The position numbers were made by a program, and so were the translations under genes. A model generated the notes under the pieces. That model saw nothing but the letters and a program-made list of their open reading frames with translations, made no database searches and was not told where the DNA came from. From positions 3,162,001 through 3,226,000 of the forward strand of contig NC_016599.1 of assembly GCF_000236705.1 (NCBI RefSeq): a stretch of DNA of 64,000 bases, given 5' to 3'. Positions 1 through 64,000 of the stretch are shown here, in pieces. Each line of letters starts with the position of its first letter. Within the stretch, counting starts at the first letter, position 1. Source of the stretch: Owenweeksia hongkongensis DSM 17368 (lineage in GTDB: Bacteria > Bacteroidota > Bacteroidia > Flavobacteriales > Schleiferiaceae).

Positions 1-1837
1 CAATTTGAACCATTGGTCCAAAACGGCCGATACGGGCATAAACATTTTTACCACTTTCAGGATCTTGACCAAGCAGTCTTTCGCCAGAAGCACGCTCTGA
101 GTTTTCTTCAACATCTTTTAAGTGCGGATGGAAATCTGAATAAAATTCATCAATCATCTGCGCCCACTTTTCATTACCAGATGCAATTTCGTCAAACTGA
201 GCCTCCACCTTAGCAGTAAAGTTGTAGTCCAATACTTTTTTGAAATGCTCCACCAAAAAGTCATTTACCACAGATCCGATATCTGTAGGCATCAACTTAT
301 TTTTATCGGCACCCGTGGTTTCACTAAGTGTTTTTTCGGCAATTTTAGAATCCTTAAGAATAAGTTGAGTGTAGTTTCTTTTCGTGCCTTCCAAGTCCGA
401 TTTCTGAATGTACTCTCTCTTTTGGATAGTACTAATAGTAGGGGCATATGTAGATGGACGGCCAATACCTAGTTCTTCTAATTTCTTTACCAAACTTGCT
501 TCAGTAAAGCGTGGAGGGTGCTGGGTGAATCTTTGAGTGGCGATAATATTATCATTATCTAAACTTTCACCTTTACTCATGGCAGGAAGCATTCCTTCTT
601 GCTCTTCCACATCTTCATCATCGGTGCCTTCAAGATATACTTTAAGGAAACCTTCAAACTTTATAACCTCACCACGAGCTACAAATTCCAGCTTTTCTTC
701 TGGGGTTTCTATTTTTAATACGGTTCGCTCCAATTGAGCATCACTCATTTGTGAAGCCAGTGTACGCTTCCAAATAAGGTCGTAAAGTTTGCGCTGCTGG
801 TCATCTGCACCGCCACTATGTTTGCTCATATCCGTTGGGCGGATAGCTTCGTGAGCTTCTTGAGCACCTTTACTTTTATTCGAATATTTTCTGCGCTTTG
901 CGTATTCTTTGCCGTAGCTTTTTTTGATTTCGTTCTCCGCCAGGCTCATTGCTTCATCGCTCAAGTTTACCGAGTCGGTACGCATATAGGTTATCTGTCC
1001 CGATTCGTAGAGTCTTTGCGCCACGCTCATCGTTTGCCCTACATTAAAATAGAGCTTACGGGCCGCTTCTTGCTGAAGGGTGGAAGTGGTAAAAGGTGCT
1101 GCCGGAGATTTTTTTGCTGGCTTGGTATCAATATCACCGATAGAGAATTTATAAGACTTACATTTTTCTAAAAAGTCTTTTGCTTCTTTTTCGGTGTCAA
1201 ATCGCTTATTGAGTTCTGCTTTAAATGATTTTCCTTCTTTATTAGAAAATATGGCTGCTACTCTAAAGTAAGAGGTGCTTTCAAAGTTTTGAATTTCGCG
1301 CTCACGTTCAACTATCAATCTTACGGCAACGGATTGCACACGTCCCGCAGAAAGTCCTGCGCGCACTTTTTTCCAAAGCACAGGTGATAATTCATACCCT
1401 ACCAAGCGGTCCAGAATACGTCTTGCCTGCTGAGCATCTACCAAATTTTGGTCAATTGTACGTGGGTTTTGAATAGCACGCTCAATTGCTCCTTTGGTGA
1501 TTTCGTGAAAAACGATACGATTGGTTGTAAGCGTATTTAGTCCCAAAGCTTCCGCCAGGTGCCAAGCAATAGCTTCCCCTTCGCGGTCCTCATCCGATGC
1601 AAGCCATACCGTGTCGGCTTTCTTGGCAAGGGCTTTTAGTTTTTTTACTACTTCCTTTTTGTCGCTGGAAATAGCGTAGCTCGGGGCGAAGTTATTTTCA
1701 ACATCAATCCCCATATCTTTCTTCACAAGGTCACGAATGTGGCCATAACTACTCTCTACCTGGTAATCTTTACCAAGGTATTTTTCAATGGTTTTGGCCT
1801 TTGCAGGTGACTCAACTATAACTAGGTTTTTCGGCAT
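1..1837 (-). CDS. topA: DNA topoisomerase I (5' part; C-terminus outside window)
   Basis: Type IA topoisomerase that relaxes negative supercoils. About 612 codons are visible; the gene continues past the window start. Translation from the ATG at 1837 gives the Toprim start (MPKNLVIVESPAKAKTI), then an acidic Toprim motif (SDEDREGEAIAWHL). The active-site tyrosine block YMRTDS follows, and later the conserved GIGRPSTYAPTISTIQ. There is no stop or frameshift in the visible part. It is transcribed away from miaB, with 155 bases between the two starts. Family assignment is firm; the length and zinc-finger content of the missing C-terminal part cannot be judged. Confidence 0.97.
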   Translation of the reverse strand, partial: MPKNLVIVESPAKAKTIEKYLGKDYQVESSYGHIRDLVKKDMGIDVENNFAPSYAISSDKKEVVKKLKALAKKADTVWLASDEDREGEAIAWHLAEALGLNTLTTNRIVFHEITKGAIERAIQNPRTIDQNLVDAQQARRILDRLVGYELSPVLWKKVRAGLSAGRVQSVAVRLIVEREREIQNFESTSYFRVAAIFSNKEGKSFKAELNKRFDTEKEAKDFLEKCKSYKFSIGDIDTKPAKKSPAAPFTTSTLQQEAARKLYFNVGQTMSVAQRLYESGQITYMRTDSVNLSDEAMSLAENEIKKSYGKEYAKRRKYSNKSKGAQEAHEAIRPTDMSKHSGGADDQQRKLYDLIWKRTLASQMSDAQLERTVLKIETPEEKLEFVARGEVIKFEGFLKVYLEGTDDEDVEEQEGMLPAMSKGESLDNDNIIATQRFTQHPPRFTEASLVKKLEELGIGRPSTYAPTISTIQKREYIQKSDLEGTKRNYTQLILKDSKIAEKTLSETTGADKNKLMPTDIGSVVNDFLVEHFKKVLDYNFTAKVEAQFDEIASGNEKWAQMIDEFYSDFHPHLKDVEENSERASGERLLGQDPESGKNVYARIGRFGPMVQI

Positions 1838-1992
1838 ACGTCAGCGTCTTAAAGCGATTTTCAACCGACAAAGTAAATCAAATGTTTTTTTGTCGAGGTA
1901 TTATATTGATAATAATGCTTTATAAAACAACTGCCAAACTGGCGCAACCCGTTTAGGATTTGTAATTTCGCCAACCTTATAAAGTATGCTGT

Positions 1993-3435
1993 ATGCACAA
2001 TAGTGAGACAAAAGAAATGATGGAAGAAAATCGCCAAGGTGAAGCTTTGGTGATAGAGCGCGAGGGAATTGGCAAGAAAATGTACATCGAAAGTTACGGT
2101 TGCCAGATGAACTTTTCGGACAGTGAAATTGTGGCGTCAATTCTTCAAAAAGAAGGTTACGGAACCACAAAAAATGTGGATGAAGCTGACCTTGTTTTAT
2201 TAAATACCTGCTCTATTCGCGATAAAGCGGAGCAAACCGTTCGCAAGCGTTTGACCAATTTTAATAAAATGAAGCGCAACAATCCGGGGATGAAAATCGG
2301 AGTGTTGGGTTGCATGGCTGAGCGCCTAAAAGACAAATTGCTTGACGAAGAAAAGTTGGTAGACATGGTGGTGGGCCCTGATGCTTATCGCGATTTGCCA
2401 AACTTGGTGAAAGAACTGGATGAAGGTCGCAAAGCGGTAAATGTATTATTGAGCAAGGAAGAAACTTATGCAGATGTAAGTCCTGTTCGCTTGGGGCAAA
2501 ACGGAGTTTCGGCATTTGTATCCATTACCCGTGGTTGCGATAATATGTGCACATTCTGCGTGGTGCCATTTACGCGTGGTCGCGAACGAAGCCGCAATCC
2601 TCAAACTATTTTGGAAGAATGTATTGACTTGGCCGAAAACGGTTACAAGGAAATTACTTTGCTTGGGCAAAATGTGGACAGCTTCCTGTGGTATGGTGGC
2701 GGTTTGAAAAAAGATTTTGAAAAAGCCAGTGATGCGGCAAAGGCCTCAGCAGTAGACTTTGCCATGTTGCTAAGAATGGTAGCCGAAGCGGTGCCAGGAA
2801 TGCGAATTAGATTCAGCACTTCCAACCCGCAGGATATGAGTGATGATGTGCTTTACGCTATAGCGGAATATGATAACATCTGCAATTATATTCACCTTCC
2901 GGTGCAGTCGGGTAGTAGCCGAATTTTGAAATTGATGAATCGCGGGCACAACCGTGAGGAATACATGGGCTTGGTAGATCGTATCAAGAAAATAATCCCA
3001 GGCTGTGGTATTTCACATGATTTGATCACCGGTTTCCCTACAGAAACGGAAGAAGATCATCAGGAAACCTTGAGCTTAATGGATTATGTAGGTTATGATT
3101 TTGGCTACATGTTCTATTATTCAGAAAGACCAAATACCTACGCTGAGCGCAAAATGGAAGATGATATTCCATTGGAAGTGAAAAAGCGCAGGCTGAATGA
3201 TATTATAGTAAAGCAGCAAGCACTTTCTTTGGCAAACAACAAAAAGCACCTTGGAAAAGTGGTAGAGGTTTTGATTGAGGGATCTTCCAAAAAATCGGAT
3301 TCCGATTGGTATGGTCGCACGGATTTTAATACGGTGGCGGTTTTCCCGAAAGGGGATGAAAAACTTGGAGATTTTGTGAAAGTAAAAATTGAAGATTGTA
3401 CCACGGCAACCCTAATGGGAAAACGCATAAACTAA
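1993..3435 (+). CDS. miaB: tRNA-2-methylthio-N6-isopentenyladenosine37 synthase
   Basis: Radical-SAM methylthiotransferase that converts i6A37 to ms2i6A37 in tRNAs reading UNN codons. All three parts are visible: an N-terminal UPF0004 domain with its three cluster cysteines (YGCQMN, LNTCSIR, LGCMAE), the radical-SAM CxxxCxxC ([10 protein letters not shown]), and a C-terminal TRAM domain. The length of 480 aa is normal. The first about 28 residues are not conserved, so a later Met is possible. A TAnnTTTG-like TAATTTCG lies at 1963-1970. Its stop codon overlaps the ATG of the next gene, and it is first gene of a six-gene operon running to secG. Confidence 0.97.
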
Positions 3436-3842
3436 TGATGAAACAAACTTTTGCTCTGCTCATTCTTATTGCTACCGCCATTTCTGGCTACAGCCAAACT
3501 AAGGTTGGTGATAAATGGATGGATAATAATCTCGCTTTTGAAATTACCTATGAAGCGATTCGCACAGAAGGTAGAATGGATATTTGCATAGCCGATACTT
3601 CGCGCGATGCTTGTATTGAAAACCTTCAGTCAGGTTTCGAAGTAAAAGTATTTGACGCAAGTAATACCATGATTTGGGAAGGGATAGGTAGCGGACGTAC
3701 CAATATGTTGAAATTGCCAAAAGCTCTGCCAAACGCATCATATGTTACTATAATGGCATTCAAGCCTTTTGTGACAAACAAGAGCACGGGTACAAAGATT
3801 CATCAGGATAAACGAATAGAAATAAAGCATACCATAAAATGA
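3435..3842 (+). CDS. small secreted protein, unknown function
   Basis: A 135-residue protein with a clear signal peptide ([21 protein letters not shown]) and no recognised family. The mature part looks like a small beta-rich domain with two cysteines about 10 residues apart ([13 protein letters not shown]) that could form a disulphide. The open frame extends upstream to 3396, but the ATG at 3435 shares a base with the miaB stop and begins exactly at the signal peptide, so I use it. The 3' end overlaps the next ATG by four bases, so it is probably translated with the sigma-54 activator. A link to that activator's control is conceivable but unsupported. Confidence 0.8.
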
Positions 3843-5119
3843 GTAGCCTTCAGGAAATAAAGCAACGTTTTGGTATAATCGGTTCTTCGCCATTGCTGGA
3901 TAGAGCATTGAGCAAAGCCGTTCAGGTAGCCTCTACCGATATTTCGGTTTTGGTATCTGGTGAAAGTGGTGTGGGTAAAGAATCTATTCCCCGTATTATA
4001 CATAGCCAATCGCACAGAAAGCACAACTCATACATTGCTGTAAACTGCGGTGCCATACCCGAAGGAACGATTGATAGTGAACTTTTTGGTCACGAAAAAG
4101 GGTCTTTTACCGGGGCGACCGGAGCAAGAAAAGGATATTTTGAAGAGGCAGATGGCGGAACCATATTTTTGGATGAGGTAGGTGAATTGCCTTTGGGAAC
4201 GCAAGTACGTTTGCTTCGTGTTTTGGAAACTGGTGAGTTTATAAAAGTAGGTTCATCTAAATCACAAAAGACAGACGTTCGTATTGTAGCAGCTACCAAT
4301 GTTGACCTTTTAGAAGCTATCAAAAAAGGAAAGTTTCGTGAGGATCTATATTATAGATTGAATACGGTAGAAATTCGTCTGCCAGCTTTGCGCGAACGCA
4401 AGGAAGATATTCATTTAATCTTCAGAAAATTTGTAGCGGATTTTTCCGATAAGTATCACCTTCCTGCTATTAGGCTTACGCCCGATGCGGTAGAAATGTT
4501 GCAAAATTTCCGTTGGCCGGGAAATATTCGTCAACTTAGAAACTTGGCTGAGCAGCTTTCGGTAGTGGAGCAGAACCGTGAAGTAGACAGTGAAAACTTG
4601 TTGAATTATTTACCAGCTATAGGAAAGTCAGAGTTGCCAGCCTTATATAATAAGGAAGACTCAAGTGGCAGCGGTAGTAAAAGTGGAGATTTTTCGAGCG
4701 AAAGGGAGATTTTATACAAGGTGCTTTTTGATATGAAAGGAGACCTTAACGACCTTAAAAAATTGACCATGGAACTGATGAAGCACGGTACTCATGGCAA
4801 TTTTGAAGAAGACAATTCGCAGCTGATTAGTAAAATTTACGGAGAAGAAGATGAAGTGCCGGTAAGCCCTCCACGTCCGGCAGAGGAGAAAAAGTACCTA
4901 CCTATTTATAAGGATGGTGACACGGAACTGCATGACAGTACTTTTGATACCGACCATGAAACTGTGGAAGAGGAAAACTTATCCTTACAAGAAAAAGAGC
5001 TGGAGCTAATAAAGAAGGCCCTGGATAGAAGTGGTGGAAAAAGAAAAGATGCAGCCGATGAGTTGGGTATTTCTGAGCGAACGCTTTATCGTAAAATAAA
5101 ACAGTACGACCTACAATGA
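3839..5119 (+). CDS. sigma-54-dependent activator without receiver domain (Fis-type HTH)
   Basis: AAA+ bacterial enhancer-binding protein that would remodel RNA polymerase-sigma-54. Walker A GESGVGKE is at residues 41-48, the sigma-54 contact loop GSFTGA (a GAFTGA variant) at 88-93, Walker B GGTIFLDE around 106-113, and REDLYYRLN follows. A Fis-type helix-turn-helix occupies about 385-425. The AAA+ domain begins almost at residue 1, so there is no receiver or sensor domain, as in PspF; activity must be set some other way. A poorly conserved acidic insert of about 120 residues separates AAA+ from the HTH. It overlaps both neighbours by four bases within a miaB-to-secG operon. Its regulon cannot be read here, but see the candidate promoter at groES. 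Confidence 0.93.
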
Positions 5120-5628
5120 GAAAATTTATAGCGCTTAGCATTTTTGCAATATTGACTGCTTGTGGCTCTGGTGGATATTCTTTTACTGGTGGTGACGTAG
5201 GAAACGCAAAAACTATTTCGGTTGACTTTTTTCCAAACTATGCACCAATCGTTGAGCCTACTTTGAGTCAAACTTTTACAGAAGCTTTACGCGATATTTT
5301 TGTTCGCCAAACTTCTTTGGAGTTAGTAGAACGAGGTGGTGATCTTCATTTTGAAGGAACTATCACGGGGTATGATGTAAAACCAATTAATGCACAGTCA
5401 GGATCTGATAATATTGGTGGCGGAACTGCTGCCAACAGACTCACCATTACGGTGAATGTGATTTACACCAATAAGCTTGAAGAGAAGAAAAGCTTTGAGC
5501 AAAATTTTTCACGTTTTGCTGATTTTGATGCAAATGTCGATCTTTCGCAAGCCTCAGCAACTTTGATAGAACAAATCACAACGGAGCTGGCTGAAAACAT
5601 TTTGAACCAATCAATAGGTAGCTGGTAA
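5116..5628 (+). CDS. lptE: LptE-like LPS-assembly lipoprotein
   Basis: A 170-residue outer-membrane lipoprotein with lipobox ILTAC (lipidated Cys16) after a short signal peptide. The mature sequence matches the LptE family in Bacteroidota, starting with GYSFTGG and followed by a segment on suppressing and opposing beta strands ([27 protein letters not shown]). LptE plugs the LptD barrel during lipopolysaccharide export. The start overlaps the stop of the sigma-54 activator (ATGA). The assignment rests on fold-type resemblance and conserved gene order rather than on catalytic residues; lptD is not in the window. Confidence 0.82.
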
Positions 5629-5630
5629 TT

Positions 5631-7007
5631 TTGGACGCTAATGAATTCATAAATCTGCTCAAGAATCCTGAAAAGGTGGAGGGAAAAAGTGTGGAAGAGC
5701 TAAAGAAGCTTGCCGCGGAATATCCTTATAGCCAACCGGTGCAGTTGCTTTATGCTATTCGTTTGAGTCAATCCAGCGAGTATCTTTTTAATCGTCAGCT
5801 GGGTAAAACGTCTATCCTTACGGATGATCGCTCCGTGTTATTTGATCTCTTTGAAAGAGAAGCTGATGAAGCTGTGGAAGGTAATTTAGAGCTTTCGCTG
5901 GATGAAAAACTTCAGAAGGAATTTAATATTGAAGAGCGAAAGCCGGAGAAGGATGAAGCAATTTTTCCTAAAGATCCGGTAGAGCAAAAACTGGTACATC
6001 CTCCTAAGCCAGTTGTTCCAGAGCCCAAATCTGAGGTTCCGCCAAAAGTGGAAACACCTGTTGCCAGGCTGGAAGAAAAGCCCGAGCCTAAAGCTGTGTC
6101 TCCAAAGCCGGATTTATCCAAACTTAGTCCTGCGGAAAGGGTGAAAGCTATTTTGGAGGAAAACCGCAGATTGAGAGAAGAATTTGCCGGAAGGAAAAGT
6201 GGAGAGCCTATTCATGAGCCAGCAAATCCTGTGGTGGAAGAAAAGGCCCCCGAGCCTGAAATTGAAGAAAGATCAATAGTTGAAGAACCAAATGCTATAG
6301 TTGAGCCCGCTCAAGAAAAAGAGGCGGAGGTACAGGAAGATGTTGTTGAAGATCCGATAATTGAAGAAACTCCTGAGTCGGTGGAAGAAACTCAGGAAGT
6401 GGAGGAGTTAGAGGTTCCAGTTTTTACTATTGAGGAAGAAAAGCCCGAACCTGTTTTTGAAATAGGGGAGGATGACTTTTTTAATGAAGAGATTGAGCAA
6501 GAAGAAATTTTGGAGGAAACTCCGGAAGAGGCAGAAGATGAGATAGAAGTTTCATTTGAGCCAGAAATCAAAAGTGAAGCTCCCGAGGAAAAAGAGGATG
6601 GCTTTGTAAAAAGTGCTCATTCATTTGGAGGGTGGCTGAAGCATCTTAGCGATCCTATTAAAAAAACAGAACCGGAAAAAACTGAGCAGGCAGAGGAAAA
6701 GCCATCGCTTGATGAAAAAATAAACCTGCTGGACAAGTTTGTGGAGAAGCTTCCGGAGTTGAAGCAAAAGGCAAGATTTCAGGTGAAAGCGGAGCCTCCG
6801 AAGGAAAAAATAAATATGAATCGCCTGATGGATGACAATGATGATGGCTCAATGGTGACCGAAACTTTGGCTCGGGTGTACATTAAGCAGAGGCATTATG
6901 ACAAGGCAATTAAGGCATATGAAATTATGAAGTTGAAATATCCCGAAAAAAGTAGTTTCTTTGCCGACCAAATTTCAGAGATAAAAAAACTGAGTAACAG
7001 TAAATAA
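5631..7007 (+). CDS. acidic, Pro/Glu-rich protein with C-terminal TPR
   Basis: A 458-residue protein with three parts. Residues 1-110 form a helical domain starting DANEFINLLKNPEKVEG; about 110-330 is a long low-complexity region rich in Glu, Pro and Val (probably disordered); and the C-terminus has a TPR-like pair (LARVYIKQRHYDKAIKAYEIMKLKYPE). There is no signal peptide. The only start compatible with the frame is TTG at 5631, two bases after the lptE stop; the nearby ATG at 5641 is out of frame. Homologues are seen between lptE and secG in flavobacteria, but I know of no assigned function; a scaffold role is only a guess. Confidence 0.85.
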   Translation: MDANEFINLLKNPEKVEGKSVEELKKLAAEYPYSQPVQLLYAIRLSQSSEYLFNRQLGKTSILTDDRSVLFDLFEREADEAVEGNLELSLDEKLQKEFNIEERKPEKDEAIFPKDPVEQKLVHPPKPVVPEPKSEVPPKVETPVARLEEKPEPKAVSPKPDLSKLSPAERVKAILEENRRLREEFAGRKSGEPIHEPANPVVEEKAPEPEIEERSIVEEPNAIVEPAQEKEAEVQEDVVEDPIIEETPESVEETQEVEELEVPVFTIEEEKPEPVFEIGEDDFFNEEIEQEEILEETPEEAEDEIEVSFEPEIKSEAPEEKEDGFVKSAHSFGGWLKHLSDPIKKTEPEKTEQAEEKPSLDEKINLLDKFVEKLPELKQKARFQVKAEPPKEKINMNRLMDDNDDGSMVTETLARVYIKQRHYDKAIKAYEIMKLKYPEKSSFFADQISEIKKLSNSK

Positions 7008-7016
7008 GAAAGGAAA

Positions 7017-7376
7017 ATGACTGCATTGCTTACATCACTCATCATAATTGCATGTATTTTATTAATCATCATTATTTTGATTCAAAACCCTAAAGGAGGC
7101 GGCCTTAGCTCATCTTTTGGTGGAGGCGGAACACAGCTTTTTGGCGGTGTTAAAAAGACTACTGATTTTCTTGATCGTGGTACCTGGGTACTATCTATCA
7201 TCCTTGTAGGTCTTGTCCTTTTTATGAATGTTATGATCAGCCCAAGATCAGGTGAAGGTATTACCGGTCCTGAATCAGAAATTACGGAAGAGCTAAACTC
7301 AATGCCACAGGCACCAGTTAGCACTCCAGCTCCAGCTGGCGATTTGCCAGAGCCTGTGCAGGAAGACGAAAACTAG
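7017..7376 (+). CDS. secG: preprotein translocase subunit SecG
   Basis: Small inner-membrane subunit of the SecYEG channel. Two transmembrane helices are visible (residues about 3-22 and 53-72) around the conserved cytoplasmic loop LIQNPKGGGLSSSFGGGGTQLFGG. The C-terminal tail is Pro/Ala/Glu-rich and makes the protein (119 aa) longer than E. coli SecG. Last gene of the miaB operon; a strong hairpin terminator follows directly. Confidence 0.95.
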   Translation: MTALLTSLIIIACILLIIIILIQNPKGGGLSSSFGGGGTQLFGGVKKTTDFLDRGTWVLSIILVGLVLFMNVMISPRSGEGITGPESEITEELNSMPQAPVSTPAPAGDLPEPVQEDEN

Positions 7377-7399
7377 AAATAGTTTACCAATATATTTAG

Positions 7400-7436
7400 A
7401 AGCCCGATCAAGAAATTGATCGGGCTTTCTTTTTGG
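7400..7436 (+). terminator. Rho-independent terminator of the miaB-secG operon
   Basis: Perfect stem 7401-7410 / 7417-7426 (AGCCCGATCA with TGATCGGGCT), closed by a GAAA tetraloop after an extra A-T pair, followed by TTTCTTTTT. Confidence 0.92.
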
Positions 7437-7494
7437 CAGTTACTCAGTTTAAAGCTCCATTTACACAGCCTTTCGGCAAATGGGGTATTCTTGG

Positions 7495-7524
7495 TTGTAA
7501 AGACTTTTTATCCCGATACTTTTG
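7495..7524 (+). promoter_or_regulatory. Bacteroidota-type promoter of the DUF4412-like gene
   Basis: A -33 TTG (7495-7497), 19 bases, then TACTTTTG (7517-7524), matching the TTG-N19-TAnnTTTG consensus. The start codon is 28 bases further on. Confidence 0.7.
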
Positions 7525-7552
7525 TTCTGGAAATTTATAAGCCAACACTTTT

Positions 7553-8233
7553 ATGAAGTCTTTAATCCTAAGTATTGTTATATCCACCAGCATTTTGGGT
7601 TTTCACTCATCAGTTGTAGGTCAAACTTCTGAATTTGATTTTCAGCATCAAGTGAAGATGGACATGGGTGTTTATAAAAAGGATGAACTTAAGAATAGTA
7701 TGGATTATACTTTTCTATTTCCGAAGACTGGAAACTACTTTGGAGTAGAAATGGAAATGGCAGAAGCCGGGATGAACACCAAAAGCATTTTTGATTATGA
7801 TGCCATGACTATGACTACCCTTATGGATCATCCGAGTATGAAAATGGGCTCGCAGTATGATTTAAGCAAAGTGATGGAAATGGCCACTTCCGCGGAAAGC
7901 GATGGTGGTGAAATGAAAAAAACAGGTAAAACCAAAAGTATATTAGGATATACCTGCCAAGAGTATGTGATGACGACAGAAGATGGCGGCTATGCTGAGG
8001 TATGGATAACCAATGATCTGGATTTTGAAAATGTATATCAAGCCTTTGCAGCTATGAATAAAAAGCAAAAGCAATTAAATATGGATATGCCGAATGGCTT
8101 TTTTATGGAGCTCACCTCCTGGCCTGATGGTAAAGATGGAAAGGATAAAATAACAATGAATGTAAAAGAAGTTAACCTTAACCAACCTACCTCTATATCC
8201 ACAAACGGGTATTCTATTATGAAACTTAATTAA
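7553..8233 (+). CDS. secreted DUF4412-like protein
   Basis: A 226-residue exported protein with a signal peptide ending near VVGQ. The mature part is very rich in Met, Lys and Asp (for example MAEAGMNTKSIFDYDAMTMTTLM). It contains the GYTCQEYVMTTEDGGYAEVWIT segment typical of DUF4412 proteins of Bacteroidota, which have no known biochemical role. Alone between two terminators, with its own consensus promoter. A periplasmic or outer-membrane location is inferred from the signal peptide. Confidence 0.75.
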   Translation: MKSLILSIVISTSILGFHSSVVGQTSEFDFQHQVKMDMGVYKKDELKNSMDYTFLFPKTGNYFGVEMEMAEAGMNTKSIFDYDAMTMTTLMDHPSMKMGSQYDLSKVMEMATSAESDGGEMKKTGKTKSILGYTCQEYVMTTEDGGYAEVWITNDLDFENVYQAFAAMNKKQKQLNMDMPNGFFMELTSWPDGKDGKDKITMNVKEVNLNQPTSISTNGYSIMKLN

Positions 8234-8270
8234 TTTCCCCTAACCTAATTAAGGCCCACGATGTAGAGTA

Positions 8271-8304
8271 AATGCCACCCTGTCAGCAGCGGTGGCATTT
8301 TTTT
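8271..8304 (+). terminator. Terminator after the DUF4412-like gene
   Basis: Stem AATGCCACC (8271-8279) with GGTGGCATT (8291-8299) around an 11-base loop, then a run of seven T. Confidence 0.9.
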
Positions 8305-8312
8305 ATTCAAAG

Positions 8313-8347
8313 CTGTCAGGCATTGCCATTGGCACACTTTCTGACTG
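8313..8347 (+). promoter_or_regulatory. Candidate sigma-54-like promoter and dyad upstream of groESL
   Basis: TTGGCACACTTTCTGA at 8329-8344 fits the sigma-54 pattern TTGGCAC-N5-TTGC with one weak -12 position (CTGA instead of TTGC); -24 GG is at 8331-8332. It lies inside a nested dyad: outer arms CTGTCAG (8313-8319) and CTGACTG (8341-8347), inner arms TGCCA (8324-8328) and TGGCA (8330-8334). It could equally be an operator for a heat-shock repressor. No CIRCE element (TTAGCACTC-N9-GAGTGCTAA) is present. Confidence 0.4.
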
Positions 8348-8398
8348 TATCGCGCAGTACATTATAACAATAAGTTTAATCCAAAATAAATAACACAA

Positions 8399-8680
8399 AT
8401 GGCTGAAATTAATCTTCGCCCTTTAGCAGATAGAGTTCTTGTAGAGCCTAGTGCTGCTGAAACCAAAACTGCATCTGGAATTATTATTCCTGATACTGCA
8501 CAGGAAAAACCACAGCAAGGAAAAGTAGTGGCAGTAGGTAATGGTAAGGTAGATGAGCCAATGACTGTGAAAGTAGGCGATACTGTACTATATGGAAAGT
8601 ACGGTGGTACCGAAATTAAGCACAATGGCGTGGACTATCTTATTATGAGAGAGGCTGACATTTTTGCTGTAATCGGTTAA
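8399..8680 (+). CDS. groES: co-chaperonin GroES
   Basis: 93-residue lid of the GroEL folding chamber. Visible hallmarks are [12 protein letters not shown] at the start, the mobile loop [18 protein letters not shown], and the GKYGGTEI roof region. The gene is 48 bases upstream of groEL in the usual bicistronic operon. The upstream spacer carries the dyad/sigma-54-like element described separately. Confidence 0.98.
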
Positions 8681-8707
8681 TCCAATTCAATCAATTAAAA
8701 TTTTTAA

Positions 8708-10372
<1,665 letters not shown>

Positions 10373-10397
10373 TTCAAACATCCCCCAATATATACTC

Positions 10398-10446
10398 ACC
10401 CCGCTTTGTCCCGATAGCTATCGGGATCAGAGCGGGGTTTTTTTGT
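10398..10446 (+). terminator. Terminator of groESL
   Basis: Outer stem ACCCCGCT (10398-10405) with AGCGGGGT (10431-10438), enclosing a perfect 18-base palindrome at 10409-10426, followed by a run of T. Confidence 0.92.
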
Positions 10447-10462
10447 CTTATGCCGTTGTAGT

Positions 10463-10495
10463 AACTTTTCCAAAGTTCAAAACTTTGGAAAAGTT
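10463..10495. repeat. Perfect 15-bp inverted repeat
   Basis: AACTTTTCCAAAGTT (10463-10477) and its exact reverse complement AACTTTGGAAAAGTT (10481-10495), separated by three bases. No T-run follows, so it is not a typical terminator. It sits in the gene-free spacer between groEL and the next gene (10373-10731). Confidence 0.9.
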
Positions 10496-10504
10496 TGAGA
10501 AATG

Positions 10505-10573
10505 CGACCCCAGCTGAGGTCGAATATTTTCAGGTTCACATATTTCTATTGAGATGCGAACCCGCTGGGTTCG
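10505..10573. repeat. Two REP-like palindromes sharing an ATGCGA start
   Basis: First palindrome 10505-10522 (arms CGACC/GGTCG around CAGCTG, one mismatch). Second 10557-10573 (arms CGAACCC/GGGTTCG with GCT loop). Both are preceded by ATG and start CGA, and look like members of one family of extragenic palindromes. Nothing else recognisable lies in 10373-10731 apart from the inverted repeats and a -7 box just before the next gene. Confidence 0.65.
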
Positions 10574-10582
10574 GCCGGCATT

Positions 10583-10608
10583 TTAAGACAATCTAAAATT
10601 TGTCTTAA
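10583..10608. repeat. Inverted repeat TTAAGACAA/TTGTCTTAA
   Basis: Perfect 9-base arms at 10583-10591 and 10600-10608 with an AT-rich eight-base loop. The fourth palindrome within 150 bases. Function unknown. Confidence 0.8.
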
Positions 10609-10692
10609 GGATCAACTTGTTTTTTACGGAACTGGAATATTCTACTGAGGAAAACAATTTTCCAATATGTAAGGAAGGTTTTACTAAGCTGT

Positions 10693-10700
10693 TATATTTG
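10693..10700 (+). promoter_or_regulatory. Probable -7 promoter element
   Basis: TATATTTG fits TAnnTTTG, 31 bases before the ATG at 10732. I see no good TTTG at the expected -33 distance. Confidence 0.5.
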
Positions 10701-10731
10701 TAATTCATCACAGATAATAAAACTGATCCAC

Positions 10732-11670
10732 ATGACTAGAGTGTTATCCCTGCTTATATTATTGTCTTTTGGCTTTGCAAGCCAAGCCCAGCGCTATAAG
10801 AAGCCAGAGCAGTATTTCCGCGAATTTCAAACACAGAAGCGTAAAATCAACAAGAAAAACTTGATGTACCTAAAGGCTAGCTTGAGGGGAGATGATGAGC
10901 GTAGAGTAGCCAAATACCGTGAGATGATGGTGGACCAGCTGAAGGATAGTAAAACAGAACTTAGCCGTATGGGTAACTATGAAGGTTATGACATTTTGCA
11001 GCGTGAGTTTGTAGATGCACTTACCATTTATATAGATGCCTACGAAAAGGATTTTGGAATAGCCGAAGAGCTAACCGAGCATCGCTACGATTCTTATGAA
11101 GACCTTAAAAAATACTATGATGCTGTGACCAAAGCCGAAGGTGGAATGCTAGATGCAAGCTATAAAATGGAAAAGGCTGAAGATCATTTTGCCAAAATGC
11201 ATTTTTTCACCATTGATCGTGATGAAGAAATAGAAGAAGAGTACCGTTTGCTTGACGAGGTTACTTTGTATACCCGAGATATGACTTTATCTTTTTTTAG
11301 GGTAGAGCAACATTCTAAAGATTTCTTGTTTGCTATAAATGAAGGCCGTACTGACACTTTGGATATCATACTTACAGAGATGCAAAAAGACATCAGAGTT
11401 TCGAAGGCAGAGATAGATGAGTATGCTGACTTTGATGGGGAAAAGGAATTGTACAAATTCACAGAGTACTTTTTGGAAGAAATGAATATTGAGGTAACTG
11501 AAAACCTGCGTCCATTGGCTGACCAGCTTGAAAATAAATACCTAGAAGACAAAGACTATAAAAAAGCTCAAAAAGAGTTAGAGCGCTTTGTTGATAGACA
11601 CAATGGTTACCTAGATGAATTTTTTGAGACCAAGAGTGAGCTAATCTTAGATTATTTACCAGAAGACTAA
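10732..11670 (+). CDS. exported all-helical protein, unknown function
   Basis: 312 residues with a signal peptide (MTRVLSLLILLSFGFASQAQ). The mature protein is strongly charged and predicted by eye to be almost entirely helical, with many Glu, Asp, Lys and Tyr and no cysteine. No enzymatic motif is visible. It resembles helical surface proteins of unknown role reported in Bacteroidota and spirochaetes (LIC11966-like), but this is only a resemblance. Flanked by palindrome-rich DNA upstream and by a membrane DUF218-type gene downstream. Confidence 0.8.
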   Translation: MTRVLSLLILLSFGFASQAQRYKKPEQYFREFQTQKRKINKKNLMYLKASLRGDDERRVAKYREMMVDQLKDSKTELSRMGNYEGYDILQREFVDALTIYIDAYEKDFGIAEELTEHRYDSYEDLKKYYDAVTKAEGGMLDASYKMEKAEDHFAKMHFFTIDRDEEIEEEYRLLDEVTLYTRDMTLSFFRVEQHSKDFLFAINEGRTDTLDIILTEMQKDIRVSKAEIDEYADFDGEKELYKFTEYFLEEMNIEVTENLRPLADQLENKYLEDKDYKKAQKELERFVDRHNGYLDEFFETKSELILDYLPED

Positions 11671-11714
11671 TTTCTTGAACGGTTATTGATAGAGCCACGT
11701 TATACAGCGTGATT

Positions 11715-12359
11715 ATGAAAATGAAAAAGTGGCTACTCGTATTTCTGATGCTGTTCCTATTAGGAGGGGTGGCTTTGATTGGTTCCTATTTTGCCGTAGA
11801 GCGCTATTCTTCTCCATTAGTTTTTGATGATTTGGAAAAGCTCCCCAATACCAAAGTTGCGGTGCTTTTGGGTACTAGTAGTAATTTGGTGAATGGTGGG
11901 AAAAATCAATATTTCGAAAATAGGATGAATGCTGCTGCTGAGCTTTATAAATCAGGTAAAGTAGAATACTTGTTGGTAAGTGGTGATAATAGGCAACGTA
12001 ACTATAACGAGCCAGTGGCTATGCAGGCCGCCCTCATTAAGCGTAGTGTTCCTCAAGACAAGATTGTTTTAGATTATGCTGGTTTCCGTACCCTTGACTC
12101 AATGGTTCGTGCCAAAGCTGTTTTTGGTCAATCTAAATTTATAGTTATCTCACAGCGATTTCACAATGAAAGGGCAGTTTATATTGCTAACCATTGTGGA
12201 ATTGATGCGGTAGGCTTTAATGCGGCTGATGTAGAAATATCGGCTGGTTTAAAAACACAACTGCGGGAAGTGCTGGCACGTTTCAAAATGATGTTGGATT
12301 TATACCTCCTAAAAACCGAACCTCATTTTTTGGGAGATAAAATTGTGATTGGCGAATAG
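11715..12359 (+). CDS. SanA-like DUF218 (YdcF family) membrane protein
   Basis: 214 residues: an N-terminal transmembrane anchor (WLLVFLMLFLLGGVALIGSYF) followed by a periplasmic DUF218 domain with the characteristic AVLLGTSSNLVNGGKNQYFENRMNAA, LLVSGDNRQRNYNEP and VISQRFHNERAVYIA segments. E. coli SanA is linked to envelope barrier function and vancomycin exclusion; the reaction is unknown. A GTG two codons earlier (11709) is possible, but the ATG at 11715 gives the usual charged MKMKKW start. Confidence 0.85.
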   Translation: MKMKKWLLVFLMLFLLGGVALIGSYFAVERYSSPLVFDDLEKLPNTKVAVLLGTSSNLVNGGKNQYFENRMNAAAELYKSGKVEYLLVSGDNRQRNYNEPVAMQAALIKRSVPQDKIVLDYAGFRTLDSMVRAKAVFGQSKFIVISQRFHNERAVYIANHCGIDAVGFNAADVEISAGLKTQLREVLARFKMMLDLYLLKTEPHFLGDKIVIGE

Positions 12360-12402
12360 CAACTATTTTTCTTTTTTGATCATCTATTAATAAAGTGTAA
12401 GA

Positions 12403-12624
12403 ATGAAAAAGCTGCTTATAGTCCTGCCCATTTTAGTTTTCTTAGGTTGTAAAAAGAAATCTGATGACAATGCCGCTTGTATAGATCAATCTGCGATAAA
12501 CCCCAATATTAATTGCTATGCACTATATGATCCCGTTTGCGGATGCGATGGAGTAACCTATAGCAATGATTGCGTGGCTGGGTCTAATGGTGTAATTCAT
12601 TTTATCAAGGGAACTTGTAACTAA
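12403..12624 (+). CDS. Kazal-type protease-inhibitor-like lipoprotein
   Basis: 73 residues. Signal peptide with lipobox VFLGC (Cys16), a short charged linker, then a domain with six cysteines (26, 38, 46, 48, 57, 72) and the Kazal signature DPVCGCDGVTYSNDC. Kazal domains inhibit serine proteases through a loop near the second cysteine; here the loop reads NINCYALYDPVC. The likely site is the outer membrane or cell surface. Short but well supported by signal peptide, lipobox and cysteine pattern. The target protease is unknown; bacterial Kazal-like lipoproteins may also simply be structural modules. Confidence 0.85.
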   Translation: MKKLLIVLPILVFLGCKKKSDDNAACIDQSAINPNINCYALYDPVCGCDGVTYSNDCVAGSNGVIHFIKGTCN

Positions 12625-12665
12625 CGGGCATCTCACACCACTAGTAAAAGATTTTTGACGATGAA

Positions 12666-12692
12666 AAAAGACCTCTTAACTGGAGGTCTTTT
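12666..12692 (+). terminator. Terminator between the Kazal lipoprotein and the kinase gene
   Basis: AAAAGACCTC (12666-12675) pairs with GAGGTCTTTT (12683-12692) around a 7-base loop. It lies inside the longest frame of the kinase and therefore argues for the later start at 12742. Confidence 0.8.
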
Positions 12693-12741
12693 AGGTTTAA
12701 AAAACATCACGTATTTTCATTGCCATTCAATCACACAGGTT

Positions 12742-14652
12742 ATGGGGAGAATAATGGGGTTGCTAGCATTTCTGCTTTTGCTTTCGCCAAATACATTTAG
12801 TCAAAATACGGATTCGCTTAGAGTTAGAGAGCTGATAAAAGAGTCTTTTGCGGTGCTATATTCAGATCCAGCTCAGGCCAATGACTTGGCTAAGGAGGCA
12901 CTAAAAATATCCATAGAGATAGATGAATGCTTACTTATAGCCGAAACCATGAATATCATAGGGATAGTGTATGATGTTACAGCAAAGTATGACAGCGCCT
13001 TGGCTAAGTATGAAGAAATTATAATTCTATCAGATAAGTGTGGTATTGAAGTAATGAAGGCGCAGATTTACAACAACATGGGGCTCATCTTTTGGAACAC
13101 GGGAGAACTTGATAAAGCTATTGATTACTATACCCAAGCACTGGAGATTTTTGAAAAGCATCATAAAAAGAAAGGAATTTCTAGTGCGGTGAGCAACATA
13201 GGCCTTCTATATACCGAAAAGAAGGAATATACAGAGGCTGACAAATTTCAACACCGTGCTTTGGCGATAAGAAAAGAAATAAAGGATTGGTATGGGGTAA
13301 GTGTATCCTATGTAAATCTTGCCAATAATCATATGGGGAGGCATCAGCTCGATACGGCAAAAAAATATCTGCATGCATCTATAAAGATTAAGGACAGCTT
13401 GAATGATCAGCGTGGTTTAGCTATCAATTATAATAACCTTGGAATCATTGCTCATAATCAGAATAAAAATGATTCAGCGGTATACTTCCTCCGAAAAGGA
13501 ATAAATATAAGAAGGCAGCTTGGCGAAAAAAACCTAGAGGCTTCTGATCATTTTTCGCTAGCCTATTTTTATATGAATTGGAAGGAGTTTAATAAGGCTT
13601 ATGCTCAGTTGGATACAGCTTTGGCACTTGCCAGAGAGGCAAATGCTCGAGGTTTAGAAAAGAAGATTTATCAGCGTCATGCGCGGATTGATACTTTGGT
13701 AGGTGATTACAAAAGCGCTGTGACCAATTTGAACAAATACTTTGAGTTGGAGCAAGAAATGACAAGCTTGGAAAAGGAAAAGGCTTTTGATGAAATCCAG
13801 ACTAGGTACGAGACGGAAAAGAAGGAAAGAGCACTTGTTGAGAATAAAGTTGTGTTGGCTGAACAGGAATTGAAAGTTCGTCAGCGTACCGTGTGGGCGG
13901 CAATTCTGCTGGCTGCACTGGCTATTTTAGGAATTTCAGCTGTGTATATATATCGTCAACAAAAACTAAAGCAGCAGCAAATGGCGCAGGAGGCGAGACT
14001 AAAAGAGGAGCTTGCCAAAGCTGAGGTAGCCAATCGTATACAAGAAGAAAGGGTCCGCATATCACGGGATCTGCATGATCATATCGGTTCACAACTCACC
14101 ATTATATCAAGCGCTGTAGATAATATTGCTTTTAGCGAAAGTGACGAAAGCAAAAAGGAAGCGCTGTATGAGATTGGTGATAATGGTAGAAATACCATGA
14201 TTCAACTTCGCGAAACTATTTGGGCTATGAACCAAACGGTAATTGATCTGGAAACTTTAGTGGCAAAAACACGCGAGTTTGTATCTCGCCTTAAGTTGGA
14301 TAATCAAAAAGTGGGAGTGGAGCTGCGTGCTGATGAAGAGGCAGATCTGAGCCCTGTGATGGCGATAAATCTTTTTAGGGTGGTACAGGAGGCTGTAAAT
14401 AATGCCGTGAAGTATGCTGACTTTTCTATTTTGAATATCGATTTTGAAAAGCAAAATGGTAGCCTTAGCGTAAAGGTGGAGGACGATGGACGCGGATTTC
14501 TGATAAATGACCTTAGCGAAAAAGGATACGGTCTGATAAATATGAAGGAGCGTGTAGAGGAGTTTAACGGTAACTTGGAACTCGATTCTATTCCTGGAAA
14601 GGGTACTAAAGTAAAAGTGGTGATCCCGTTGAATAGGTCAAATTACGTATAG
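12742..14652 (+). CDS. sensor histidine kinase with periplasmic TPR domain (NarL-type partner)
   Basis: 636 residues from the ATG used here. Order: signal peptide (GLLAFLLLLSPNTFSQ), about seven TPR units (residues about 25-350), a coiled coil, one transmembrane helix at about 383-404, HisKA_3 with phospho-accepting His445 (RISRDLHDHIGSQL), and a HATPase domain (EAVNNAVKYA near 550, DDGRGF near 581). The TPR part would lie outside the inner membrane and could bind a protein or peptide. The longest frame begins at TTG 12655, but a terminator hairpin sits at 12666-12692, so the ATG at 12742 (or 12754) before the signal peptide is preferred. The cognate regulator follows 46 bases downstream. Confidence 0.93.
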   Translation: MGRIMGLLAFLLLLSPNTFSQNTDSLRVRELIKESFAVLYSDPAQANDLAKEALKISIEIDECLLIAETMNIIGIVYDVTAKYDSALAKYEEIIILSDKCGIEVMKAQIYNNMGLIFWNTGELDKAIDYYTQALEIFEKHHKKKGISSAVSNIGLLYTEKKEYTEADKFQHRALAIRKEIKDWYGVSVSYVNLANNHMGRHQLDTAKKYLHASIKIKDSLNDQRGLAINYNNLGIIAHNQNKNDSAVYFLRKGINIRRQLGEKNLEASDHFSLAYFYMNWKEFNKAYAQLDTALALAREANARGLEKKIYQRHARIDTLVGDYKSAVTNLNKYFELEQEMTSLEKEKAFDEIQTRYETEKKERALVENKVVLAEQELKVRQRTVWAAILLAALAILGISAVYIYRQQKLKQQQMAQEARLKEELAKAEVANRIQEERVRISRDLHDHIGSQLTIISSAVDNIAFSESDESKKEALYEIGDNGRNTMIQLRETIWAMNQTVIDLETLVAKTREFVSRLKLDNQKVGVELRADEEADLSPVMAINLFRVVQEAVNNAVKYADFSILNIDFEKQNGSLSVKVEDDGRGFLINDLSEKGYGLINMKERVEEFNGNLELDSIPGKGTKVKVVIPLNRSNYV

Positions 14653-14698
14653 GCCAAGTAAAGGAATCCTCATAGTTTTATATTTCAATCTTACCTGT

Positions 14699-15349
14699 AT
14701 GGCTATAAGAATTTTAATTGCGGAAGATAATAGTCGCCTGGCTCGAACGCTAATCGATAAGCTTAACCTGTTTGAAGATCAGCTAAGCGTGCGTGGTTGG
14801 GAGTCGCATGGCAAGGCATTACTACAACATTTGGAAGTAGATGCACATGTTGATCTTATACTTATGGACATACAAATGCCTATACTTGATGGAATAGAAA
14901 CAACCCGAATAGTAAAGCAAAAGTATCCGCAAATCAAGGTGATAATGAGCACCGTGTTTGATGAAGAAAACTACATCTTAGAAGCAATTATGGCCGGAGC
15001 CAATGGTTATTTGTTGAAGGATGAACGTCCGGATAAACTTATGGACGCCATCAACGAAGTGATGGATGGTGGCGCACCGATGAGTAGTAGTGTGGCAAGA
15101 AAGGCCTTAAACCTTATTCGCTATGGCGCAAAAGAGGAAGCAGTAGCCGAAGTAGATTTCAAGCTCACCAAAAGGGAAACTGAAATACTGGAGCAACTAG
15201 CAACAGGTCTCAACTACAATCAAATTGCAGAAAATTTATTTATAAGCCCGGGCACGGTGCGGAAGCATATCGAAAATATTTACCAAAAACTCCACGTACA
15301 CAATAAGGTGGAGGCCGTGCAAATGGCGATTAGGAATCGGTTGATTTAG
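14699..15349 (+). CDS. response regulator, NarL/LuxR type
   Basis: 216 residues: receiver domain with acidic pocket (AEDN) and phospho-acceptor Asp57 in LILMDIQMP, Lys in LLKDE, then a LuxR-type helix-turn-helix (LTKRETEILEQLATGLNYNQIAENLFISPGTVRKHIENIYQKL). Most likely phosphorylated by the TPR kinase immediately upstream, since HisKA_3 kinases pair with this output type. Targets are unknown. Confidence 0.95.
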   Translation: MAIRILIAEDNSRLARTLIDKLNLFEDQLSVRGWESHGKALLQHLEVDAHVDLILMDIQMPILDGIETTRIVKQKYPQIKVIMSTVFDEENYILEAIMAGANGYLLKDERPDKLMDAINEVMDGGAPMSSSVARKALNLIRYGAKEEAVAEVDFKLTKRETEILEQLATGLNYNQIAENLFISPGTVRKHIENIYQKLHVHNKVEAVQMAIRNRLI

Positions 15350-15385
15350 GTTAGTCCACAGTCCACAGAAGGGGAGGAAAATAAA

Positions 15386-15436
15386 AAATCCGTAACCCAT
15401 CAGGTTTTCCCTTATGAATTACGGATTTGTATTTTT
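15386..15436. terminator. Bidirectional terminator between convergent genes
   Basis: Stem AAATCCGTAA (15386-15395) with TTACGGATTT (15419-15428), 23-base loop; A-run before and T-run after, so it can serve the regulator (+) and the GatB/YqeY gene (-). Confidence 0.75.
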
Positions 15437-15444
15437 TAAATTTC

Positions 15445-15490
15445 CGTCAATCGTCAATCGTCAATCGTCAATCGTCAATCGTCAATCGTC
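15445..15490. repeat. Tandem heptamer repeat (CGTCAAT)n
   Basis: Six complete perfect copies of CGTCAAT followed by CGTC. On the other strand the unit reads ATTGACG. Thirteen bases separate it from the 3' end of the GatB/YqeY gene. Confidence 0.97.
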
Positions 15491-15502
15491 TGAGGTCTTT
15501 TC

Positions 15503-15949
15503 CTAACTCAGCATTTGCTTTACTTTGGCACTAATAGCTTTTCCGTCAGCTTTACCAGACAATTCTTTAGATGCCATGCCCATTACTTTACCCATGTCCT
15601 GTGGGCCTTGTACATTAAGTTTTACAAAAAGCTCTTTTAGGTAAGCTTCCAATTCATCTTCTGTCATTTGTTTTGGTAGGAAGTCTGAAATAACTGCTAA
15701 TTGAGCACGCTCATCAGCCGCTAAGTCTTCACGACCTTGCTCTTCATATATGGCCAATGAATCCTTGCGTTGCTTGGCAAGTTTCAACAAAATTTTCATT
15801 TCGTCATCAGCGCTTAATTCACCAGCTCCAGCTTCGCTATTGGCCAATAGAATGGCAGATTTTATGGCGCGCAAGGTTTCTAGGCGCACTTTGTCTTTGG
15901 CGCGCATTGCGGCCTTCATTTCTTCAGCAATATTATTTGATAAGCTCAT
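15503..15949 (-). CDS. GatB/YqeY domain protein
   Basis: 148 residues starting MSLSNNIAEEMKAAMRAKDK. It is the stand-alone YqeY domain that also forms the tRNA-binding tail of the GatB amidotransferase subunit: KDKVRLETLRAIKSAI, RKDSLAIYEEQGREDLA and MGKVMGMASKELSGKADGK are conserved. Its role is unclear; free YqeY proteins may bind tRNA. The frame extends six codons upstream, but the Met used is the family start. It follows ftsZ after 269 bases and a terminator, so it is probably transcribed separately. Confidence 0.92.
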   Translation of the reverse strand: MSLSNNIAEEMKAAMRAKDKVRLETLRAIKSAILLANSEAGAGELSADDEMKILLKLAKQRKDSLAIYEEQGREDLAADERAQLAVISDFLPKQMTEDELEAYLKELFVKLNVQGPQDMGKVMGMASKELSGKADGKAISAKVKQMLS

Positions 15950-16160
15950 AATTACAATTTGATGCAAATTTACTTTTTGCAGAGAAATAGACTCTTTAAA
16001 ATAGGTAGAGATTTTTTAATGTAATCTGTCAGGTCTTGAGTCGCTGGAATAAAGGAACCCGAGCATTTGTATGTCTTCGGTTTCCTCCTTTTTGAATACG
16101 GGCATTTACAAAGTATTAATGTAGGAAGATAAAAAAAGGAATTGTGATTTGTTAAAAACA

Positions 16161-16190
16161 AAAATCCCCAACCAAAAGGCCAGGGATTTT
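16161..16190 (-). terminator. Terminator of the dcw cluster
   Basis: AAAATCCC (16161-16168) pairs with GGGATTTT (16183-16190). Read on the minus strand it is followed by TTTTTGTTTTT, placed 29 bases past the ftsZ stop. Confidence 0.85.
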
Positions 16191-16218
16191 CAAAGCAAGA
16201 TACGCGGAAGCGTTTCTA

Positions 16219-18312
16219 TTAATCTACATTGTCATGTAGAAAGCTGTTATTGGTTTTAATATCAGGGCCGTTATCGCTATCATCGATGCTAAAGCGGCTA
16301 ACGTTACTTTCGGTGCTATATCGAGTTTCTTCAATTTTTACACCTTGGCGTTTATAGGCAGGCTCATTATCCGCATCATCATTCCCAAAAGGATTGTTTT
16401 TGAAACGATAATTAAAAGCCTTCATTTTAGTTCTACGCTCTTCGGCTTTCATGCGCATACTTTCCTCTATAGTGTACTCGGTAGGAGCCACATGAGGACG
16501 CTGTGGAGCCACGCGTTTTTCTTCTACTCTAGCCTTAGGTGCGGGCTGCTCAGGCTTGTTTACCTGTTTTATTTCAAACCTAAGACTGTCGTCTTCCTTT
16601 TCCTCCTCCACTTTGGCAGCGGGCTTTGGAGCCGAAGCAGGAGTTTGTCCTGGCTTAGCACTTTTTAGCTGCTGCTCAAGATTCATATAGTCTTCAAGAG
16701 AATAGCGGATAGGTTTCACCTCTCTTTGCGGAGTAGGTGTTTCCATAGGTTTCGGCTCTTCTTCTTTTGGAGTTTCAGCAATCGGAGCTTGAGGAGCAGG
16801 TGTTTCTTTTACTTCAGCTTGTGGAGCTGGAGCAGTTTCCTCTTCCTCCTCATCTTCATTTAATGTAAAGTGAACTACATCATCGTCTTCCTCCTCCTCA
16901 ATCTCAATAGAACCAATATGGAAAACAGGTTCTTCTTCCTCTTCAGCTACAGGCTCTTCAATAGGTTCAGGAGCCACAGGTTGCGAAACTTCTTGTTGAG
17001 GTGCTTTGGCAACTACCTCTTCTTCCTCTTTCATAGAAGGAGGGAGGGGAGCTTCTTCCGGGGCAACAGGAGCTTCAAATTGAGGCTCTTCAATGATTTC
17101 TTCCTCCTCAGCGACAGCATCCATTTCAAAAAGGTTGGGCTGCTGAAATTGCGGCTTTTGCTGTTTTGCAGTATGCTTAGCTAATTCTTTATTTATAAAA
17201 TCTTCATCATTGTCTTCTTCTCTTTCCTGAGCCAATGGCTTAGAAAAAACAGAAGCACTGATGGGCTGCTCGTCTTCTAAAGTGTGTACTACTTTGGTGG
17301 GCCGATGGCCGATTACCTGCTCCTGCTGGTCGGTAGAAAAACCAGTGGCTACAATAGTTACACTTATTTCTTCACCAAGAGCTTCATCATCACCAATACC
17401 CATAATGATGTTTGCGCTGTTTCCAGCTTCCATCTGGATAAAGTCGTTGATTTCTCCGATCTCATCAATGGTGATTTCTTCTTTACCGGAAACGATAAGA
17501 AGCAATACGTTTTTAGCACCTTTTATGTGATTGTCATTTAGCAATGGCGAATCCAATGCGCTACGAATAGCTTCAGAAGCACGGTTTTCACCAGAAGCAG
17601 AAGCAGAACCCATTATAGCCGTTCCACTATCCGCCAATACTGTGCGAGCATCGCGCAAGTCAATGTTGGTAGTGTAGTGATGCGTAATTACCTCGGCAAT
17701 ACCACGGGCAGCTGTTGCCAATACTTCATCTGCTTTAGAGAAACCAGCCTTGAAACCAAGGTTTCCATATACTTCTCTAAGCTTGTTGTTGTTTATCACA
17801 ATAAGTGAATCCACGCTGCTACGAAGGGCTTCAACACCTTTTTCAGCTTGTAGCTTACGGTTGTTTCCTTCAAACAAAAATGGAATGGTGCAGATTCCCA
17901 CGGTAAGGATTCCTGCATCTTTTGCCGCTTTTGCAATTACAGGAGCAGCACCCGTACCGGTACCACCGCCCATGCCAGCGGTAATGAAAACCATCTTGGT
18001 GTTGGTTTCCAAAAGATTTTTTACTTCTTCAATGCTTTCTAAAGCAGCCTGCTGTCCTACTTCAGGGTTGGCACCAGCGCCAAGTCCTTCGGTAAGGGTT
18101 ACTCCAAGTTGTACCTTATTGGGTACAGGGCTGTTGCTTAGCGCCTGCGAATCAGTGTTGCATATCACAAAATCTACTCCGCGTATGCCCATACCGTGCA
18201 TGTGATTTACGGCATTGCTACCACCACCACCTACACCAATCACTTTTATCACCGATGATTGGTTTTTCGGTAGGTCAAAGGCTATTGTGTCGTTTCCGTT
18301 CTGATCGCTCAT
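16219..18312 (-). CDS. ftsZ: cell division GTPase FtsZ, long C-terminal extension
   Basis: Tubulin-like GTPase that builds the division ring. The GTPase core (residues about 15-330) is intact, with the tubulin signature GGGTGTG at 115-121 and the T3/T7 segments (GLGAGANPEVG, NNNKLREVYGNLGFKAGF). After VTIVATGF a linker of roughly 350 residues follows, rich in Glu, Pro, Gln and Ala; the total of 697 is far above the about 380-400 of E. coli. The protein ends NNSFLHDNVD, a terminus resembling that of other flavobacterial FtsZ rather than the E. coli FtsA/ZipA-binding tail. Last gene of the dcw run, 17 bases after ftsA. Confidence 0.98.
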   Translation of the reverse strand: MSDQNGNDTIAFDLPKNQSSVIKVIGVGGGGSNAVNHMHGMGIRGVDFVICNTDSQALSNSPVPNKVQLGVTLTEGLGAGANPEVGQQAALESIEEVKNLLETNTKMVFITAGMGGGTGTGAAPVIAKAAKDAGILTVGICTIPFLFEGNNRKLQAEKGVEALRSSVDSLIVINNNKLREVYGNLGFKAGFSKADEVLATAARGIAEVITHHYTTNIDLRDARTVLADSGTAIMGSASASGENRASEAIRSALDSPLLNDNHIKGAKNVLLLIVSGKEEITIDEIGEINDFIQMEAGNSANIIMGIGDDEALGEEISVTIVATGFSTDQQEQVIGHRPTKVVHTLEDEQPISASVFSKPLAQEREEDNDEDFINKELAKHTAKQQKPQFQQPNLFEMDAVAEEEEIIEEPQFEAPVAPEEAPLPPSMKEEEEVVAKAPQQEVSQPVAPEPIEEPVAEEEEEPVFHIGSIEIEEEEDDDVVHFTLNEDEEEEETAPAPQAEVKETPAPQAPIAETPKEEEPKPMETPTPQREVKPIRYSLEDYMNLEQQLKSAKPGQTPASAPKPAAKVEEEKEDDSLRFEIKQVNKPEQPAPKARVEEKRVAPQRPHVAPTEYTIEESMRMKAEERRTKMKAFNYRFKNNPFGNDDADNEPAYKRQGVKIEETRYSTESNVSRFSIDDSDNGPDIKTNNSFLHDNVD

Positions 18313-18329
18313 ATCCTTCTATTTATCAT

Positions 18330-19724
18330 TTATAGATCGTCATTCAAAAAATTGCGAAACTTATCTGCCCAGTTGTCAAACCAGCCTTTTTTAGGCTTGT
18401 CAGCTGCATTGGGGCTATCATTGTTTTCAGTTTCTTCGGGTTCCGAGGTTTCCTCCGGTTCTTCCATTTCTGCTTGCGCAGAAGTTTCCGGCTCAGGGTC
18501 GGGAGCAAATTGTTGGTTTTCCGGTTTACTTGGGTCAATTACCGTAATCTCCAGATTGCTGTTTTCCACCACGCCTTTTAATACCAAACCTACTGCGGTG
18601 GCGTATGATGGAGAGCTGTACTCATCATCTGACTCGCTGGCCAAATGCTCATTAGGGAAACCTATACGGGTGTCCATTCCAGTTACAAATTCTGTAAGCT
18701 GCTTAATGTGTTTAAGCTGTGCGCCTCCACCTGTTAAAACTATTCCTGCAATGAGTTTTTTCTTGTTCTCATCATAACCGTAGTTCTTTATCTCAAGGTA
18801 AACCTGCTCAATAATCTCCACCACACGGGCGTGGATTATGCGGCTTAGGTTTTTCAATGAAATTTCTTTTGGCTCGCGACCTCTAAGGCCAGGAATGCTC
18901 ACAATTTCATTCTCCTTGTTTTCGCCCGGCCATGCCGAACCAAATTTTATCTTCAAAAGCTCAGCTTGCTTTTCTATAATCGAGCAGCCTTCTTTTATAT
19001 CCTCAGTTATTACGTTTCCGCCAAAAGGAATAACGGCCGTATGGCGAATGATTCCGTCTTTGAAAATCGCTACATCAGTAGTGCCTCCACCAATATCTAC
19101 AAGCACTACACCTGCTTCTTTTTCTTCTTGCGAAAGCACGGCTTCAGCAGAAGCTAATGGCTCAAGAGTAATGGCACTCACAGTAAGGTTGCTACTTTTT
19201 ACACAGCGACCAATATTTTTAATTGAGCTAATCTGCCCAACTACAATGTGAAAATTGGCTTCTAAACGGCTTCCGTACATTCCTTTCGGGTGACGAATTT
19301 CAGCTTGTCCGTCCACTTTATATTCCTGCGGAAGCACATGGATAATTTCTTCACCAGGAAGCATTACCAGATTGTGCACATTCTGCACAAGGTTGTCAAT
19401 ATCCTTGTCCTCAATTACATCATCAGCATTTTGGCGAATGATATAATCGCTGTGCTGCAAACTGCGAATATGCTGGCCGGCAATGCCTACCACCACACTT
19501 TGTATTGCAAGGCCGGAAGAGTTCTCTGCTTCTTGTAATGCCTGCTTTATCGATTCTATCGTTTGGGTAATATTCGTTACCACACCACGATGCACACCAA
19601 GCGATTTGGCCTTGCCCATCCCCAGTATTTCCAACTTGCCATAGTCGTTCTTACGACCAATCATGGCAACTATCTTGGTGGTTCCTATGTCCAGCCCTAC
19701 GGCTATTTTATCAGGATTCATCAT
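18330..19724 (-). CDS. ftsA: cell division protein FtsA
   Basis: Actin-like membrane tether of FtsZ. The ATPase motifs VGLDIGTTKIVAMIG, VLVDIGGGTTDVAIF and GIVLTGGGAQL are present. After the actin fold (to about 390) comes a disordered acidic linker (EPEETSEPEETENND) and a C-terminal amphipathic segment KKGWFDNWADKFRNFLNDDL, which is the expected membrane-targeting helix. 464 residues. It follows ftsQ after a single base. Confidence 0.97.
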   Translation of the reverse strand: MMNPDKIAVGLDIGTTKIVAMIGRKNDYGKLEILGMGKAKSLGVHRGVVTNITQTIESIKQALQEAENSSGLAIQSVVVGIAGQHIRSLQHSDYIIRQNADDVIEDKDIDNLVQNVHNLVMLPGEEIIHVLPQEYKVDGQAEIRHPKGMYGSRLEANFHIVVGQISSIKNIGRCVKSSNLTVSAITLEPLASAEAVLSQEEKEAGVVLVDIGGGTTDVAIFKDGIIRHTAVIPFGGNVITEDIKEGCSIIEKQAELLKIKFGSAWPGENKENEIVSIPGLRGREPKEISLKNLSRIIHARVVEIIEQVYLEIKNYGYDENKKKLIAGIVLTGGGAQLKHIKQLTEFVTGMDTRIGFPNEHLASESDDEYSSPSYATAVGLVLKGVVENSNLEITVIDPSKPENQQFAPDPEPETSAQAEMEEPEETSEPEETENNDSPNAADKPKKGWFDNWADKFRNFLNDDL

Positions 19725-19725
19725 G

Positions 19726-20451
19726 TTAATATTTGGTACAAATCACCTGACCATCATAGGCTAGGTTCAATGTTTTTATCTGGTCTATATTTTTTTTGTC
19801 AACTACGCTTTTATAAAACGCGCGAAGTTTATTCAGCTTGCTCTCCACATCATCAGGCGTGCCTAGTAGCACATGATGGCGACCTGGCTTTGGGTATAAA
19901 ATCCACTCTCCATTTTCTTCTACTTGCACCCCCTCAAAAAAGTTTTTATAAAACTCATCTTGCTGAAATTTCACAAAAAAGTCAAAGAGCTGTTTCTCAT
20001 TTTCGGCAGATATAGCGCCCGTTACCAGCGGAACTTTAGCAGAAAAGTTTGGAGAGAGCGCCATGCTATCTCCGGCTTCGGCTATGTAATAATCTCCGGC
20101 TGAACCATGTACACGAAACATGGGCTGCTTTTGGGTTACATCTATCCGCAACTTACCATCTAGTGCCGAATATACTTCCGCTTTACGTATAGAAGGGTGA
20201 TTATCAAGTCTTTCTTCTAACACATTAATGTTAATTTCTCTGTATAAAAGACTATCAATATTCGGGTATTCAGCATACACGATTTTTTGCACATCCTCTT
20301 TGCTGATAAAGTATTGATACTTATCGGTATTCACGTGTACGTCAACATCTGCGATGTGCATATCCTCTCTACGATTTGCACTAAAGGCCAGCATCACCAT
20401 GAGTAAAACAAAACCCAATGACCAGGCCGCTATGTTCCAGGCTTTGCTCAT
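19726..20451 (-). CDS. ftsQ: cell division protein FtsQ/DivIB
   Basis: 241-residue bitopic inner-membrane protein of the divisome. One N-terminal transmembrane helix (WNIAAWSLGFVLLMVMLAFS) precedes a periplasmic POTRA-like part (VDVHVNTDKYQYFISKEDVQKI, VLEERLDNHPSIRKAEVYSALDGKLRIDVTQKQP). Identity follows from this architecture and from its place between murC (4-base overlap) and ftsA. Confidence 0.9.
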   Translation of the reverse strand: MSKAWNIAAWSLGFVLLMVMLAFSANRREDMHIADVDVHVNTDKYQYFISKEDVQKIVYAEYPNIDSLLYREININVLEERLDNHPSIRKAEVYSALDGKLRIDVTQKQPMFRVHGSAGDYYIAEAGDSMALSPNFSAKVPLVTGAISAENEKQLFDFFVKFQQDEFYKNFFEGVQVEENGEWILYPKPGRHHVLLGTPDDVESKLNKLRAFYKSVVDKKNIDQIKTLNLAYDGQVICTKY

Positions 20452-21788
20452 TGTGAAAGTTTCATTTTTAATGGATTAATAAGTTTGTCAATATCACCAG
20501 CACCAATCGTTAAGATTATTTCAGGTTTATTATTGGCAAAATGTGTCAATATCTCCGGTGTGGATAAATGGTGTTTGTTATCAATATTGATTTTTGAAAA
20601 CAAAGCCGAACTGTTGATTCCTGGAATTGGTTTTTCGCGGGCCGGATAAATGTCCATCAAAACCAATTCGTCCAATTTTGAAAGCGCCTCAATAAAGCCT
20701 TCTTCAAAATCACGTGTTCTGGTGAATAGATGAGGTTGAAAAATGCCACTTATTCGTTTGTTTGGATACAGTTCTCTTACAGAACTTACCAAAGCATTTA
20801 TCTCTGCGGGATGATGAGCATAGTCATCGATATAAACCAGTTCATCACGTTTAATGTGATATTCGAATCTTCTGCGAACACCTTTAAAACTTGCTATGCC
20901 TGCTTTTACATCTTCTGCCGAAAGGCCAAAGTTTAAAGCTAAAGCTGCTGCGCCAATTGCATTTTCCACATTGTGTCTGCCGGGCAGGCCACTGTGAATT
21001 TCTTCTATAATTGTCCCATCAGGAAGTTGAATGTCAAAAACGTAATTGTGATTTTCCACCCTTACATTTTTGCCACAGTAATCCGCATCAGTTTCTATTC
21101 CATAGGTGATTCCGCTAAGGCCTGTATCTTTATGAACAATAGCCGTTTCGGTTACACAATCTCTGAACTTTGCAAAGGTGGCTTTCAGTTCTTCCGGGTT
21201 GCCATAAATGTCTAAATGATCAGAATCTACGGAAGTGATGATAGCTCCGGCTGGTTTTAGCTGTAAAAAGCTGCGGTCGTATTCATCCGCTTCAGCTACT
21301 AAAATGTCGCTATCGCTTGGGGCCAGAAAGTTGCTTTGGTAATTGGAAGCAATTCCGCCAAGGAAAGCTGCAATGTTTTGGCCGCCTTGTTTAAAAAGAT
21401 GAGCAAGCAGTGCAGAGGTTGTTGTTTTTCCGTGGGTTCCGGCTACAGCCAGGCAGGTGGTTGCGGCACTTATTTGACCTAAAGCCAGTGCTCGTTTTAT
21501 AAGTTCAAAACCATTATCTCTAAAGTAATTCAACTCACCCATGTCATCAGGAATGGCGGGAGTGTAAACTACAGTTGTGGTTTCGGGATCTTTAAAAGTC
21601 TTATCTATTTTGTTGAGGTTATCCTCATAGTGGATGGCGATGCCTTCGTTTTCCAAAGCTTCGCAAAGCGGAGTTTGGGTGCGGTCGTAGCCAGCCACAT
21701 TTTTACCAATGCTCACAAAGTAGCGGGCCAAGGCACTCATGCCAATGCCGCCAATACCTATCATATAGATGTTCTTTTTATCGAGCAT
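20448..21788 (-). CDS. murC: UDP-N-acetylmuramate--L-alanine ligase
   Basis: Adds L-Ala to UDP-MurNAc, the first of the stem-peptide ligases in the cytoplasm. The ATP loop AGTHGKTTT is at 116-124, with the N-terminal dinucleotide fold IGIGGIGMSALA and the DDYAHHPAEI motif of MurC. 446 residues. Overlaps murG by 11 bases and ftsQ by 4. Confidence 0.97.
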   Translation of the reverse strand: MLDKKNIYMIGIGGIGMSALARYFVSIGKNVAGYDRTQTPLCEALENEGIAIHYEDNLNKIDKTFKDPETTTVVYTPAIPDDMGELNYFRDNGFELIKRALALGQISAATTCLAVAGTHGKTTTSALLAHLFKQGGQNIAAFLGGIASNYQSNFLAPSDSDILVAEADEYDRSFLQLKPAGAIITSVDSDHLDIYGNPEELKATFAKFRDCVTETAIVHKDTGLSGITYGIETDADYCGKNVRVENHNYVFDIQLPDGTIIEEIHSGLPGRHNVENAIGAAALALNFGLSAEDVKAGIASFKGVRRRFEYHIKRDELVYIDDYAHHPAEINALVSSVRELYPNKRISGIFQPHLFTRTRDFEEGFIEALSKLDELVLMDIYPAREKPIPGINSSALFSKINIDNKHHLSTPEILTHFANNKPEIILTIGAGDIDKLINPLKMKLSQ

Positions 21789-22878
21789 TCTTCTCCACTA
21801 ATTTTAATACTTCTTCAGCAATATGCTTGGCCGCATCGGGCAAAGCAAACTGCTTTATGTTTGTCTCCAGCTGGCTTTTTTGAGCTATGAGTTTATCTAC
21901 TTCATTAAGGAATTCATCATTGGTACCGCTTTCGCGGAAAAGTAAAGCCGCGCCTTTTTCAGCAAGGGCATTGGCATTTTTGGTTTGATGGTCTTCGGCC
22001 ACATTTGGCGAAGGAATCAGCATGGTAGCTTTTTGAGCTACCGCCAACTCAGAAATAGTTCCTGCACCAGCACGACTAATAATAATATCAGCGGTGTAGG
22101 CGTCTTCCATGTTTTTTATAAAAGGCATTATTTGCAGCTGGTCATTTTGCCTAGCTCCAAATTGCTCTTGCAGCTTTTCAGAATATAACTTTCCTGTTTG
22201 CCACAAAATGTTGATGCCCTTAGCTAATAGCGCATCAAGGTTATTTCCTATCAACTCATTAATTCGTCTTGCGCCTAAACTTCCGCCCAATACCAGCAGT
22301 GTGGGTCGAGTGGGGTTGAGGTTGAATTTTGAGATGGCAGCGTTTCGGTCGCTATTAATATTTTTTACAGTTCCTCGTATCGGATTTCCTGTGAGCAGAA
22401 TTTTATCCTTGGGGAAAAAACGCTCCATTTTATCATAAGCCACACAAATGGAATTCACCTTGGGGGCCAATATTTTGTTGGTAATTCCCGGTAGGCTGTT
22501 TTGCTCCTGAATAAGCGTGGTAATTTTTTTATTGGCGGCCACATATAAAAGTGGTCCGCTGGCAAAGCCTCCAGTGCCTATCACAGCATCGGGCTTGAAT
22601 TTTCTAATGAGTCTTTTGCATTTGGTAATGCTGCTAAAGAGCTTAAAAGGGAACATGAGGTTGGAAGCAGTAAGCTTGCGCTGAATCCCGCTAATCCAGA
22701 GCCCTTCAATTTTGTAACCGGCCTGCGGTACGCGTTCCATTTCCATACGGTCACTAGCGCCCACAAATAGAAACTCCGAGTTCGGGTGCATTTCTTTCAG
22801 GGTGTCGGCAATAGCAATAGCCGGGAAGATGTGTCCTCCGGTGCCACCTCCGCTTATCATGAATTTGTACTTAGGCAT
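21778..22878 (-). CDS. murG: UDP-GlcNAc:lipid I N-acetylglucosaminyltransferase
   Basis: GT28 glycosyltransferase that converts lipid I to lipid II on the inner face of the membrane. The GGGTGGHIFPAIAIADTL loop and the donor-binding segment SRAGAGTISELAVAQKATMLIPSP are intact. 366 residues. It overlaps ftsW by eight bases and murC by eleven. Confidence 0.97.
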   Translation of the reverse strand: MPKYKFMISGGGTGGHIFPAIAIADTLKEMHPNSEFLFVGASDRMEMERVPQAGYKIEGLWISGIQRKLTASNLMFPFKLFSSITKCKRLIRKFKPDAVIGTGGFASGPLLYVAANKKITTLIQEQNSLPGITNKILAPKVNSICVAYDKMERFFPKDKILLTGNPIRGTVKNINSDRNAAISKFNLNPTRPTLLVLGGSLGARRINELIGNNLDALLAKGINILWQTGKLYSEKLQEQFGARQNDQLQIMPFIKNMEDAYTADIIISRAGAGTISELAVAQKATMLIPSPNVAEDHQTKNANALAEKGAALLFRESGTNDEFLNEVDKLIAQKSQLETNIKQFALPDAAKHIAEEVLKLVEKNAR

Positions 22879-24055
22879 GAGCAGGAATGTTTTCGGGTGT
22901 TTCTTTTTGTTCAGCTTCCAAAGTCTCTTCGGTAATCTGTCCGCGGCTTACGCTTAATATTATTCCAATGGCCAGACAGGTCATCCATATACTGGAACCA
23001 CCGGCACTTATCAATGGCAATGTTTGTCCCGTTACCGGAAGTAGGTTTACTGCCACACCAAGGTTTACAAAAGCTTGCACCAAAATGGCAAATCCTGTTC
23101 CTGCTGCGAGTAGCATCCCAAATTTGCTTTCGGCCTTTTGGCTAATAATGAGTACCCGAACCAAAAACATTACATAAAACATGAGGATGATTACTCCTCC
23201 AATCATGCCGAATTCTTCTACAATCACTGCGTAGATAAAATCCGAATTGGACTGAGGAAGAAAGTTTTTCTGAATACTTTTCCCAGGGCCTTTACCTACT
23301 ACCATGCCTTCAGCAATGGCCATTTTGGCTTTGGTTACCTGGTAATTTTCTTCTGCATTGCCTTCGCTAAAATTGGCAACACGAGCTTTCCATGTTTCCA
23401 CACGATTGCTCATGTTTGGAAAAGCGAGTGTTAGCAAAATGAACAGAAGCAGCCCGGCAACACCGCTACCTATTATAATTAGTAGATTTTTTAGCGGGTA
23501 TCCGCCAATAAAAAGTACTACCATACAAATGGTAAATATCAAAGCAGCTGTACTAAAGTTGGCGGGAAGGATAAATCCACAAACCAGAAATATAGGGCCC
23601 AATAATGGAACTAAGGTTTTCTTGAAACTCTTGAGCTTTTCAGGATCTACTTTGCTCAAATAACGAGCTATGTAAATCATTAATACAATACTGGCAAAGG
23701 CAGAGGTTTGAAAGGTCCAGCCCAAAAATGGAATCTGAATCCAACGTGAAGCGTTGGCAACACTGTGCCCTTGCAGTAATGTGTAAATAAGTAATACCAC
23801 GGCAATTGGAAGCAAAATAATGGACAAAGGCCCATAATGTTTGTAGCTGATATTGTGGGCGGCATACATCAAAATCAAACCAAGAACGAGGTGTATGGAG
23901 TGCTTGCCCAGCATGCCCAGCGTGTTTCCGCTGCCGTACAAAAAAGCAATATTACTGCTGGCGCTATACACGGGCATCAGGCTAAAAAGCGCCAGTATAA
24001 TCGCGATGGCCCATAGGGTGCGATCTCCTTGTATGCGTTGCAGAATAGTACTCAT
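22871..24055 (-). CDS. ftsW: SEDS peptidoglycan glycosyltransferase FtsW
   Basis: 394-residue polytopic protein of the SEDS family that polymerises lipid II at the septum together with FtsI. About ten hydrophobic segments are visible, plus the family motifs GKGPGKS, IYAVIVEEFGMIGG and LPLISAGGSSIW. FtsW rather than RodA is favoured by its position between murD and murG. Confidence 0.95.
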   Translation of the reverse strand: MSTILQRIQGDRTLWAIAIILALFSLMPVYSASSNIAFLYGSGNTLGMLGKHSIHLVLGLILMYAAHNISYKHYGPLSIILLPIAVVLLIYTLLQGHSVANASRWIQIPFLGWTFQTSAFASIVLMIYIARYLSKVDPEKLKSFKKTLVPLLGPIFLVCGFILPANFSTAALIFTICMVVLFIGGYPLKNLLIIIGSGVAGLLLFILLTLAFPNMSNRVETWKARVANFSEGNAEENYQVTKAKMAIAEGMVVGKGPGKSIQKNFLPQSNSDFIYAVIVEEFGMIGGVIILMFYVMFLVRVLIISQKAESKFGMLLAAGTGFAILVQAFVNLGVAVNLLPVTGQTLPLISAGGSSIWMTCLAIGIILSVSRGQITEETLEAEQKETPENIPAHA

Positions 24056-24086
24056 TGTTTGCTTCTAATTAATTGAAAAACCTTTT

Positions 24087-25430
24087 TTACAGATTGCGCA
24101 CAGCAGCTTTAAACTGACGGCCACGGTCTTCGTAATTTTCAAAAAGGTCAAAACTTGCACAAGCAGGGCTTAGCAAAATGTTATCTCCTTTCTCGCCCAT
24201 TTTGTAGGCCATGCGCACTGCTTCGTCCATGTCAGCAGCGTCAATAATGAGGTCTACTTTGCCTTCAAACTCTTGATGCAACTTGGAATTGTCTACACCA
24301 AGACAGATGATGGCTTTCACTTTTTTTTCTACCAAACCAAAAAGCTGGCTGTAGTCGTTTCCTTTGTCCACTCCACCGGCAATCCAAATGGTTGGTTCGT
24401 GCATGTTGTCCAGCGCATACCAGGTAGAATTTACGTTGGTAGCCTTGCTATCATTGATAAACTGCATTCCGTAAACCTGAAGTACAGGCTCCAATCGGTG
24501 CTCGATGCTTTCAAAGCCAGCCAGACTTTCTCTGATGGCTTCTTTGCGAATACCCAAAAGCTTGCTTGCAAGTCCTGAAGCCATGCTGTTGTAGGTATTG
24601 TGCTTGCCTTGTAGGGCTAATTCGTTGATGTTCATTTGTTCTTGGTTATTTATTGTTATGTGTATTGTATTTGTTTCGTCAAGCCAGGCTCCTTCAGTGT
24701 TTTCGTTCTGCAGGGTTATGGCTAGCGGTTTTGATTTTATAGTGTGCTGCGGCATGTATTTCAAAGTCTCCGCATCGTCTTTGTTGTAAATAAAAAAGTC
24801 GGTTTCGTCCTGATACTTGGTGATAGCAAACTTGCTGGCAGCGTAGTTTTCCATTTTGTAATCATATCTGTCCAGATGGTCAGGCGTGATATTGCAAAGG
24901 ATAGCGATGTGCGGTTTGAAGCTGTTGATGTCATCCAGCTGAAAGCTCGAAATCTCCAACACATAATAATCATGGTCGCTTTCGGCTACACTTGCTGCGA
25001 AGCTGTTTCCCACATTCCCGCCAAGGGCCACGCTTACACCTGCTTTTTTCAGAATGTCATAAGTGAGTAGGGTGGTGGTGGTTTTTCCGTTGCTACCAGT
25101 GATTGCAATAATTTTTCCTTTGCAGTAGCGATACCCAAATTCTATTTCAGAAATCACTTCAATGCCCGCTTCACGAATGGCTTTCATCACGGCCGCCTTT
25201 TCGGGAATACCGGGACTCTTTACAACCAGCTGTGAAGAAAGTATCTCATTCATGTTATGAGAGCCTTCTTCATACGGAAGATCAAGGTCATTTAAAGTGT
25301 CCTTGTACTTCTGCTTGATTTTTCCACCGTCACTCACCCAAACATTAAAGCCCTGCTTTTGGGCTAAAATGGCTGCGCCAATTCCGCTTTCTCCGGCACC
25401 AAGTATTGATATTTTGGTAGCAATACTCAT
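24087..25430 (-). CDS. murD: UDP-MurNAc-L-alanine--D-glutamate ligase
   Basis: Adds D-Glu to the stem peptide. N-terminal fold ILGAGESGIGAAILA, ATP loop TGSNGKTTTT at 111-120, and later DKGNDYSQLFGLV typical of MurD. 447 residues, complete. Its start shares one base with the mraY stop. Confidence 0.97.
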   Translation of the reverse strand: MSIATKISILGAGESGIGAAILAQKQGFNVWVSDGGKIKQKYKDTLNDLDLPYEEGSHNMNEILSSQLVVKSPGIPEKAAVMKAIREAGIEVISEIEFGYRYCKGKIIAITGSNGKTTTTLLTYDILKKAGVSVALGGNVGNSFAASVAESDHDYYVLEISSFQLDDINSFKPHIAILCNITPDHLDRYDYKMENYAASKFAITKYQDETDFFIYNKDDAETLKYMPQHTIKSKPLAITLQNENTEGAWLDETNTIHITINNQEQMNINELALQGKHNTYNSMASGLASKLLGIRKEAIRESLAGFESIEHRLEPVLQVYGMQFINDSKATNVNSTWYALDNMHEPTIWIAGGVDKGNDYSQLFGLVEKKVKAIICLGVDNSKLHQEFEGKVDLIIDAADMDEAVRMAYKMGEKGDNILLSPACASFDLFENYEDRGRQFKAAVRNL

Positions 25431-26671
25431 TAGCGAAGCTTAAGTGTTACGAAGGTTAATACGGCCAAAAAGATTCCGATAATCCAGAAACGGGTTACGA
25501 TTTTACTTTCGTTGTAACCTTGTTTTTGATAGTGGTGGTGAAGTGGTGACATCAAGAAAATCCTGCGCCCTTCGCCAAACTTTTTCTTGGTGTATTTAAA
25601 GTAACTCACCTGCATTACCACTGATAAATTCTCTACCAAGAAGATTCCACAAACGATAGGAATCAAAAGTTCTTTGCGAATAGCAATTGCGAATACGGCA
25701 ATAATTCCACCGATGGCAAGGCTACCTGTATCACCCATAAATACTTGTGCAGGATAGGTGTTGTACCAAAGGAAACCAATGCAGGCTCCTACAAATGCTG
25801 CGATAAATACCACAAGCTCTCCCGTGTTTGGGATGTACATAATGTTGAGGTAGTCGGCAAAAATGATACTACCGGAAACGTATGCAAAAACACCTAAGGT
25901 TACTCCAATAATTGCGGAAGTTCCTGTGGCAAGTCCATCAATTCCGTCAGTCAGGTTGGCGCCATTGGACACTGCTGTGATGATGAAGATTACAATGGGG
26001 ATAAAGATTAGCCAAGACCATCTTTGGTAATCATCCACTACCCAGCTGATAAGTTTTGAGTAGTCAAACTCATTATTCTTGAAAAAGGGAATAGTGGTTT
26101 TTAAAGATTTTTCAGCTTCAGCGTAAACTGGTAGTGTTTGGGTGGTGGCAGTTCCGTCAGCGCTTTGCACCACCTTCGCGGTTTCTACTCTTTCCTTAAT
26201 TGTTACATTTTGATTAAAATAGAGAAGGCTGCCCACAATGATTCCTAGTCCAACTTGTCCGGCTACTTTAAACTTGCCTTGAAGTCCTTTCTTATCCTTT
26301 TTAAATACTTTGATATAATCATCCAAAAAGCCAATAGCTCCCATCCAAATGGTAGTGATGATAAGTAGGATGATGTAAATGTTTTCAAGCTTTGCGAAAA
26401 GCAAAACCGGGATAAGAATCCCTGAAAGAATCATCAATCCACCCATGGTAGGTGTTCCTGCTTTTTCAGCCTGACCTTCCAAACCCAAGTCGCGAATGGT
26501 TTCGCCTACTTGTTGTTTTTGAAGAAATTTTATGATGCGTTTTCCGAAAACAAGGCAGATTATCAAAGAGAAAATAAGCGCCATGGCTGCGCGGAAGGTG
26601 ATAAACTGAAACACTCCAGCACCTGGCAAATTGTAAGCTTTGTCTAAGTATGTAAAAAGGTAATAGAGCAT
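25430..26671 (-). CDS. mraY: phospho-N-acetylmuramoyl-pentapeptide transferase
   Basis: Makes lipid I by moving phospho-MurNAc-pentapeptide to undecaprenyl phosphate. Multi-spanning protein with conserved catalytic segments [31 protein letters not shown] and the C-terminal [11 protein letters not shown]. At 413 residues it is longer than the E. coli enzyme (360) because of an insert at about 165-205 between transmembrane helices, a known feature of Bacteroidota MraY. One-base overlaps on both sides. Confidence 0.97.
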
Positions 26672-28137
26672 CAGTTTTGGTTTTGGGTTAATGATTCACG
26701 AACCACGGCCATGTCGTCAAATGGCAGTTTTTCACCTTTTATTTCTTGATATTTTTCATGCCCTTTTCCGGCAATCAGAATGATGTCATTTTTGTTGGCC
26801 AATCTGGCTGCGGTACGAATGGCTTCTTTACGATTGCTTATGCTCAGGTATTTTCTTTTCAGCTGCATTTCTACGCCAGCCTCCATTTCCTGAATGATTA
26901 CTTCCGGGTCTTCATTTCGTGGATTGTCAGAAGTAAAAATCACCTGGTCGCTCAGCTGAGTGGCAATATTTGCCATTTCAGGGCGCTTGGTTTTGTCGCG
27001 ATTTCCACCGCATCCTACCACGGTAATCACGGTTTCGGCACCAGTTCTTATTTTGCCAATGGTTTCCAATACATTTTTCAATGCGTCCGGTGTGTGTGCA
27101 TAATCCACAATTGCCGTTACACCACCTTCACTTTGAAAATGCTGAAATCTACCTTCTACTGATTGCAATGCGCTGATGGCGGTTATTACCTGAAGTTTGT
27201 CTTCACCCAACAAAACGGCTATTCCGTAAACAGCTGCAATATTCAAGGCATTGAAAGTGCCAATGAGTTTGGTCCAAACTTCTTGCCCGTCAAGCTGCAA
27301 AAGCATTCCGTCAAGTTGGTGCTCAATAATGCGTGCTTTAAAATCGGTATCGGTTTTTAGCGCAAAGCCGTACTTTTTTGCTTTGCTATGCAAAAGCATG
27401 GTGCGGCCATGTTTGTCATCTTGATTCATCAAGGCAAATGCCTCAGGAGAAAGCGCATCAAAAAGTGCCTTTTTGGCTAATATGTAGTCGTCAAAGGTTT
27501 TGTGATAATCTAAATGGTCGTGCGAAATATTGGTAAAAGCCGCTCCAATAAATTTCAATCCAGCGATTCTACGTTGCTCAATGCCGTGGCTGCTTGCCTC
27601 CATAAAGCAGTATTTGCAACCTGCGTCAACCATTTTTTTCAAATAGCTATTCAGGCTTACCGGGTCGGGAGTAGTGTGTGTTGCCGGATGAATTTCGCGG
27701 CCAATCATCACATTCACGGTACTTAGCAGTCCGGCCTTTTGGCCTAAAGCCATAAAGAGACGGTGACATAAAGTTGCCACAGTAGTTTTTCCGTTGGTTC
27801 CGGTAATGCCTACCAACTTTAATTTTGAAGAAGGATTGCCATAAAAGTTGGAAGCTAAAATTCCCAGCGTAGCATGAGCATCTTTCACCTGAATGTAAGT
27901 GGTGCCGTCATTCAATTCTTCAGGGAGCTTTTCGCAAACGATGGAACGAGCGCCTTGTGAAATAGCTTGGGCAATGTAATCATGCCCATCAACCACCGTC
28001 CCAGGAACGGCCACAAACAAAGACTCTTTCACGACTTTGCGAGAGTCGAAAGCTATATTTTCTACAGCCACATTGGTGCTGCCAATGGCATCCAAAATTG
28101 GGGCGGTGTAGAGTATGTCTTTAAGTAGTTTCATCAA
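26671..28137 (-). CDS. murE: UDP-MurNAc-tripeptide ligase, meso-DAP type
   Basis: Adds the third amino acid of the stem peptide. ATP loop TGTNGKTTV at 112-120; the substrate-specificity motif is DNPR at 404-407, which is the form that selects meso-diaminopimelate rather than lysine. 488 residues. This predicts DAP-type peptidoglycan. It follows the PBP gene after 12 bases. Confidence 0.97.
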
Positions 28138-28149
28138 TCGGCCGTTTTC

Positions 28150-30129
28150 TTATCCTAATTTCAGTTCTATGAGGGCGCTGTTTCCAACATCGGAGCCAGC
28201 GGGTGGGTATTGCCAAATCACTTTTCCGTTACCCTTAATTTTTACTTTGTAACCATGGTTTTCCAAAATGCTCAATGCATCAGCTCCGCTTTTGCCCTTT
28301 AGGTTTGGCACCTTTTTTTGTGTTACCGTAATATCGTTGCTGGCATCTGTACCTAGTAATTCGGCAAAGCCTTGTACTGGTTGATCAAGGTCGCGAGGAG
28401 TGTCTAGATAAATGTTTTCCGCGATAGCTTTAAAGACAGGTCCTGCAACGGTAGACCCGTAATAGCCCATGTGGTTATTGGGTTTGTTTACCACCACGAT
28501 GCAGGTATATTGTGGGTTGTCTGCCGGGAAGTAACCAGCAAAAGATGCCTGGTAATCTCTGGTGTCGCGCTTCCAATAGTTAAGTTGGCAGGTTCCGGTT
28601 TTACCTGCAATTTTTACCAAAGGACTTTGAAGGTTGGTTGCGGTTCCATTTTCTACCACACCATCCAGCATCGATCTCACCTTTGCCAAAGTTTCCTTTG
28701 AACAAATAGATGGGTTGATTACCTGCACTTCATTGTTTTGAATCACCTTGCCATGCTTAGAAATACTTTCGATAAAGCGAGGTTTAATCATGGTTCCATC
28801 ATTGGCCACAGCATTATAAAGTGTAAGTACCTGAAGAGGCGTGAAGCTCACTTGGTATCCAAAGGCCATCCACGGAAGAGTGATCCCGCTCCAGTTTTTG
28901 TCGCCCGGTTTAGGGATAAGGGGAGTTCCTTCTCCTTTTATGGCGAGACCAAGCGGGTCGTGTAATCCAAGGGTGTAAAGACGGTCTACAAATCGTGATG
29001 GTTCATCTTTATAATTGTCATAAATAAGTTTTACGATGCCCACGTTTGAGGAAACCTCAAATGCACGCTTCAACGTAACCCGGCCGTAGCCACCTTTTCC
29101 GTTGCGGTAATTACTGTCTTTTATCTTCTTTCCGTAAATTTCATAAAGACCATTTTCGGTGTCTACCAAAGTGTTAGTATCTGCAATTCCGTCTTCTAGG
29201 GCAATCATCACTGAGGCTAATTTGAAAGTAGACCCAGGCTCGGTGCTTTCCCATACGGCATAGTTTCTTTTTTCAAAATAGGTTCCTTCTTCCGTGCGGC
29301 CCAAGTTCGCGATGCCACGAATAGCTCCGGTTTTTACGTCCATCACCACAGCGCAGCCATGGTCAGCTTCAAATCTCTCTAAAGCTTTTAGCAATTCGTG
29401 ATGAACGATATCCTGAATTTTGGTGTCGATTGTGGTAACAACATCAAGGCCGTCCTCAGGCTCTATTTCATAACTGTCGGTTACGGGTTTCCAGTTTCCT
29501 TTGCTTACTTTTTGCTTTAGGCGAACGCCATCTGTTCCGCTTAAAAAGCTACTGAAAGCACCTTCAATTCCAGTACGACCTCGCAAATGATCGTAGCCAA
29601 TGGTGCGCTCAGCAATTTTGCCCAAAGGCATTTTGCGGTAATTCTTTTGCTCGTAAATAAGTCCTCCTTTGTAGCGCCCTAAGTTGAAAATTGGGAACTC
29701 GCGAATCTTTTGTAGGTCAGAAAATGAAATGTCTTCGCCTAATCTCACGTAGCGGCTTTTTGCATCACGCTTCATCCGCAAGTAAGTTTCCCACTGGCGG
29801 GCGGAGCGAACGGGAAATTTTTTTCCAAGCTCTAGGCTTAATGCGGAAATATTGGCGGTAAAATCTTCCTCGGCCACCGTGTAAGGATCCATAAAAAGAT
29901 CATAAACGGGCATGGAGGTAGCGAGCAATTTGCCATCACTACTAAAGATGTTTCCACGATCAGCCTGAATATTTATTTCGCGAATCACTTCTTTTTGAGA
30001 GCGCGCACGCAAATCCGGTCCTTCAGCATACTGAATGATGAAGAGTTTGATCAATACAAAAACAGCCATCAGGAAAAACGGGATGGCGGCTATGTACATG
30101 CGGTTCAATATGGATTTGCGATCTTCCAC
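28150..30129 (-). CDS. ftsI: septal penicillin-binding protein (FtsI/PBP3 class) with PASTA domain
   Basis: Transpeptidase of septal peptidoglycan. N-terminal membrane anchor (about residues 12-32), PBP dimerisation domain, then the transpeptidase motifs STFK (nucleophile Ser300), SSN (360-362) and KTGT (510-513). The last 65 residues form one PASTA domain (VPNLKGKSGADALSILENHGYKV). 659 residues. PASTA is common in Gram-positive PBPs and regular in Bacteroidota FtsI. It begins directly after the ftsL stop. Confidence 0.96.
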   Translation of the reverse strand: MEDRKSILNRMYIAAIPFFLMAVFVLIKLFIIQYAEGPDLRARSQKEVIREINIQADRGNIFSSDGKLLATSMPVYDLFMDPYTVAEEDFTANISALSLELGKKFPVRSARQWETYLRMKRDAKSRYVRLGEDISFSDLQKIREFPIFNLGRYKGGLIYEQKNYRKMPLGKIAERTIGYDHLRGRTGIEGAFSSFLSGTDGVRLKQKVSKGNWKPVTDSYEIEPEDGLDVVTTIDTKIQDIVHHELLKALERFEADHGCAVVMDVKTGAIRGIANLGRTEEGTYFEKRNYAVWESTEPGSTFKLASVMIALEDGIADTNTLVDTENGLYEIYGKKIKDSNYRNGKGGYGRVTLKRAFEVSSNVGIVKLIYDNYKDEPSRFVDRLYTLGLHDPLGLAIKGEGTPLIPKPGDKNWSGITLPWMAFGYQVSFTPLQVLTLYNAVANDGTMIKPRFIESISKHGKVIQNNEVQVINPSICSKETLAKVRSMLDGVVENGTATNLQSPLVKIAGKTGTCQLNYWKRDTRDYQASFAGYFPADNPQYTCIVVVNKPNNHMGYYGSTVAGPVFKAIAENIYLDTPRDLDQPVQGFAELLGTDASNDITVTQKKVPNLKGKSGADALSILENHGYKVKIKGNGKVIWQYPPAGSDVGNSALIELKLG

Positions 30130-30477
30130 TTAGTCGTTTTCTGGTACTTTAATAATGAGTGGTGGAGTGTTTGATTTTTCCAGTCCCAACTCTTGTCCTT
30201 TGCTTATTACTTTATATTCCATGCTCTCAATCATTAATCGTGAGCGGGTGTCGATGTATTCTGAGTTTAGCTCTTTCATCTGCGTGCGCAAGCGGCTTAT
30301 GTGATGTACTTTGCTTTCGGCACTGTGGCTGCTGGCAATCATTATTAGCGCAAGCAGGCTTAGGTAAATAATGAAAGGCCAGTTTTTGGCGAGCTGAGGG
30401 CTTACCAAAAAGCGGCCAGTAAACACGCCCTTCAGCGGATTTACTATCTTCCTTTTAGATGTTGCAGCCTCACTCAT
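30130..30477 (-). CDS. ftsL: FtsL-like divisome protein
   Basis: 115 residues: a cytoplasmic N-terminus, a single transmembrane helix (WPFIIYLSLLALIMIASS, about residues 33-51) and a short periplasmic coiled coil (SRLRTQMKELNSEYIDTRSRLM). This is the FtsL layout, and its place between rsmH and ftsI is the conserved place for ftsL. Sequence conservation in this family is poor, so the call relies on topology and context. Confidence 0.85.
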   Translation of the reverse strand: MSEAATSKRKIVNPLKGVFTGRFLVSPQLAKNWPFIIYLSLLALIMIASSHSAESKVHHISRLRTQMKELNSEYIDTRSRLMIESMEYKVISKGQELGLEKSNTPPLIIKVPEND

Positions 30478-31384
30478 TTTCTTCTTCTATCTTTTCTGCG
30501 GCACGAAGCTTTGCACTTCTTGCTCTTGGGTTTTCATTTATTTCTTCGTCATTGGCTATTACAGGCTTTCGCGTAATGGGTTCCAATGGTCTGATTAGAT
30601 TCCCATAAAAATCTTTGTTGGGCTCACCCTCAATATTTCCATAGCGGAAGAAATTCTTCACCGGACGATCTTCCAGGGAGTGGTAGCTCATGCACACCAA
30701 TCTCCCTCCAGGGTTTAGCATTTCGGTTGCTTGCTCCAGCAATTCATGGATTACAGCTATTTCTTCGTTTACCTCAATACGAATAGCTTGAAATATTTTG
30801 GCCCAAAACTGCCCGTGCTTTTGTGGTGGCGCAAAACGCTCCAAAACTTTCTTTAGCTCGGCAGTTGTGTTAATTGGTCGGTGATTGGTTATCGCATTCA
30901 CCAAAGGCCATGGGCGATTTATTTCACCGTAATCCTTAAATATTCTAAATAGCTCAGTATCCTCGCTTTCGTTGATAATTTGATGTGCGCTCAAAGCCTT
31001 GTCGGGATTCATGCGCATGTCAAGCGGCCCGTCAAATCGAGTGCTGAAACCGCGGTCTGGCTCGTCAATTTGGTGTGATGACACGCCAAAATCACCGAGA
31101 AGACCATCAATATGTTTTACACCATGCAGTCTCAAGCTCTTCTTTAGATGGCGAAAGTTGGCCGCTATCAAAGTGAAATTCTCACTGTCAGGTACATTAG
31201 CTTTCGCATCAGGATCCTGGTCAAATCCATAAAGGTGACCAGTGGTTAGGTGCTTTAGTATTTCGCGGCTATGACCGCCACCACCAAAGGTTACGTCTAC
31301 ATAAATGCCGTCAGGTTTTATCTGCAGCAGATCTATACATTCCTGTAAAAGGACTGGTTTATGATAATCCATCTTCTGACTCAT
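30470..31384 (-). CDS. rsmH: 16S rRNA (cytosine1402-N4)-methyltransferase
   Basis: Methylates C1402 in the ribosomal P site. SAM-binding motif VDVTFGGGGHSREIL, DLGVSSHQID-like DFGVSSHQID, and the C-terminal SYHSLEDRPVKNFF are all present. 304 residues. The start overlaps the mraZ coding end by 26 bases; a Met four codons later (31372) is an alternative. Confidence 0.96.
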   Translation of the reverse strand: MSQKMDYHKPVLLQECIDLLQIKPDGIYVDVTFGGGGHSREILKHLTTGHLYGFDQDPDAKANVPDSENFTLIAANFRHLKKSLRLHGVKHIDGLLGDFGVSSHQIDEPDRGFSTRFDGPLDMRMNPDKALSAHQIINESEDTELFRIFKDYGEINRPWPLVNAITNHRPINTTAELKKVLERFAPPQKHGQFWAKIFQAIRIEVNEEIAVIHELLEQATEMLNPGGRLVCMSYHSLEDRPVKNFFRYGNIEGEPNKDFYGNLIRPLEPITRKPVIANDEEINENPRARSAKLRAAEKIEEENE

Positions 31385-31832
31385 TGAGGCTGCCCATTAC
31401 TTCTTCTGCCAATGCTCCAAAATCTACATCAGGGTCGTTTATCGAACCTTCGTAGGCATCCTTGTTCCACACTTCTATCATTCCCACCGAAGACGAAAGC
31501 ACCAGCTCCGAAGAGAGGTTGCCAAAATTCATTAGGTCTTTTGGGATGTTGAGTCTTCCGTTGGCGTCCATTTCCAGCAGCTTCACTCCGGCAGTAAACA
31601 TGCGGATGAAGTCATTATTCTTCTTAACGAATCGATTGAGCTTATTCACCTTGCTCATCGTTTTCTCCCATTCGTCCATGGGGTAGAGCTCCAGGCATTT
31701 TTGAAAAACACTTCTCTTGATTACAAAACCACGCTCAAGTACCGGCAATAGTTGCTTCTTTAGCGCAGAAGGTATCATTACCCTGCCCTTAGCATCCATT
31801 TTACATTCATGTACTCCTATCAGGTTCAGCAT
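31359..31832 (-). CDS. mraZ: transcriptional regulator MraZ
   Basis: AbrB-fold DNA-binding protein that controls the dcw cluster it begins. Two SpoVT-AbrB-like repeats: GVHECKMDAKGRVMIPSALK and GVKLLEMDANGRLNIPKDLM, with the DAKGR/DANGR signature in each. 157 residues. Operator-like GTGG boxes with 10-base spacing lie just upstream (separate entry), consistent with autoregulation. Confidence 0.96.
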   Translation of the reverse strand: MLNLIGVHECKMDAKGRVMIPSALKKQLLPVLERGFVIKRSVFQKCLELYPMDEWEKTMSKVNKLNRFVKKNNDFIRMFTAGVKLLEMDANGRLNIPKDLMNFGNLSSELVLSSSVGMIEVWNKDAYEGSINDPDVDFGALAEEVMGSLNESEDGLS

Positions 31833-31857
31833 CTTAAGTTTTGTGTGCTTTGAGTCT

Positions 31858-31865
31858 CAAAAATA
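31858..31865 (-). promoter_or_regulatory. -7 promoter element of mraZ
   Basis: On the minus strand TATTTTTG matches TAnnTTTG, 26 bases before the mraZ ATG. The GTGG boxes begin 12 bases upstream of it, so they would cover the -33 region. Confidence 0.6.
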
Positions 31866-31876
31866 GAATTATTACT

Positions 31877-31924
31877 CCACTTTCATCCACAATTTACCAC
31901 TTTGTTGATAAGTTTTCCCACTTC
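31877..31924 (-). promoter_or_regulatory. Predicted MraZ operator (GTGG boxes, 10-base spacing)
   Basis: On the minus strand GTGG occurs at 31880-31877, 31890-31887 and 31900-31897, exactly ten bases apart, and once more at 31921-31918. Two of them read AAAGTGG. MraZ is known to bind several short GTGG/TGGG-type boxes with regular spacing upstream of its own gene. Confidence 0.75.
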
Positions 31925-32007
31925 TGTTAAAACTGGATAGTCTTTAGAATATTGCTTTTGCCTAGCTATCTCTTTGTGAATAGGGTTTTCGAACAATTGT
32001 GAAAAAG

Positions 32008-32021
32008 GTGGGGGAAAGTGG
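32008..32021 (+). promoter_or_regulatory. Second pair of GTGG boxes facing engB
   Basis: GTGG at 32008-32011 and 32018-32021, ten bases apart on the plus strand, the second within AAAGTGG. About 120 bases upstream of engB. The rest of the mraZ-engB spacer (31833-32136) holds the mraZ operator, a long imperfect hairpin and the engB -7 box; no gene is seen. Confidence 0.4.
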
Positions 32022-32040
32022 AGGAGGGATTTTTGATTGT

Positions 32041-32118
32041 GGATTTGGGATTGACGATTGAGTCACCCCGATCTTGATTTTTTAAATCATCAAATCACCA
32101 ATCGTAAATCCCAAATCC
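32041..32118. repeat. Imperfect inverted repeat (20-base arms)
   Basis: 32041-32060 and 32099-32118 are reverse complements at 19 of 20 positions; the arms contain the GATTGACGATTG type of sequence that is also seen in the heptamer repeat at 15445. The intervening 38 bases are AT-rich. Confidence 0.8.
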
Positions 32119-32124
32119 TTCCCT

Positions 32125-32132
32125 TATCTTCG
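32125..32132 (+). promoter_or_regulatory. -7 element placing the engB transcript start at its ATG
   Basis: TATCTTCG (TAnnTTTG with one change) ends four bases before the ATG at 32137. If used, the mRNA would be leaderless. Confidence 0.5.
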
Positions 32133-32136
32133 CGCC

Positions 32137-32742
32137 ATGCATATACACAGCGCAGATTTTGTTTGTAGTAATAATGATATTACTAAATGTCCGGAGCCCA
32201 ATAAACCTGAATACGCCTTTATAGGAAGGAGTAATGTGGGTAAGAGTACTTTGATAAATAAAATGGTGCAACGCAAGGGCTTGGCTAAGACTTCCGGCCG
32301 ACCGGGGAAAACCCAGCTCATCAATCACTTTTTGATAAATGAGGCATGGTATCTTACCGATTTACCTGGGTATGGATATGCTAAGGTGAGTAAAACCTCA
32401 AAGGAAAAATTCCAGAAGCTGATTGAAGATTACATCATTGAGCGCCCAAATTTGGTAAACCTATTTGTGCTGATTGACTCTCGTCATGAGCCACAAAAGA
32501 TTGACCTTGAATTTATGGAGTGGCTTGGTGAATTGGAAATTCCCTTCAGCATGGTTTTCACCAAAACGGATAAGTTAGGTTCTGGTAAGTTGAATACCAA
32601 CATCAAAGTTTACAGCAAAAAGATGCTGCAAACTTGGGCGGAGATGCCTGTGTTTTTTGCTACTTCAGCTGAGACTGGCGAAGGTTGCGATCAAGTGTTG
32701 AACTACATTGAGCAGTTGAATAATCAGATGGTTTCTGAGTAG
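32137..32742 (+). CDS. engB: ribosome biogenesis GTPase EngB/YsxC
   Basis: GTPase needed for late 50S assembly. G1 loop GRSNVGKS at 30-37, G3 DLPGYG, G4 TKTDK and G5 SAETG-like motif are all in order. 201 residues, complete. Divergent from mraZ. Confidence 0.97.
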
Positions 32743-32791
32743 TCCCCGACTCCTCCCGGACTGACTGCAGGAGTGTCAATATTTTCAGGGC

Positions 32792-33127
32792 TTACTTTTT
32801 AAAAAGATCCATTTTCACGCCAAGGTCATGAGCGAATTTACGCATGTAGTCTGCGGCTTCTTTTTCGCCCGTGGCTCTTTCCAATGAGTCAGAAAGTCCA
32901 ACCAGGGTTTGATGAATCATTTGCTTCATTTCATCGGCCATCATGTCTTTTGTCCAAAGATCGATGCGCAAGGTTTCTTGATTGCGCTTGTCCCACACAC
33001 TTAGGAGCATTGCTTTTGCGGCAGCATGGTTTATTCCACCATCGCTGGCGCTCCAATCCATTACTTCAGGAACTTTGTTTTCGTCTAAGCCAATTTGAAA
33101 TTTGATGTCAGAAGTATGATGTGCCAT
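32792..33127 (-). CDS. gldC: gliding motility protein GldC
   Basis: 111 residues with no signal peptide or membrane helix. It matches GldC of flavobacteria through DIKFQIGLDENKVPEVMDWSA and LWTKDMMADEMKQMIHQTL. In Flavobacterium johnsoniae, GldC supports full gliding but is not absolutely required. It lies downstream of gldB on the same strand, the usual order, but here separated by 304 bases. Confidence 0.9.
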   Translation of the reverse strand: MAHHTSDIKFQIGLDENKVPEVMDWSASDGGINHAAAKAMLLSVWDKRNQETLRIDLWTKDMMADEMKQMIHQTLVGLSDSLERATGEKEAADYMRKFAHDLGVKMDLFKK

Positions 33128-33431
33128 GCTGTGATTTTTGATTTACAATTGTGGATTGCCGATTTGCAACTTTTGATTGTCGATTTATTTCGCGGCTGCA
33201 AAGCTAAGTTTACTTAATGGAAATTTAAACCTCAAAATAGAAACTCTGAATCCGAAATGCTAAACTCTAAACAAATCAAAAAAGTAGAAATTCAAAAGTT
33301 TAAAAAAGACCAATGGCTAGAAAATACGGTGCGAATTGCTAATTTGTTTTTAGCGTATTTTTTGAATTTTCCAGTTTAGAATCTTTGAGTTTGTTTTGAA
33401 TTTAGAGCTTGTCTTTTCGAATTTCTGCCGC
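33128..33431. other. AT-rich low-complexity spacer between gldB and gldC
   Basis: 304 bases with no gene. It begins with degenerate repeats of GATT-GTGGATT-GCCGATTT type (33140-33185) and continues with loosely repeated AAACTCTRAA and AAATTCAAAA words on one strand, answered by TTTGAATTTT and TTTAGARTCT words at 33360-33410, giving a weak overall dyad. GCTAA-N7-TTAGC (33339-33355) is a small hairpin. No terminator or promoter is convincing. Confidence 0.5.
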
Positions 33432-34415
33432 CTAAGGTCTATATCCACTAAGTTTCAATATTTTTCTTGAATCTGTTTCCTGCCCTAATTGTGGCAAAGT
33501 TGCACTTGGATTTTCGGCCATGTAGGCTCTTACAATTTGCCAGCCAACCCAGCGGCCTATCATACCAGGGGTTTCAGCGTCAAATTTCATTCTGAATTTA
33601 GAAAAAGGAGCTAGCTCAACAAAGCGTCTTTTCAAATCCTGACTAGTGTCAAAAAGGTGCTTGTTTTCTACAAAATAGGCCCAGATGGTGCGTTCGTTCT
33701 TTTTGCAAAAATCAAGATGCTCTGGTGTGTATTGCACAATTATAGTTTCATCTTTTTGCGGAAGCATCTTTTCTAAAAAGTACAATTGCTTGCCGTAATA
33801 AATCATATCATCAAGTAGAGTTGCGGCATCTAGTTTGCGAGCAATGTGTGGTTTGCTTACGGCATCAATGCAGTCTCGAACTAGAAAAGCCGGTTGGCGA
33901 AAATAGGCTTGGTAAGCAGGTAGATGTTGATAGTAAGGTTTGTCAGGGCCAAGATAAAGGTCGATTCCTGCAAAGCAAATATTTTGTTCAGGTGTGTATA
34001 AGACTGGGTATTCAAGGTCAAGATTAGAAATATAGCTGTAAAACTTCACTTCGGGCACTTGAGGGAAATAATAATAAAAGTGCTTCATCGAAAAGTTGAG
34101 GTTTTCATTCAGCGATGAAAAGTCTTTGAAAACCTTTTTTGTTCCAGCGTACAGTTCAAGCTGTTGCTCGTCATTGCGCTGACTTTTCCAGAAAACCGGA
34201 TTCTTACCGGCAGCGTAAAACTCTGGGTAAAGTGCGGATAGTCTTTCTATCTCCGTAGGAATATTTGAAGTGTCACTATTAAAAAAAGCTGAGTCGAAGC
34301 GAATAAACCGCGCTTCTTTAGATATTTGCGACAAATCTATTTCGGTTTCTTCATTGCATGAAGCAAAAACGAAAAGGCTGATAAATATGAATAGAGGCTT
34401 GATCAATTTGTTCAT
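33432..34415 (-). CDS. gldB: gliding motility lipoprotein GldB
   Basis: 327 residues with a signal peptide and lipobox ending at Cys20 (FVFASC). The mature part follows the GldB family throughout (for example ISKEARFIRFDSAFF, CFAGIDLYLGPDKPYY, PGMIGRWVGWQIVRAYM). GldB is an essential lipoprotein of the flavobacterial gliding/type IX secretion machinery. nadE is divergently placed two genes away, a neighbour often found beside gldB. Confidence 0.93.
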   Translation of the reverse strand: MNKLIKPLFIFISLFVFASCNEETEIDLSQISKEARFIRFDSAFFNSDTSNIPTEIERLSALYPEFYAAGKNPVFWKSQRNDEQQLELYAGTKKVFKDFSSLNENLNFSMKHFYYYFPQVPEVKFYSYISNLDLEYPVLYTPEQNICFAGIDLYLGPDKPYYQHLPAYQAYFRQPAFLVRDCIDAVSKPHIARKLDAATLLDDMIYYGKQLYFLEKMLPQKDETIIVQYTPEHLDFCKKNERTIWAYFVENKHLFDTSQDLKRRFVELAPFSKFRMKFDAETPGMIGRWVGWQIVRAYMAENPSATLPQLGQETDSRKILKLSGYRP

Positions 34416-34462
34416 TGCTTTGTTAGGACGAGAGTTTATACTTTAGATTAAAATCATTCATT

Positions 34463-35170
34463 ATGAAAAACCTGAACGCAAAAGTCATTATTTTATTAGT
34501 AATAACCAGCTTTGGACTGAAAGCTCAAGAAACAACTCCAGTGGCTGCTACAACTCCTCTTCGGTTTGGACTTCACGCTTCTCCCAATATTAGTTACATT
34601 CAGAGCAATGATCCCGATGCAGAATCATCATCAAAAGTGAAGTTTGCTTTTGGCTTAATGGTGGAGTACAATTTTGCTCCAAACTACTCCTTTTCTACCG
34701 GTGTAGATTACATTTTTAGAGGTGGAGAGTTAACCCTTCCAGTTGAAGTTTCAGAAAATCCGAGTGTATTTATAAATAGAACAGGAACTTATCAAGCAGG
34801 GATGGTCCAAATTCCTTTATACCTAAAAATGCGAACCAAGGAGTTTGGGTACATGCGTTATTTTGCGGAGTTTGGTGGTAGGCTTGGTTTTCCTGTAGAT
34901 CAGCTTACAGAGTTTGAGGACTCATCTCCAGGGTTTGAAGTTCAAGGTGATGCACTTGAAAAAAATTACATTAACCCTATTGATGTTATGTTTTCAATAG
35001 GTTTAGGTGGTGAATATAATTTGGGTGGAAATACGAGCTTGGTGGCAGGTTTGTATTATAATAGAAGTTTGGCCGATAATGTTAAAACAAGTGGTGGAAC
35101 ATTGGGCACCGAAAAAAAATATGGCTACCGCTTCGATTATATAAACTTGAAAGTGGGGATTTTATTCTAA
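34463..35170 (+). CDS. outer-membrane beta-barrel protein (PorT-like)
   Basis: 235 residues: signal peptide ending KAQ, a short linker, then alternating amphipathic strands (LRFGLHASPNISYI, KVKFAFGLMVEYNFAPNYSFSTGVDYIF, IPLYLKMRT, FSIGLGGEYNL) and a C-terminal strand ending in Phe (YINLKVGILF), all typical of small eight-stranded barrels of the PorT/OMP_b-brl_2 class. Close to gldB, but a link to type IX secretion is not shown by the sequence. Confidence 0.8.
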   Translation: MKNLNAKVIILLVITSFGLKAQETTPVAATTPLRFGLHASPNISYIQSNDPDAESSSKVKFAFGLMVEYNFAPNYSFSTGVDYIFRGGELTLPVEVSENPSVFINRTGTYQAGMVQIPLYLKMRTKEFGYMRYFAEFGGRLGFPVDQLTEFEDSSPGFEVQGDALEKNYINPIDVMFSIGLGGEYNLGGNTSLVAGLYYNRSLADNVKTSGGTLGTEKKYGYRFDYINLKVGILF

Positions 35171-35191
35171 AATATTGATTACAAGGTTTTA

Positions 35192-35983
35192 ATGGACGTT
35201 CAAAAGGTTGAAGCTCATATCGTGGGCTGGTTGAAAGACTATATTCAAAAGTCTGGAACAAAAGGTTTTGTAGTTGGGGTTTCTGGAGGAATTGACTCGG
35301 CAATTACTTCAGCATTGGTCGCTCGTACTGGGTTTCCTGTTTTATGTGTAGAAATGCCAATTCATCAAAGTCCGGAACAGGTAAATCGTGCAATTAGTCA
35401 CATAAAGGATTTGGAAGAAAAATATTTCAATGTATCTTTTCAAAGTGTAAACCTTACGGGAGTTTTTGATAATTTTATAAAGGCCATGCCTGTGGTTAAT
35501 GATTCCGAGCAGCGCAATCTTTCTTTGGTAAACTCACGCGCCAGGTTGCGCATGACTACCTTGTATTATTTTGCCGGTTTATATAGTTATCTCGTAGCAG
35601 GTACAGGGAATAAGGTTGAAGATTTTGGTGTAGGTTTTTATACCAAATATGGAGATGGTGGTGTGGATTTAAGTCCTATAGCAGATCTTACTAAGACCGA
35701 GGTTTATAAGTTAGCCAGACATCTTGGTGTGCGTAGTGATATTTTGCAAGCCCCGCCAACAGATGGTCTTTGGGGAGATGACAGAACCGATGAAGATCAG
35801 ATTGGGGCATCCTACCCGGAATTGGAATGGGCAATGGAAAAGTATACTGAAGGAAAAGTGGTGGGTGATTTTGAAGGGCGGAAGCTTGAGGTTTTCCAAA
35901 TTTATTCTAATTTACACCGGGCAAATCAACACAAAATGCTGCCTATTCCGGTATGTATTATTCCACCGGATTATAAAAATTAA
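35192..35983 (+). CDS. nadE: NAD+ synthase, ammonia-dependent type
   Basis: Last step of NAD synthesis: amidation of deamido-NAD. ATP-pyrophosphatase loop GVSGGIDSA (29-37), then LVNSRARLRMTTLYYFA and GTGNKVEDFGVGFYTKYGDGGVDLSPIADLTKTEVY. 263 residues, without the N-terminal glutaminase domain found in glutamine-dependent forms. 21 bases after the barrel gene. Confidence 0.95.
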   Translation: MDVQKVEAHIVGWLKDYIQKSGTKGFVVGVSGGIDSAITSALVARTGFPVLCVEMPIHQSPEQVNRAISHIKDLEEKYFNVSFQSVNLTGVFDNFIKAMPVVNDSEQRNLSLVNSRARLRMTTLYYFAGLYSYLVAGTGNKVEDFGVGFYTKYGDGGVDLSPIADLTKTEVYKLARHLGVRSDILQAPPTDGLWGDDRTDEDQIGASYPELEWAMEKYTEGKVVGDFEGRKLEVFQIYSNLHRANQHKMLPIPVCIIPPDYKN

Positions 35984-36014
35984 CGCTAGTGTAGTTATTG
36001 TCTTACATTAATTG

Positions 36015-36022
36015 TAGCTTTG
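36015..36022 (+). promoter_or_regulatory. -7 element of the orphan response regulator
   Basis: TAGCTTTG matches TAnnTTTG, 36 bases before the ATG at 36059. A TTG exists upstream but with only 14 bases between. Confidence 0.45.
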
Positions 36023-36058
36023 ATAACAACACTAAAATAAATCACAGAAACGCATAGT

Positions 36059-36679
36059 ATGATAAGACTTTTACTCGCAGATGATCATGCAGTTGTTCGA
36101 AAAGGTTTACAGCTGTTTATAGGTTATGAGGATAACCTAAAACTTGTTGCTGAAGCTTCTAATGGTGAAGAGCTATTAGAAATAATAAGAGACAATGAAG
36201 CGGATGTACTTCTTTTGGATTTGGATATGCCAAAAATGAATGGGATTACAGCTATTCGCAAGATCAAAGAAATAGCACCAGATCTTAAAATTATAGTTCT
36301 CACCATGCACCCTGAAGATATTTATGGTAAAACAGCTCTTCAGATGGGAGCTAGTGGGTATCTTATAAAAGATGAAGAGCCTAAAAAACTTATTAATGCC
36401 ATAAATAAGGTCTACGCTGGAGAGCAAATCTTTAGTGAGGACTTGATGAGTAATAAAAAGAAGAATAAACCTATCAAGCTTAGCCAGCGTGAAATTGAAG
36501 TTTTGAAACTTTTGAGCAGTGGTCATTCTAATAAAGATATTGCTGAAGAGCTTGAGATAAGTGATAAAACGGTGAGCACGTATAAATTGCGATTGCTCAA
36601 TAAAATTGGAGGTAAATCAGTAGTCGATTTGATTAATTTCTCCAACAACTACCCTGAAGTAATGGGTGGGAGAAAGTAA
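36059..36679 (+). CDS. orphan NarL/LuxR-type response regulator
   Basis: 206 residues: receiver (ADDH pocket, phospho-acceptor Asp54 in LLLDLDMP, LIKDE lysine) and LuxR-type HTH (LSQREIEVLKLLSSGHSNKDIAEELEISDKTVSTYKLRLLNKI). No kinase gene is adjacent; the flanking genes are nadE and der, and a terminator closes it. The partner kinase must lie elsewhere. Confidence 0.95.
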   Translation: MIRLLLADDHAVVRKGLQLFIGYEDNLKLVAEASNGEELLEIIRDNEADVLLLDLDMPKMNGITAIRKIKEIAPDLKIIVLTMHPEDIYGKTALQMGASGYLIKDEEPKKLINAINKVYAGEQIFSEDLMSNKKKNKPIKLSQREIEVLKLLSSGHSNKDIAEELEISDKTVSTYKLRLLNKIGGKSVVDLINFSNNYPEVMGGRK

Positions 36680-36706
36680 ATAGTCTGTCGAAAGAATAAA
36701 TTAAGG

Positions 36707-36737
36707 AGCCGCAAGCCTTGTGTTTGCGGCTTTTTTT
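36707..36737 (+). terminator. Terminator after the orphan regulator
   Basis: AGCCGCAA (36707-36714) pairs with TTGCGGCT (36724-36731), followed by seven T. Confidence 0.9.
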
Positions 36738-36799
36738 GTGGCTATTAATAAAGGTCAATCTGTAAAAATATAGATGTGGTGGCTCTGCCATACAATGCC

Positions 36800-36807
36800 T
36801 ATTTTTG
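36800..36807 (+). promoter_or_regulatory. -7 element of der
   Basis: TATTTTTG matches TAnnTTTG. It overlaps the TTG that begins the longest der frame (36805), so translation must start later; the GTG at 36826 fits. Confidence 0.6.
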
Positions 36808-36825
36808 CAGGCTAAAATAAATGAG

Positions 36826-38130
36826 GTGGCAAATATTGTAGCTATTGTTGGAAGACCGAATGTTGGAAAGTCAACACTGTTTAACAGACTTACTAAAACC
36901 CGCACTGCAATTGTAGATTCTGTAGCAGGGGTTACCCGTGATAGGATTTACGGAAAGTTTGATTGGGTTGGTCGTGACTTTTCTGTGATCGATACCGGTG
37001 GGTATGTTAGAGGGTCTGATGATGTGTTTGAGGGAGAAATCCGCAAGCAGGTAGAAATTGCTATTGAAGAAGCTAATATCATTTTGTTTTTGGTGGATAC
37101 CGAGCAGGGTGTTACAGGTATGGATCAGGAAGTGGCTATGCTACTGCGTAAATCCAAAAAGCCTGTGATTTTGGTTGCTAATAAGGTGGATAACTCTATG
37201 CGTCAGACGCAAAGTGCGGAGTTTTACAGCTTAGGACTTGGTGAGATTTTCAATATTTCGGCTATGAACGGTAGCGGTACCGGAGAGCTTCTTGATGAGG
37301 TGGTAAAGCAGGTGCCGGAGGATGTGGAAGTTGAAGATTTGGACATTCCTAAAATCGCGATTGTAGGTCGCCCAAATGCAGGAAAGTCTTCGTTTATAAA
37401 CGCCCTTACGGGTGAAGAAAGAAATATTGTTACCGAAATAGCGGGCACCACACGTGATTCTATTCACACACGTTACAATCTATTTGGAAAAGACTTTTTG
37501 CTGGTAGATACAGCAGGTCTTCGCAAAAAAACCAAAGTACACGAAAACCTCGAGTTTTACTCAGTGATGCGTTCTGTTCGAACTATCGAAAACTCTGATG
37601 TGTGTGTGCTTTTACTTGATGCCACCAGAGGTTTAGAGTCACAGGATCTGTCTATTTTTAGCTTAGCTGAAAAAAACAAAAAAGGTATAGTAATCTTGGT
37701 GAATAAGTGGGATTTGGTAGAAAAGGAAACCAATACAGCTAAGGAATATAAAAACAAAATTCTTCAGCGATTGGAGCCATTTACTGATATTCCTATCATC
37801 TTCGTTTCAGTGCTCAACAAACAGCGTATTTTTCAAGCGGTAGAGGAAGCAATGAACGTTTACAGTCGCAGAGAACAGCGCATTGCTACCAGCAAGCTAA
37901 ACGATACTATGCTGCCTATTATTGAAGGTAATCCACCGCCTGCGAGTAAAGGAAAGTATGTGAAGATTAAGTTTGTTACACAACTACCTACCCGGACTCC
38001 ATCATTTGCATTTTTCGCCAACTTACCACAGTATGTGAAAGAGCCTTACAAACGATTTATAGAAAATAAACTGCGTGAGCAATTCGATTTTACTGGAGTT
38101 CCGATTCAGGTTTACTTCAGGCAGAAATAA
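36826..38130 (+). CDS. der: double-domain ribosome GTPase Der (EngA)
   Basis: 50S assembly GTPase with two tandem G domains and a KH-like C-terminus. G1 loops are GRPNVGKS (residues 9-16) and GRPNAGKS (about 180-187), with DTGGY and DTAGLR as the two G3 motifs and NKVD/NKWD as G4. Start: the GTG at 36826 gives (M)[14 protein letters not shown], the normal family N-terminus, and the -7 box overlaps the longer TTG start. 434 residues. Convergent with gldA. Confidence 0.96.
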
Positions 38131-38147
38131 TTTTATAGAATTTTAAG

Positions 38148-38170
38148 AAAGGGCTTTTAGCCCTTTTTTT
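38148..38170. terminator. Bidirectional terminator between der and gldA
   Basis: AAAGGGCT (38148-38155) and AGCCCTTT (38159-38166) with a TTT loop, then a T-run. The gldA stop codon lies within the loop. Confidence 0.85.
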
Positions 38171-39062
38171 CTGTAAGTTCCTGAAATACCTGTTCTAACT
38201 TTTGTTCTTGCTGTTGTATTCCTAGGACAGCGGCTTTTTTGCTTACCGCAAAGTTGAAAACATCAGTTCTAATATCCTGACCTGGGAGGGCAAAGAACTC
38301 CCATTTATTATCGCTGATGTGTTTTACATCTTTTACGCCAGCAATTTTCTTTAATTCCGACTTGCTAAACTCTTTGTCAAACTCCACAAGGAATGTTTTG
38401 GCACCTTGTACATTCTTCAAATCAGAAGTTGGACGGTCGGCCACAATCTCTCCGTTGTTGATAATGATCACCCTATCACAAAGTATTTCTACCTCCTGCA
38501 TAATGTGTGTAGAAAGCATCACGGTTTTAGAAGCTCCTACTTCTTTAATTAACCCACGGATTTCAGCAAGTTGATTTGGATCTAGGCCGGTAGTTGGTTC
38601 ATCCAAAATCAAAACTTCTGGATCGTGAAGAAGTGCTGCTGCAAGACCAGCGCGCTGGCGGTAACCTTTAGAAAGCTGGCCAAGCTTTTTGTGGCTCTCT
38701 TTTGTAAGACCTACTTTTTCAATTATGTCTGGAATAGCTGTTTTAGAAGTTTTGTGAATTCCGGCCATAAATGCTAAATATTCCTTCACGTACATATCCA
38801 GGTAAAGAGGGTTGTGCTCGGGTAGGTAGCCTACTTTTTTTCTGATTTCAATACTATCTTCGGTTACGTCCAGGCCACATACTTTGGCTATGCCTTCTGT
38901 TTGTGGAATGTAGCACGTAAGTATTTTCATCATGGTAGATTTTCCGGCACCATTGGGTCCCAGGAAACCTACAATCTCCCCACTCTTTAGAGAAAAACTA
39001 ACATCGTTAAGAGCACGTTGCTCTCCGTATTTTTTGGTGATATTTTGTACTTCTATCGACAT
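38157..39062 (-). CDS. gldA: gliding motility ABC transporter ATPase GldA
   Basis: 301-residue ABC ATPase. Walker A GPNGAGKST, signature LSKGYRQRAGLAAAL, Walker B VLILDEPTTGLDP and the H-loop STHI are intact. The C-terminal part (about 220-301) matches the GldA family (VEFDKEFSKSELKKIAGVKDV). GldA works with membrane proteins GldF and GldG; neither gene is in the window. Other ABC families with this domain architecture exist, so the symbol is likely rather than certain. Confidence 0.87.
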   Translation of the reverse strand: MSIEVQNITKKYGEQRALNDVSFSLKSGEIVGFLGPNGAGKSTMMKILTCYIPQTEGIAKVCGLDVTEDSIEIRKKVGYLPEHNPLYLDMYVKEYLAFMAGIHKTSKTAIPDIIEKVGLTKESHKKLGQLSKGYRQRAGLAAALLHDPEVLILDEPTTGLDPNQLAEIRGLIKEVGASKTVMLSTHIMQEVEILCDRVIIINNGEIVADRPTSDLKNVQGAKTFLVEFDKEFSKSELKKIAGVKDVKHISDNKWEFFALPGQDIRTDVFNFAVSKKAAVLGIQQQEQKLEQVFQELTEKKG

Positions 39063-39125
39063 AATTTCAAATCTGGCGCTAAGCTAAAATTTTTATTACT
39101 GAAGCCTATCAAATGAAATGCCCAT

Positions 39126-39956
39126 TTACTTAAGCAACGATTTGTAGCCAAAAGCATTCATTGTTTTAAATCCAAATCGAATAGTGCTGCGCTCAAGTTC
39201 TTGGTGGAAACTTCCAATTATTCCCTTACGTGTAAACTCTGCACCATACTGAGGGCCTCCATTTCCATATTTCTGATTTTTTTCGCGCCCCATTTCTTTT
39301 ATGCTCTTAAAACTGGAAAGCTCGATACTCTTAACAGCAATTTTAGGCTCAAAGGTATACCCGAGGTATTCTATTACCTTTTTAAGTTCACCTATAGGGT
39401 CTTTCTGCGAATCTTCATATCTAACGTGTAAAAGGTGGCCTTGGTTGAGGTAACTCCTTGTGTGAAGTTCCCAGTATATAAGGTTGTTTTTTACAAAGTG
39501 ATTTACATTAACGAAGGAGTTTTGTTTTGATTCAGGTTGGTTCTTGTTAAAATGATAGGCCGAAACCAAAGTGTCTAGTGGATTCCGGTAAATATGAATC
39601 CCTTTAGTAAATCGATCAAATACTGAGCTATAATGACGGTGTGTTCTCGCTAAGTAAGGAAAACCTGGTTGAGGTCCCGAGGGCTCGATGGGATCACCTA
39701 GTGATTCATGTTGAATTTTATTTAACTCTTGATACGTAAGGGTTTCGGTAGCATTGCACGCTTTGATGTTGAAGTAATTAAAAATCAAAAAGCGTAGCCA
39801 CGTATTTCCACTTTTAATGTAGCCAGCGAATAGTGCGGGCTCTTCGTCAAACTTTTTAATTTTTGCCAAGTTTTTGGCTAATCTGGGGTTGACGTTATCT
39901 TTAGTTTTGTAAAAAGCGTATTGCACTCTTTGCCTATGGAACCAATGGTTTAGCAT
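39126..39956 (-). CDS. PAPS-dependent sulfotransferase
   Basis: 276-residue cytosolic-type sulfotransferase. The 5'-phosphosulfate loop YIKSGNTWLR (46-55) and the 3'-phosphate segment RNPLDTLVSAYHF (124-136) match the sulfotransferase-1 family; the C-terminal TRKGIIGSFHQEL corresponds to the RKGxxGxxK region of PAPS binding. A candidate catalytic His is in ARTHRHY (105). The acceptor is unknown. It follows the PhyH-type gene after five bases, so the two are probably one operon. Confidence 0.88.
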   Translation of the reverse strand: MLNHWFHRQRVQYAFYKTKDNVNPRLAKNLAKIKKFDEEPALFAGYIKSGNTWLRFLIFNYFNIKACNATETLTYQELNKIQHESLGDPIEPSGPQPGFPYLARTHRHYSSVFDRFTKGIHIYRNPLDTLVSAYHFNKNQPESKQNSFVNVNHFVKNNLIYWELHTRSYLNQGHLLHVRYEDSQKDPIGELKKVIEYLGYTFEPKIAVKSIELSSFKSIKEMGREKNQKYGNGGPQYGAEFTRKGIIGSFHQELERSTIRFGFKTMNAFGYKSLLK

Positions 39957-39961
39957 AGCGG

Positions 39962-40921
39962 TTACTTAAAAATCTTATGAATAGCCTTGGCAAAAAGCGC
40001 TTTTACATCTTTAAAATCATAGGATGCTTCTGGAGAAATAAGAAACTTATAGTAGCCGCCTTTTTTGCGTCTTACTATTTGGCCATTGTAGTTGCCCCAG
40101 GTTGATCTGTTCGTTTTAATGTTAGTTATTTCCCTCAAAAAATACTCACCGCTTACTCGGTTAGAGTTTTGGGGGGTATAATACAAACAATCTTTAAAGT
40201 AGTAATGATTTACTTGTGACCACCTAGTAAGGTCAGGGTTTTCGATGACCGTTCCACCATGGACAATATTTGCTGACCAGATTAATAAATCCCCCTTTTT
40301 GATGATTAATTTTTCTGGTGAAAACCCATGGATATCCATCGCCTTTTGAATAAATGGCTCGTATTGATCATAGTAAAATGACCCAGGTAAGCTTGATGCA
40401 GGTCTGAATTCGGGGGAGATGTCTTGATAGTCAAATGCCGGTAATTTATGTGATCCGGGGTAATATGTTACAGGGCCACTTTGAGGACTGATGTCCTCCA
40501 GAGCTACCCAAACACCACACATGAATCTTTCAGGGAGCGAGTGAAAATGGATGCTATCGGAATGAGGCTTTTGGCGACTTCCGTATTTGAAATTTAAGGT
40601 TTGAAAGGGAATTACCTCCCTTCCGTAAAGCATTTCTAATGTTTTTAAAACTTTAGGGTGAGTCGCAATTTTCTTTACCCCTTCCTTTTTTTTCCAAAGC
40701 TGCACAGCTCTAGGGTTTTTATAGCTAAACAAATCCTCATCCTCCTGAAGTTCTTTGCGTGTTTCATCAATGAGTTTATGCTCTATGCAATTTCTTAAAA
40801 TCAGGTACCCATTCTTGTTATAGAACCGCGCCATTTCCACTTCCTCCACAGAGAGTTGTTTGGTTTTAAGGATTTCTTCAAAATAAAGGGACTCTACCCA
40901 GGGTACGTTGTGTGTTGCCAT
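39962..40921 (-). CDS. PhyH-family Fe(II)/2-oxoglutarate dioxygenase
   Basis: 319 residues from the Met used here. The iron triad is visible: His120-x-Asp122 (KPHSDS) and distal His221 (NIVHGGTVI), with the 2-oxoglutarate-binding Arg233 (DLTRWSQ) twelve residues on. The family (phytanoyl-CoA dioxygenase-like) hydroxylates many small molecules; nothing here fixes the substrate. The frame runs 23 codons further upstream to 40990 with a Lys/Arg-rich, poorly conserved-looking stretch, so the start is uncertain. Upstream of, and five bases from, the sulfotransferase gene. Confidence 0.87.
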   Translation of the reverse strand: MATHNVPWVESLYFEEILKTKQLSVEEVEMARFYNKNGYLILRNCIEHKLIDETRKELQEDEDLFSYKNPRAVQLWKKKEGVKKIATHPKVLKTLEMLYGREVIPFQTLNFKYGSRQKPHSDSIHFHSLPERFMCGVWVALEDISPQSGPVTYYPGSHKLPAFDYQDISPEFRPASSLPGSFYYDQYEPFIQKAMDIHGFSPEKLIIKKGDLLIWSANIVHGGTVIENPDLTRWSQVNHYYFKDCLYYTPQNSNRVSGEYFLREITNIKTNRSTWGNYNGQIVRRKKGGYYKFLISPEASYDFKDVKALFAKAIHKIFK

Positions 40922-41116
40922 TCTCGAATAGGACTTTTGTTTCCTCCTCTTAGCAAATGTATTTAAATAAGAAATTGACCATATAAACACGGGAACTTAT
41001 TTGAAATTTAGGTTGCATCCTGAGAGAAATATGAATTGTTTTTTGGATTTATTAATCTAAACCACTTTATCAGATGTAAAAATTACTTTAGCCGATAGAA
41101 CCCCAAAAGATCAACT

Positions 41117-42613
41117 ATGATAACTTTAAAACAACTGCTACTTGGTACTTTATTTCTAGCTGGTAATGTTTTCGTGATGGCCCAGGAACGGGTGGCTACA
41201 GAAATTATTTCGGATAAAGTCAAGGGTACATTCCACCAATTTGTAGAAGAAAAGGAGGGAAGTGTATACGCTATAATGGTAAAAGGGAAGAATTATTTCT
41301 TGCGGAAGTTTGATTCAGAAACCTTGGAGATACAAGATGAGTGGGAGGTTGGTAAATTTAAATATGAAGGGCAAAAAACTGAATTTAAAACAGCAGTGGT
41401 GTCAAAGGAGGGTTTTCACTTAATATATGAGGCGTATAACCCTGTGAGAAGGAAGATATATTTTCTGGAGAAGTTTGTTAGCCGAGCGGGAGAGGCTAGG
41501 CCAAATCGTGAAGTGGCGAGTGTGGATAATATCACGGAAAACTATAAAGTAAAATTCTTGGTCTCAGAGGACAAGTCGCGGTTTTCTATAGTGACCCCTC
41601 CGGGTAAAAATGTGGCTCCAAAGGCCTTTGTTTTTGATGATCAACTTAATCTGCAATGGGAGCAGTCATATGGGAATCCTTTCAAAGATGGTAATTTCAC
41701 TATTACTCAAACCGAGTTGAGCAATGATGGAGATGTATTGGTAGTTGGTTATAGAGATGATGGCCGTTTTAAGGAATATGAAATTAAAACTTCTACCAAG
41801 TACGGGGTTTTAAGAATCGATAAGGAAAAGAACATGATGGTGTATGACTTATCACACCTAAATAAAACTTTTCATGGGCTTTCTGTAAAACCCGATTTAA
41901 CGGAGGGATTCGTTCTAACTGGATTTTACGCAGATGATGAAGATGGGTATCCATATGGTTTGTATTATTCACAGTTGAGTAAAAATACTTTTAAACCAAC
42001 GATAGAACGATTGCAAAGTGGCAAAAGTGCGAACTCTAATGACTTGGATCAGAGCTTCGATATTTTGCATGCCGCAATGGGTGGAAGAATGAAAGAGGGC
42101 TTTGCTTCTTTTAGATGCAAAGATTTTACAAAATTTGAAAATGGAAATATTGCAGTGGTTGCTGAAAGAGATTATGTAAACAGCTTGCCAGGCGCTTATC
42201 GGAATAGATTTGTTGGGGAGATTGTAGTCTTTAGCTTTAACCCCAAAGGGCAACTTTTATGGGTGAAAAGTATTCCAAAGAAGCAAACCGATAATAATAT
42301 GGGAACAGTGTCCTATGTTTTTCACATGGAAAATAATGAGGTGTTTCTTTTGTATAATGATGACGTACGAAATGCACAATCTATAAATGAAGGAATGGGA
42401 AACCAGTATTCCAATTTTGGGCGAAAGTTTGGGCTTATCGGAGCAAAAATTGATGCGGATGGAAACATGACTTTAGAATCAATACAGAATTCGGATGGTA
42501 AATATTTTTATGTGAAGACAGCAAGTGCTTATAGTTCTGCTAGCCAGGGGCTGTTTGCGGTACGAGTAAAATATGCAGTAGACGGTGTTAGGCTTTCTAG
42601 GTTCAAATTTTAG
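41117..42613 (+). CDS. large secreted protein, unknown function
   Basis: 498 residues with signal peptide (LLLGTLFLAGNVFVMAQ). The body consists of repeated strand-turn-strand units with Asp/Gly turns, suggesting a beta-propeller-like exported protein (FVEEKEGSVYAIMVKGKNYFLRKFDSETLEI, LSNDGDVLVVGYRDDGRFKEYEI, KFENGNIAVVAERDYV). No catalytic motif was recognised. A decayed fragment of a second copy lies directly downstream (42660-42925), so the gene was once duplicated in tandem. A TACTTTAG -7-like element precedes it. Confidence 0.82.
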   Translation: MITLKQLLLGTLFLAGNVFVMAQERVATEIISDKVKGTFHQFVEEKEGSVYAIMVKGKNYFLRKFDSETLEIQDEWEVGKFKYEGQKTEFKTAVVSKEGFHLIYEAYNPVRRKIYFLEKFVSRAGEARPNREVASVDNITENYKVKFLVSEDKSRFSIVTPPGKNVAPKAFVFDDQLNLQWEQSYGNPFKDGNFTITQTELSNDGDVLVVGYRDDGRFKEYEIKTSTKYGVLRIDKEKNMMVYDLSHLNKTFHGLSVKPDLTEGFVLTGFYADDEDGYPYGLYYSQLSKNTFKPTIERLQSGKSANSNDLDQSFDILHAAMGGRMKEGFASFRCKDFTKFENGNIAVVAERDYVNSLPGAYRNRFVGEIVVFSFNPKGQLLWVKSIPKKQTDNNMGTVSYVFHMENNEVFLLYNDDVRNAQSINEGMGNQYSNFGRKFGLIGAKIDADGNMTLESIQNSDGKYFYVKTASAYSSASQGLFAVRVKYAVDGVRLSRFKF

Positions 42614-42659
42614 TTATTTCTAAAGAAATTATTCACTCTATAGTTGATTGGATGGCTAA

Positions 42660-42925
42660 ATAGTAACAGGATTTTATTCCGATACAAAAGGTCAGGGTGC
42701 TTATGGAATGTTTTACGGCAAATTGAACCAAGTAAATCTTGCAGCTGAACTTGAAAGCTACAAGTGGCCACGGATATTTATAAAACAATTGACTAAGACG
42801 TAGGAAGGTCAGGTAATATGGGTATTCGCGGTGTAAGGAATGGTTTTGCAGAGATGGGAATTAAGCACTTGGGCCAATTTGATAATGGATTATTCTGTGT
42901 GGTGGCTGAAAGGGATTACCTTTAA
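42660..42925 (+). pseudogene. Decayed remnant of a tandem paralogue of the upstream secreted protein
   Basis: Frame starting 42660 reads IVTGFYSDTKGQGAYGMF, matching FVLTGFYADDEDGYPYGLY of the intact neighbour; it stops at TAG 42801. A second frame (ending TAA 42923) reads GQFDNGLFCVVAERDYL, matching TKFENGNIAVVAERDYV. The two pieces are co-linear and about as far apart as in the intact protein (about 86-88 codons). At least one frameshift and an internal stop (TAA 42794) separate them. The N-terminal two thirds and the C-terminus are gone. The rest of the 42614-43012 spacer holds only the rsgA promoter. Confidence 0.85.
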
Positions 42926-42999
42926 AGCATACGGTTTTATTATTTAAATAAGCTAGGCTTTTGATGCCCAATTCTACTATTCGATTTGTCTTATAAATC

Positions 43000-43007
43000 T
43001 ACCTTTG
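43000..43007 (+). promoter_or_regulatory. -7 element of rsgA, almost leaderless
   Basis: TACCTTTG matches TAnnTTTG and ends six bases before the ATG at 43013. It decides the start: the longer frame from TTG 42986 would begin upstream of this box. Confidence 0.65.
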
Positions 43008-43012
43008 CCGCA

Positions 43013-43960
43013 ATGCAAGGAACAGTAACAAAATCAACAGGAAGTTGGTATCAGGTGAAAACTGATACTGGAGAAATAATCCAATGTAGGATAGTGGGTA
43101 AGCTCCGCTTGCGTGGAATTAAAAGCACCAATCCGGTAGCCGTGGGTGATGTGGTGGAGTTTAAGATGGAGGAAGGTGAAGAAACTGCTGTTATTTCGGA
43201 TATACTTCCGCGCAAGAACTACATCATTCGCAAGAGTGTAAACCTGGCCAAACAAACCCAAATCATTGCAGCCAATCTGGATCAGGCGGTGCTTATAGTG
43301 ACCCTTGATTTCCCTAAAACTTACCCTCGCTTTATTGATCGATTTTTGGTGACGGCCGAGGCATACAGTATTCCTGCTGTGGTGGTTTTTAATAAGGTAG
43401 ATTTGTATAGTGATGCCGATCTTGATGAATTGGAGTTTTACACCTTAGCTTATGAGGATGCTGGATACACAGTACTACATTCTTCGGTGCCGGGAGAACT
43501 GGGGTTGGAAGAATTAAAAGAATTATTGCAAAATAAAACGAGCCTGCTAAGCGGACACTCAGGAGTAGGGAAATCTACTTTGGTAAACACCGTAGAGCCC
43601 GGTTTAGATTTAAAAACAAAAGCGATTTCTTTAAGCCACCATCAGGGGCAACACACCACTACTTTTGCAGAAATGTTTGAGCTTAGCTTTGGAGGGAATA
43701 TTATTGACACTCCAGGAATCAGAGGTTTTGGATTAGTGGATATGGAGAAGGAGGAGATAGGCGATTATTTTCCGGAAATCTTTAGAATCAAGGGTCAGTG
43801 CAAATTCAATAATTGTATTCACATAGAGGAGCCTGGTTGTGCTATAAAAGCAGCACTTGAGGAGGGCGAACTGGCCTACACACGCTATGATAGTTATGTG
43901 AATTTTGTGAATGGAACTGATGAAGACGAAAACTATAGAAAAGACATTTATGCGAATTAG
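43013..43960 (+). CDS. rsgA: ribosome small-subunit-dependent GTPase RsgA
   Basis: Circularly permuted GTPase that checks 30S maturation. N-terminal OB fold (MQGTVTKSTGSWYQVK), then G4 VFNKVD before G1 GHSGVGKS and G3 DTPGIRGFG, the permuted order that defines the family, and a C-terminal zinc motif CKFNNCIHIEEPGC. 315 residues from ATG 43013. The 3' end overlaps the phosphatase gene. Confidence 0.96.
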   Translation: MQGTVTKSTGSWYQVKTDTGEIIQCRIVGKLRLRGIKSTNPVAVGDVVEFKMEEGEETAVISDILPRKNYIIRKSVNLAKQTQIIAANLDQAVLIVTLDFPKTYPRFIDRFLVTAEAYSIPAVVVFNKVDLYSDADLDELEFYTLAYEDAGYTVLHSSVPGELGLEELKELLQNKTSLLSGHSGVGKSTLVNTVEPGLDLKTKAISLSHHQGQHTTTFAEMFELSFGGNIIDTPGIRGFGLVDMEKEEIGDYFPEIFRIKGQCKFNNCIHIEEPGCAIKAALEEGELAYTRYDSYVNFVNGTDEDENYRKDIYAN

Positions 43961-44768
43961 ATACTTTTTGCAAGTCCTTGTAATAATAGGGGTAATGAGC
44001 GCTTGTGGCAATAGCAAGCAAGTGGTGGCTCCAGCTGTAGAGTCTCAGGTAAACCTTATGGATCAGCAGATGATGAGTGTCCTGTGGATGCAACACTCCC
44101 ATGAGGTGAAAATTATGCAGGAGCAACAGTACAGAAATGCAGCCAGAAAGCTCAAGGAAAACTTACGTCAGGCAAGTGGGGATAACCTACTAGCCGTTAT
44201 TCTGGATATAGACGAAACAGTGCTTGATAATAGCCCTTATGAAGCTCGACTTATCCGTGATGGTGAAAAGTATTCAGATGAAAGCTGGGATCTTTGGGTT
44301 AAAGAAAGACAAGCGGCATTAATCCCTGGGGCTCGTGAATTTTTGATGGAAGCTGAACGCTTAGGTATTGAGGTTTTTTACATCTCTAATAGAAGTATTG
44401 AGCATCTAGAGCCTACCATAGAAAATTTGATGACTTACAACTTACCCGCAGCAGACGAAAGTCATGTTTTACTAAAAGTGGAGGATCCGGATAAAACCGA
44501 AAGAAGAAATACTGTAAAGGATAAGTTTGAGGTAATACTTTATGTAGGTGATCAGCTTTCGGATTTTGTTGAAGAACAGGATAGTTTTCAAGAAGATATG
44601 GCGGATAATGAAGAGATGGTGGAACATGCTTTAAAATACTTTGTAATACTTCCAAATCCAATGTATGGTGGCTTTGAGAAAATGCTTTATAACAATCAAA
44701 GTGGGTTAACCGATAGGCAAATAGATCAGAAGCGCAGAGATGCGCTCATTACCAAAAGGAAAAAATAA
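43950..44768 (+). CDS. e(P4)-family acid phosphatase/5'-nucleotidase lipoprotein
   Basis: 272 residues: signal peptide with lipobox VMSAC (Cys19), then a HAD-superfamily IIIB phosphatase domain with the catalytic DIDETVLDN (nucleophile Asp86, acid/base Asp88). FYISNRS and a late acidic LYVGDQLSDF supply motifs II and IV. H. influenzae e(P4) hydrolyses NMN and other nucleotides outside the inner membrane; the substrate here is unproven. The ATG at 43950 overlaps the rsgA stop by 11 bases; 13 upstream codons in the long frame precede the signal peptide and are excluded. Confidence 0.9.
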   Translation: MRIRYFLQVLVIIGVMSACGNSKQVVAPAVESQVNLMDQQMMSVLWMQHSHEVKIMQEQQYRNAARKLKENLRQASGDNLLAVILDIDETVLDNSPYEARLIRDGEKYSDESWDLWVKERQAALIPGAREFLMEAERLGIEVFYISNRSIEHLEPTIENLMTYNLPAADESHVLLKVEDPDKTERRNTVKDKFEVILYVGDQLSDFVEEQDSFQEDMADNEEMVEHALKYFVILPNPMYGGFEKMLYNNQSGLTDRQIDQKRRDALITKRKK

Positions 44769-44770
44769 AC

Positions 44771-45223
44771 ATGCGAATTGTTCTCCAGCGGGTAACAGAA
44801 GCTTCCGTAAATATTAATGGAAAAGAAGACAGAAGCATTGGCCAAGGTTTTGTCATTTTGGTGGGAATAGAAGATGCTGACACAAACAATGATGCTATTT
44901 GGTTAGCTAACAAAATTGCCAACCTGCGCGTGTTTTCTGATGATGAAGGGAAGATGAACCACTCAGCCATTGATGTGAATGGACAGCTATTAATTATTAG
45001 CCAGTTTACTTTACATGCTTCCACCAAAAAAGGTAATCGCCCGAGCTATATAAAAGCAGCCAAACCAGATAAGGCAATCCCTTTATATGAATATTTTGTA
45101 GAGCGCTGTAAAGAGCATTTTCCGGCAAGGGTACAAACGGGTGAGTTTGGTGCAGACATGAAAGTAAGCCTGGTAAATGACGGGCCGGTGACCATTTGTA
45201 TAGACACTCAAAATAAAGAATAA
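44771..45223 (+). CDS. dtd: D-aminoacyl-tRNA deacylase
   Basis: Removes D-amino acids wrongly attached to tRNA. 150 residues, standard length. The catalytic SQFTLHASTKKGNRPSY segment and the cross-subunit GPVT motif (NDGPVTICIDT) are intact. Two bases after the phosphatase gene. Confidence 0.97.
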   Translation: MRIVLQRVTEASVNINGKEDRSIGQGFVILVGIEDADTNNDAIWLANKIANLRVFSDDEGKMNHSAIDVNGQLLIISQFTLHASTKKGNRPSYIKAAKPDKAIPLYEYFVERCKEHFPARVQTGEFGADMKVSLVNDGPVTICIDTQNKE

Positions 45224-45224
45224 G

Positions 45225-45560
45225 ATGAGCAAGGGAATTACAGAAGTTCAAAAAATAGTTGACGACTGGATTAAGAATCATGGTGTTCGTTACTTCAACG
45301 AACTTACCAATATGGCCCAGCTAACTGAAGAAGTAGGTGAGGTAGCCCGCATTATTGCCCGTAGGTATGGCGAGCAAAGTGAAAAGGAAAGCGACAAAAA
45401 TAAAGACCTTGGTGAGGAATTGGCCGATGTACTATTTGTTACTGTCTGCCTGGCCAACCAAACCGGTGTAGATCTTCAGGCGGCTTTTGATAAAAAGATG
45501 AACATAAAAACCGAGCGTGATCATGATCGACATCATGGGAATGAGAAGTTGAGAAGTTAG
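45225..45560 (+). CDS. MazG-like nucleotide pyrophosphohydrolase
   Basis: 111-residue single-domain MazG-type all-alpha pyrophosphatase that hydrolyses (possibly damaged) NTPs or dNTPs. The metal site is visible as EEVGEVARIIARR (ExxE) and LGEELADVLF (ExxD). One base separates it from dtd; last gene of the rsgA operon. Short direct repeats TATTTAGTA (45561 and 45575) follow. Confidence 0.93.
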   Translation: MSKGITEVQKIVDDWIKNHGVRYFNELTNMAQLTEEVGEVARIIARRYGEQSEKESDKNKDLGEELADVLFVTVCLANQTGVDLQAAFDKKMNIKTERDHDRHHGNEKLRS

Positions 45561-45643
45561 TATTTAGTAGGGAGTATTTAGTATTGAGACTTCTCGGTAC
45601 TTGTGCTTGGTTGAGCGGGGACAGAAACTCTTAAACATTAAGT

Positions 45644-46144
45644 GTGAAATTTAGATTTGTATTACTGTTTGTCCTCATGTTAATTTCCACGGTTGGTGTT
45701 GCTCAGGTCTGTCTAAAGGAAATTCTTTCAAGCAGACTTGTGAGTCGAACGGATTTGAGCAAAGAATATGTACTAACTTTTCATAATCCCTTTCGGGATA
45801 GCTTGGTGTTTGTGAGAGTTCTCAATGATGGGAACTTGTTTAAAGATAAAAGTCTAGAAGTTTTTCTAGTCAATGATTCGGTGATTAACATAAGTAGAGA
45901 CCCGAAAGATGCTTCTCATATTGTTAATTTCACTTTGCTTGAACCTGGGAAAGAAGAATCAAAAAAGCTTAAGGTAGAAGGCCTCTTTGACCTCTCATTG
46001 AGTTATGAGTACTACGTAGTTTCTAAAAGGGATTATCTAGAAAGTCAGAAAGGTCAAAGCAGGAAAAAGGATAGCTATCGAAAGGGAATAGATTTTATAA
46101 CCAGTCATCCAATTTGTCAACATAAATTGGAAATTACCAGATGA
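45644..46144 (+). CDS. small secreted protein, unknown function
   Basis: 166 residues starting with GTG. Signal peptide MKFRFVLLFVLMLISTVGVAQ, then a domain with paired strands (YVLTFHNPFRDSLVFVRVLNDGNLF) and two cysteines near the ends. Basic C-terminus (SQKGQSRKKDSYRKG). No family recognised. A strong terminator follows. Confidence 0.72.
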   Translation: MKFRFVLLFVLMLISTVGVAQVCLKEILSSRLVSRTDLSKEYVLTFHNPFRDSLVFVRVLNDGNLFKDKSLEVFLVNDSVINISRDPKDASHIVNFTLLEPGKEESKKLKVEGLFDLSLSYEYYVVSKRDYLESQKGQSRKKDSYRKGIDFITSHPICQHKLEITR

Positions 46145-46185
46145 TATCTTCGACTCTATCAATTGGCACTTAGGTGTTATGATAA

Positions 46186-46224
46186 AAACGGCTGCCTGAA
46201 TTATTCAGACAACCGTTTCTTTTT
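46186..46224. terminator. Terminator shared by convergent genes
   Basis: AAACGG (46186-46191) and CCGTTT (46213-46218) enclose a second inner stem CTGAA/TTCAG; T-run on the plus strand. It lies between the 45644 gene and the TonB receptor. Confidence 0.8.
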
Positions 46225-46267
46225 TTAAGATCTCAGCGGGATCAAATGTCAATAGAGTTTTATTTCG

Positions 46268-48703
46268 CTAAAAATCTACACTCAAGCCCGCCATAAAGTT
46301 GATGCCCGCCATAGGGAAATAGAAGTTTTCAGTAATCTTTTCACCATAAATGTAGCTGTAGGTATAGCCATTTGGCTCATATTCCTGATCAAACAAGTTG
46401 GCAATCAAAAGGTGTACATTCAGACGGTCTACCCATTTTACCGGAAGATTATAACCTAAACGTAGATCGGTGACGTTAAAGGCATCCAGGCTTTTGGATT
46501 CACTTGAGGTGTTGTCCATAAATTGCTGACCTACATATTTCGTGTTCCAATCGATGGTGGCTCCTGCTATTGGCTTCACGGTGATGTTGATTCCACCTAT
46601 TACATTTGGAGAATATGAAATGTCGGTACTCTTAAAGTTTTCTTCTTGGTACCCGCCATTGTCATAATCCACCACGTAGTCTGTGAAATTTAAAATCTTG
46701 TTTTGACTGAAGGTGAAATTCGCTCCAAGCTGCAAATACTTGTTTACAATATAACTTCCCACTAGCTCAATACCTGCGCGATAGCTCTCAGGAGCATTGG
46801 TGCGAATGGGAGAGCCTACATCATTAAGTTGACCTGTTAGCACCAACTGATTGGTGTAATCCATAAAGAAAAGATTAGCATTGAAGAAGGCACGCTCGGT
46901 TTGTAATTCGTAGCCAGCTTCATAGTCAATCAGCTCTTCAGCTTTTGGTTGAAGATCTACAGGTGCATCTAAGAAGTCGGTACGAACTGGCTCGCGATGC
47001 GCCACAGCAACAGATGCATACACTCGGCTTTGGTCATTCAAAGCGTAGTTTACCCCGGCTTTTGGATTGAAAAATGTGAAGCTTCTGTCAACATCTATGG
47101 TAGTTCCATCTTCATCAATTCCATTGGCTACATAGCTTACCGATCTCAACTGTAAATCTCCGTAAGCGGTAAACTTCCCAACAGTATAGCTGGCCTTTAG
47201 GTAATTGTTGAAATCTGTTTTGGTGGTTCTATTGTCATAATATCTGTCACGGATGTCGCCATTGCTGGCGTATTGCGCCCAAATGATTTCACCATAGTGG
47301 TCGCCAATGTACTTGTTATACGCTCCGCCAAAAGTCAACTGGAGTTGATTCAAATCCGCTTGAAGCGAATAGGTGGTTCCAATCAAATTATTGTTCAACC
47401 AGCGTCTGCGGATAAGATCGGTGCTGGTAACGGTGTCGCCACCAAGAATCACATCATCCAAACCATAATGCGCTAAATCATCATCTTTGCGATATTGCTC
47501 ATAATAGCCACGCCCCCAGGTATAATGCAGCGCAGCATTTGCGGTAAGCTTTTCGCTAAAAGCGTGAGAAACATGAAGTTGATAGTGATCCTGTTTGTAG
47601 TTGTCCGTTTCATTATCATACGTGTAATAATTGTAAGTGCGGGGGTTAGAATTTACCAAGTTGGCCGAATCCTGGCTGTCATACCCATTGTTTATAATGT
47701 GTGTGTACAAAGCAGCGCTATCGCCATTCAGTTTGGCTTCAGGAACTCCCCACCAAGCCTGATAAGTTTCCTCACCACCACCAAAGTGGATAAGCTGTAC
47801 ACTGGTTTTTTTAGAGTAATAACTAGCCGATAAATAGTAAGACTTAAGATCTGCAGTAGCTCGATCAATAAAACCGTCTGAATTTATTTTTGAGAAACGA
47901 GCATCAATGCTCCAATGATCATTTAGCAATCCGCTTCCTGCACGCACGTTGGTTTTTAATGTGTTGAATGAACCTCCAGTTACATCCGCACTAGCGTAAG
48001 GCTTCAAGCTAAGTTCGCTGGTTTTTATGTTTACGCTGGCGCCAAAAGCACCGGCTCCGTTGGTGGATGTTCCTACACCACGCTGCACTTGTATAGATTG
48101 CGCAGAAGAAGCTAGATCTGGTGTGTTTACCCAAAAGACTCCATGCGATTCAGGGTCATTCAGGGCGATCCCATTTACGGTAACGTTAATGCGGCTAATG
48201 TCGCTGCCGCGAATTCGAATACCCGTGTAGCCAATGCCAGTTCCTGCATCCGAACTCACCACCGTACTCGGCAAATCCTTGAGAACGAAAGGCATATCTC
48301 GGCCTTCGTTTCGTTCTTCAATCTGCGTTTTACTGAGGTTGCTCTTCGCAATAGGTACATTTTTTCCTGCTCTTACGGCAGAAATGTTTACCGGCTCCAA
48401 AAGCTCAGAAGCTTCGGCTAAAGCAAAGTTTACAATGGCATTTTCATTGGCTATCACTTCTTTGGTCAGGGGTTCAAATCCCACGAAAGAGGCGGTAAGT
48501 TGATAGGTTTTGCCCTTTTCGAGCTGAATTTCAAACTCACCATTGGTACCACTTTGTACCCCTGCTTTGGTAGATTGAACAACGATAGTGGCACCCGGTA
48601 ATGGTTCGCCATCAGTTTTGGAAGTTACCCTTCCGGAAATGGTTTGTGCCTGCGTTTGCAGAAACAGTGCTGACAATGCAGCAAAAGCAATTAGCTTCTT
48701 CAT
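46268..48703 (-). CDS. TonB-dependent receptor, predicted thiamine importer
   Basis: 811 residues from the Met at 48703, which begins the signal peptide (MKKLIAFAALSALFLQTQAQ); seven upstream codons in the frame are excluded. Order: carboxypeptidase-regulatory-like domain (ISGRVTSKTDGEPLPGATI), plug with FVLKDLPSTVVSSDAGTGIGYTGIRIRGSD and QVQRGVGTSTNGAGAFGASVNI, then a 22-strand-type barrel ending in Phe (MAGLSVDF). Specificity is inferred from the TPP riboswitch in its leader and from the neighbouring permease: outer-membrane uptake of thiamine or a phosphate of it. TonB receptors of iron uptake look similar, so the riboswitch is the main argument. Confidence 0.9.
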   Translation of the reverse strand: MKKLIAFAALSALFLQTQAQTISGRVTSKTDGEPLPGATIVVQSTKAGVQSGTNGEFEIQLEKGKTYQLTASFVGFEPLTKEVIANENAIVNFALAEASELLEPVNISAVRAGKNVPIAKSNLSKTQIEERNEGRDMPFVLKDLPSTVVSSDAGTGIGYTGIRIRGSDISRINVTVNGIALNDPESHGVFWVNTPDLASSAQSIQVQRGVGTSTNGAGAFGASVNIKTSELSLKPYASADVTGGSFNTLKTNVRAGSGLLNDHWSIDARFSKINSDGFIDRATADLKSYYLSASYYSKKTSVQLIHFGGGEETYQAWWGVPEAKLNGDSAALYTHIINNGYDSQDSANLVNSNPRTYNYYTYDNETDNYKQDHYQLHVSHAFSEKLTANAALHYTWGRGYYEQYRKDDDLAHYGLDDVILGGDTVTSTDLIRRRWLNNNLIGTTYSLQADLNQLQLTFGGAYNKYIGDHYGEIIWAQYASNGDIRDRYYDNRTTKTDFNNYLKASYTVGKFTAYGDLQLRSVSYVANGIDEDGTTIDVDRSFTFFNPKAGVNYALNDQSRVYASVAVAHREPVRTDFLDAPVDLQPKAEELIDYEAGYELQTERAFFNANLFFMDYTNQLVLTGQLNDVGSPIRTNAPESYRAGIELVGSYIVNKYLQLGANFTFSQNKILNFTDYVVDYDNGGYQEENFKSTDISYSPNVIGGINITVKPIAGATIDWNTKYVGQQFMDNTSSESKSLDAFNVTDLRLGYNLPVKWVDRLNVHLLIANLFDQEYEPNGYTYSYIYGEKITENFYFPMAGINFMAGLSVDF

Positions 48704-48776
48704 GATAAAATGTAATTCTATCACGAATAAAAGGGGCTATTTACTCGCTTGGTTAAATAAAAATTTGATGTCAATT

Positions 48777-48855
48777 ATCCCTTGGCAGCATTACCTGCCC
48801 AGGTTCATTGGGTATAATCTCAGCCCCAAAATTAATCGGGACACCCCTATGAGAT
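48777..48855 (-). promoter_or_regulatory. TPP (THI-box) riboswitch
   Basis: On the minus strand the conserved TPP core is complete: GGGGTG (48847 down), CTGAGA (48823-48818), ATACCC, GAACCTG, the GGCAG-GTAAT-GCTGCC hairpin and closing AAGGGA. P1 forms between 48855-48851 (ATCTC) and 48781-48777 (GGGAT). It lies 73 bases upstream of the receptor ATG. A later AGCCCC (minus strand, 48738-48733) can pair with the GGGGCT that precedes GAGA, a possible expression switch. TPP binding would lower expression. Confidence 0.93.
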
Positions 48856-48921
48856 GTAAGCCGCGAAAGTACTTATGAAAAATGAAGCGGCAATACAGAG
48901 CTGAATTAAAGTTGAGAAATA

Positions 48922-49440
48922 TTAGTGAAATGCTTCGAGGGCTGAAAGAGCATTTTCAAACCTATCATCAAAATCTCCTTTTACAACTTGATACGGACGA
49001 TTTAATTTTTTTATCAAATCAAGACTCAGTTCAAAAAGCTCTAAGCGATTATCAGGATTTTCTCGGAGAGGGTCACTCTCCCAAGGAATGTCTGGGTAGG
49101 TGAGAAGGTAAATGTGGTCGTTTTCCTTTTCAATTTCTTTCTCGATAAAGTCATGCGTTTTGCCAAAGACAAGCTCTTCCCAAATTTTGAAATTAAGTAA
49201 ATCGGTATCTAAAAACACCAGGTTTTCAGCTCGTTGAATTGCTTTTTGCTGATGCGATTTATGGCCTATTATAATTTTTTCAAGAGTGTCAAAATCATAC
49301 GCTGAGCCATTTTTTTCTAAATAATGACGAGCATATTCATCTGCAAAGGGCACTTGAAAATGCTCCCCTAGTTTTTTGGTGAGCCATGATTTTCCGGTTG
49401 ACTCTGGCCCTGAGATTACTATCTTTTTTAAGCTGTCCAT
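48922..49440 (-). CDS. NadR-like P-loop kinase, candidate thiamine or nucleoside kinase
   Basis: 172 residues from ATG 49440. P-loop GPESTGKS (11-18) with downstream acidic block DEYARHYL, the fold of the ribosylnicotinamide-kinase part of NadR. No DNA-binding or adenylyltransferase domain is attached. It overlaps the permease gene by 13 bases, so the two are co-translated. Phosphorylation by such a kinase would trap an incoming vitamin; thiamine is favoured by the riboswitch-receptor next door and ribosylnicotinamide by homology. The frame extends 40 codons upstream into the permease gene; that part is not conserved. Confidence 0.8.
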   Translation of the reverse strand: MDSLKKIVISGPESTGKSWLTKKLGEHFQVPFADEYARHYLEKNGSAYDFDTLEKIIIGHKSHQQKAIQRAENLVFLDTDLLNFKIWEELVFGKTHDFIEKEIEKENDHIYLLTYPDIPWESDPLRENPDNRLELFELSLDLIKKLNRPYQVVKGDFDDRFENALSALEAFH

Positions 49441-49976
49441 TCTAGTAATCCATTTACGGCAAGTAAGGTGTAAAGTACAAATAGTGCTGTGGCAAAATAT
49501 AACTTGCGTTTGTAGTATAGGTATACCGAAACAGCATCTATCACTATCCAATACCACCAATTGTCGGGGATTAGATTAATCATTAATAAGGTGGCAAAAA
49601 TGCTAAAAACGGTAGTGAAGGAGTCGATGTAGGGAGTAGCTGCATCTGTCATTTTTTTTAAAAGAGCACCAGTGATTATAACTAAAGCGGTTCCTGATAA
49701 AATTATCATTCCGTGGATGGACCAACTCAGGCTTCCGGATATTCCACCTCCAGAATCATTCCAATGCATCCACCCGTAGATAGAAGTGAAAATATAAAAG
49801 GCTTGAAGTAGCGACTCTGCATAAATTCGCTTAATAAAACAGATGTATAGGAAAAGCAGCGAGCTGATAATGGCTGCAATCCAGCACCATACATAGCCAT
49901 AGGTGATTAGTAATGTATAGGAAAGTCCGGCAACTACAGCAACTCCTTCCAGCCACTTTAATCCTTTGTTGGTCAT
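49428..49976 (-). CDS. PnuC/PnuT-family vitamin permease
   Basis: 182-residue inner-membrane protein with about seven helices. The family motifs are visible: YVWCWIAAIISSLLFLYICF, FYIFTSIYGWMHW and the C-terminal NWWYWIVIDAVSVYLYYKRKLY. PnuC members move ribosylnicotinamide; PnuT members move thiamine and in Bacteroidota sit with TPP-riboswitch TonB receptors, as here. The permease/kinase pair lies upstream of the riboswitch, so the riboswitch itself controls the receptor only, unless an internal transcript reads through. Confidence 0.88.
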   Translation of the reverse strand: MTNKGLKWLEGVAVVAGLSYTLLITYGYVWCWIAAIISSLLFLYICFIKRIYAESLLQAFYIFTSIYGWMHWNDSGGGISGSLSWSIHGMIILSGTALVIITGALLKKMTDAATPYIDSFTTVFSIFATLLMINLIPDNWWYWIVIDAVSVYLYYKRKLYFATALFVLYTLLAVNGLLEWTA

Positions 49977-50062
49977 TTTATAAAGTCCTTAATTTCCATT
50001 GCGGAAATGTCGGTATTCAAAACTGCGGGGACAAATTTTTCAGGAAAACTAAAGGTGTTCAC
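49973..50062 (-). CDS. possible small ORF coupled to the permease
   Basis: GTG at 50062 opens a 29-codon frame (VNTFSFPEKFVPAVLNTD..., ending MEIKDFIK) whose TGA overlaps the permease ATG in the ATGA form seen elsewhere in this window. The frame is open for 45 codons. The residue mix looks natural, but there is no ATG and no family; it may be chance. Confidence 0.3.
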   Translation of the reverse strand: MNTFSFPEKFVPAVLNTDISAMEIKDFIK

Positions 50063-50082
50063 ATCAATGTTTAAGATGTGTG

Positions 50083-50835
50083 CTAAGGTTTTGAAACGTT
50101 GTGAACGGCTTCAGCAATCGTCTTTATTAAATCCGGATTTTCTTCTGACGCATTTCCAACTACAACGATGTCAGCGCCTGCTTTACAAATTTTCACAGCA
50201 GTTTCTGCATCGCGAATACCCCCTCCAATAATAATTGGTAAATCCACAGACTTACGAACAGCTCCAATCATTTTTGCGCTGATGGGGTTGTCGGCTCCAG
50301 AGCCCCCGTCCATGTAGATGAGTTTTTGGCCAAGCATTTCTCCTGCCATAGCGGTACATGCGGCAATCTCAGGTTTGTTGTGTGGTACAGGAGCGCTACC
50401 GCTCATATAACTAGCTGTGGTTTGTCTGCCGCTGTCTACCAAAATGTAGCCAGTAGCAAGAGTTTCAAGCTTTGCTTGCCTAATATATGGTGCAGCAATT
50501 ACATGGCTGCCGATTAAAAGTTCTGGGTTTCTGCCCGAAATTAGGGAGATGAAAAGCATGGCATCAGCCTTGCCAGAAATCTGCATGATACTTCCCGGAA
50601 AAAGGATGACAGGAATGTTAGTCATGCTTTTTATGGCGTCAATGCATTCGTCTAATGCATCTTTTACTAACAAACTTCCACCCAAAAAGATGAAGTCTGC
50701 TTCCGCTTCATTCGCCTTTTTGATGATGGTTTGCAAGGCATTAGAGTCAGGCGTGTCGGGGTCTACCAGCACAGCTAGCCTCTTCTTACCTTGTCGGTAA
50801 CCTTCGGTGATATTATGGATTGTTTTCGTAGCCAT
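50083..50835 (-). CDS. geranylgeranylglyceryl phosphate synthase-type enzyme
   Basis: 250-residue TIM-barrel prenyltransferase that joins glycerol-1-phosphate to a long prenyl diphosphate. Visible: KKRLAVLVDPD at the start, FIFLGGSLL, PVILFPGS, YMDGGSGADNPIS and IIIGGGIRDAETA (phosphate-binding loop). This is the bacterial group-II GGGPS/PcrB-like family regularly found in Bacteroidota. The product in these bacteria is not settled. Probably in one transcript with the permease (106 bases downstream). Confidence 0.9.
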   Translation of the reverse strand: MATKTIHNITEGYRQGKKRLAVLVDPDTPDSNALQTIIKKANEAEADFIFLGGSLLVKDALDECIDAIKSMTNIPVILFPGSIMQISGKADAMLFISLISGRNPELLIGSHVIAAPYIRQAKLETLATGYILVDSGRQTTASYMSGSAPVPHNKPEIAACTAMAGEMLGQKLIYMDGGSGADNPISAKMIGAVRKSVDLPIIIGGGIRDAETAVKICKAGADIVVVGNASEENPDLIKTIAEAVHNVSKP

Positions 50836-50897
50836 ATTTCAGCCCGCAAACGTAATAAAGTAATTACAAAAAATGGCACTCAACTTTGTTAATGTAA

Positions 50898-51536
50898 CTA
50901 AGCTATGATTTCCCACCCATATGTAATGTGTAGGCTTTCAATGCTTTTAAAGAAAAGCCTTATGTTTTTGTGATAGTCATCGGTTTTTATAGTGCCTGAA
51001 GTTTCGCAATTAGGTTGGTATGGAAAAGGTTTAACGGATAACTCGCTAATAAAGTTCAACCTACGGTTTCCCGTAATCTTTACCATCACTTCTTTGGCTC
51101 CCCAGTAAAGGGTTAAATGCTCTACCTCAGTTTTATTTTGAATGGATTTCTTTTCTTCTTTACGCAAAAACTTGTGAGCTATTCTTTTTATACGGTCTCT
51201 AAAAAGTTCAAGGTCAATTCCTACTGGATTTTTATCACAAATTATCATTCCTGCAAATCCATCAGTATGTGAAAAGGAAATATGGTATCCATTTTTTAGG
51301 AAGGGTTTTCCATCTTCATTGTAGTGTACGGCTGGGTTGTGCTCAAAATACTCTATCAGGCATTGGCGTAAAGCCAAAAACTCATTTCGCTTTTTAGGAT
51401 TGGTAAATCTTTGGAATCGGTCGGCATCGGATGGGTGCATTTGTATACCATCCATAAGCTGTTCTTCAGTTTCTTTAATTTCCCAAATGATGATACTCGT
51501 TGATTGCGAGATATTAAAGCGTTGATATAATGGCAT
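50898..51536 (-). CDS. Sfp-type 4'-phosphopantetheinyl transferase
   Basis: 212 residues. The metal-binding VGIDLE and the WGAKEVMVKI block are the two signature motifs of this superfamily, which activates carrier proteins by adding phosphopantetheine from CoA; HISFSHTDGFA is also typical. The carrier partner may be the fatty-acid ACP or a secondary-metabolite protein; none is nearby. Divergent from ahcY. Confidence 0.92.
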   Translation of the reverse strand: MPLYQRFNISQSTSIIIWEIKETEEQLMDGIQMHPSDADRFQRFTNPKKRNEFLALRQCLIEYFEHNPAVHYNEDGKPFLKNGYHISFSHTDGFAGMIICDKNPVGIDLELFRDRIKRIAHKFLRKEEKKSIQNKTEVEHLTLYWGAKEVMVKITGNRRLNFISELSVKPFPYQPNCETSGTIKTDDYHKNIRLFFKSIESLHITYGWEIIA

Positions 51537-51554
51537 TGAGGATACTAATTGGAT

Positions 51555-51585
51555 TTTGTAAATGCAAGATTTGCAGGTATCTTTG
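51555..51585 (+). promoter_or_regulatory. Consensus promoter of ahcY
   Basis: TTTG (51555-51558), 19 bases, TATCTTTG (51578-51585): a full match to TTTG-N19-TAnnTTTG. The ATG at 51618 is 33 bases further, whereas the long frame from 51549 would start before it. Confidence 0.85.
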
Positions 51586-51617
51586 CATTTCTTAAAAAAT
51601 ACTCAAAGAAAAAGATA

Positions 51618-52934
51618 ATGAGCGAAACTGCAGAAAAATACATTCCTTACAAAGTTAAAGATATATCATTAGCCGAGTGGGGACGTAAAGAAATTGAATT
51701 AGCGGAAGCTGAAATGCCAGGACTAATGTCTTTGCGAGAAGAGTTTGGTGCTGAGCAGCCACTTAAAGGAGCTCGTATTGCCGGATGTCTTCACATGACT
51801 ATTCAAACCGCTGTTCTTATTGAAACCTTAACAGCTCTTGGAGCAGAAGTTACCTGGTCTTCTTGTAACATTTTCTCTACGCAAGATCATGCTGCTGCTG
51901 CAATCGCTGCTGCAGGAATTCCGGTGTATGCATGGAAAGGTATGAATGATGAGGAGTTTGACTGGTGTATCGAGCAAACTCTTTGGTTTGGGGAAGAGCG
52001 TCAACCATTGAACATGATTTTGGACGATGGTGGTGATCTTACCAATATGGTGTTGGATCGTTATCCAGAACTAGTGGATGCAATCAAAGGACTTTCAGAA
52101 GAAACTACTACTGGTGTGCACCGTCTTTACGAAAGAATGAAGAAAGGCACTCTTCCAATGCCAGCTATCAACGTAAACGATTCTGTAACCAAGTCTAAGT
52201 TTGATAACAAATACGGTTGTAAAGAAAGCGCAGTTGATGCCATTAGAAGAGCAACCGACATTATGCTTGCTGGTAAGCGTGTGATTGTTTGCGGATACGG
52301 TGATGTAGGTAAGGGTACGGCAGCTTCTTTCCGTGGAGCTGGTTCTATCGTTACTGTTACTGAAATTGACCCAATCTGTGCATTGCAAGCTGCGATGGAC
52401 GGATTTGAAGTGAAGCGTCTGGAGACTGTAATCGGAAAAGCGGATATCGTGATTACTACTACCGGTAATAAAGATATCGTAGCGGGTCGTCATTTTGAAG
52501 CGATGAAAGACAAGACTATTGTTTGTAACATCGGTCACTTTGATAATGAAATTGATGTTTCTTGGTTGAAAACCAATCACGGAAATACTCACGTTAATAT
52601 TAAGCCACAGGTGGATAAGTACACTGTGAATGGTAATGATATTATCCTTCTTGCTGAAGGTAGATTGGTAAACCTAGGATGTGCTACAGGACACCCAAGT
52701 TTTGTAATGAGCAATTCATTTACAAACCAAACTTTGGCGCAAATTGAGCTTTGGAAAAACAGTGATAAATACAACAATGAAGTGTATATGTTGCCCAAGC
52801 ACTTAGACGAAAAAGTTGCTGAATTACACTTAGCAAAAATCGGTGTGGAACTAGAGAAATTGAGTCAGGAGCAAGCTGATTATATTGGTGTTGCGGTTGA
52901 AGGGCCATACAAGCCAGAGTACTACAGGTACTAA
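51618..52934 (+). CDS. ahcY: S-adenosylhomocysteine hydrolase
   Basis: Splits SAH to adenosine and homocysteine, clearing the by-product of methylation. 438 residues from ATG 51618, standard length. The NAD-binding [28 protein letters not shown] and C-terminal [11 protein letters not shown] are intact. The longer frame to 51549 lies over the promoter and is not used. No SAH or SAM riboswitch is seen upstream. Confidence 0.98.
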
Positions 52935-52961
52935 TAATCTTACAGATTAGATTTTATTTCG

Positions 52962-52998
52962 AAGGCATTACTCATTTGAGTAATGCCTTTTATTTTTT
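52962..52998 (+). terminator. Terminator of ahcY
   Basis: Perfect 13-bp stem 52962-52974 / 52977-52989 with a two-base TT loop, followed by T-rich sequence. Confidence 0.93.
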
Positions 52999-53029
52999 TA
53001 CCTATTTTGGCACCTCTCTAAACTGAATA

Positions 53030-54121
53030 ATGGTCGCAACGGATAGGGTTTACCAATTAATAGCCGAGCACACCACGGACTTGGTGTGCATACATGATCT
53101 TGAAAACACGATAAGGTTTGCTACACCTTCTAGCAAGTCTATCCTGGGCTTTTCATCGGATGATATCATAGGCCGTAGGCTCACAGATTTTCTCGCGCCA
53201 GAATTCGTTAGTGAGATGGATTTCTCCACTTTAACCCGCTTTTTTGACCATCCCGGTTCACGTATTCGCTATCAAGTACGTCATGGGAATAGCAATCGTT
53301 TGCGATGGTTGGAGTCTACTTTTAGTAGAATTGAAGAAGGGAACAAAAAGTATAGTCTTTTAAGCAGTACACGAGATATTACAGAAAGTGTGCATCTAAC
53401 TGATGATTTGATGAATGCTTTGAGCACTGAGCAACAGCTTTCTCGATTCAAATCAAATCTTTACTCAGTAGCTAGTCATGAGTTTAAAACACCTTTGGCC
53501 GTGATTCAAGCAAACATAGAAATGCTGAAGATTAAGAAAAGCCCAAAGGTGATTGATATGGGGTTGGAAAGCATGGAAGAGGAGATTGACCGGCTTAATA
53601 GCATGATAGCCGATATGCTCCAGCTAAAGAAGCTCACAATGGGTAAAACCACATTAAAGCTTGAAGACCTCAGTCTCATGGCTATAATGGAAGACGTTGT
53701 GAAAAACGATTGCACCAAGGCTTTTCCTAAAATAAACACAACGCTTTCTATTGCAAAAGGAGAGGAGTGTACTGTGCGGGGCGATTACTCATTGGTAAGA
53801 TATATTTTTAGCAACTTGATGGTGAATGCCTGTAAGTTTTCAAAGGATAACACTCCCGTAAAGGTGAGTATTGCCTTTGAGGATAATTTTGCGAAAATTA
53901 GAATAGAAGACCAGGGCATTGGCATCCCCAGGGAAGACCAAGCCTCAATATTTACATCCTTTTATAGAGCAACGAATGTTAGCAATATACAAGGCACAGG
54001 AGTTGGTCTTTCCATTGTTAAGGAATTTGTAGATTTACACAAAGGGAAGATCAGTTTTGAGAGCTCGCCAGGAGAGGGGAGCACTTTTTTTATTGAATTA
54101 CCTTACACTTTAGACATATGA
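53030..54121 (+). CDS. soluble PAS-domain sensor histidine kinase
   Basis: 363 residues, no transmembrane segment. PAS domain at about 8-120 (IAEHTTDLVCIHDLENTIRFATPSSKSILGFSSDDIIG), HisKA with phospho-acceptor His in VASHEFKTPL (near residue 146), and a HATPase domain with N box NLMVNACKFSKD, G1 DQGIGIPREDQ and G2 GTGVGLSIV. It overlaps the next gene by four bases and forms a three-gene operon. The signal is cytoplasmic and unknown. Confidence 0.93.
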   Translation: MVATDRVYQLIAEHTTDLVCIHDLENTIRFATPSSKSILGFSSDDIIGRRLTDFLAPEFVSEMDFSTLTRFFDHPGSRIRYQVRHGNSNRLRWLESTFSRIEEGNKKYSLLSSTRDITESVHLTDDLMNALSTEQQLSRFKSNLYSVASHEFKTPLAVIQANIEMLKIKKSPKVIDMGLESMEEEIDRLNSMIADMLQLKKLTMGKTTLKLEDLSLMAIMEDVVKNDCTKAFPKINTTLSIAKGEECTVRGDYSLVRYIFSNLMVNACKFSKDNTPVKVSIAFEDNFAKIRIEDQGIGIPREDQASIFTSFYRATNVSNIQGTGVGLSIVKEFVDLHKGKISFESSPGEGSTFFIELPYTLDI

Positions 54122-54858
54122 AGAAAAAAGTACTCATTGTAGAAGATAACGACAAGCTACGTACTACAATTGCCACTTTGTTAGAAGATCATTTTGATAT
54201 TTCAGAAGCTGCGGATGGTCGTGAAGGAGTGGATAAAGCTCGCCTTAATAGACCAGACTTAATTTTAAGTGATATCATGATGCCTGAAACCAATGGATAT
54301 GAATTGGTGGATGAGCTGAAAGGAAATAAGTCAACCAGCCATATTCCTATTGTACTGCTTACTGCTCTAAGTGAAGATGAAAAGCGTATTGAGGGGTATA
54401 ATTTTGGTGCTGATGATTATATCGTAAAGCCATTTAAGTTTGATGTTCTTCTGTCAAGAATAAACAACTTGCTTAAGACCAGAGATGATCTGAAGCGTAT
54501 TTACGATAAGGCCTCACCAATTCACCATGAATTTGGGGTAAAGGATCCTATGCTTTCACATATGGAAGCATTGTTGGTAAATCACTTTAAGTTCAGAAAC
54601 TTCAGTATCCCTGAAATTGCTGAGCTTATGAATATGACTCCATCCAAGCTTGAGCGCGAAGTGAAGCGCCTTACGGGGATGACTCCAATAAAATACCTCA
54701 ATGACTTTAGATTGACCAAAGCAAAGCATATGCTTACCAAAGGTGATCTTAGTATTTTCGAAGTGTCTTATGCTTTAGGTTTTAAAAGTATGAGTTACTT
54801 TGGCAAAGCCTACAAGGAAAAATTTGGAATAGCTCCATCAAAAACGTCTGAAATATAA
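54118..54858 (+). CDS. response regulator with AraC-type DNA-binding domain
   Basis: 246 residues: receiver (VEDN, phospho-acceptor Asp52 in LILSDIMMP, IVKPF lysine) and C-terminal AraC/XylS double HTH (FSIPEIAELMNMTPSKLEREVKRLTGMTPIKYL, LSIFEVSYALGFKSMSYFGKAYKEKFGIAPS). Probably the output of the PAS kinase. Overlaps both neighbours (ATGA, then a one-base TAATG overlap). Confidence 0.95.
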   Translation: MKKKVLIVEDNDKLRTTIATLLEDHFDISEAADGREGVDKARLNRPDLILSDIMMPETNGYELVDELKGNKSTSHIPIVLLTALSEDEKRIEGYNFGADDYIVKPFKFDVLLSRINNLLKTRDDLKRIYDKASPIHHEFGVKDPMLSHMEALLVNHFKFRNFSIPEIAELMNMTPSKLEREVKRLTGMTPIKYLNDFRLTKAKHMLTKGDLSIFEVSYALGFKSMSYFGKAYKEKFGIAPSKTSEI

Positions 54859-55274
54859 TGTCACTATCCATTATGATCGTGGATAACGATCAGGTAAATA
54901 GCTTTGTACTTAAGAATATAATCACTCGCAATTACGGGGATGCAGATATTTCTATGTTTCCTGATGGTTCAGATGCGATAGAGCATTTGGCCAAACTTGT
55001 GGATCTGAAGGAGGATTTTCCGGATGTAATTCTTTTGGATATTTACATGCCAATAATGAATGGTTTTGAGTTTTTGGAGCGCTATACAAAAGTGTATAGT
55101 CACAAGCCTACTAATGTGTTTGCGATGAGTAATTCGCTAAGTAAGGAAGATCAGCAACAGGCAAATGAGTATTCCGTTGTGAAGGGATTTATCACTAAAC
55201 CTTTAATATACAACAACATTCAGTTTATAATCGAGACGTATGTTGAAGGTAAGACTTCAGAAACTGATATTTAG
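54858..55274 (+). CDS. single-domain response regulator
   Basis: 138 residues, receiver only: acidic pocket VDND, phospho-acceptor Asp61 in ILLDIYMP, AMSNS switch residue and ITKPL lysine. No output domain. As third gene of the kinase operon it may be an intermediate or competitor phosphate acceptor. The sequence is more diverged than the first regulator. Confidence 0.92.
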   Translation: MSLSIMIVDNDQVNSFVLKNIITRNYGDADISMFPDGSDAIEHLAKLVDLKEDFPDVILLDIYMPIMNGFEFLERYTKVYSHKPTNVFAMSNSLSKEDQQQANEYSVVKGFITKPLIYNNIQFIIETYVEGKTSETDI

Positions 55275-55355
55275 GAAGCTGCCAATTATTACCAGCCATA
55301 AGATTAAGTAGATCATTAGTTCAGCAAAGGAGCGTGTAAAGGCTTTCGTTTTCAT
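55257..55355 (-). CDS. possible small membrane peptide
   Basis: ATG at 55355 opens a 32-residue frame: a basic start (MKTKAFTRSF), then a hydrophobic helix (LMIYLILWLVIIGSFL). It overlaps the 3' end of the receiver gene on the other strand by 18 bases. Shape is that of a small membrane protein, but no family or promoter supports it. Confidence 0.28.
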   Translation of the reverse strand: MKTKAFTRSFAELMIYLILWLVIIGSFLNISF

Positions 55356-55465
55356 AATTTTTTTAGTATTCGTTATTTATATAAACGAAGAAGATGGTGA
55401 AGGGGTTGGTTGTGAGCTTCTTAATTCAAACGTTTTTATTTTTGAAAATATTATACGGTAATATG

Positions 55466-55496
55466 TTTGGTGATTTAAAAAGTCATCTTATATTTG
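55466..55496 (+). promoter_or_regulatory. Promoter of the initiator tRNA gene
   Basis: TTTG (55466-55469), 19 bases, TATATTTG (55489-55496). The predicted start falls a few bases before the tRNA. Confidence 0.85.
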
Positions 55497-55509
55497 CCGC
55501 CCCAATGAA

Positions 55510-55582
<73 letters not shown>

Positions 55583-55590
55583 CAAAGTGA

Positions 55591-55620
55591 AAAGGCTGAG
55601 GAATTATCCTCGGCCTTTTT
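55591..55620 (+). terminator. Terminator of the tRNA gene
   Basis: Twelve-base-pair stem 55591-55602 / 55607-55618 (one G-T pair), ATTA loop, then T-run. Confidence 0.9.
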
Positions 55621-55647
55621 CTATTTTAGAGGTAAATTTCTTTTTCC

Positions 55648-56523
55648 ATGCACAAATCCGGATATGTAAACATTATTGGCAACCCTAATGTGGGAAAGTC
55701 TACGCTTATGAATTCTTTCTTAGGAGAGGATTTATCAATAATGACACCTAAAGCGCAAACCACCCGTCATCGTATTTTAGGTTTACTCAATGATGAAAAC
55801 TATCAAATAGTTTTTTCGGACACCCCAGGAATTATTCAGCCTGGTTATGCTTTGCAAGAACACATGATGGACTTTGTGCAGTCTACTTTTGAGGATGCTG
55901 ATATTTTTCTCTTTCTAACTGAGCCTACCGAAAAGCCAATAAAGGACGAGCGCTTTTTACAAAAGTTGCAAAACACTAAAGTTCCAGTACTTCTTATTAT
56001 TAATAAAATCGACCTTACCGACCAGCAAACTCTAGAAAAGGTGGTAGCGCATTGGGGTGAGCAACTGCCCAATGCTGAAATTTACCCTATCTCGGCTTTA
56101 AATGATTTTAATACAGAAGTGTTACTGGATAGAATTTTAGAATTACTTCCAGAGGGGCCCGCTTATTTTTCAAAGGAAGAACTTAGCGATAAGGATGAGC
56201 GTTTTTTCGTTTCTGAAATGATTCGTGAGCAGATGCTGAAAATTTACAGCAAGGAGATTCCTTATGCTGTTCAAGTTGAGGTTGAAGAGTTTAAAGAAGA
56301 AGAAAAAATTATCAGAATTCGCTCTATTATTTATGTGGAGCGTGATACGCAGAAGTCTATTGTGATAGGTCATCAAGGGAAGATGATAAAGCGTACCGGT
56401 ACCGATGCTCGAATTCGTATGGAAGCTTTCTTTAAGAAAAAGGTATTTCTTGAGCTATTTGTAAAAGTGCGCAAAAATTGGCGCCAGAGTGAGGATCAGC
56501 TTAAGCGCTTCGGTTACCGTTAA
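55648..56523 (+). CDS. era: 16S rRNA-binding GTPase Era
   Basis: 291 residues: G1 GNPNVGKST, G3 DTPGI, G4 NKID and a C-terminal KH domain (KSIVIGHQGKMIKRTGTDARIRME), which binds the 3' end of 16S rRNA during 30S maturation. The stop overlaps that of the convergent leucine-rich-repeat gene by three to four bases. Confidence 0.97.
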   Translation: MHKSGYVNIIGNPNVGKSTLMNSFLGEDLSIMTPKAQTTRHRILGLLNDENYQIVFSDTPGIIQPGYALQEHMMDFVQSTFEDADIFLFLTEPTEKPIKDERFLQKLQNTKVPVLLIINKIDLTDQQTLEKVVAHWGEQLPNAEIYPISALNDFNTEVLLDRILELLPEGPAYFSKEELSDKDERFFVSEMIREQMLKIYSKEIPYAVQVEVEEFKEEEKIIRIRSIIYVERDTQKSIVIGHQGKMIKRTGTDARIRMEAFFKKKVFLELFVKVRKNWRQSEDQLKRFGYR

Positions 56524-57098
56524 TCACAGTTGCAGCCGTAAGTGCTTTTTAGTTCAATAGTTTTTGAGCCTTCACTTATCCATTTTAGTTCCTCACTTTT
56601 AAAGTAGGTATTTCGTAAGTCGAGATAGCTAAGGTTGGGCATATTCAATATTTCTAAACTCACATATTCTATATCACAATCCCAAAGGTCTAGTTGTTCC
56701 AAAGCTCTGAATTGAATAATGGCGTCTGGAATGCTGTCAATAGGATTTCTATCCAAGCCTAATATCTTAAGATTTGGAATTGAGCTAAACTCCATTGGAA
56801 ACCTTGCCAATTTATTTTTACTTAAAATGATGGTGTGCAGTTTTGTGAGGACTGATAAGTCAACTTTAACCTCGCTTATTTGATTGTTGCTGAGATCTAG
56901 TATTTCTAAGTTTTTAAATGCAAGAATTTCGCTTGGAATGCTTGTTAGTTTGTCTTTTCGAAGCTCTAAAGTAGTCACCTTTTCAGGAGATTTTAAAGCG
57001 GTTTCCAAATTCTTGAACTTTTGGCAAAAGCCACTGGAAGCCACAAAGAGTAGGGCACTAGTGAGAAGAAAGAACCTTGCGGGCATGCTCCATATCAT
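56520..57098 (-). CDS. exported leucine-rich-repeat protein
   Basis: 192 residues. Signal peptide (MPARFFLLTSALLFVASSGFCQ, start Met1 or Met5), then about five leucine-rich repeats of 23 residues (VTTLELRKDKLTSIPSEILAFKNLEILDLSNNQIS, LHTIILSKNKLARFPMEFSSIPNL). The last residues contain CNCD. Likely a periplasmic or surface protein-interaction module; ligand unknown. Its 5' end overlaps ribF by 41 bases, so it is transcribed after ribF. Confidence 0.85.
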   Translation of the reverse strand: MIWSMPARFFLLTSALLFVASSGFCQKFKNLETALKSPEKVTTLELRKDKLTSIPSEILAFKNLEILDLSNNQISEVKVDLSVLTKLHTIILSKNKLARFPMEFSSIPNLKILGLDRNPIDSIPDAIIQFRALEQLDLWDCDIEYVSLEILNMPNLSYLDLRNTYFKSEELKWISEGSKTIELKSTYGCNCD

Positions 57099-57996
57099 TA
57101 TTGAGTTGGGTTTTTAGTGCTTCTATGCTGTCAAACTTAGTTTCTCCTCGAAGGCGTCTTTTGAAAACAATTTGCATTTGCTCACCATATATATTACGGT
57201 TGAAGTTGAAAATATGAACTTCAATGGTTTTAAACTTTCCGCTAAAAGTAGGACGCATTCCGATGTTACACATACCTTGAAATTTCTGCTCAAGGGCAGA
57301 AGGAAATTGGACTTCTACAGCGTATACACCATCCATTGGTATGAGTTTGTATGTTTCTTCAGCTACAAGGTTTGCGGTAGGGAAGCCAATGGTGTTACCT
57401 ATTTTTTCGCCTTCTACTACCTGGCCGGTAATGGGATAGTCGTATCCTAAATATTCATTGGCGGTTTCAAGATCTCCCTCGTTCAGTGCACGTCTTATTT
57501 TGGTGCTGCTTACAGTTACGTCCTCAATGTCTTTGGCTGAAATTTCTTCTACCTCAAAGCCATAAGTTGGACCAAATTCTTTTAAATGCTCAAAGCTACC
57601 TTCGCGATTTCGGCCAAAATGATGGTCGTATCCAATTACCAATTTTTTTGCACCAATATTATTTACAAGAATGTTTCGTACGAAATCCAGAGAAGATGTG
57701 CGGCTAAACTCTTTTGTGAAAGGGTGAATAATAAGGTGGTCGAGACCTGTGTTTTTTAATAATTCAATCTTTTCTTTTTGAGTGCTTAGAAGCTTTAGGT
57801 CAACATCCGGCTGAAGTACAATTCTTGGATGTGGGCTAAAAGTAAGGAGCACGGATTCACCACCAATGGTGGCTGCTGCTTGATTGAGTTGCTCAAGAAT
57901 CTTGTTGTGACCTATGTGAACACCGTCAAATGTGCCTGTGGTAACGGCTGCAAAATCCAGTTTCTGAAAATCCTCGAGGGAGAAATATACCTTCAA
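57058..57996 (-). CDS. ribF: bifunctional riboflavin kinase/FAD synthetase
   Basis: 312 residues. N-terminal FAD synthetase nucleotidyltransferase fold (TTGTFDGVHIGHNKIL; HxGH), GYDHHFGRNREGSF, and ISSTKIR-like VSSTKIRRAL; C-terminal riboflavin kinase domain (GNTIGFPTANL, DGVYAVEV). Makes FMN and FAD. Full length. Confidence 0.96.
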   Translation of the reverse strand: MKVYFSLEDFQKLDFAAVTTGTFDGVHIGHNKILEQLNQAAATIGGESVLLTFSPHPRIVLQPDVDLKLLSTQKEKIELLKNTGLDHLIIHPFTKEFSRTSSLDFVRNILVNNIGAKKLVIGYDHHFGRNREGSFEHLKEFGPTYGFEVEEISAKDIEDVTVSSTKIRRALNEGDLETANEYLGYDYPITGQVVEGEKIGNTIGFPTANLVAEETYKLIPMDGVYAVEVQFPSALEQKFQGMCNIGMRPTFSGKFKTIEVHIFNFNRNIYGEQMQIVFKRRLRGETKFDSIEALKTQLNNDMEHARKVLSSH

Positions 57997-58114
57997 AGGT
58001 TAAGTGGGTTTAATGAGTTAAAAATCAATCCTATTATGGCTTTTGCTAATTGTTGATAGGGTGTTCAAAAGTAGAAAAATTAAAAAAGTCTTTTAGGTTT
58101 ACACATTTGGATAA

Positions 58115-59683
<1,569 letters not shown>

Positions 59684-59756
59684 AATCAGTTGGCAATTGT
59701 CAGTTTGTAAAAAGTATTTATAGGCTGTAAATTGAAAAACTGCAAACTGAAAAAAT

Positions 59757-60047
59757 ATGCAATTAGAAATAATAACACCTGAACAAAAGATTTTTAAAGG
59801 AATAGCAGACGCGGTTCAGCTTCCTGGAAAGGATGGTTTGTTTCAGATTTTGGATAACCATGCGCCAATCATTAGCACCCTTGATGAGGGGATGGTGAAG
59901 ATTGACTTGGCCGATTCATATAAGAAGTTTGACGAGTTGAGTGGACAAATTGAACCTGATAAAAGCAATGATCGCATTTTGCGCTTGCCAATAAAAGGTG
60001 GAGTTGTGGAGGTTAGTGACAATAAAGTTATTGTGCTAGCGGATTAA
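59757..60047 (+). CDS. atpC: F1-ATP synthase subunit epsilon, short form
   Basis: 96 residues, beta-sandwich domain only (MQLEIITPEQKIFKGIADAVQLPGKDGLFQILDNHAPIISTLDEG). The inhibitory C-terminal helical domain of E. coli epsilon (139 residues) is absent. A 73-base spacer separates it from atpD. Confidence 0.94.
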   Translation: MQLEIITPEQKIFKGIADAVQLPGKDGLFQILDNHAPIISTLDEGMVKIDLADSYKKFDELSGQIEPDKSNDRILRLPIKGGVVEVSDNKVIVLAD

Positions 60048-60068
60048 GCTCGGTGTCGTATAATTTTA

Positions 60069-60104
60069 AAACCCCTTGAGGAAATATTCTTCAAGGGGTT
60101 TTTT
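60069..60104 (+). terminator. Terminator of atpDC
   Basis: AAACCCCTTGA (60069-60079) pairs with TCAAGGGGTTT (60091-60101); T-run to 60104. Confidence 0.92.
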
Positions 60105-60145
60105 GTGTTACTGAGGTATATATAATTAATGAGTGGTGATTTCTA

Positions 60146-60580
60146 TTAATTGGAGATGTAAAGCACATCTCCATTTAGAATTGCAGGGTAGGGGTGCAGC
60201 GGAAGTTCGGCATTGCCAGATGGACTGCCATCTAAAAGTAGATATTGTTCTCCATGACATGGACACTCAGCAAAAAGTCCGTCATCACTAATTTCTAGCA
60301 CGGAACAATCTTCGTCAAAATGCTCAGGGCAGGCGCGGTCATACACTCCGAAATCAGCAGAGTTTCCATTCAGAGTTCTTCTGTAAATAATTAATCCGCG
60401 ATAACCTCCCTCCATTAATAGGTGCCCGCCTGGGCTTGTAAGTGGGAAGCTACTTGGATTGTTGAGGTATACATACTGCTCAAATCCTACATTGGGAAAA
60501 TAGATTGTTTTATTTTTTTTGCAACCACAGGCAACCCCTAGGAAAAGTAGCGTCCATATAGATATATGATTAAACTTCAT
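60146..60580 (-). CDS. Rieske-like [2Fe-2S] lipoprotein, unusual first motif
   Basis: 144 residues from ATG 60580 (23 upstream codons excluded). Lipoprotein signal ending at Cys18 or Cys20, then a Rieske-type fold. The second cluster motif is canonical (CPCHG, Cys106-x-x-His109). The first is CPEH (Cys84, His87) with another Cys at 92, so the usual C-x-H is replaced by C-x-x-H. Whether it binds an iron-sulfur cluster is therefore open. Location: periplasm or outer membrane. Divergent from the large TonB receptor. Confidence 0.78.
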   Translation of the reverse strand: MKFNHISIWTLLFLGVACGCKKNKTIYFPNVGFEQYVYLNNPSSFPLTSPGGHLLMEGGYRGLIIYRRTLNGNSADFGVYDRACPEHFDEDCSVLEISDDGLFAECPCHGEQYLLLDGSPSGNAELPLHPYPAILNGDVLYISN

Positions 60581-60737
60581 AAATGGATAATTAAAAACAT
60601 TGAATACAATAAACAAATATGAAGTGTTTTTGGTATCTATGCCGCCCATTTTAAGGAAATCTTAAAGAAAAGTTAAAACTGAGACGTTCAGTTGAAACCT
60701 AAAGATTGGATGGGCTTGATACAACGGGGCTTAGCCC

Positions 60738-60792
60738 TTTGTGTGATGGAATGTATTTGTATTATATTTACGGCCTTCAAAATTTTTGAAGG
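60738..60792 (+). promoter_or_regulatory. Promoter and palindrome in front of the second TonB receptor
   Basis: TTTG (60738-60741), 21 bases, TATATTTA (60763-60770). Four bases later starts a perfect palindrome with 9-base arms, CCTTCAAAA (60774-60782) and TTTTGAAGG (60784-60792), around one T. It would sit at the 5' end of the transcript: an operator or a 5' hairpin. Confidence 0.6.
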
Positions 60793-60807
60793 AAATTAAT
60801 AACCTAG

Positions 60808-63800
60808 ATGTTTATGGTAAAGAAGCTACTTGCGTTAATTTTATTACTTGCTACAACAACGATTTACGCACAAACGAGACCTGGTTCGTTGCGAGGAACC
60901 ATAACTGATGCACAAAATGGTGAAACAGTACCATTTGCAAATGTTGTAATTAAAGATCAAGGTGGTGCGGTTGTAGCCGGTGGAGCCTCCGATCTGGATG
61001 GTAAATACAATATCAACCCGGTAAACGCTGGTACCTATATAGTAGAGGTATCTTTTACTGGATATGCCACAATCACTACAACGGATTTTATTATTACTCC
61101 AAACACTGCTACTGTACAGAACTTTAAGATGCAGGTGGAGTCAGAGGCTCTTCAGGAGGTGACTATTGTTTATGAGGCACCTATTATCGATCCTACAAAA
61201 AGCAGTAAAATCACCACTTCAGAAGATATCGTAAATATGGCGGTTCGTGATATTACCTCAGTAGCTGCACAGGCTGCGGGTGTTACGGTAAACGCTAATG
61301 GTGGAACTAACATACGTGGTGCTCGTGATGAGGGTACTGTATATTTTATTGATGGAGTAAAGGTTCGTGGTAGCGCGAATATTCCTCAGGCAGCAATTGC
61401 ACAGACTGAAGTAATTACTGGTGGTTTGCCAGCTCAGTATGGTGATGCTGTGGGTGGTGTAATTAGTACTACTACCAAGGGGCCAAGTAGTCAGTATTTT
61501 GGTACTGCTGAAATCTTAACTTCTTCTCCTTTTAATTGGAAGGCTTTTGGCGATGGTCCTATTGATCCACAAAATTATAACCTCGCAGCATTTACATTAG
61601 GAGGTCCTATTCCTGTGTGGAAGGATGAGAATGGCAACCCAAGAGTTGGTTTTCTTTTATCAGCAGAATATCAATATATGGATGATACCCGCCCGAGTAT
61701 TGTTCCTTATACAGAGGTAAACGAAGATACTTTGAAATCTTTGCAAGAAAGACCTATTACCATTGACTCTTCTGGTTCTGGGTATATTAATAGAGCTGAG
61801 TTGATTGATGATCGTTCGCTTTCTAATGTTTATACCCGTAAAAATGGATTCAACTCAGAATTTAGATTGAACGGAAACATTCAGTTAAAGCCTACAAAGA
61901 ATACTACTCTTACCGTTGGTGGACGTTGGGTATTTAGTGATGATAAAAGAAATACCTTCAATAATCACATTTTTAACTATGAAAATAATCTTGATCAAAG
62001 GAACTCAGACTGGAGTACTTACTTAAGATTTCAACAGCAGTTTGCAAATGACCCTGAGTCTACTAGTAATATAAAGAATGCTTTCTATACTATTCAGGTT
62101 GATTACTCACAGGCAAATAACCTTATTCATAACGAAGAGTTAGGTGAAAATTTCTTTGAGTATGGTCATGTTGGTAATTTTGATATTCAAAGAACACCTA
62201 TCTATCAGTACGGGGTGGATACTATAACTGGCGTTGCTGGATACAGATATATTAATGATCAGGATACAGCGGTTAAATTCACCCCTGGAACTTCAAATCC
62301 TGTTTTGTCAAATTATATGTCTACATATTATGATTTGGCGGCTTCAAACCCTGGTATTGATGTGAGTGACTTTTCTACTTTGGTATCTAGCCAGGCTCCG
62401 GCTATCAATGGACAAAACCCATTAAGTGTTTATAACAACCTTTGGGGTAACCTGGGGGCAGTACAGTCGGTTAATGCAAATGGTGTTACTGGAGCGAATT
62501 ACTATAAAAGTCGTGAGTCTCAATTTAGAGTTACTGCTTCTACCAGCTTTGATATTAAGGATCACTCAATAATTGTAGGAGCCGAATATGAGCAACGTAA
62601 TGTGCGTGCATATGCCTTAGATGCTACAGGACTGTGGTCTCAAGCTCGTTTGTTTCAGAATGCACCAAACGCTGAGTTGGATTTCTCAAACCCACATTTG
62701 GTGGAGGATGCATTTGGATTCTATCAGGATACCATTAATTATGACCGTGCTTATTCATCACAGGATGCAAGTGCTTTTGCAGAAAATATTAGAAGAGCCT
62801 TGGGAATGGATCCTTACAGCACTGAAGTTATCAATATTGATAACTTAGATCCAAGCGTATTTTCTATCGATATGTTTTCGCCAGATGAAATGATTAACCC
62901 CAACGGAACCCGTTACCTTCATTACTACGGTTATGATTACACAGGAGAGATCGTAACAGATAAAGTAGATATCTCTGACTTCTTTTTGGCAAAAAGTGAT
63001 GATGGTAGGTTTGCGAGACCAGTAGGGTCTTTTCAGCCAATTTATATGGCGGGTTATATTCAAGATCAGTTTACGTTTAACGATCTTACCTTTAACATAG
63101 GTGTACGTGTAGACCGTTTTGACTTGAATCAGGAGGTTTTAAAGGATCCATACATTTTGTACCCGTTCTATACTGTTGAAGATATTCCAAATACGGCCCT
63201 TGCAAGTGAGTCAGTGCCGGCTTCAATTGGCAGTGATTATAGAGTTTACGTAAGTAGTTATGAGTATCAAAGTGCAACAATTGTTGGTTATCGTGATGGT
63301 GATAACTGGTTTAGTGCAACTGGTGAGCCGTTGGCCAATCCAAACGAGCTAGCCATTGCAGCTGGTGGACAGATTAAACCGTTTACTGTGTCAACTCCCA
63401 CAGAACGTACCGTTGACGAAACTAATCAAGGAGGTAAGTATATTCCAAAGGAATCTTTTGAGGATTATGCACCACAAACCGTGGTTATGCCTCGTATTGC
63501 ATTTAACTTCCCGATTACTGATGAAGCTATTTTTATTGCTCATTATGACCTGTTAGCACAGAGGCCAACTAGTAGCATTTCAAGACTTGATCCATTTGAT
63601 TACTTAGGTCTTATCAACTCTAGTGCTGGAACAGGCGCCTTGAATAACCCAAACTTGGCACCGCAGAAAACTACTGAATACGAATTAGGATTTAAGCAGG
63701 CACTTAGCGATAAAACCGCGATTAAAATTTCCGCGTTTTATCGTGAGTTGAGAGATCTTATCCAAACAGTGAACTATACCCAAGCCTATCCAATCGAGTA

Positions 63801-64000
63801 CATTGCTTATGGTAACCGTGACTTTGGTACTGTAAAAGGATTTTCTTTAGAGTATGAAATGCGGAGAACAAAAAATGTAAAGCTGGATGCAAACTATACT
63901 TTGCAGTTTGCGGATGGTACAGGTTCTAGCGCAACTAGTGGTCTAAACCTAGCTCGTGCTGGCCAACCAAATCTTCGTTACATACTTCCTTTAAGTTACG
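60808..64000 (+). CDS. large TonB-dependent receptor (3' part outside window)
   Basis: Frame open from ATG 60808 to the window end (1064 codons). Signal peptide (VKKLLALILLLATTTIYAQ), carboxypeptidase-regulatory-like domain (LRGTITDAQNGETVPFANVVIKDQ), plug with NIRGARDEGTVYFIDGVKVRG and EVITGGLPAQYGDAVGGVIS, then a barrel with many short Asp/Gly loops. The size resembles Oar-like or protein/peptide-type receptors of Bacteroidota rather than siderophore receptors; substrate unknown. No SusD-type partner can be checked within the window. Confidence 0.93.
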   Translation, partial: MFMVKKLLALILLLATTTIYAQTRPGSLRGTITDAQNGETVPFANVVIKDQGGAVVAGGASDLDGKYNINPVNAGTYIVEVSFTGYATITTTDFIITPNTATVQNFKMQVESEALQEVTIVYEAPIIDPTKSSKITTSEDIVNMAVRDITSVAAQAAGVTVNANGGTNIRGARDEGTVYFIDGVKVRGSANIPQAAIAQTEVITGGLPAQYGDAVGGVISTTTKGPSSQYFGTAEILTSSPFNWKAFGDGPIDPQNYNLAAFTLGGPIPVWKDENGNPRVGFLLSAEYQYMDDTRPSIVPYTEVNEDTLKSLQERPITIDSSGSGYINRAELIDDRSLSNVYTRKNGFNSEFRLNGNIQLKPTKNTTLTVGGRWVFSDDKRNTFNNHIFNYENNLDQRNSDWSTYLRFQQQFANDPESTSNIKNAFYTIQVDYSQANNLIHNEELGENFFEYGHVGNFDIQRTPIYQYGVDTITGVAGYRYINDQDTAVKFTPGTSNPVLSNYMSTYYDLAASNPGIDVSDFSTLVSSQAPAINGQNPLSVYNNLWGNLGAVQSVNANGVTGANYYKSRESQFRVTASTSFDIKDHSIIVGAEYEQRNVRAYALDATGLWSQARLFQNAPNAELDFSNPHLVEDAFGFYQDTINYDRAYSSQDASAFAENIRRALGMDPYSTEVINIDNLDPSVFSIDMFSPDEMINPNGTRYLHYYGYDYTGEIVTDKVDISDFFLAKSDDGRFARPVGSFQPIYMAGYIQDQFTFNDLTFNIGVRVDRFDLNQEVLKDPYILYPFYTVEDIPNTALASESVPASIGSDYRVYVSSYEYQSATIVGYRDGDNWFSATGEPLANPNELAIAAGGQIKPFTVSTPTERTVDETNQGGKYIPKESFEDYAPQTVVMPRIAFNFPITDEAIFIAHYDLLAQRPTSSISRLDPFDYLGLINSSAGTGALNNPNLAPQKTTEYELGFKQALSDKTAIKISAFYRELRDLIQTVNYTQAYPIEYIAYGNRDFGTVKGFSLEYEMRRTKNVKLDANYTLQFADGTGSSATSGLNLARAGQPNLRYILPLSY

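Follow-up and report, generated by a model that had tools for sequence, protein, structure and literature searches.

A riboswitch-marked locus of Owenweeksia hongkongensis and its relatives, with a NadR-type kinase proposed to phosphorylate thiamine

On the minus strand of the window analyzed here (64,000 nucleotides of Owenweeksia hongkongensis DSM 17368, contig NC_016599.1, positions 3,162,001 to 3,226,000) lie, in this order, a permease gene, a kinase gene, a riboswitch, and a receptor gene (Table 1). We conclude that they probably constitute a thiamine salvage system in which a NadR-type thiamine kinase, together with ThiL, replaces thiamine pyrophosphokinase (TPK). In the proposed scheme, the TonB-dependent receptor, under a TPP off-switch, would carry thiamine across the outer membrane, and an inner-membrane carrier (either the PnuC of the window or a second PnuC of this genome that is under another TPP switch) would pass it on. 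The kinase would then convert thiamine to thiamine monophosphate (TMP), trapping it, and ThiL would convert TMP to TPP; the pair would thereby substitute for TPK. Homology of the kinase to ribosylnicotinamide kinase speaks against a thiamine function, as does the pairing of PnuC with such a kinase, which also marks nicotinamide riboside (NR) salvage. A preliminary description of this DNA had reported the same elements, and we recovered them on the strand and in the order claimed, with the permease and kinase genes ahead of the riboswitch and their reading frames sharing the 13 bases from 49428 to 49440.

Table 1. Features of the proposed thiamine salvage locus (positions are those of the window)
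Feature	Coordinates	Strand	Evidence
PnuC-family permease, 182 aa	49428..49976	-	PF04973, 155.5 bits; clade of kinase-linked PnuCs
NadR-type P-loop kinase with a single domain (172 aa); putative thiamine kinase	48922..49440	-	PF13521, the NadR kinase part; predicted fold; complementarity to TPK
Putative promoter-like sequence, TTG - 19 nt - TACTTTCG, just 5' of the aptamer	48864..48893	-	8 of 9 positions of the consensus
TPP riboswitch aptamer	48760..48858	-	Full-length match to RF00059 (E 1.2e-7) with 47.0 bits, under the gathering score
TonB-dependent receptor, 811 aa from ATG; proposed outer-membrane thiamine receptor	46268..48703	-	TonB barrel, plug, and CarbopepD_reg domains (PF00593, PF07715, PF13715)

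The covariance search matched RF00059 over its whole length (model positions 1-105), and the span reported earlier for a complete aptamer before the receptor gene, 48777-48855, falls within the match. Because its score is below the Rfam gathering score for this family (54.3 bits), which is a reporting cut-off and not a biological feature, the aptamer is absent from a gathering-level scan of the window; it is nonetheless one of three TPP sites found at E 0.001 in this 4.0-Mb genome. The homologous site of genome G015, which is also kinase- and receptor-linked, passes the gathering score (58.9 bits), and a comparison over 18 sites revealed changes on both sides of 8 of the 15 predicted aptamer pairs. 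The aptamer precedes the receptor gene alone and has a promoter-like sequence of its own, in agreement with the initial proposal that it controls only the receptor; we consider it probable that a separate promoter drives the riboswitch and that only this gene is under its control. Scans for terminators and sigma-70 promoters gave no clear excess over shuffles. The receptor gene would start at the ATG at 48703, although the GTG at 48724 is also a possible start, and its product is 39% identical to the receptor of an operon in one other genome (L185) that reads TPP site, receptor, PnuC, TPK, with TPK occupying the matching slot.

Chance adjacency of the kinase and the riboswitch can be ruled out, because across the order the pair recurs in numerous genomes, as well as at many named loci. 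In 68 of the 93 kinase genomes of the order, the kinase gene has a TPP site no more than 8 kb away, which bears out the thiamine link first suggested for the window; the site is downstream on the same strand in 62 of these, and within 160 bp in 43 of the 62. Among the 78 named loci that are not NadR loci, 36 have a same-strand downstream TPP site and 26 encode a YkoF/Thiamine_BP-like thiamine-binding protein. Of 15 such proteins that were aligned, 12 have a PF01910 match at E 0.01, and YkoF (1s7h) is recovered by the profile at 1.1e-6; no YkoF-like gene was found among the genes of the window cluster. By comparison, neither a TPP site (0/13) nor a YkoF-like gene (0/13) was present at the 13 NMNAT-fused true NadR loci, that of Escherichia coli included. 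One genome that has TPK and lacks the kinase (L187) carries the arrangement PnuC, DUF4301, ArfB, TPP site, receptor, with no kinase domain, which relatives carry beside or fused to DUF4301. The preliminary description had named, as evidence against its reading, permease-kinase pairs found regularly without thiamine-linked neighbors. Such loci do exist in part of the set: 30 of the 78 non-NadR loci, some of which end at contig ends, have neither a same-strand downstream TPP switch nor a YkoF-like gene, and these include all 13 Chitinophagaceae loci (0/13 with either feature on these terms). One of these loci (L098) does have a TPP site, but on the opposite strand and ahead of a different PnuC gene. 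A scan of eight genes lying downstream of the kinase at eight loci showed no evident thiamine link. Glycosyltransferases, a desaturase, an aldose epimerase, and an EamA transporter are among the products encoded there.

The distribution of the kinase is complementary to that of TPK. Across 148 genomes of the order, which are related and so do not represent independent events, the kinase was found in 93 and TPK in 49, with both in only 8 (kinase only, 85; TPK only, 41; neither, 14). A second draw of 73 genomes from the window's class gave 45 with the kinase only, 14 with TPK only, 14 with both, and none with neither; in each set the co-occurrence (8 and 14 genomes, respectively) is confined to one genus. 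Eleven of the genomes with neither enzyme also lack ThiE; ten are less than 90% complete, and one is of 0.3 Mb. Scoring ThiE by TIGR00693 and TPK by PF04263, we found that 78 of the 85 kinase-only genomes lack ThiE; 83 lack ThiC. In 69 of these 78 genomes, which have the kinase and lack both TPK and ThiE, ThiL is over its cut-off, so their TMP must come from another source. Retention of ThiL is not diagnostic by itself, as ThiL is likewise kept without ThiE by five genomes that have only TPK and by one that has both enzymes. The window genome has ThiL over the cut-off, no match to PF04263 at E 0.001, and, under a TPP switch, a weak ThiE-like gene (103 bits against a cut-off of 145.1), and thus may have a second source of TMP. 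At least one degenerate TPK homolog escapes detection by PF04263. A Roseivirga protein (L093, 10571-11218), which from BLAST had appeared to be a TPK encoded beside the kinase, has no PF04263 match and altered motifs; we therefore judge it, by sequence, to be a TPK homolog and not an active TPK. In E. coli, the thiamine kinase ThiK (TIGR02721) forms TMP from thiamine ahead of ThiL. We propose the same reaction for the window kinase, which belongs to a different protein family: TIGR02721 had no match in the window genome at E 0.001, and among 70 genomes from the family to which the window belongs, it exceeded its cut-off in none and matched weakly in two.

The kinase domain belongs to PF13521 (AAA_28, 99 bits), which corresponds to the kinase part of NadR, and it matches TIGR01526 at positions 163-325 with 98.5 bits, below the cut-off of 341.15. 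Its predicted structure (AF2, pLDDT 95.3) has NadR (8x7f) as the best fold match. The protein thus has the ribosylnicotinamide-kinase-type P-loop domain, but the profile search found no CTP_transf_like match that would indicate an NMN adenylyltransferase (NMNAT) domain; because it is a single-domain protein without that activity's domain, we do not class it as NadR, and plain NadR identity is ruled out. In the tree, it falls in a 52-row set free of any NadR (support 99/95). Following the DTD motif, the window kinase has N83, F84, K85, and E89, where 14 aligned NadR rows have T, T, often Q, and varied residues; residues C-terminal to this motif separate the two groups better than the lid motif, yet incompletely. 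The lid motif itself, PD.PW..DPLR, was rejected as a clean marker, since several Bacteroidota NadRs also have D.PW. The earlier suggestion that this NadR-fold kinase may phosphorylate thiamine is favored by the comparative evidence, namely complementarity to TPK, linkage to TPP sites, and retention of ThiL. Judged from these sequence comparisons, the kinase most likely phosphorylates thiamine to TMP and would work with ThiL in place of TPK.

The permease, a member of the PnuC family, lies in the tree within a clade of kinase-linked PnuCs on the NadR-linked side (branch 90/95), and has W32, Q58, S125, and T129 in common with NadR-linked PnuCs. It does not group with the PnuCs of TPK operons or with those that a TPP switch directly precedes, and the second PnuC of the genome, directly under its own TPP switch, groups elsewhere. 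The name PnuT-type, given to the permease at first, is therefore not upheld, and its placement nearer the NadR-linked PnuCs means that its substrate may be either thiamine or NR. The same placement would suit an ordinary NR salvage pair, a PnuC and a ribosylnicotinamide kinase, lying beside a thiamine receptor by coincidence, as would the facts that the nearest solved relatives of the kinase are NadR, that 9 of the 13 true NadR loci also have PnuC, and that Chitinophagaceae pairs lack thiamine neighbors on the kinase strand. We regard this explanation as unlikely, given that the kinase keeps its TPP linkage even where no PnuC is listed within 3 kb (17 of the 68 genomes), is complementary to TPK, and has no NMNAT domain to use NMN; moreover, five kinase genomes (G133, G143, G192, G277, and G313) encode a true NadR as a second gene, and NadR loci have no TPP site. 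A different thiamine-related substrate of the kinase, such as HMP, thiazole alcohol, or a breakdown product of thiamine, is highly improbable: the YkoF-like genes at 26 of the 78 loci are of a thiamine-binding type, and YkoF-type proteins bind HMP as well as thiamine, but with ThiE and ThiC missing from most kinase-only genomes, neither HMP nor thiazole phosphate could be built into TMP along the known route. Least credible is a pyrophosphate transfer that converts thiamine directly to TPP, as by TPK, which would agree with the complementarity and with the slot of TPK in the L185 operon, but not with a P-loop kinase fold of the NadR/NMP-kinase type, whose known members transfer one phosphate, or with the retention of ThiL in most kinase-only genomes that lack ThiE.

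The thiamine salvage system proposed here can be compared with two known systems, one for thiamine and one for NR. In Bacteroides thetaiotaomicron, the OMthi - PnuT - Tnr3 system for thiamine, described with split or joined operons (PMC5613172), has in common with the window locus a TPP riboswitch, a TonB receptor, a PnuC-family carrier, and a thiamine-activating enzyme, the last if our proposal for the window kinase holds. In contrast to that system, the enzyme slot of the window is taken by a NadR-type kinase and not by a thiamine pyrophosphokinase, carrier and kinase are encoded upstream of the riboswitch and are probably outside its control, and the carrier is outside the clade of the PnuC from the TPK operon. 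The window locus shares with NadR and PnuC, as passages on NR salvage present them (PMC7221760), the kinase fold, the sequence family, and the pairing with a PnuC-family carrier, but differs in the missing NMNAT domain, the residues after DTD, and the thiamine neighbors. We found no description of a NadR-like thiamine kinase in the titles, abstract openings, and passages of the literature searched.

Beyond the window, we think it reasonably likely that the single-domain NadR kinase branch supplies most Bacteroidia with their thiamine kinase, and that with ThiL it displaced TPK across much of the class. The displacement would have taken place within one and the same riboswitch-marked locus, with a catalytically degenerate TPK relic left behind here and there. 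More than half of the genomes of the order (78/148) have neither ThiE nor TPK, yet have the kinase; thus, no enzyme had been named in them for the activation of imported vitamin B1. If our reading is true, the kinase would fill this step in the many related bacteria from which the usual thiamine-activating enzyme is absent, its annotation as an NAD enzyme would be corrected, the P-loop kinase family would gain a new substrate, and predictions of B1 auxotrophy for a large phylum would become testable by a single enzyme assay.

On the minus strand of the Owenweeksia hongkongensis window, a PnuC-family permease gene is followed by the gene for a 172-aa NadR-type kinase, a TPP riboswitch (RF00059), and a TonB receptor gene; the genome is a single contig of 4.0 Mb, of which the window covers 3,162,001-3,226,000. 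Because only 106 bases separate the permease from the PcrB-like gene, the cluster has no YkoF-like gene.

Features of the locus and of related genes (window positions, unless a contig, C, or an extracted locus, L, is named; G000, window genome)
Feature	Position	Strand	Remark
PnuC-family permease	49976-49428	minus	first in transcription order
Kinase	49440-48922	minus	13-base overlap with permease
TPP aptamer	48858-48760	minus	63-base gap after kinase
TonB receptor	ATG 48703 (or GTG 48724) to 46268	minus	after aptamer
PcrB/geranylgeranylglyceryl-phosphate-synthase-like gene	50083-50835		cluster neighbour in several relatives too
Separate 4'-phosphopantetheinyl transferase	50898-51536		near cluster
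Second PnuC of genome	TPP C1:561995-562102, PnuC G000:C1:562179-562715 (L038 7153-7758)		directly under own TPP switch
TPP-led operon outside window	G000:C1:3665.6-3668.5 kb (L039 10592-13490)		TPP (64.5 bits), then methyltransferase, AIRS/ThiL-like, ThiE-like, Trm112-like
Kinase fused to 4'-phosphopantetheinyl transferase	L042 1232-2461; L043 4950-6203		
DUF4301 beside or fused to kinase	L040 6969-9083; L041 7017-9137; L120 6527-8080		Flavobacteriaceae
TPK homologue, Roseivirga pacifica	L093 10571-11218		215 aa

The kinase was compared with thiamine pyrophosphokinase (TPK, PF04263) across 148 genomes of the order, an identical draw in seven profile searches; the counts exclude two rows, G133:C13 and G143:C32, that are second copies of true NadR type, and both genomes keep another kinase row. 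The kinase was found in 93 genomes, a TPP site in 113, the PnuC family in 135, TPK in 49, ThiL in 142 (118 over the cut-off), ThiE in 37 (23 over the cut-off), and ThiC in 25. Kinase alone occurred in 85 genomes, TPK alone in 41, both in 8, and neither in 14 (Fisher p 1e-16, which overstates the evidence because the genomes are related). All members of families f1, f2, f5, f8, f9, f11, and f14 carry the kinase and none carries TPK, while f7 and f15, likewise without TPK, have the kinase in 8/12 and 7/12 members. TPK without kinase characterizes f4 (one genome), f6 (19/19), and f16 (19/20); f3 is mixed (kinase in 18 and TPK in 10 of 20), and f10, f12, and f13 have neither enzyme, with ThiE over the cut-off in a member of each. 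The eight genomes with both enzymes belong to a single f3 genus, in which the kinase open frame spans 733-800 aa; in G128, the one such genome scanned, the kinase is fused to DUF4301.

With ThiE rows under 21 bits (G055, G089, G096) treated as absent, 78 kinase-only genomes are without ThiE, and ThiL is over the cut-off in 69 of them; the corresponding figures are 5 of 24 for TPK only and 1 of 1 for both enzymes. Eleven genomes without ThiE have neither enzyme (10 under 90% complete, one a 0.3-Mb genome). In a second draw of 296 phylum genomes (completeness at least 90%), the 73 from the window's class, taken to be Bacteroidia, comprised 45 with kinase only, 14 with TPK only, 14 with both, and none with neither; G317 was scored as without kinase because its row is NadR, and the 14 with both are again the f3 genus. 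Outside the class, any match to the kinase alignment was found in 15 of 223 genomes, some of these being NadR.

In one genome, TPK occupies the place where the kinase would stand: locus L185 (G354) reads TPP - receptor - PnuC - TPK, an arrangement like the OMthi, pnuT, tnr3 operon described for gut Bacteroidetes in PMC5613172. Locus L187, from a genome with TPK and no kinase match (G064), reads PnuC - DUF4301 - ArfB - TPP - receptor, without a kinase domain. In Roseivirga pacifica (L093), a TPK homologue lies downstream of PnuC - kinase - TPP - receptor - ROK; it is 35% identical to the TPK of L184 and gave no match to PF04263. This homologue is altered in three stretches that we take to be TPK motifs, and in this one case may be read as a relic.

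In the order survey, kinase and TPP site share a contig and are no more than 8 kb apart in 68 of 93 genomes; the site is downstream on the kinase strand in 62 of these (at a distance of up to 160 bp in 43) and on the opposite strand in six. PnuC was listed no further than 3 kb away in 73 of 93 genomes, and in 17 the TPP link occurs with no such PnuC. A profile search of genome contigs supplied at least 80 loci outside the training set of our TPP covariance model, 2 of the 80 being NMNAT-fused NadR. Among the matches listed, 37 of 80 loci have a TPP site, 36 of these downstream on the kinase strand, and the 78 non-NadR loci have a downstream TPP site in 36, a YkoF-like gene in 26, either in 48, PnuC in 61, and a receptor in 37. 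By family, again among the matches listed, such downstream sites occur in 10/10 Hymenobacteraceae, 14/21 Flavobacteriaceae, and 0/13 Chitinophagaceae, one of which (L098) has a TPP site in front of a separate PnuC, on the strand opposite the kinase. A recurrent Flavobacteriaceae cluster among these matches is YkoF - PnuC - kinase - DUF4301 - ArfB - TPP - receptor. Single YkoF-like proteins match Pfam weakly (Thiamine_BP 12/15, Ykof 8/15 at E 0.01), and their profile retrieves the YkoF structure 1s7h (1.1e-6). The predicted structure of DUF4301 is similar to those of UDP-sugar pyrophosphorylases (best E 2e-11, TM about 0.5), suggesting a nucleotidyltransferase-like protein linked to thiamine salvage. 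Neither a YkoF-like gene nor a TPP site was found in any of 13 loci with NMNAT-fused NadR, E. coli among them; nine have PnuC, and L056 also has a TonB receptor. G133, G143, G192, G277, and G313 each have a kinase row distinct from their true NadR.

The kinase itself consists of one AAA_28 domain, and its similarity to NadR is restricted to the NadR kinase half; its predicted model (pLDDT 95.3) best matches NadR 8x7f (TM 0.84). When 73 kinase domains were placed in a tree, the NadR rows (11) required two changes, and the window kinase belonged to a 52-row set with support 99/95 that is free of NadR and includes two fusions to phosphopantetheinyl transferase; the placement of Flavobacteriaceae kinases and a few others near NadR was not resolved. 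In the alignment, the two positions after DTD-L-L are T in 13/14 and 14/14 NadR rows, and in 25/145 and 60/145 non-NadR rows; K85 and E89 (window kinase numbering) occur in 114/145 and 111/145 of the latter.

In the PnuC tree, the permease clusters with five PnuCs that are linked to the kinase (f1, f8, f15, L068; support 100/97). This cluster lies on the NadR-linked side, together with E. coli PnuC, and apart from the PnuCs that stand under a TPP switch or belong to the TPK operon. The residues of the permease are of NadR-linked type at W32, Q58, S125, and T129 and of thiamine-linked type at Y61, S150, and N139, a comparison in which much of the thiamine-linked set depends on the same thiamine hypothesis.

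The aptamer is a full-length match to RF00059 (47.0 bits, E 1.2e-7), and was missed by a plain window scan because this score is below the gathering cut-off of 54.3. A covariance model built from 18 TPP sites of the order (15 pairs, eight with both-side change somewhere) gives it 88.1 bits, the aptamer itself being a training member. Of 53 TPP sites, including two with no link to the kinase, 37 have TAnnTTTG in the 80 bases 5' of them, compared with a mean of 3.0 and a maximum of 9 over 300 mononucleotide-shuffled sets; TTG-17..23-TAnnTTTG occurs at 16 (shuffled mean 0.26, maximum 3). We take these motifs to be promoter consensus sequences; given their enrichment and an 8/9 match at the window site, the riboswitch and receptor probably form their own transcription unit, in line with the preliminary description, in which the riboswitch would control only the receptor. 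Compared with shuffles, the leader has a more stable fold (z -3.48); in the predicted structure, aptamer bases pair with a downstream CCCC and a hairpin conceals the start codon, which would fit translational control.

Three TPP sites were found in the window genome. The second PnuC belongs to another PnuC clade than the window permease, and the TPP-led operon outside the window perhaps serves a thiamine-related side pathway; weak ThiE and ThiL relatives also lie side by side in G049, G074, G111, and G145. At E 0.001 the genome gave no match to PF04263, ThiC, or ThiK; its ThiE-like protein reaches 103 bits (cut-off 145.1), and a full ThiL is present (325.9 bits).

The B1 salvage enzymes listed in PMC6593275 are ThiK, ThiM, and ThiN. 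In the open-licence literature, as far as we consulted it, no thiamine kinase of NadR type was described. We conclude that the window holds a real, conserved thiamine salvage locus, and that its kinase, whose reaction we infer, probably represents a new thiamine kinase family.
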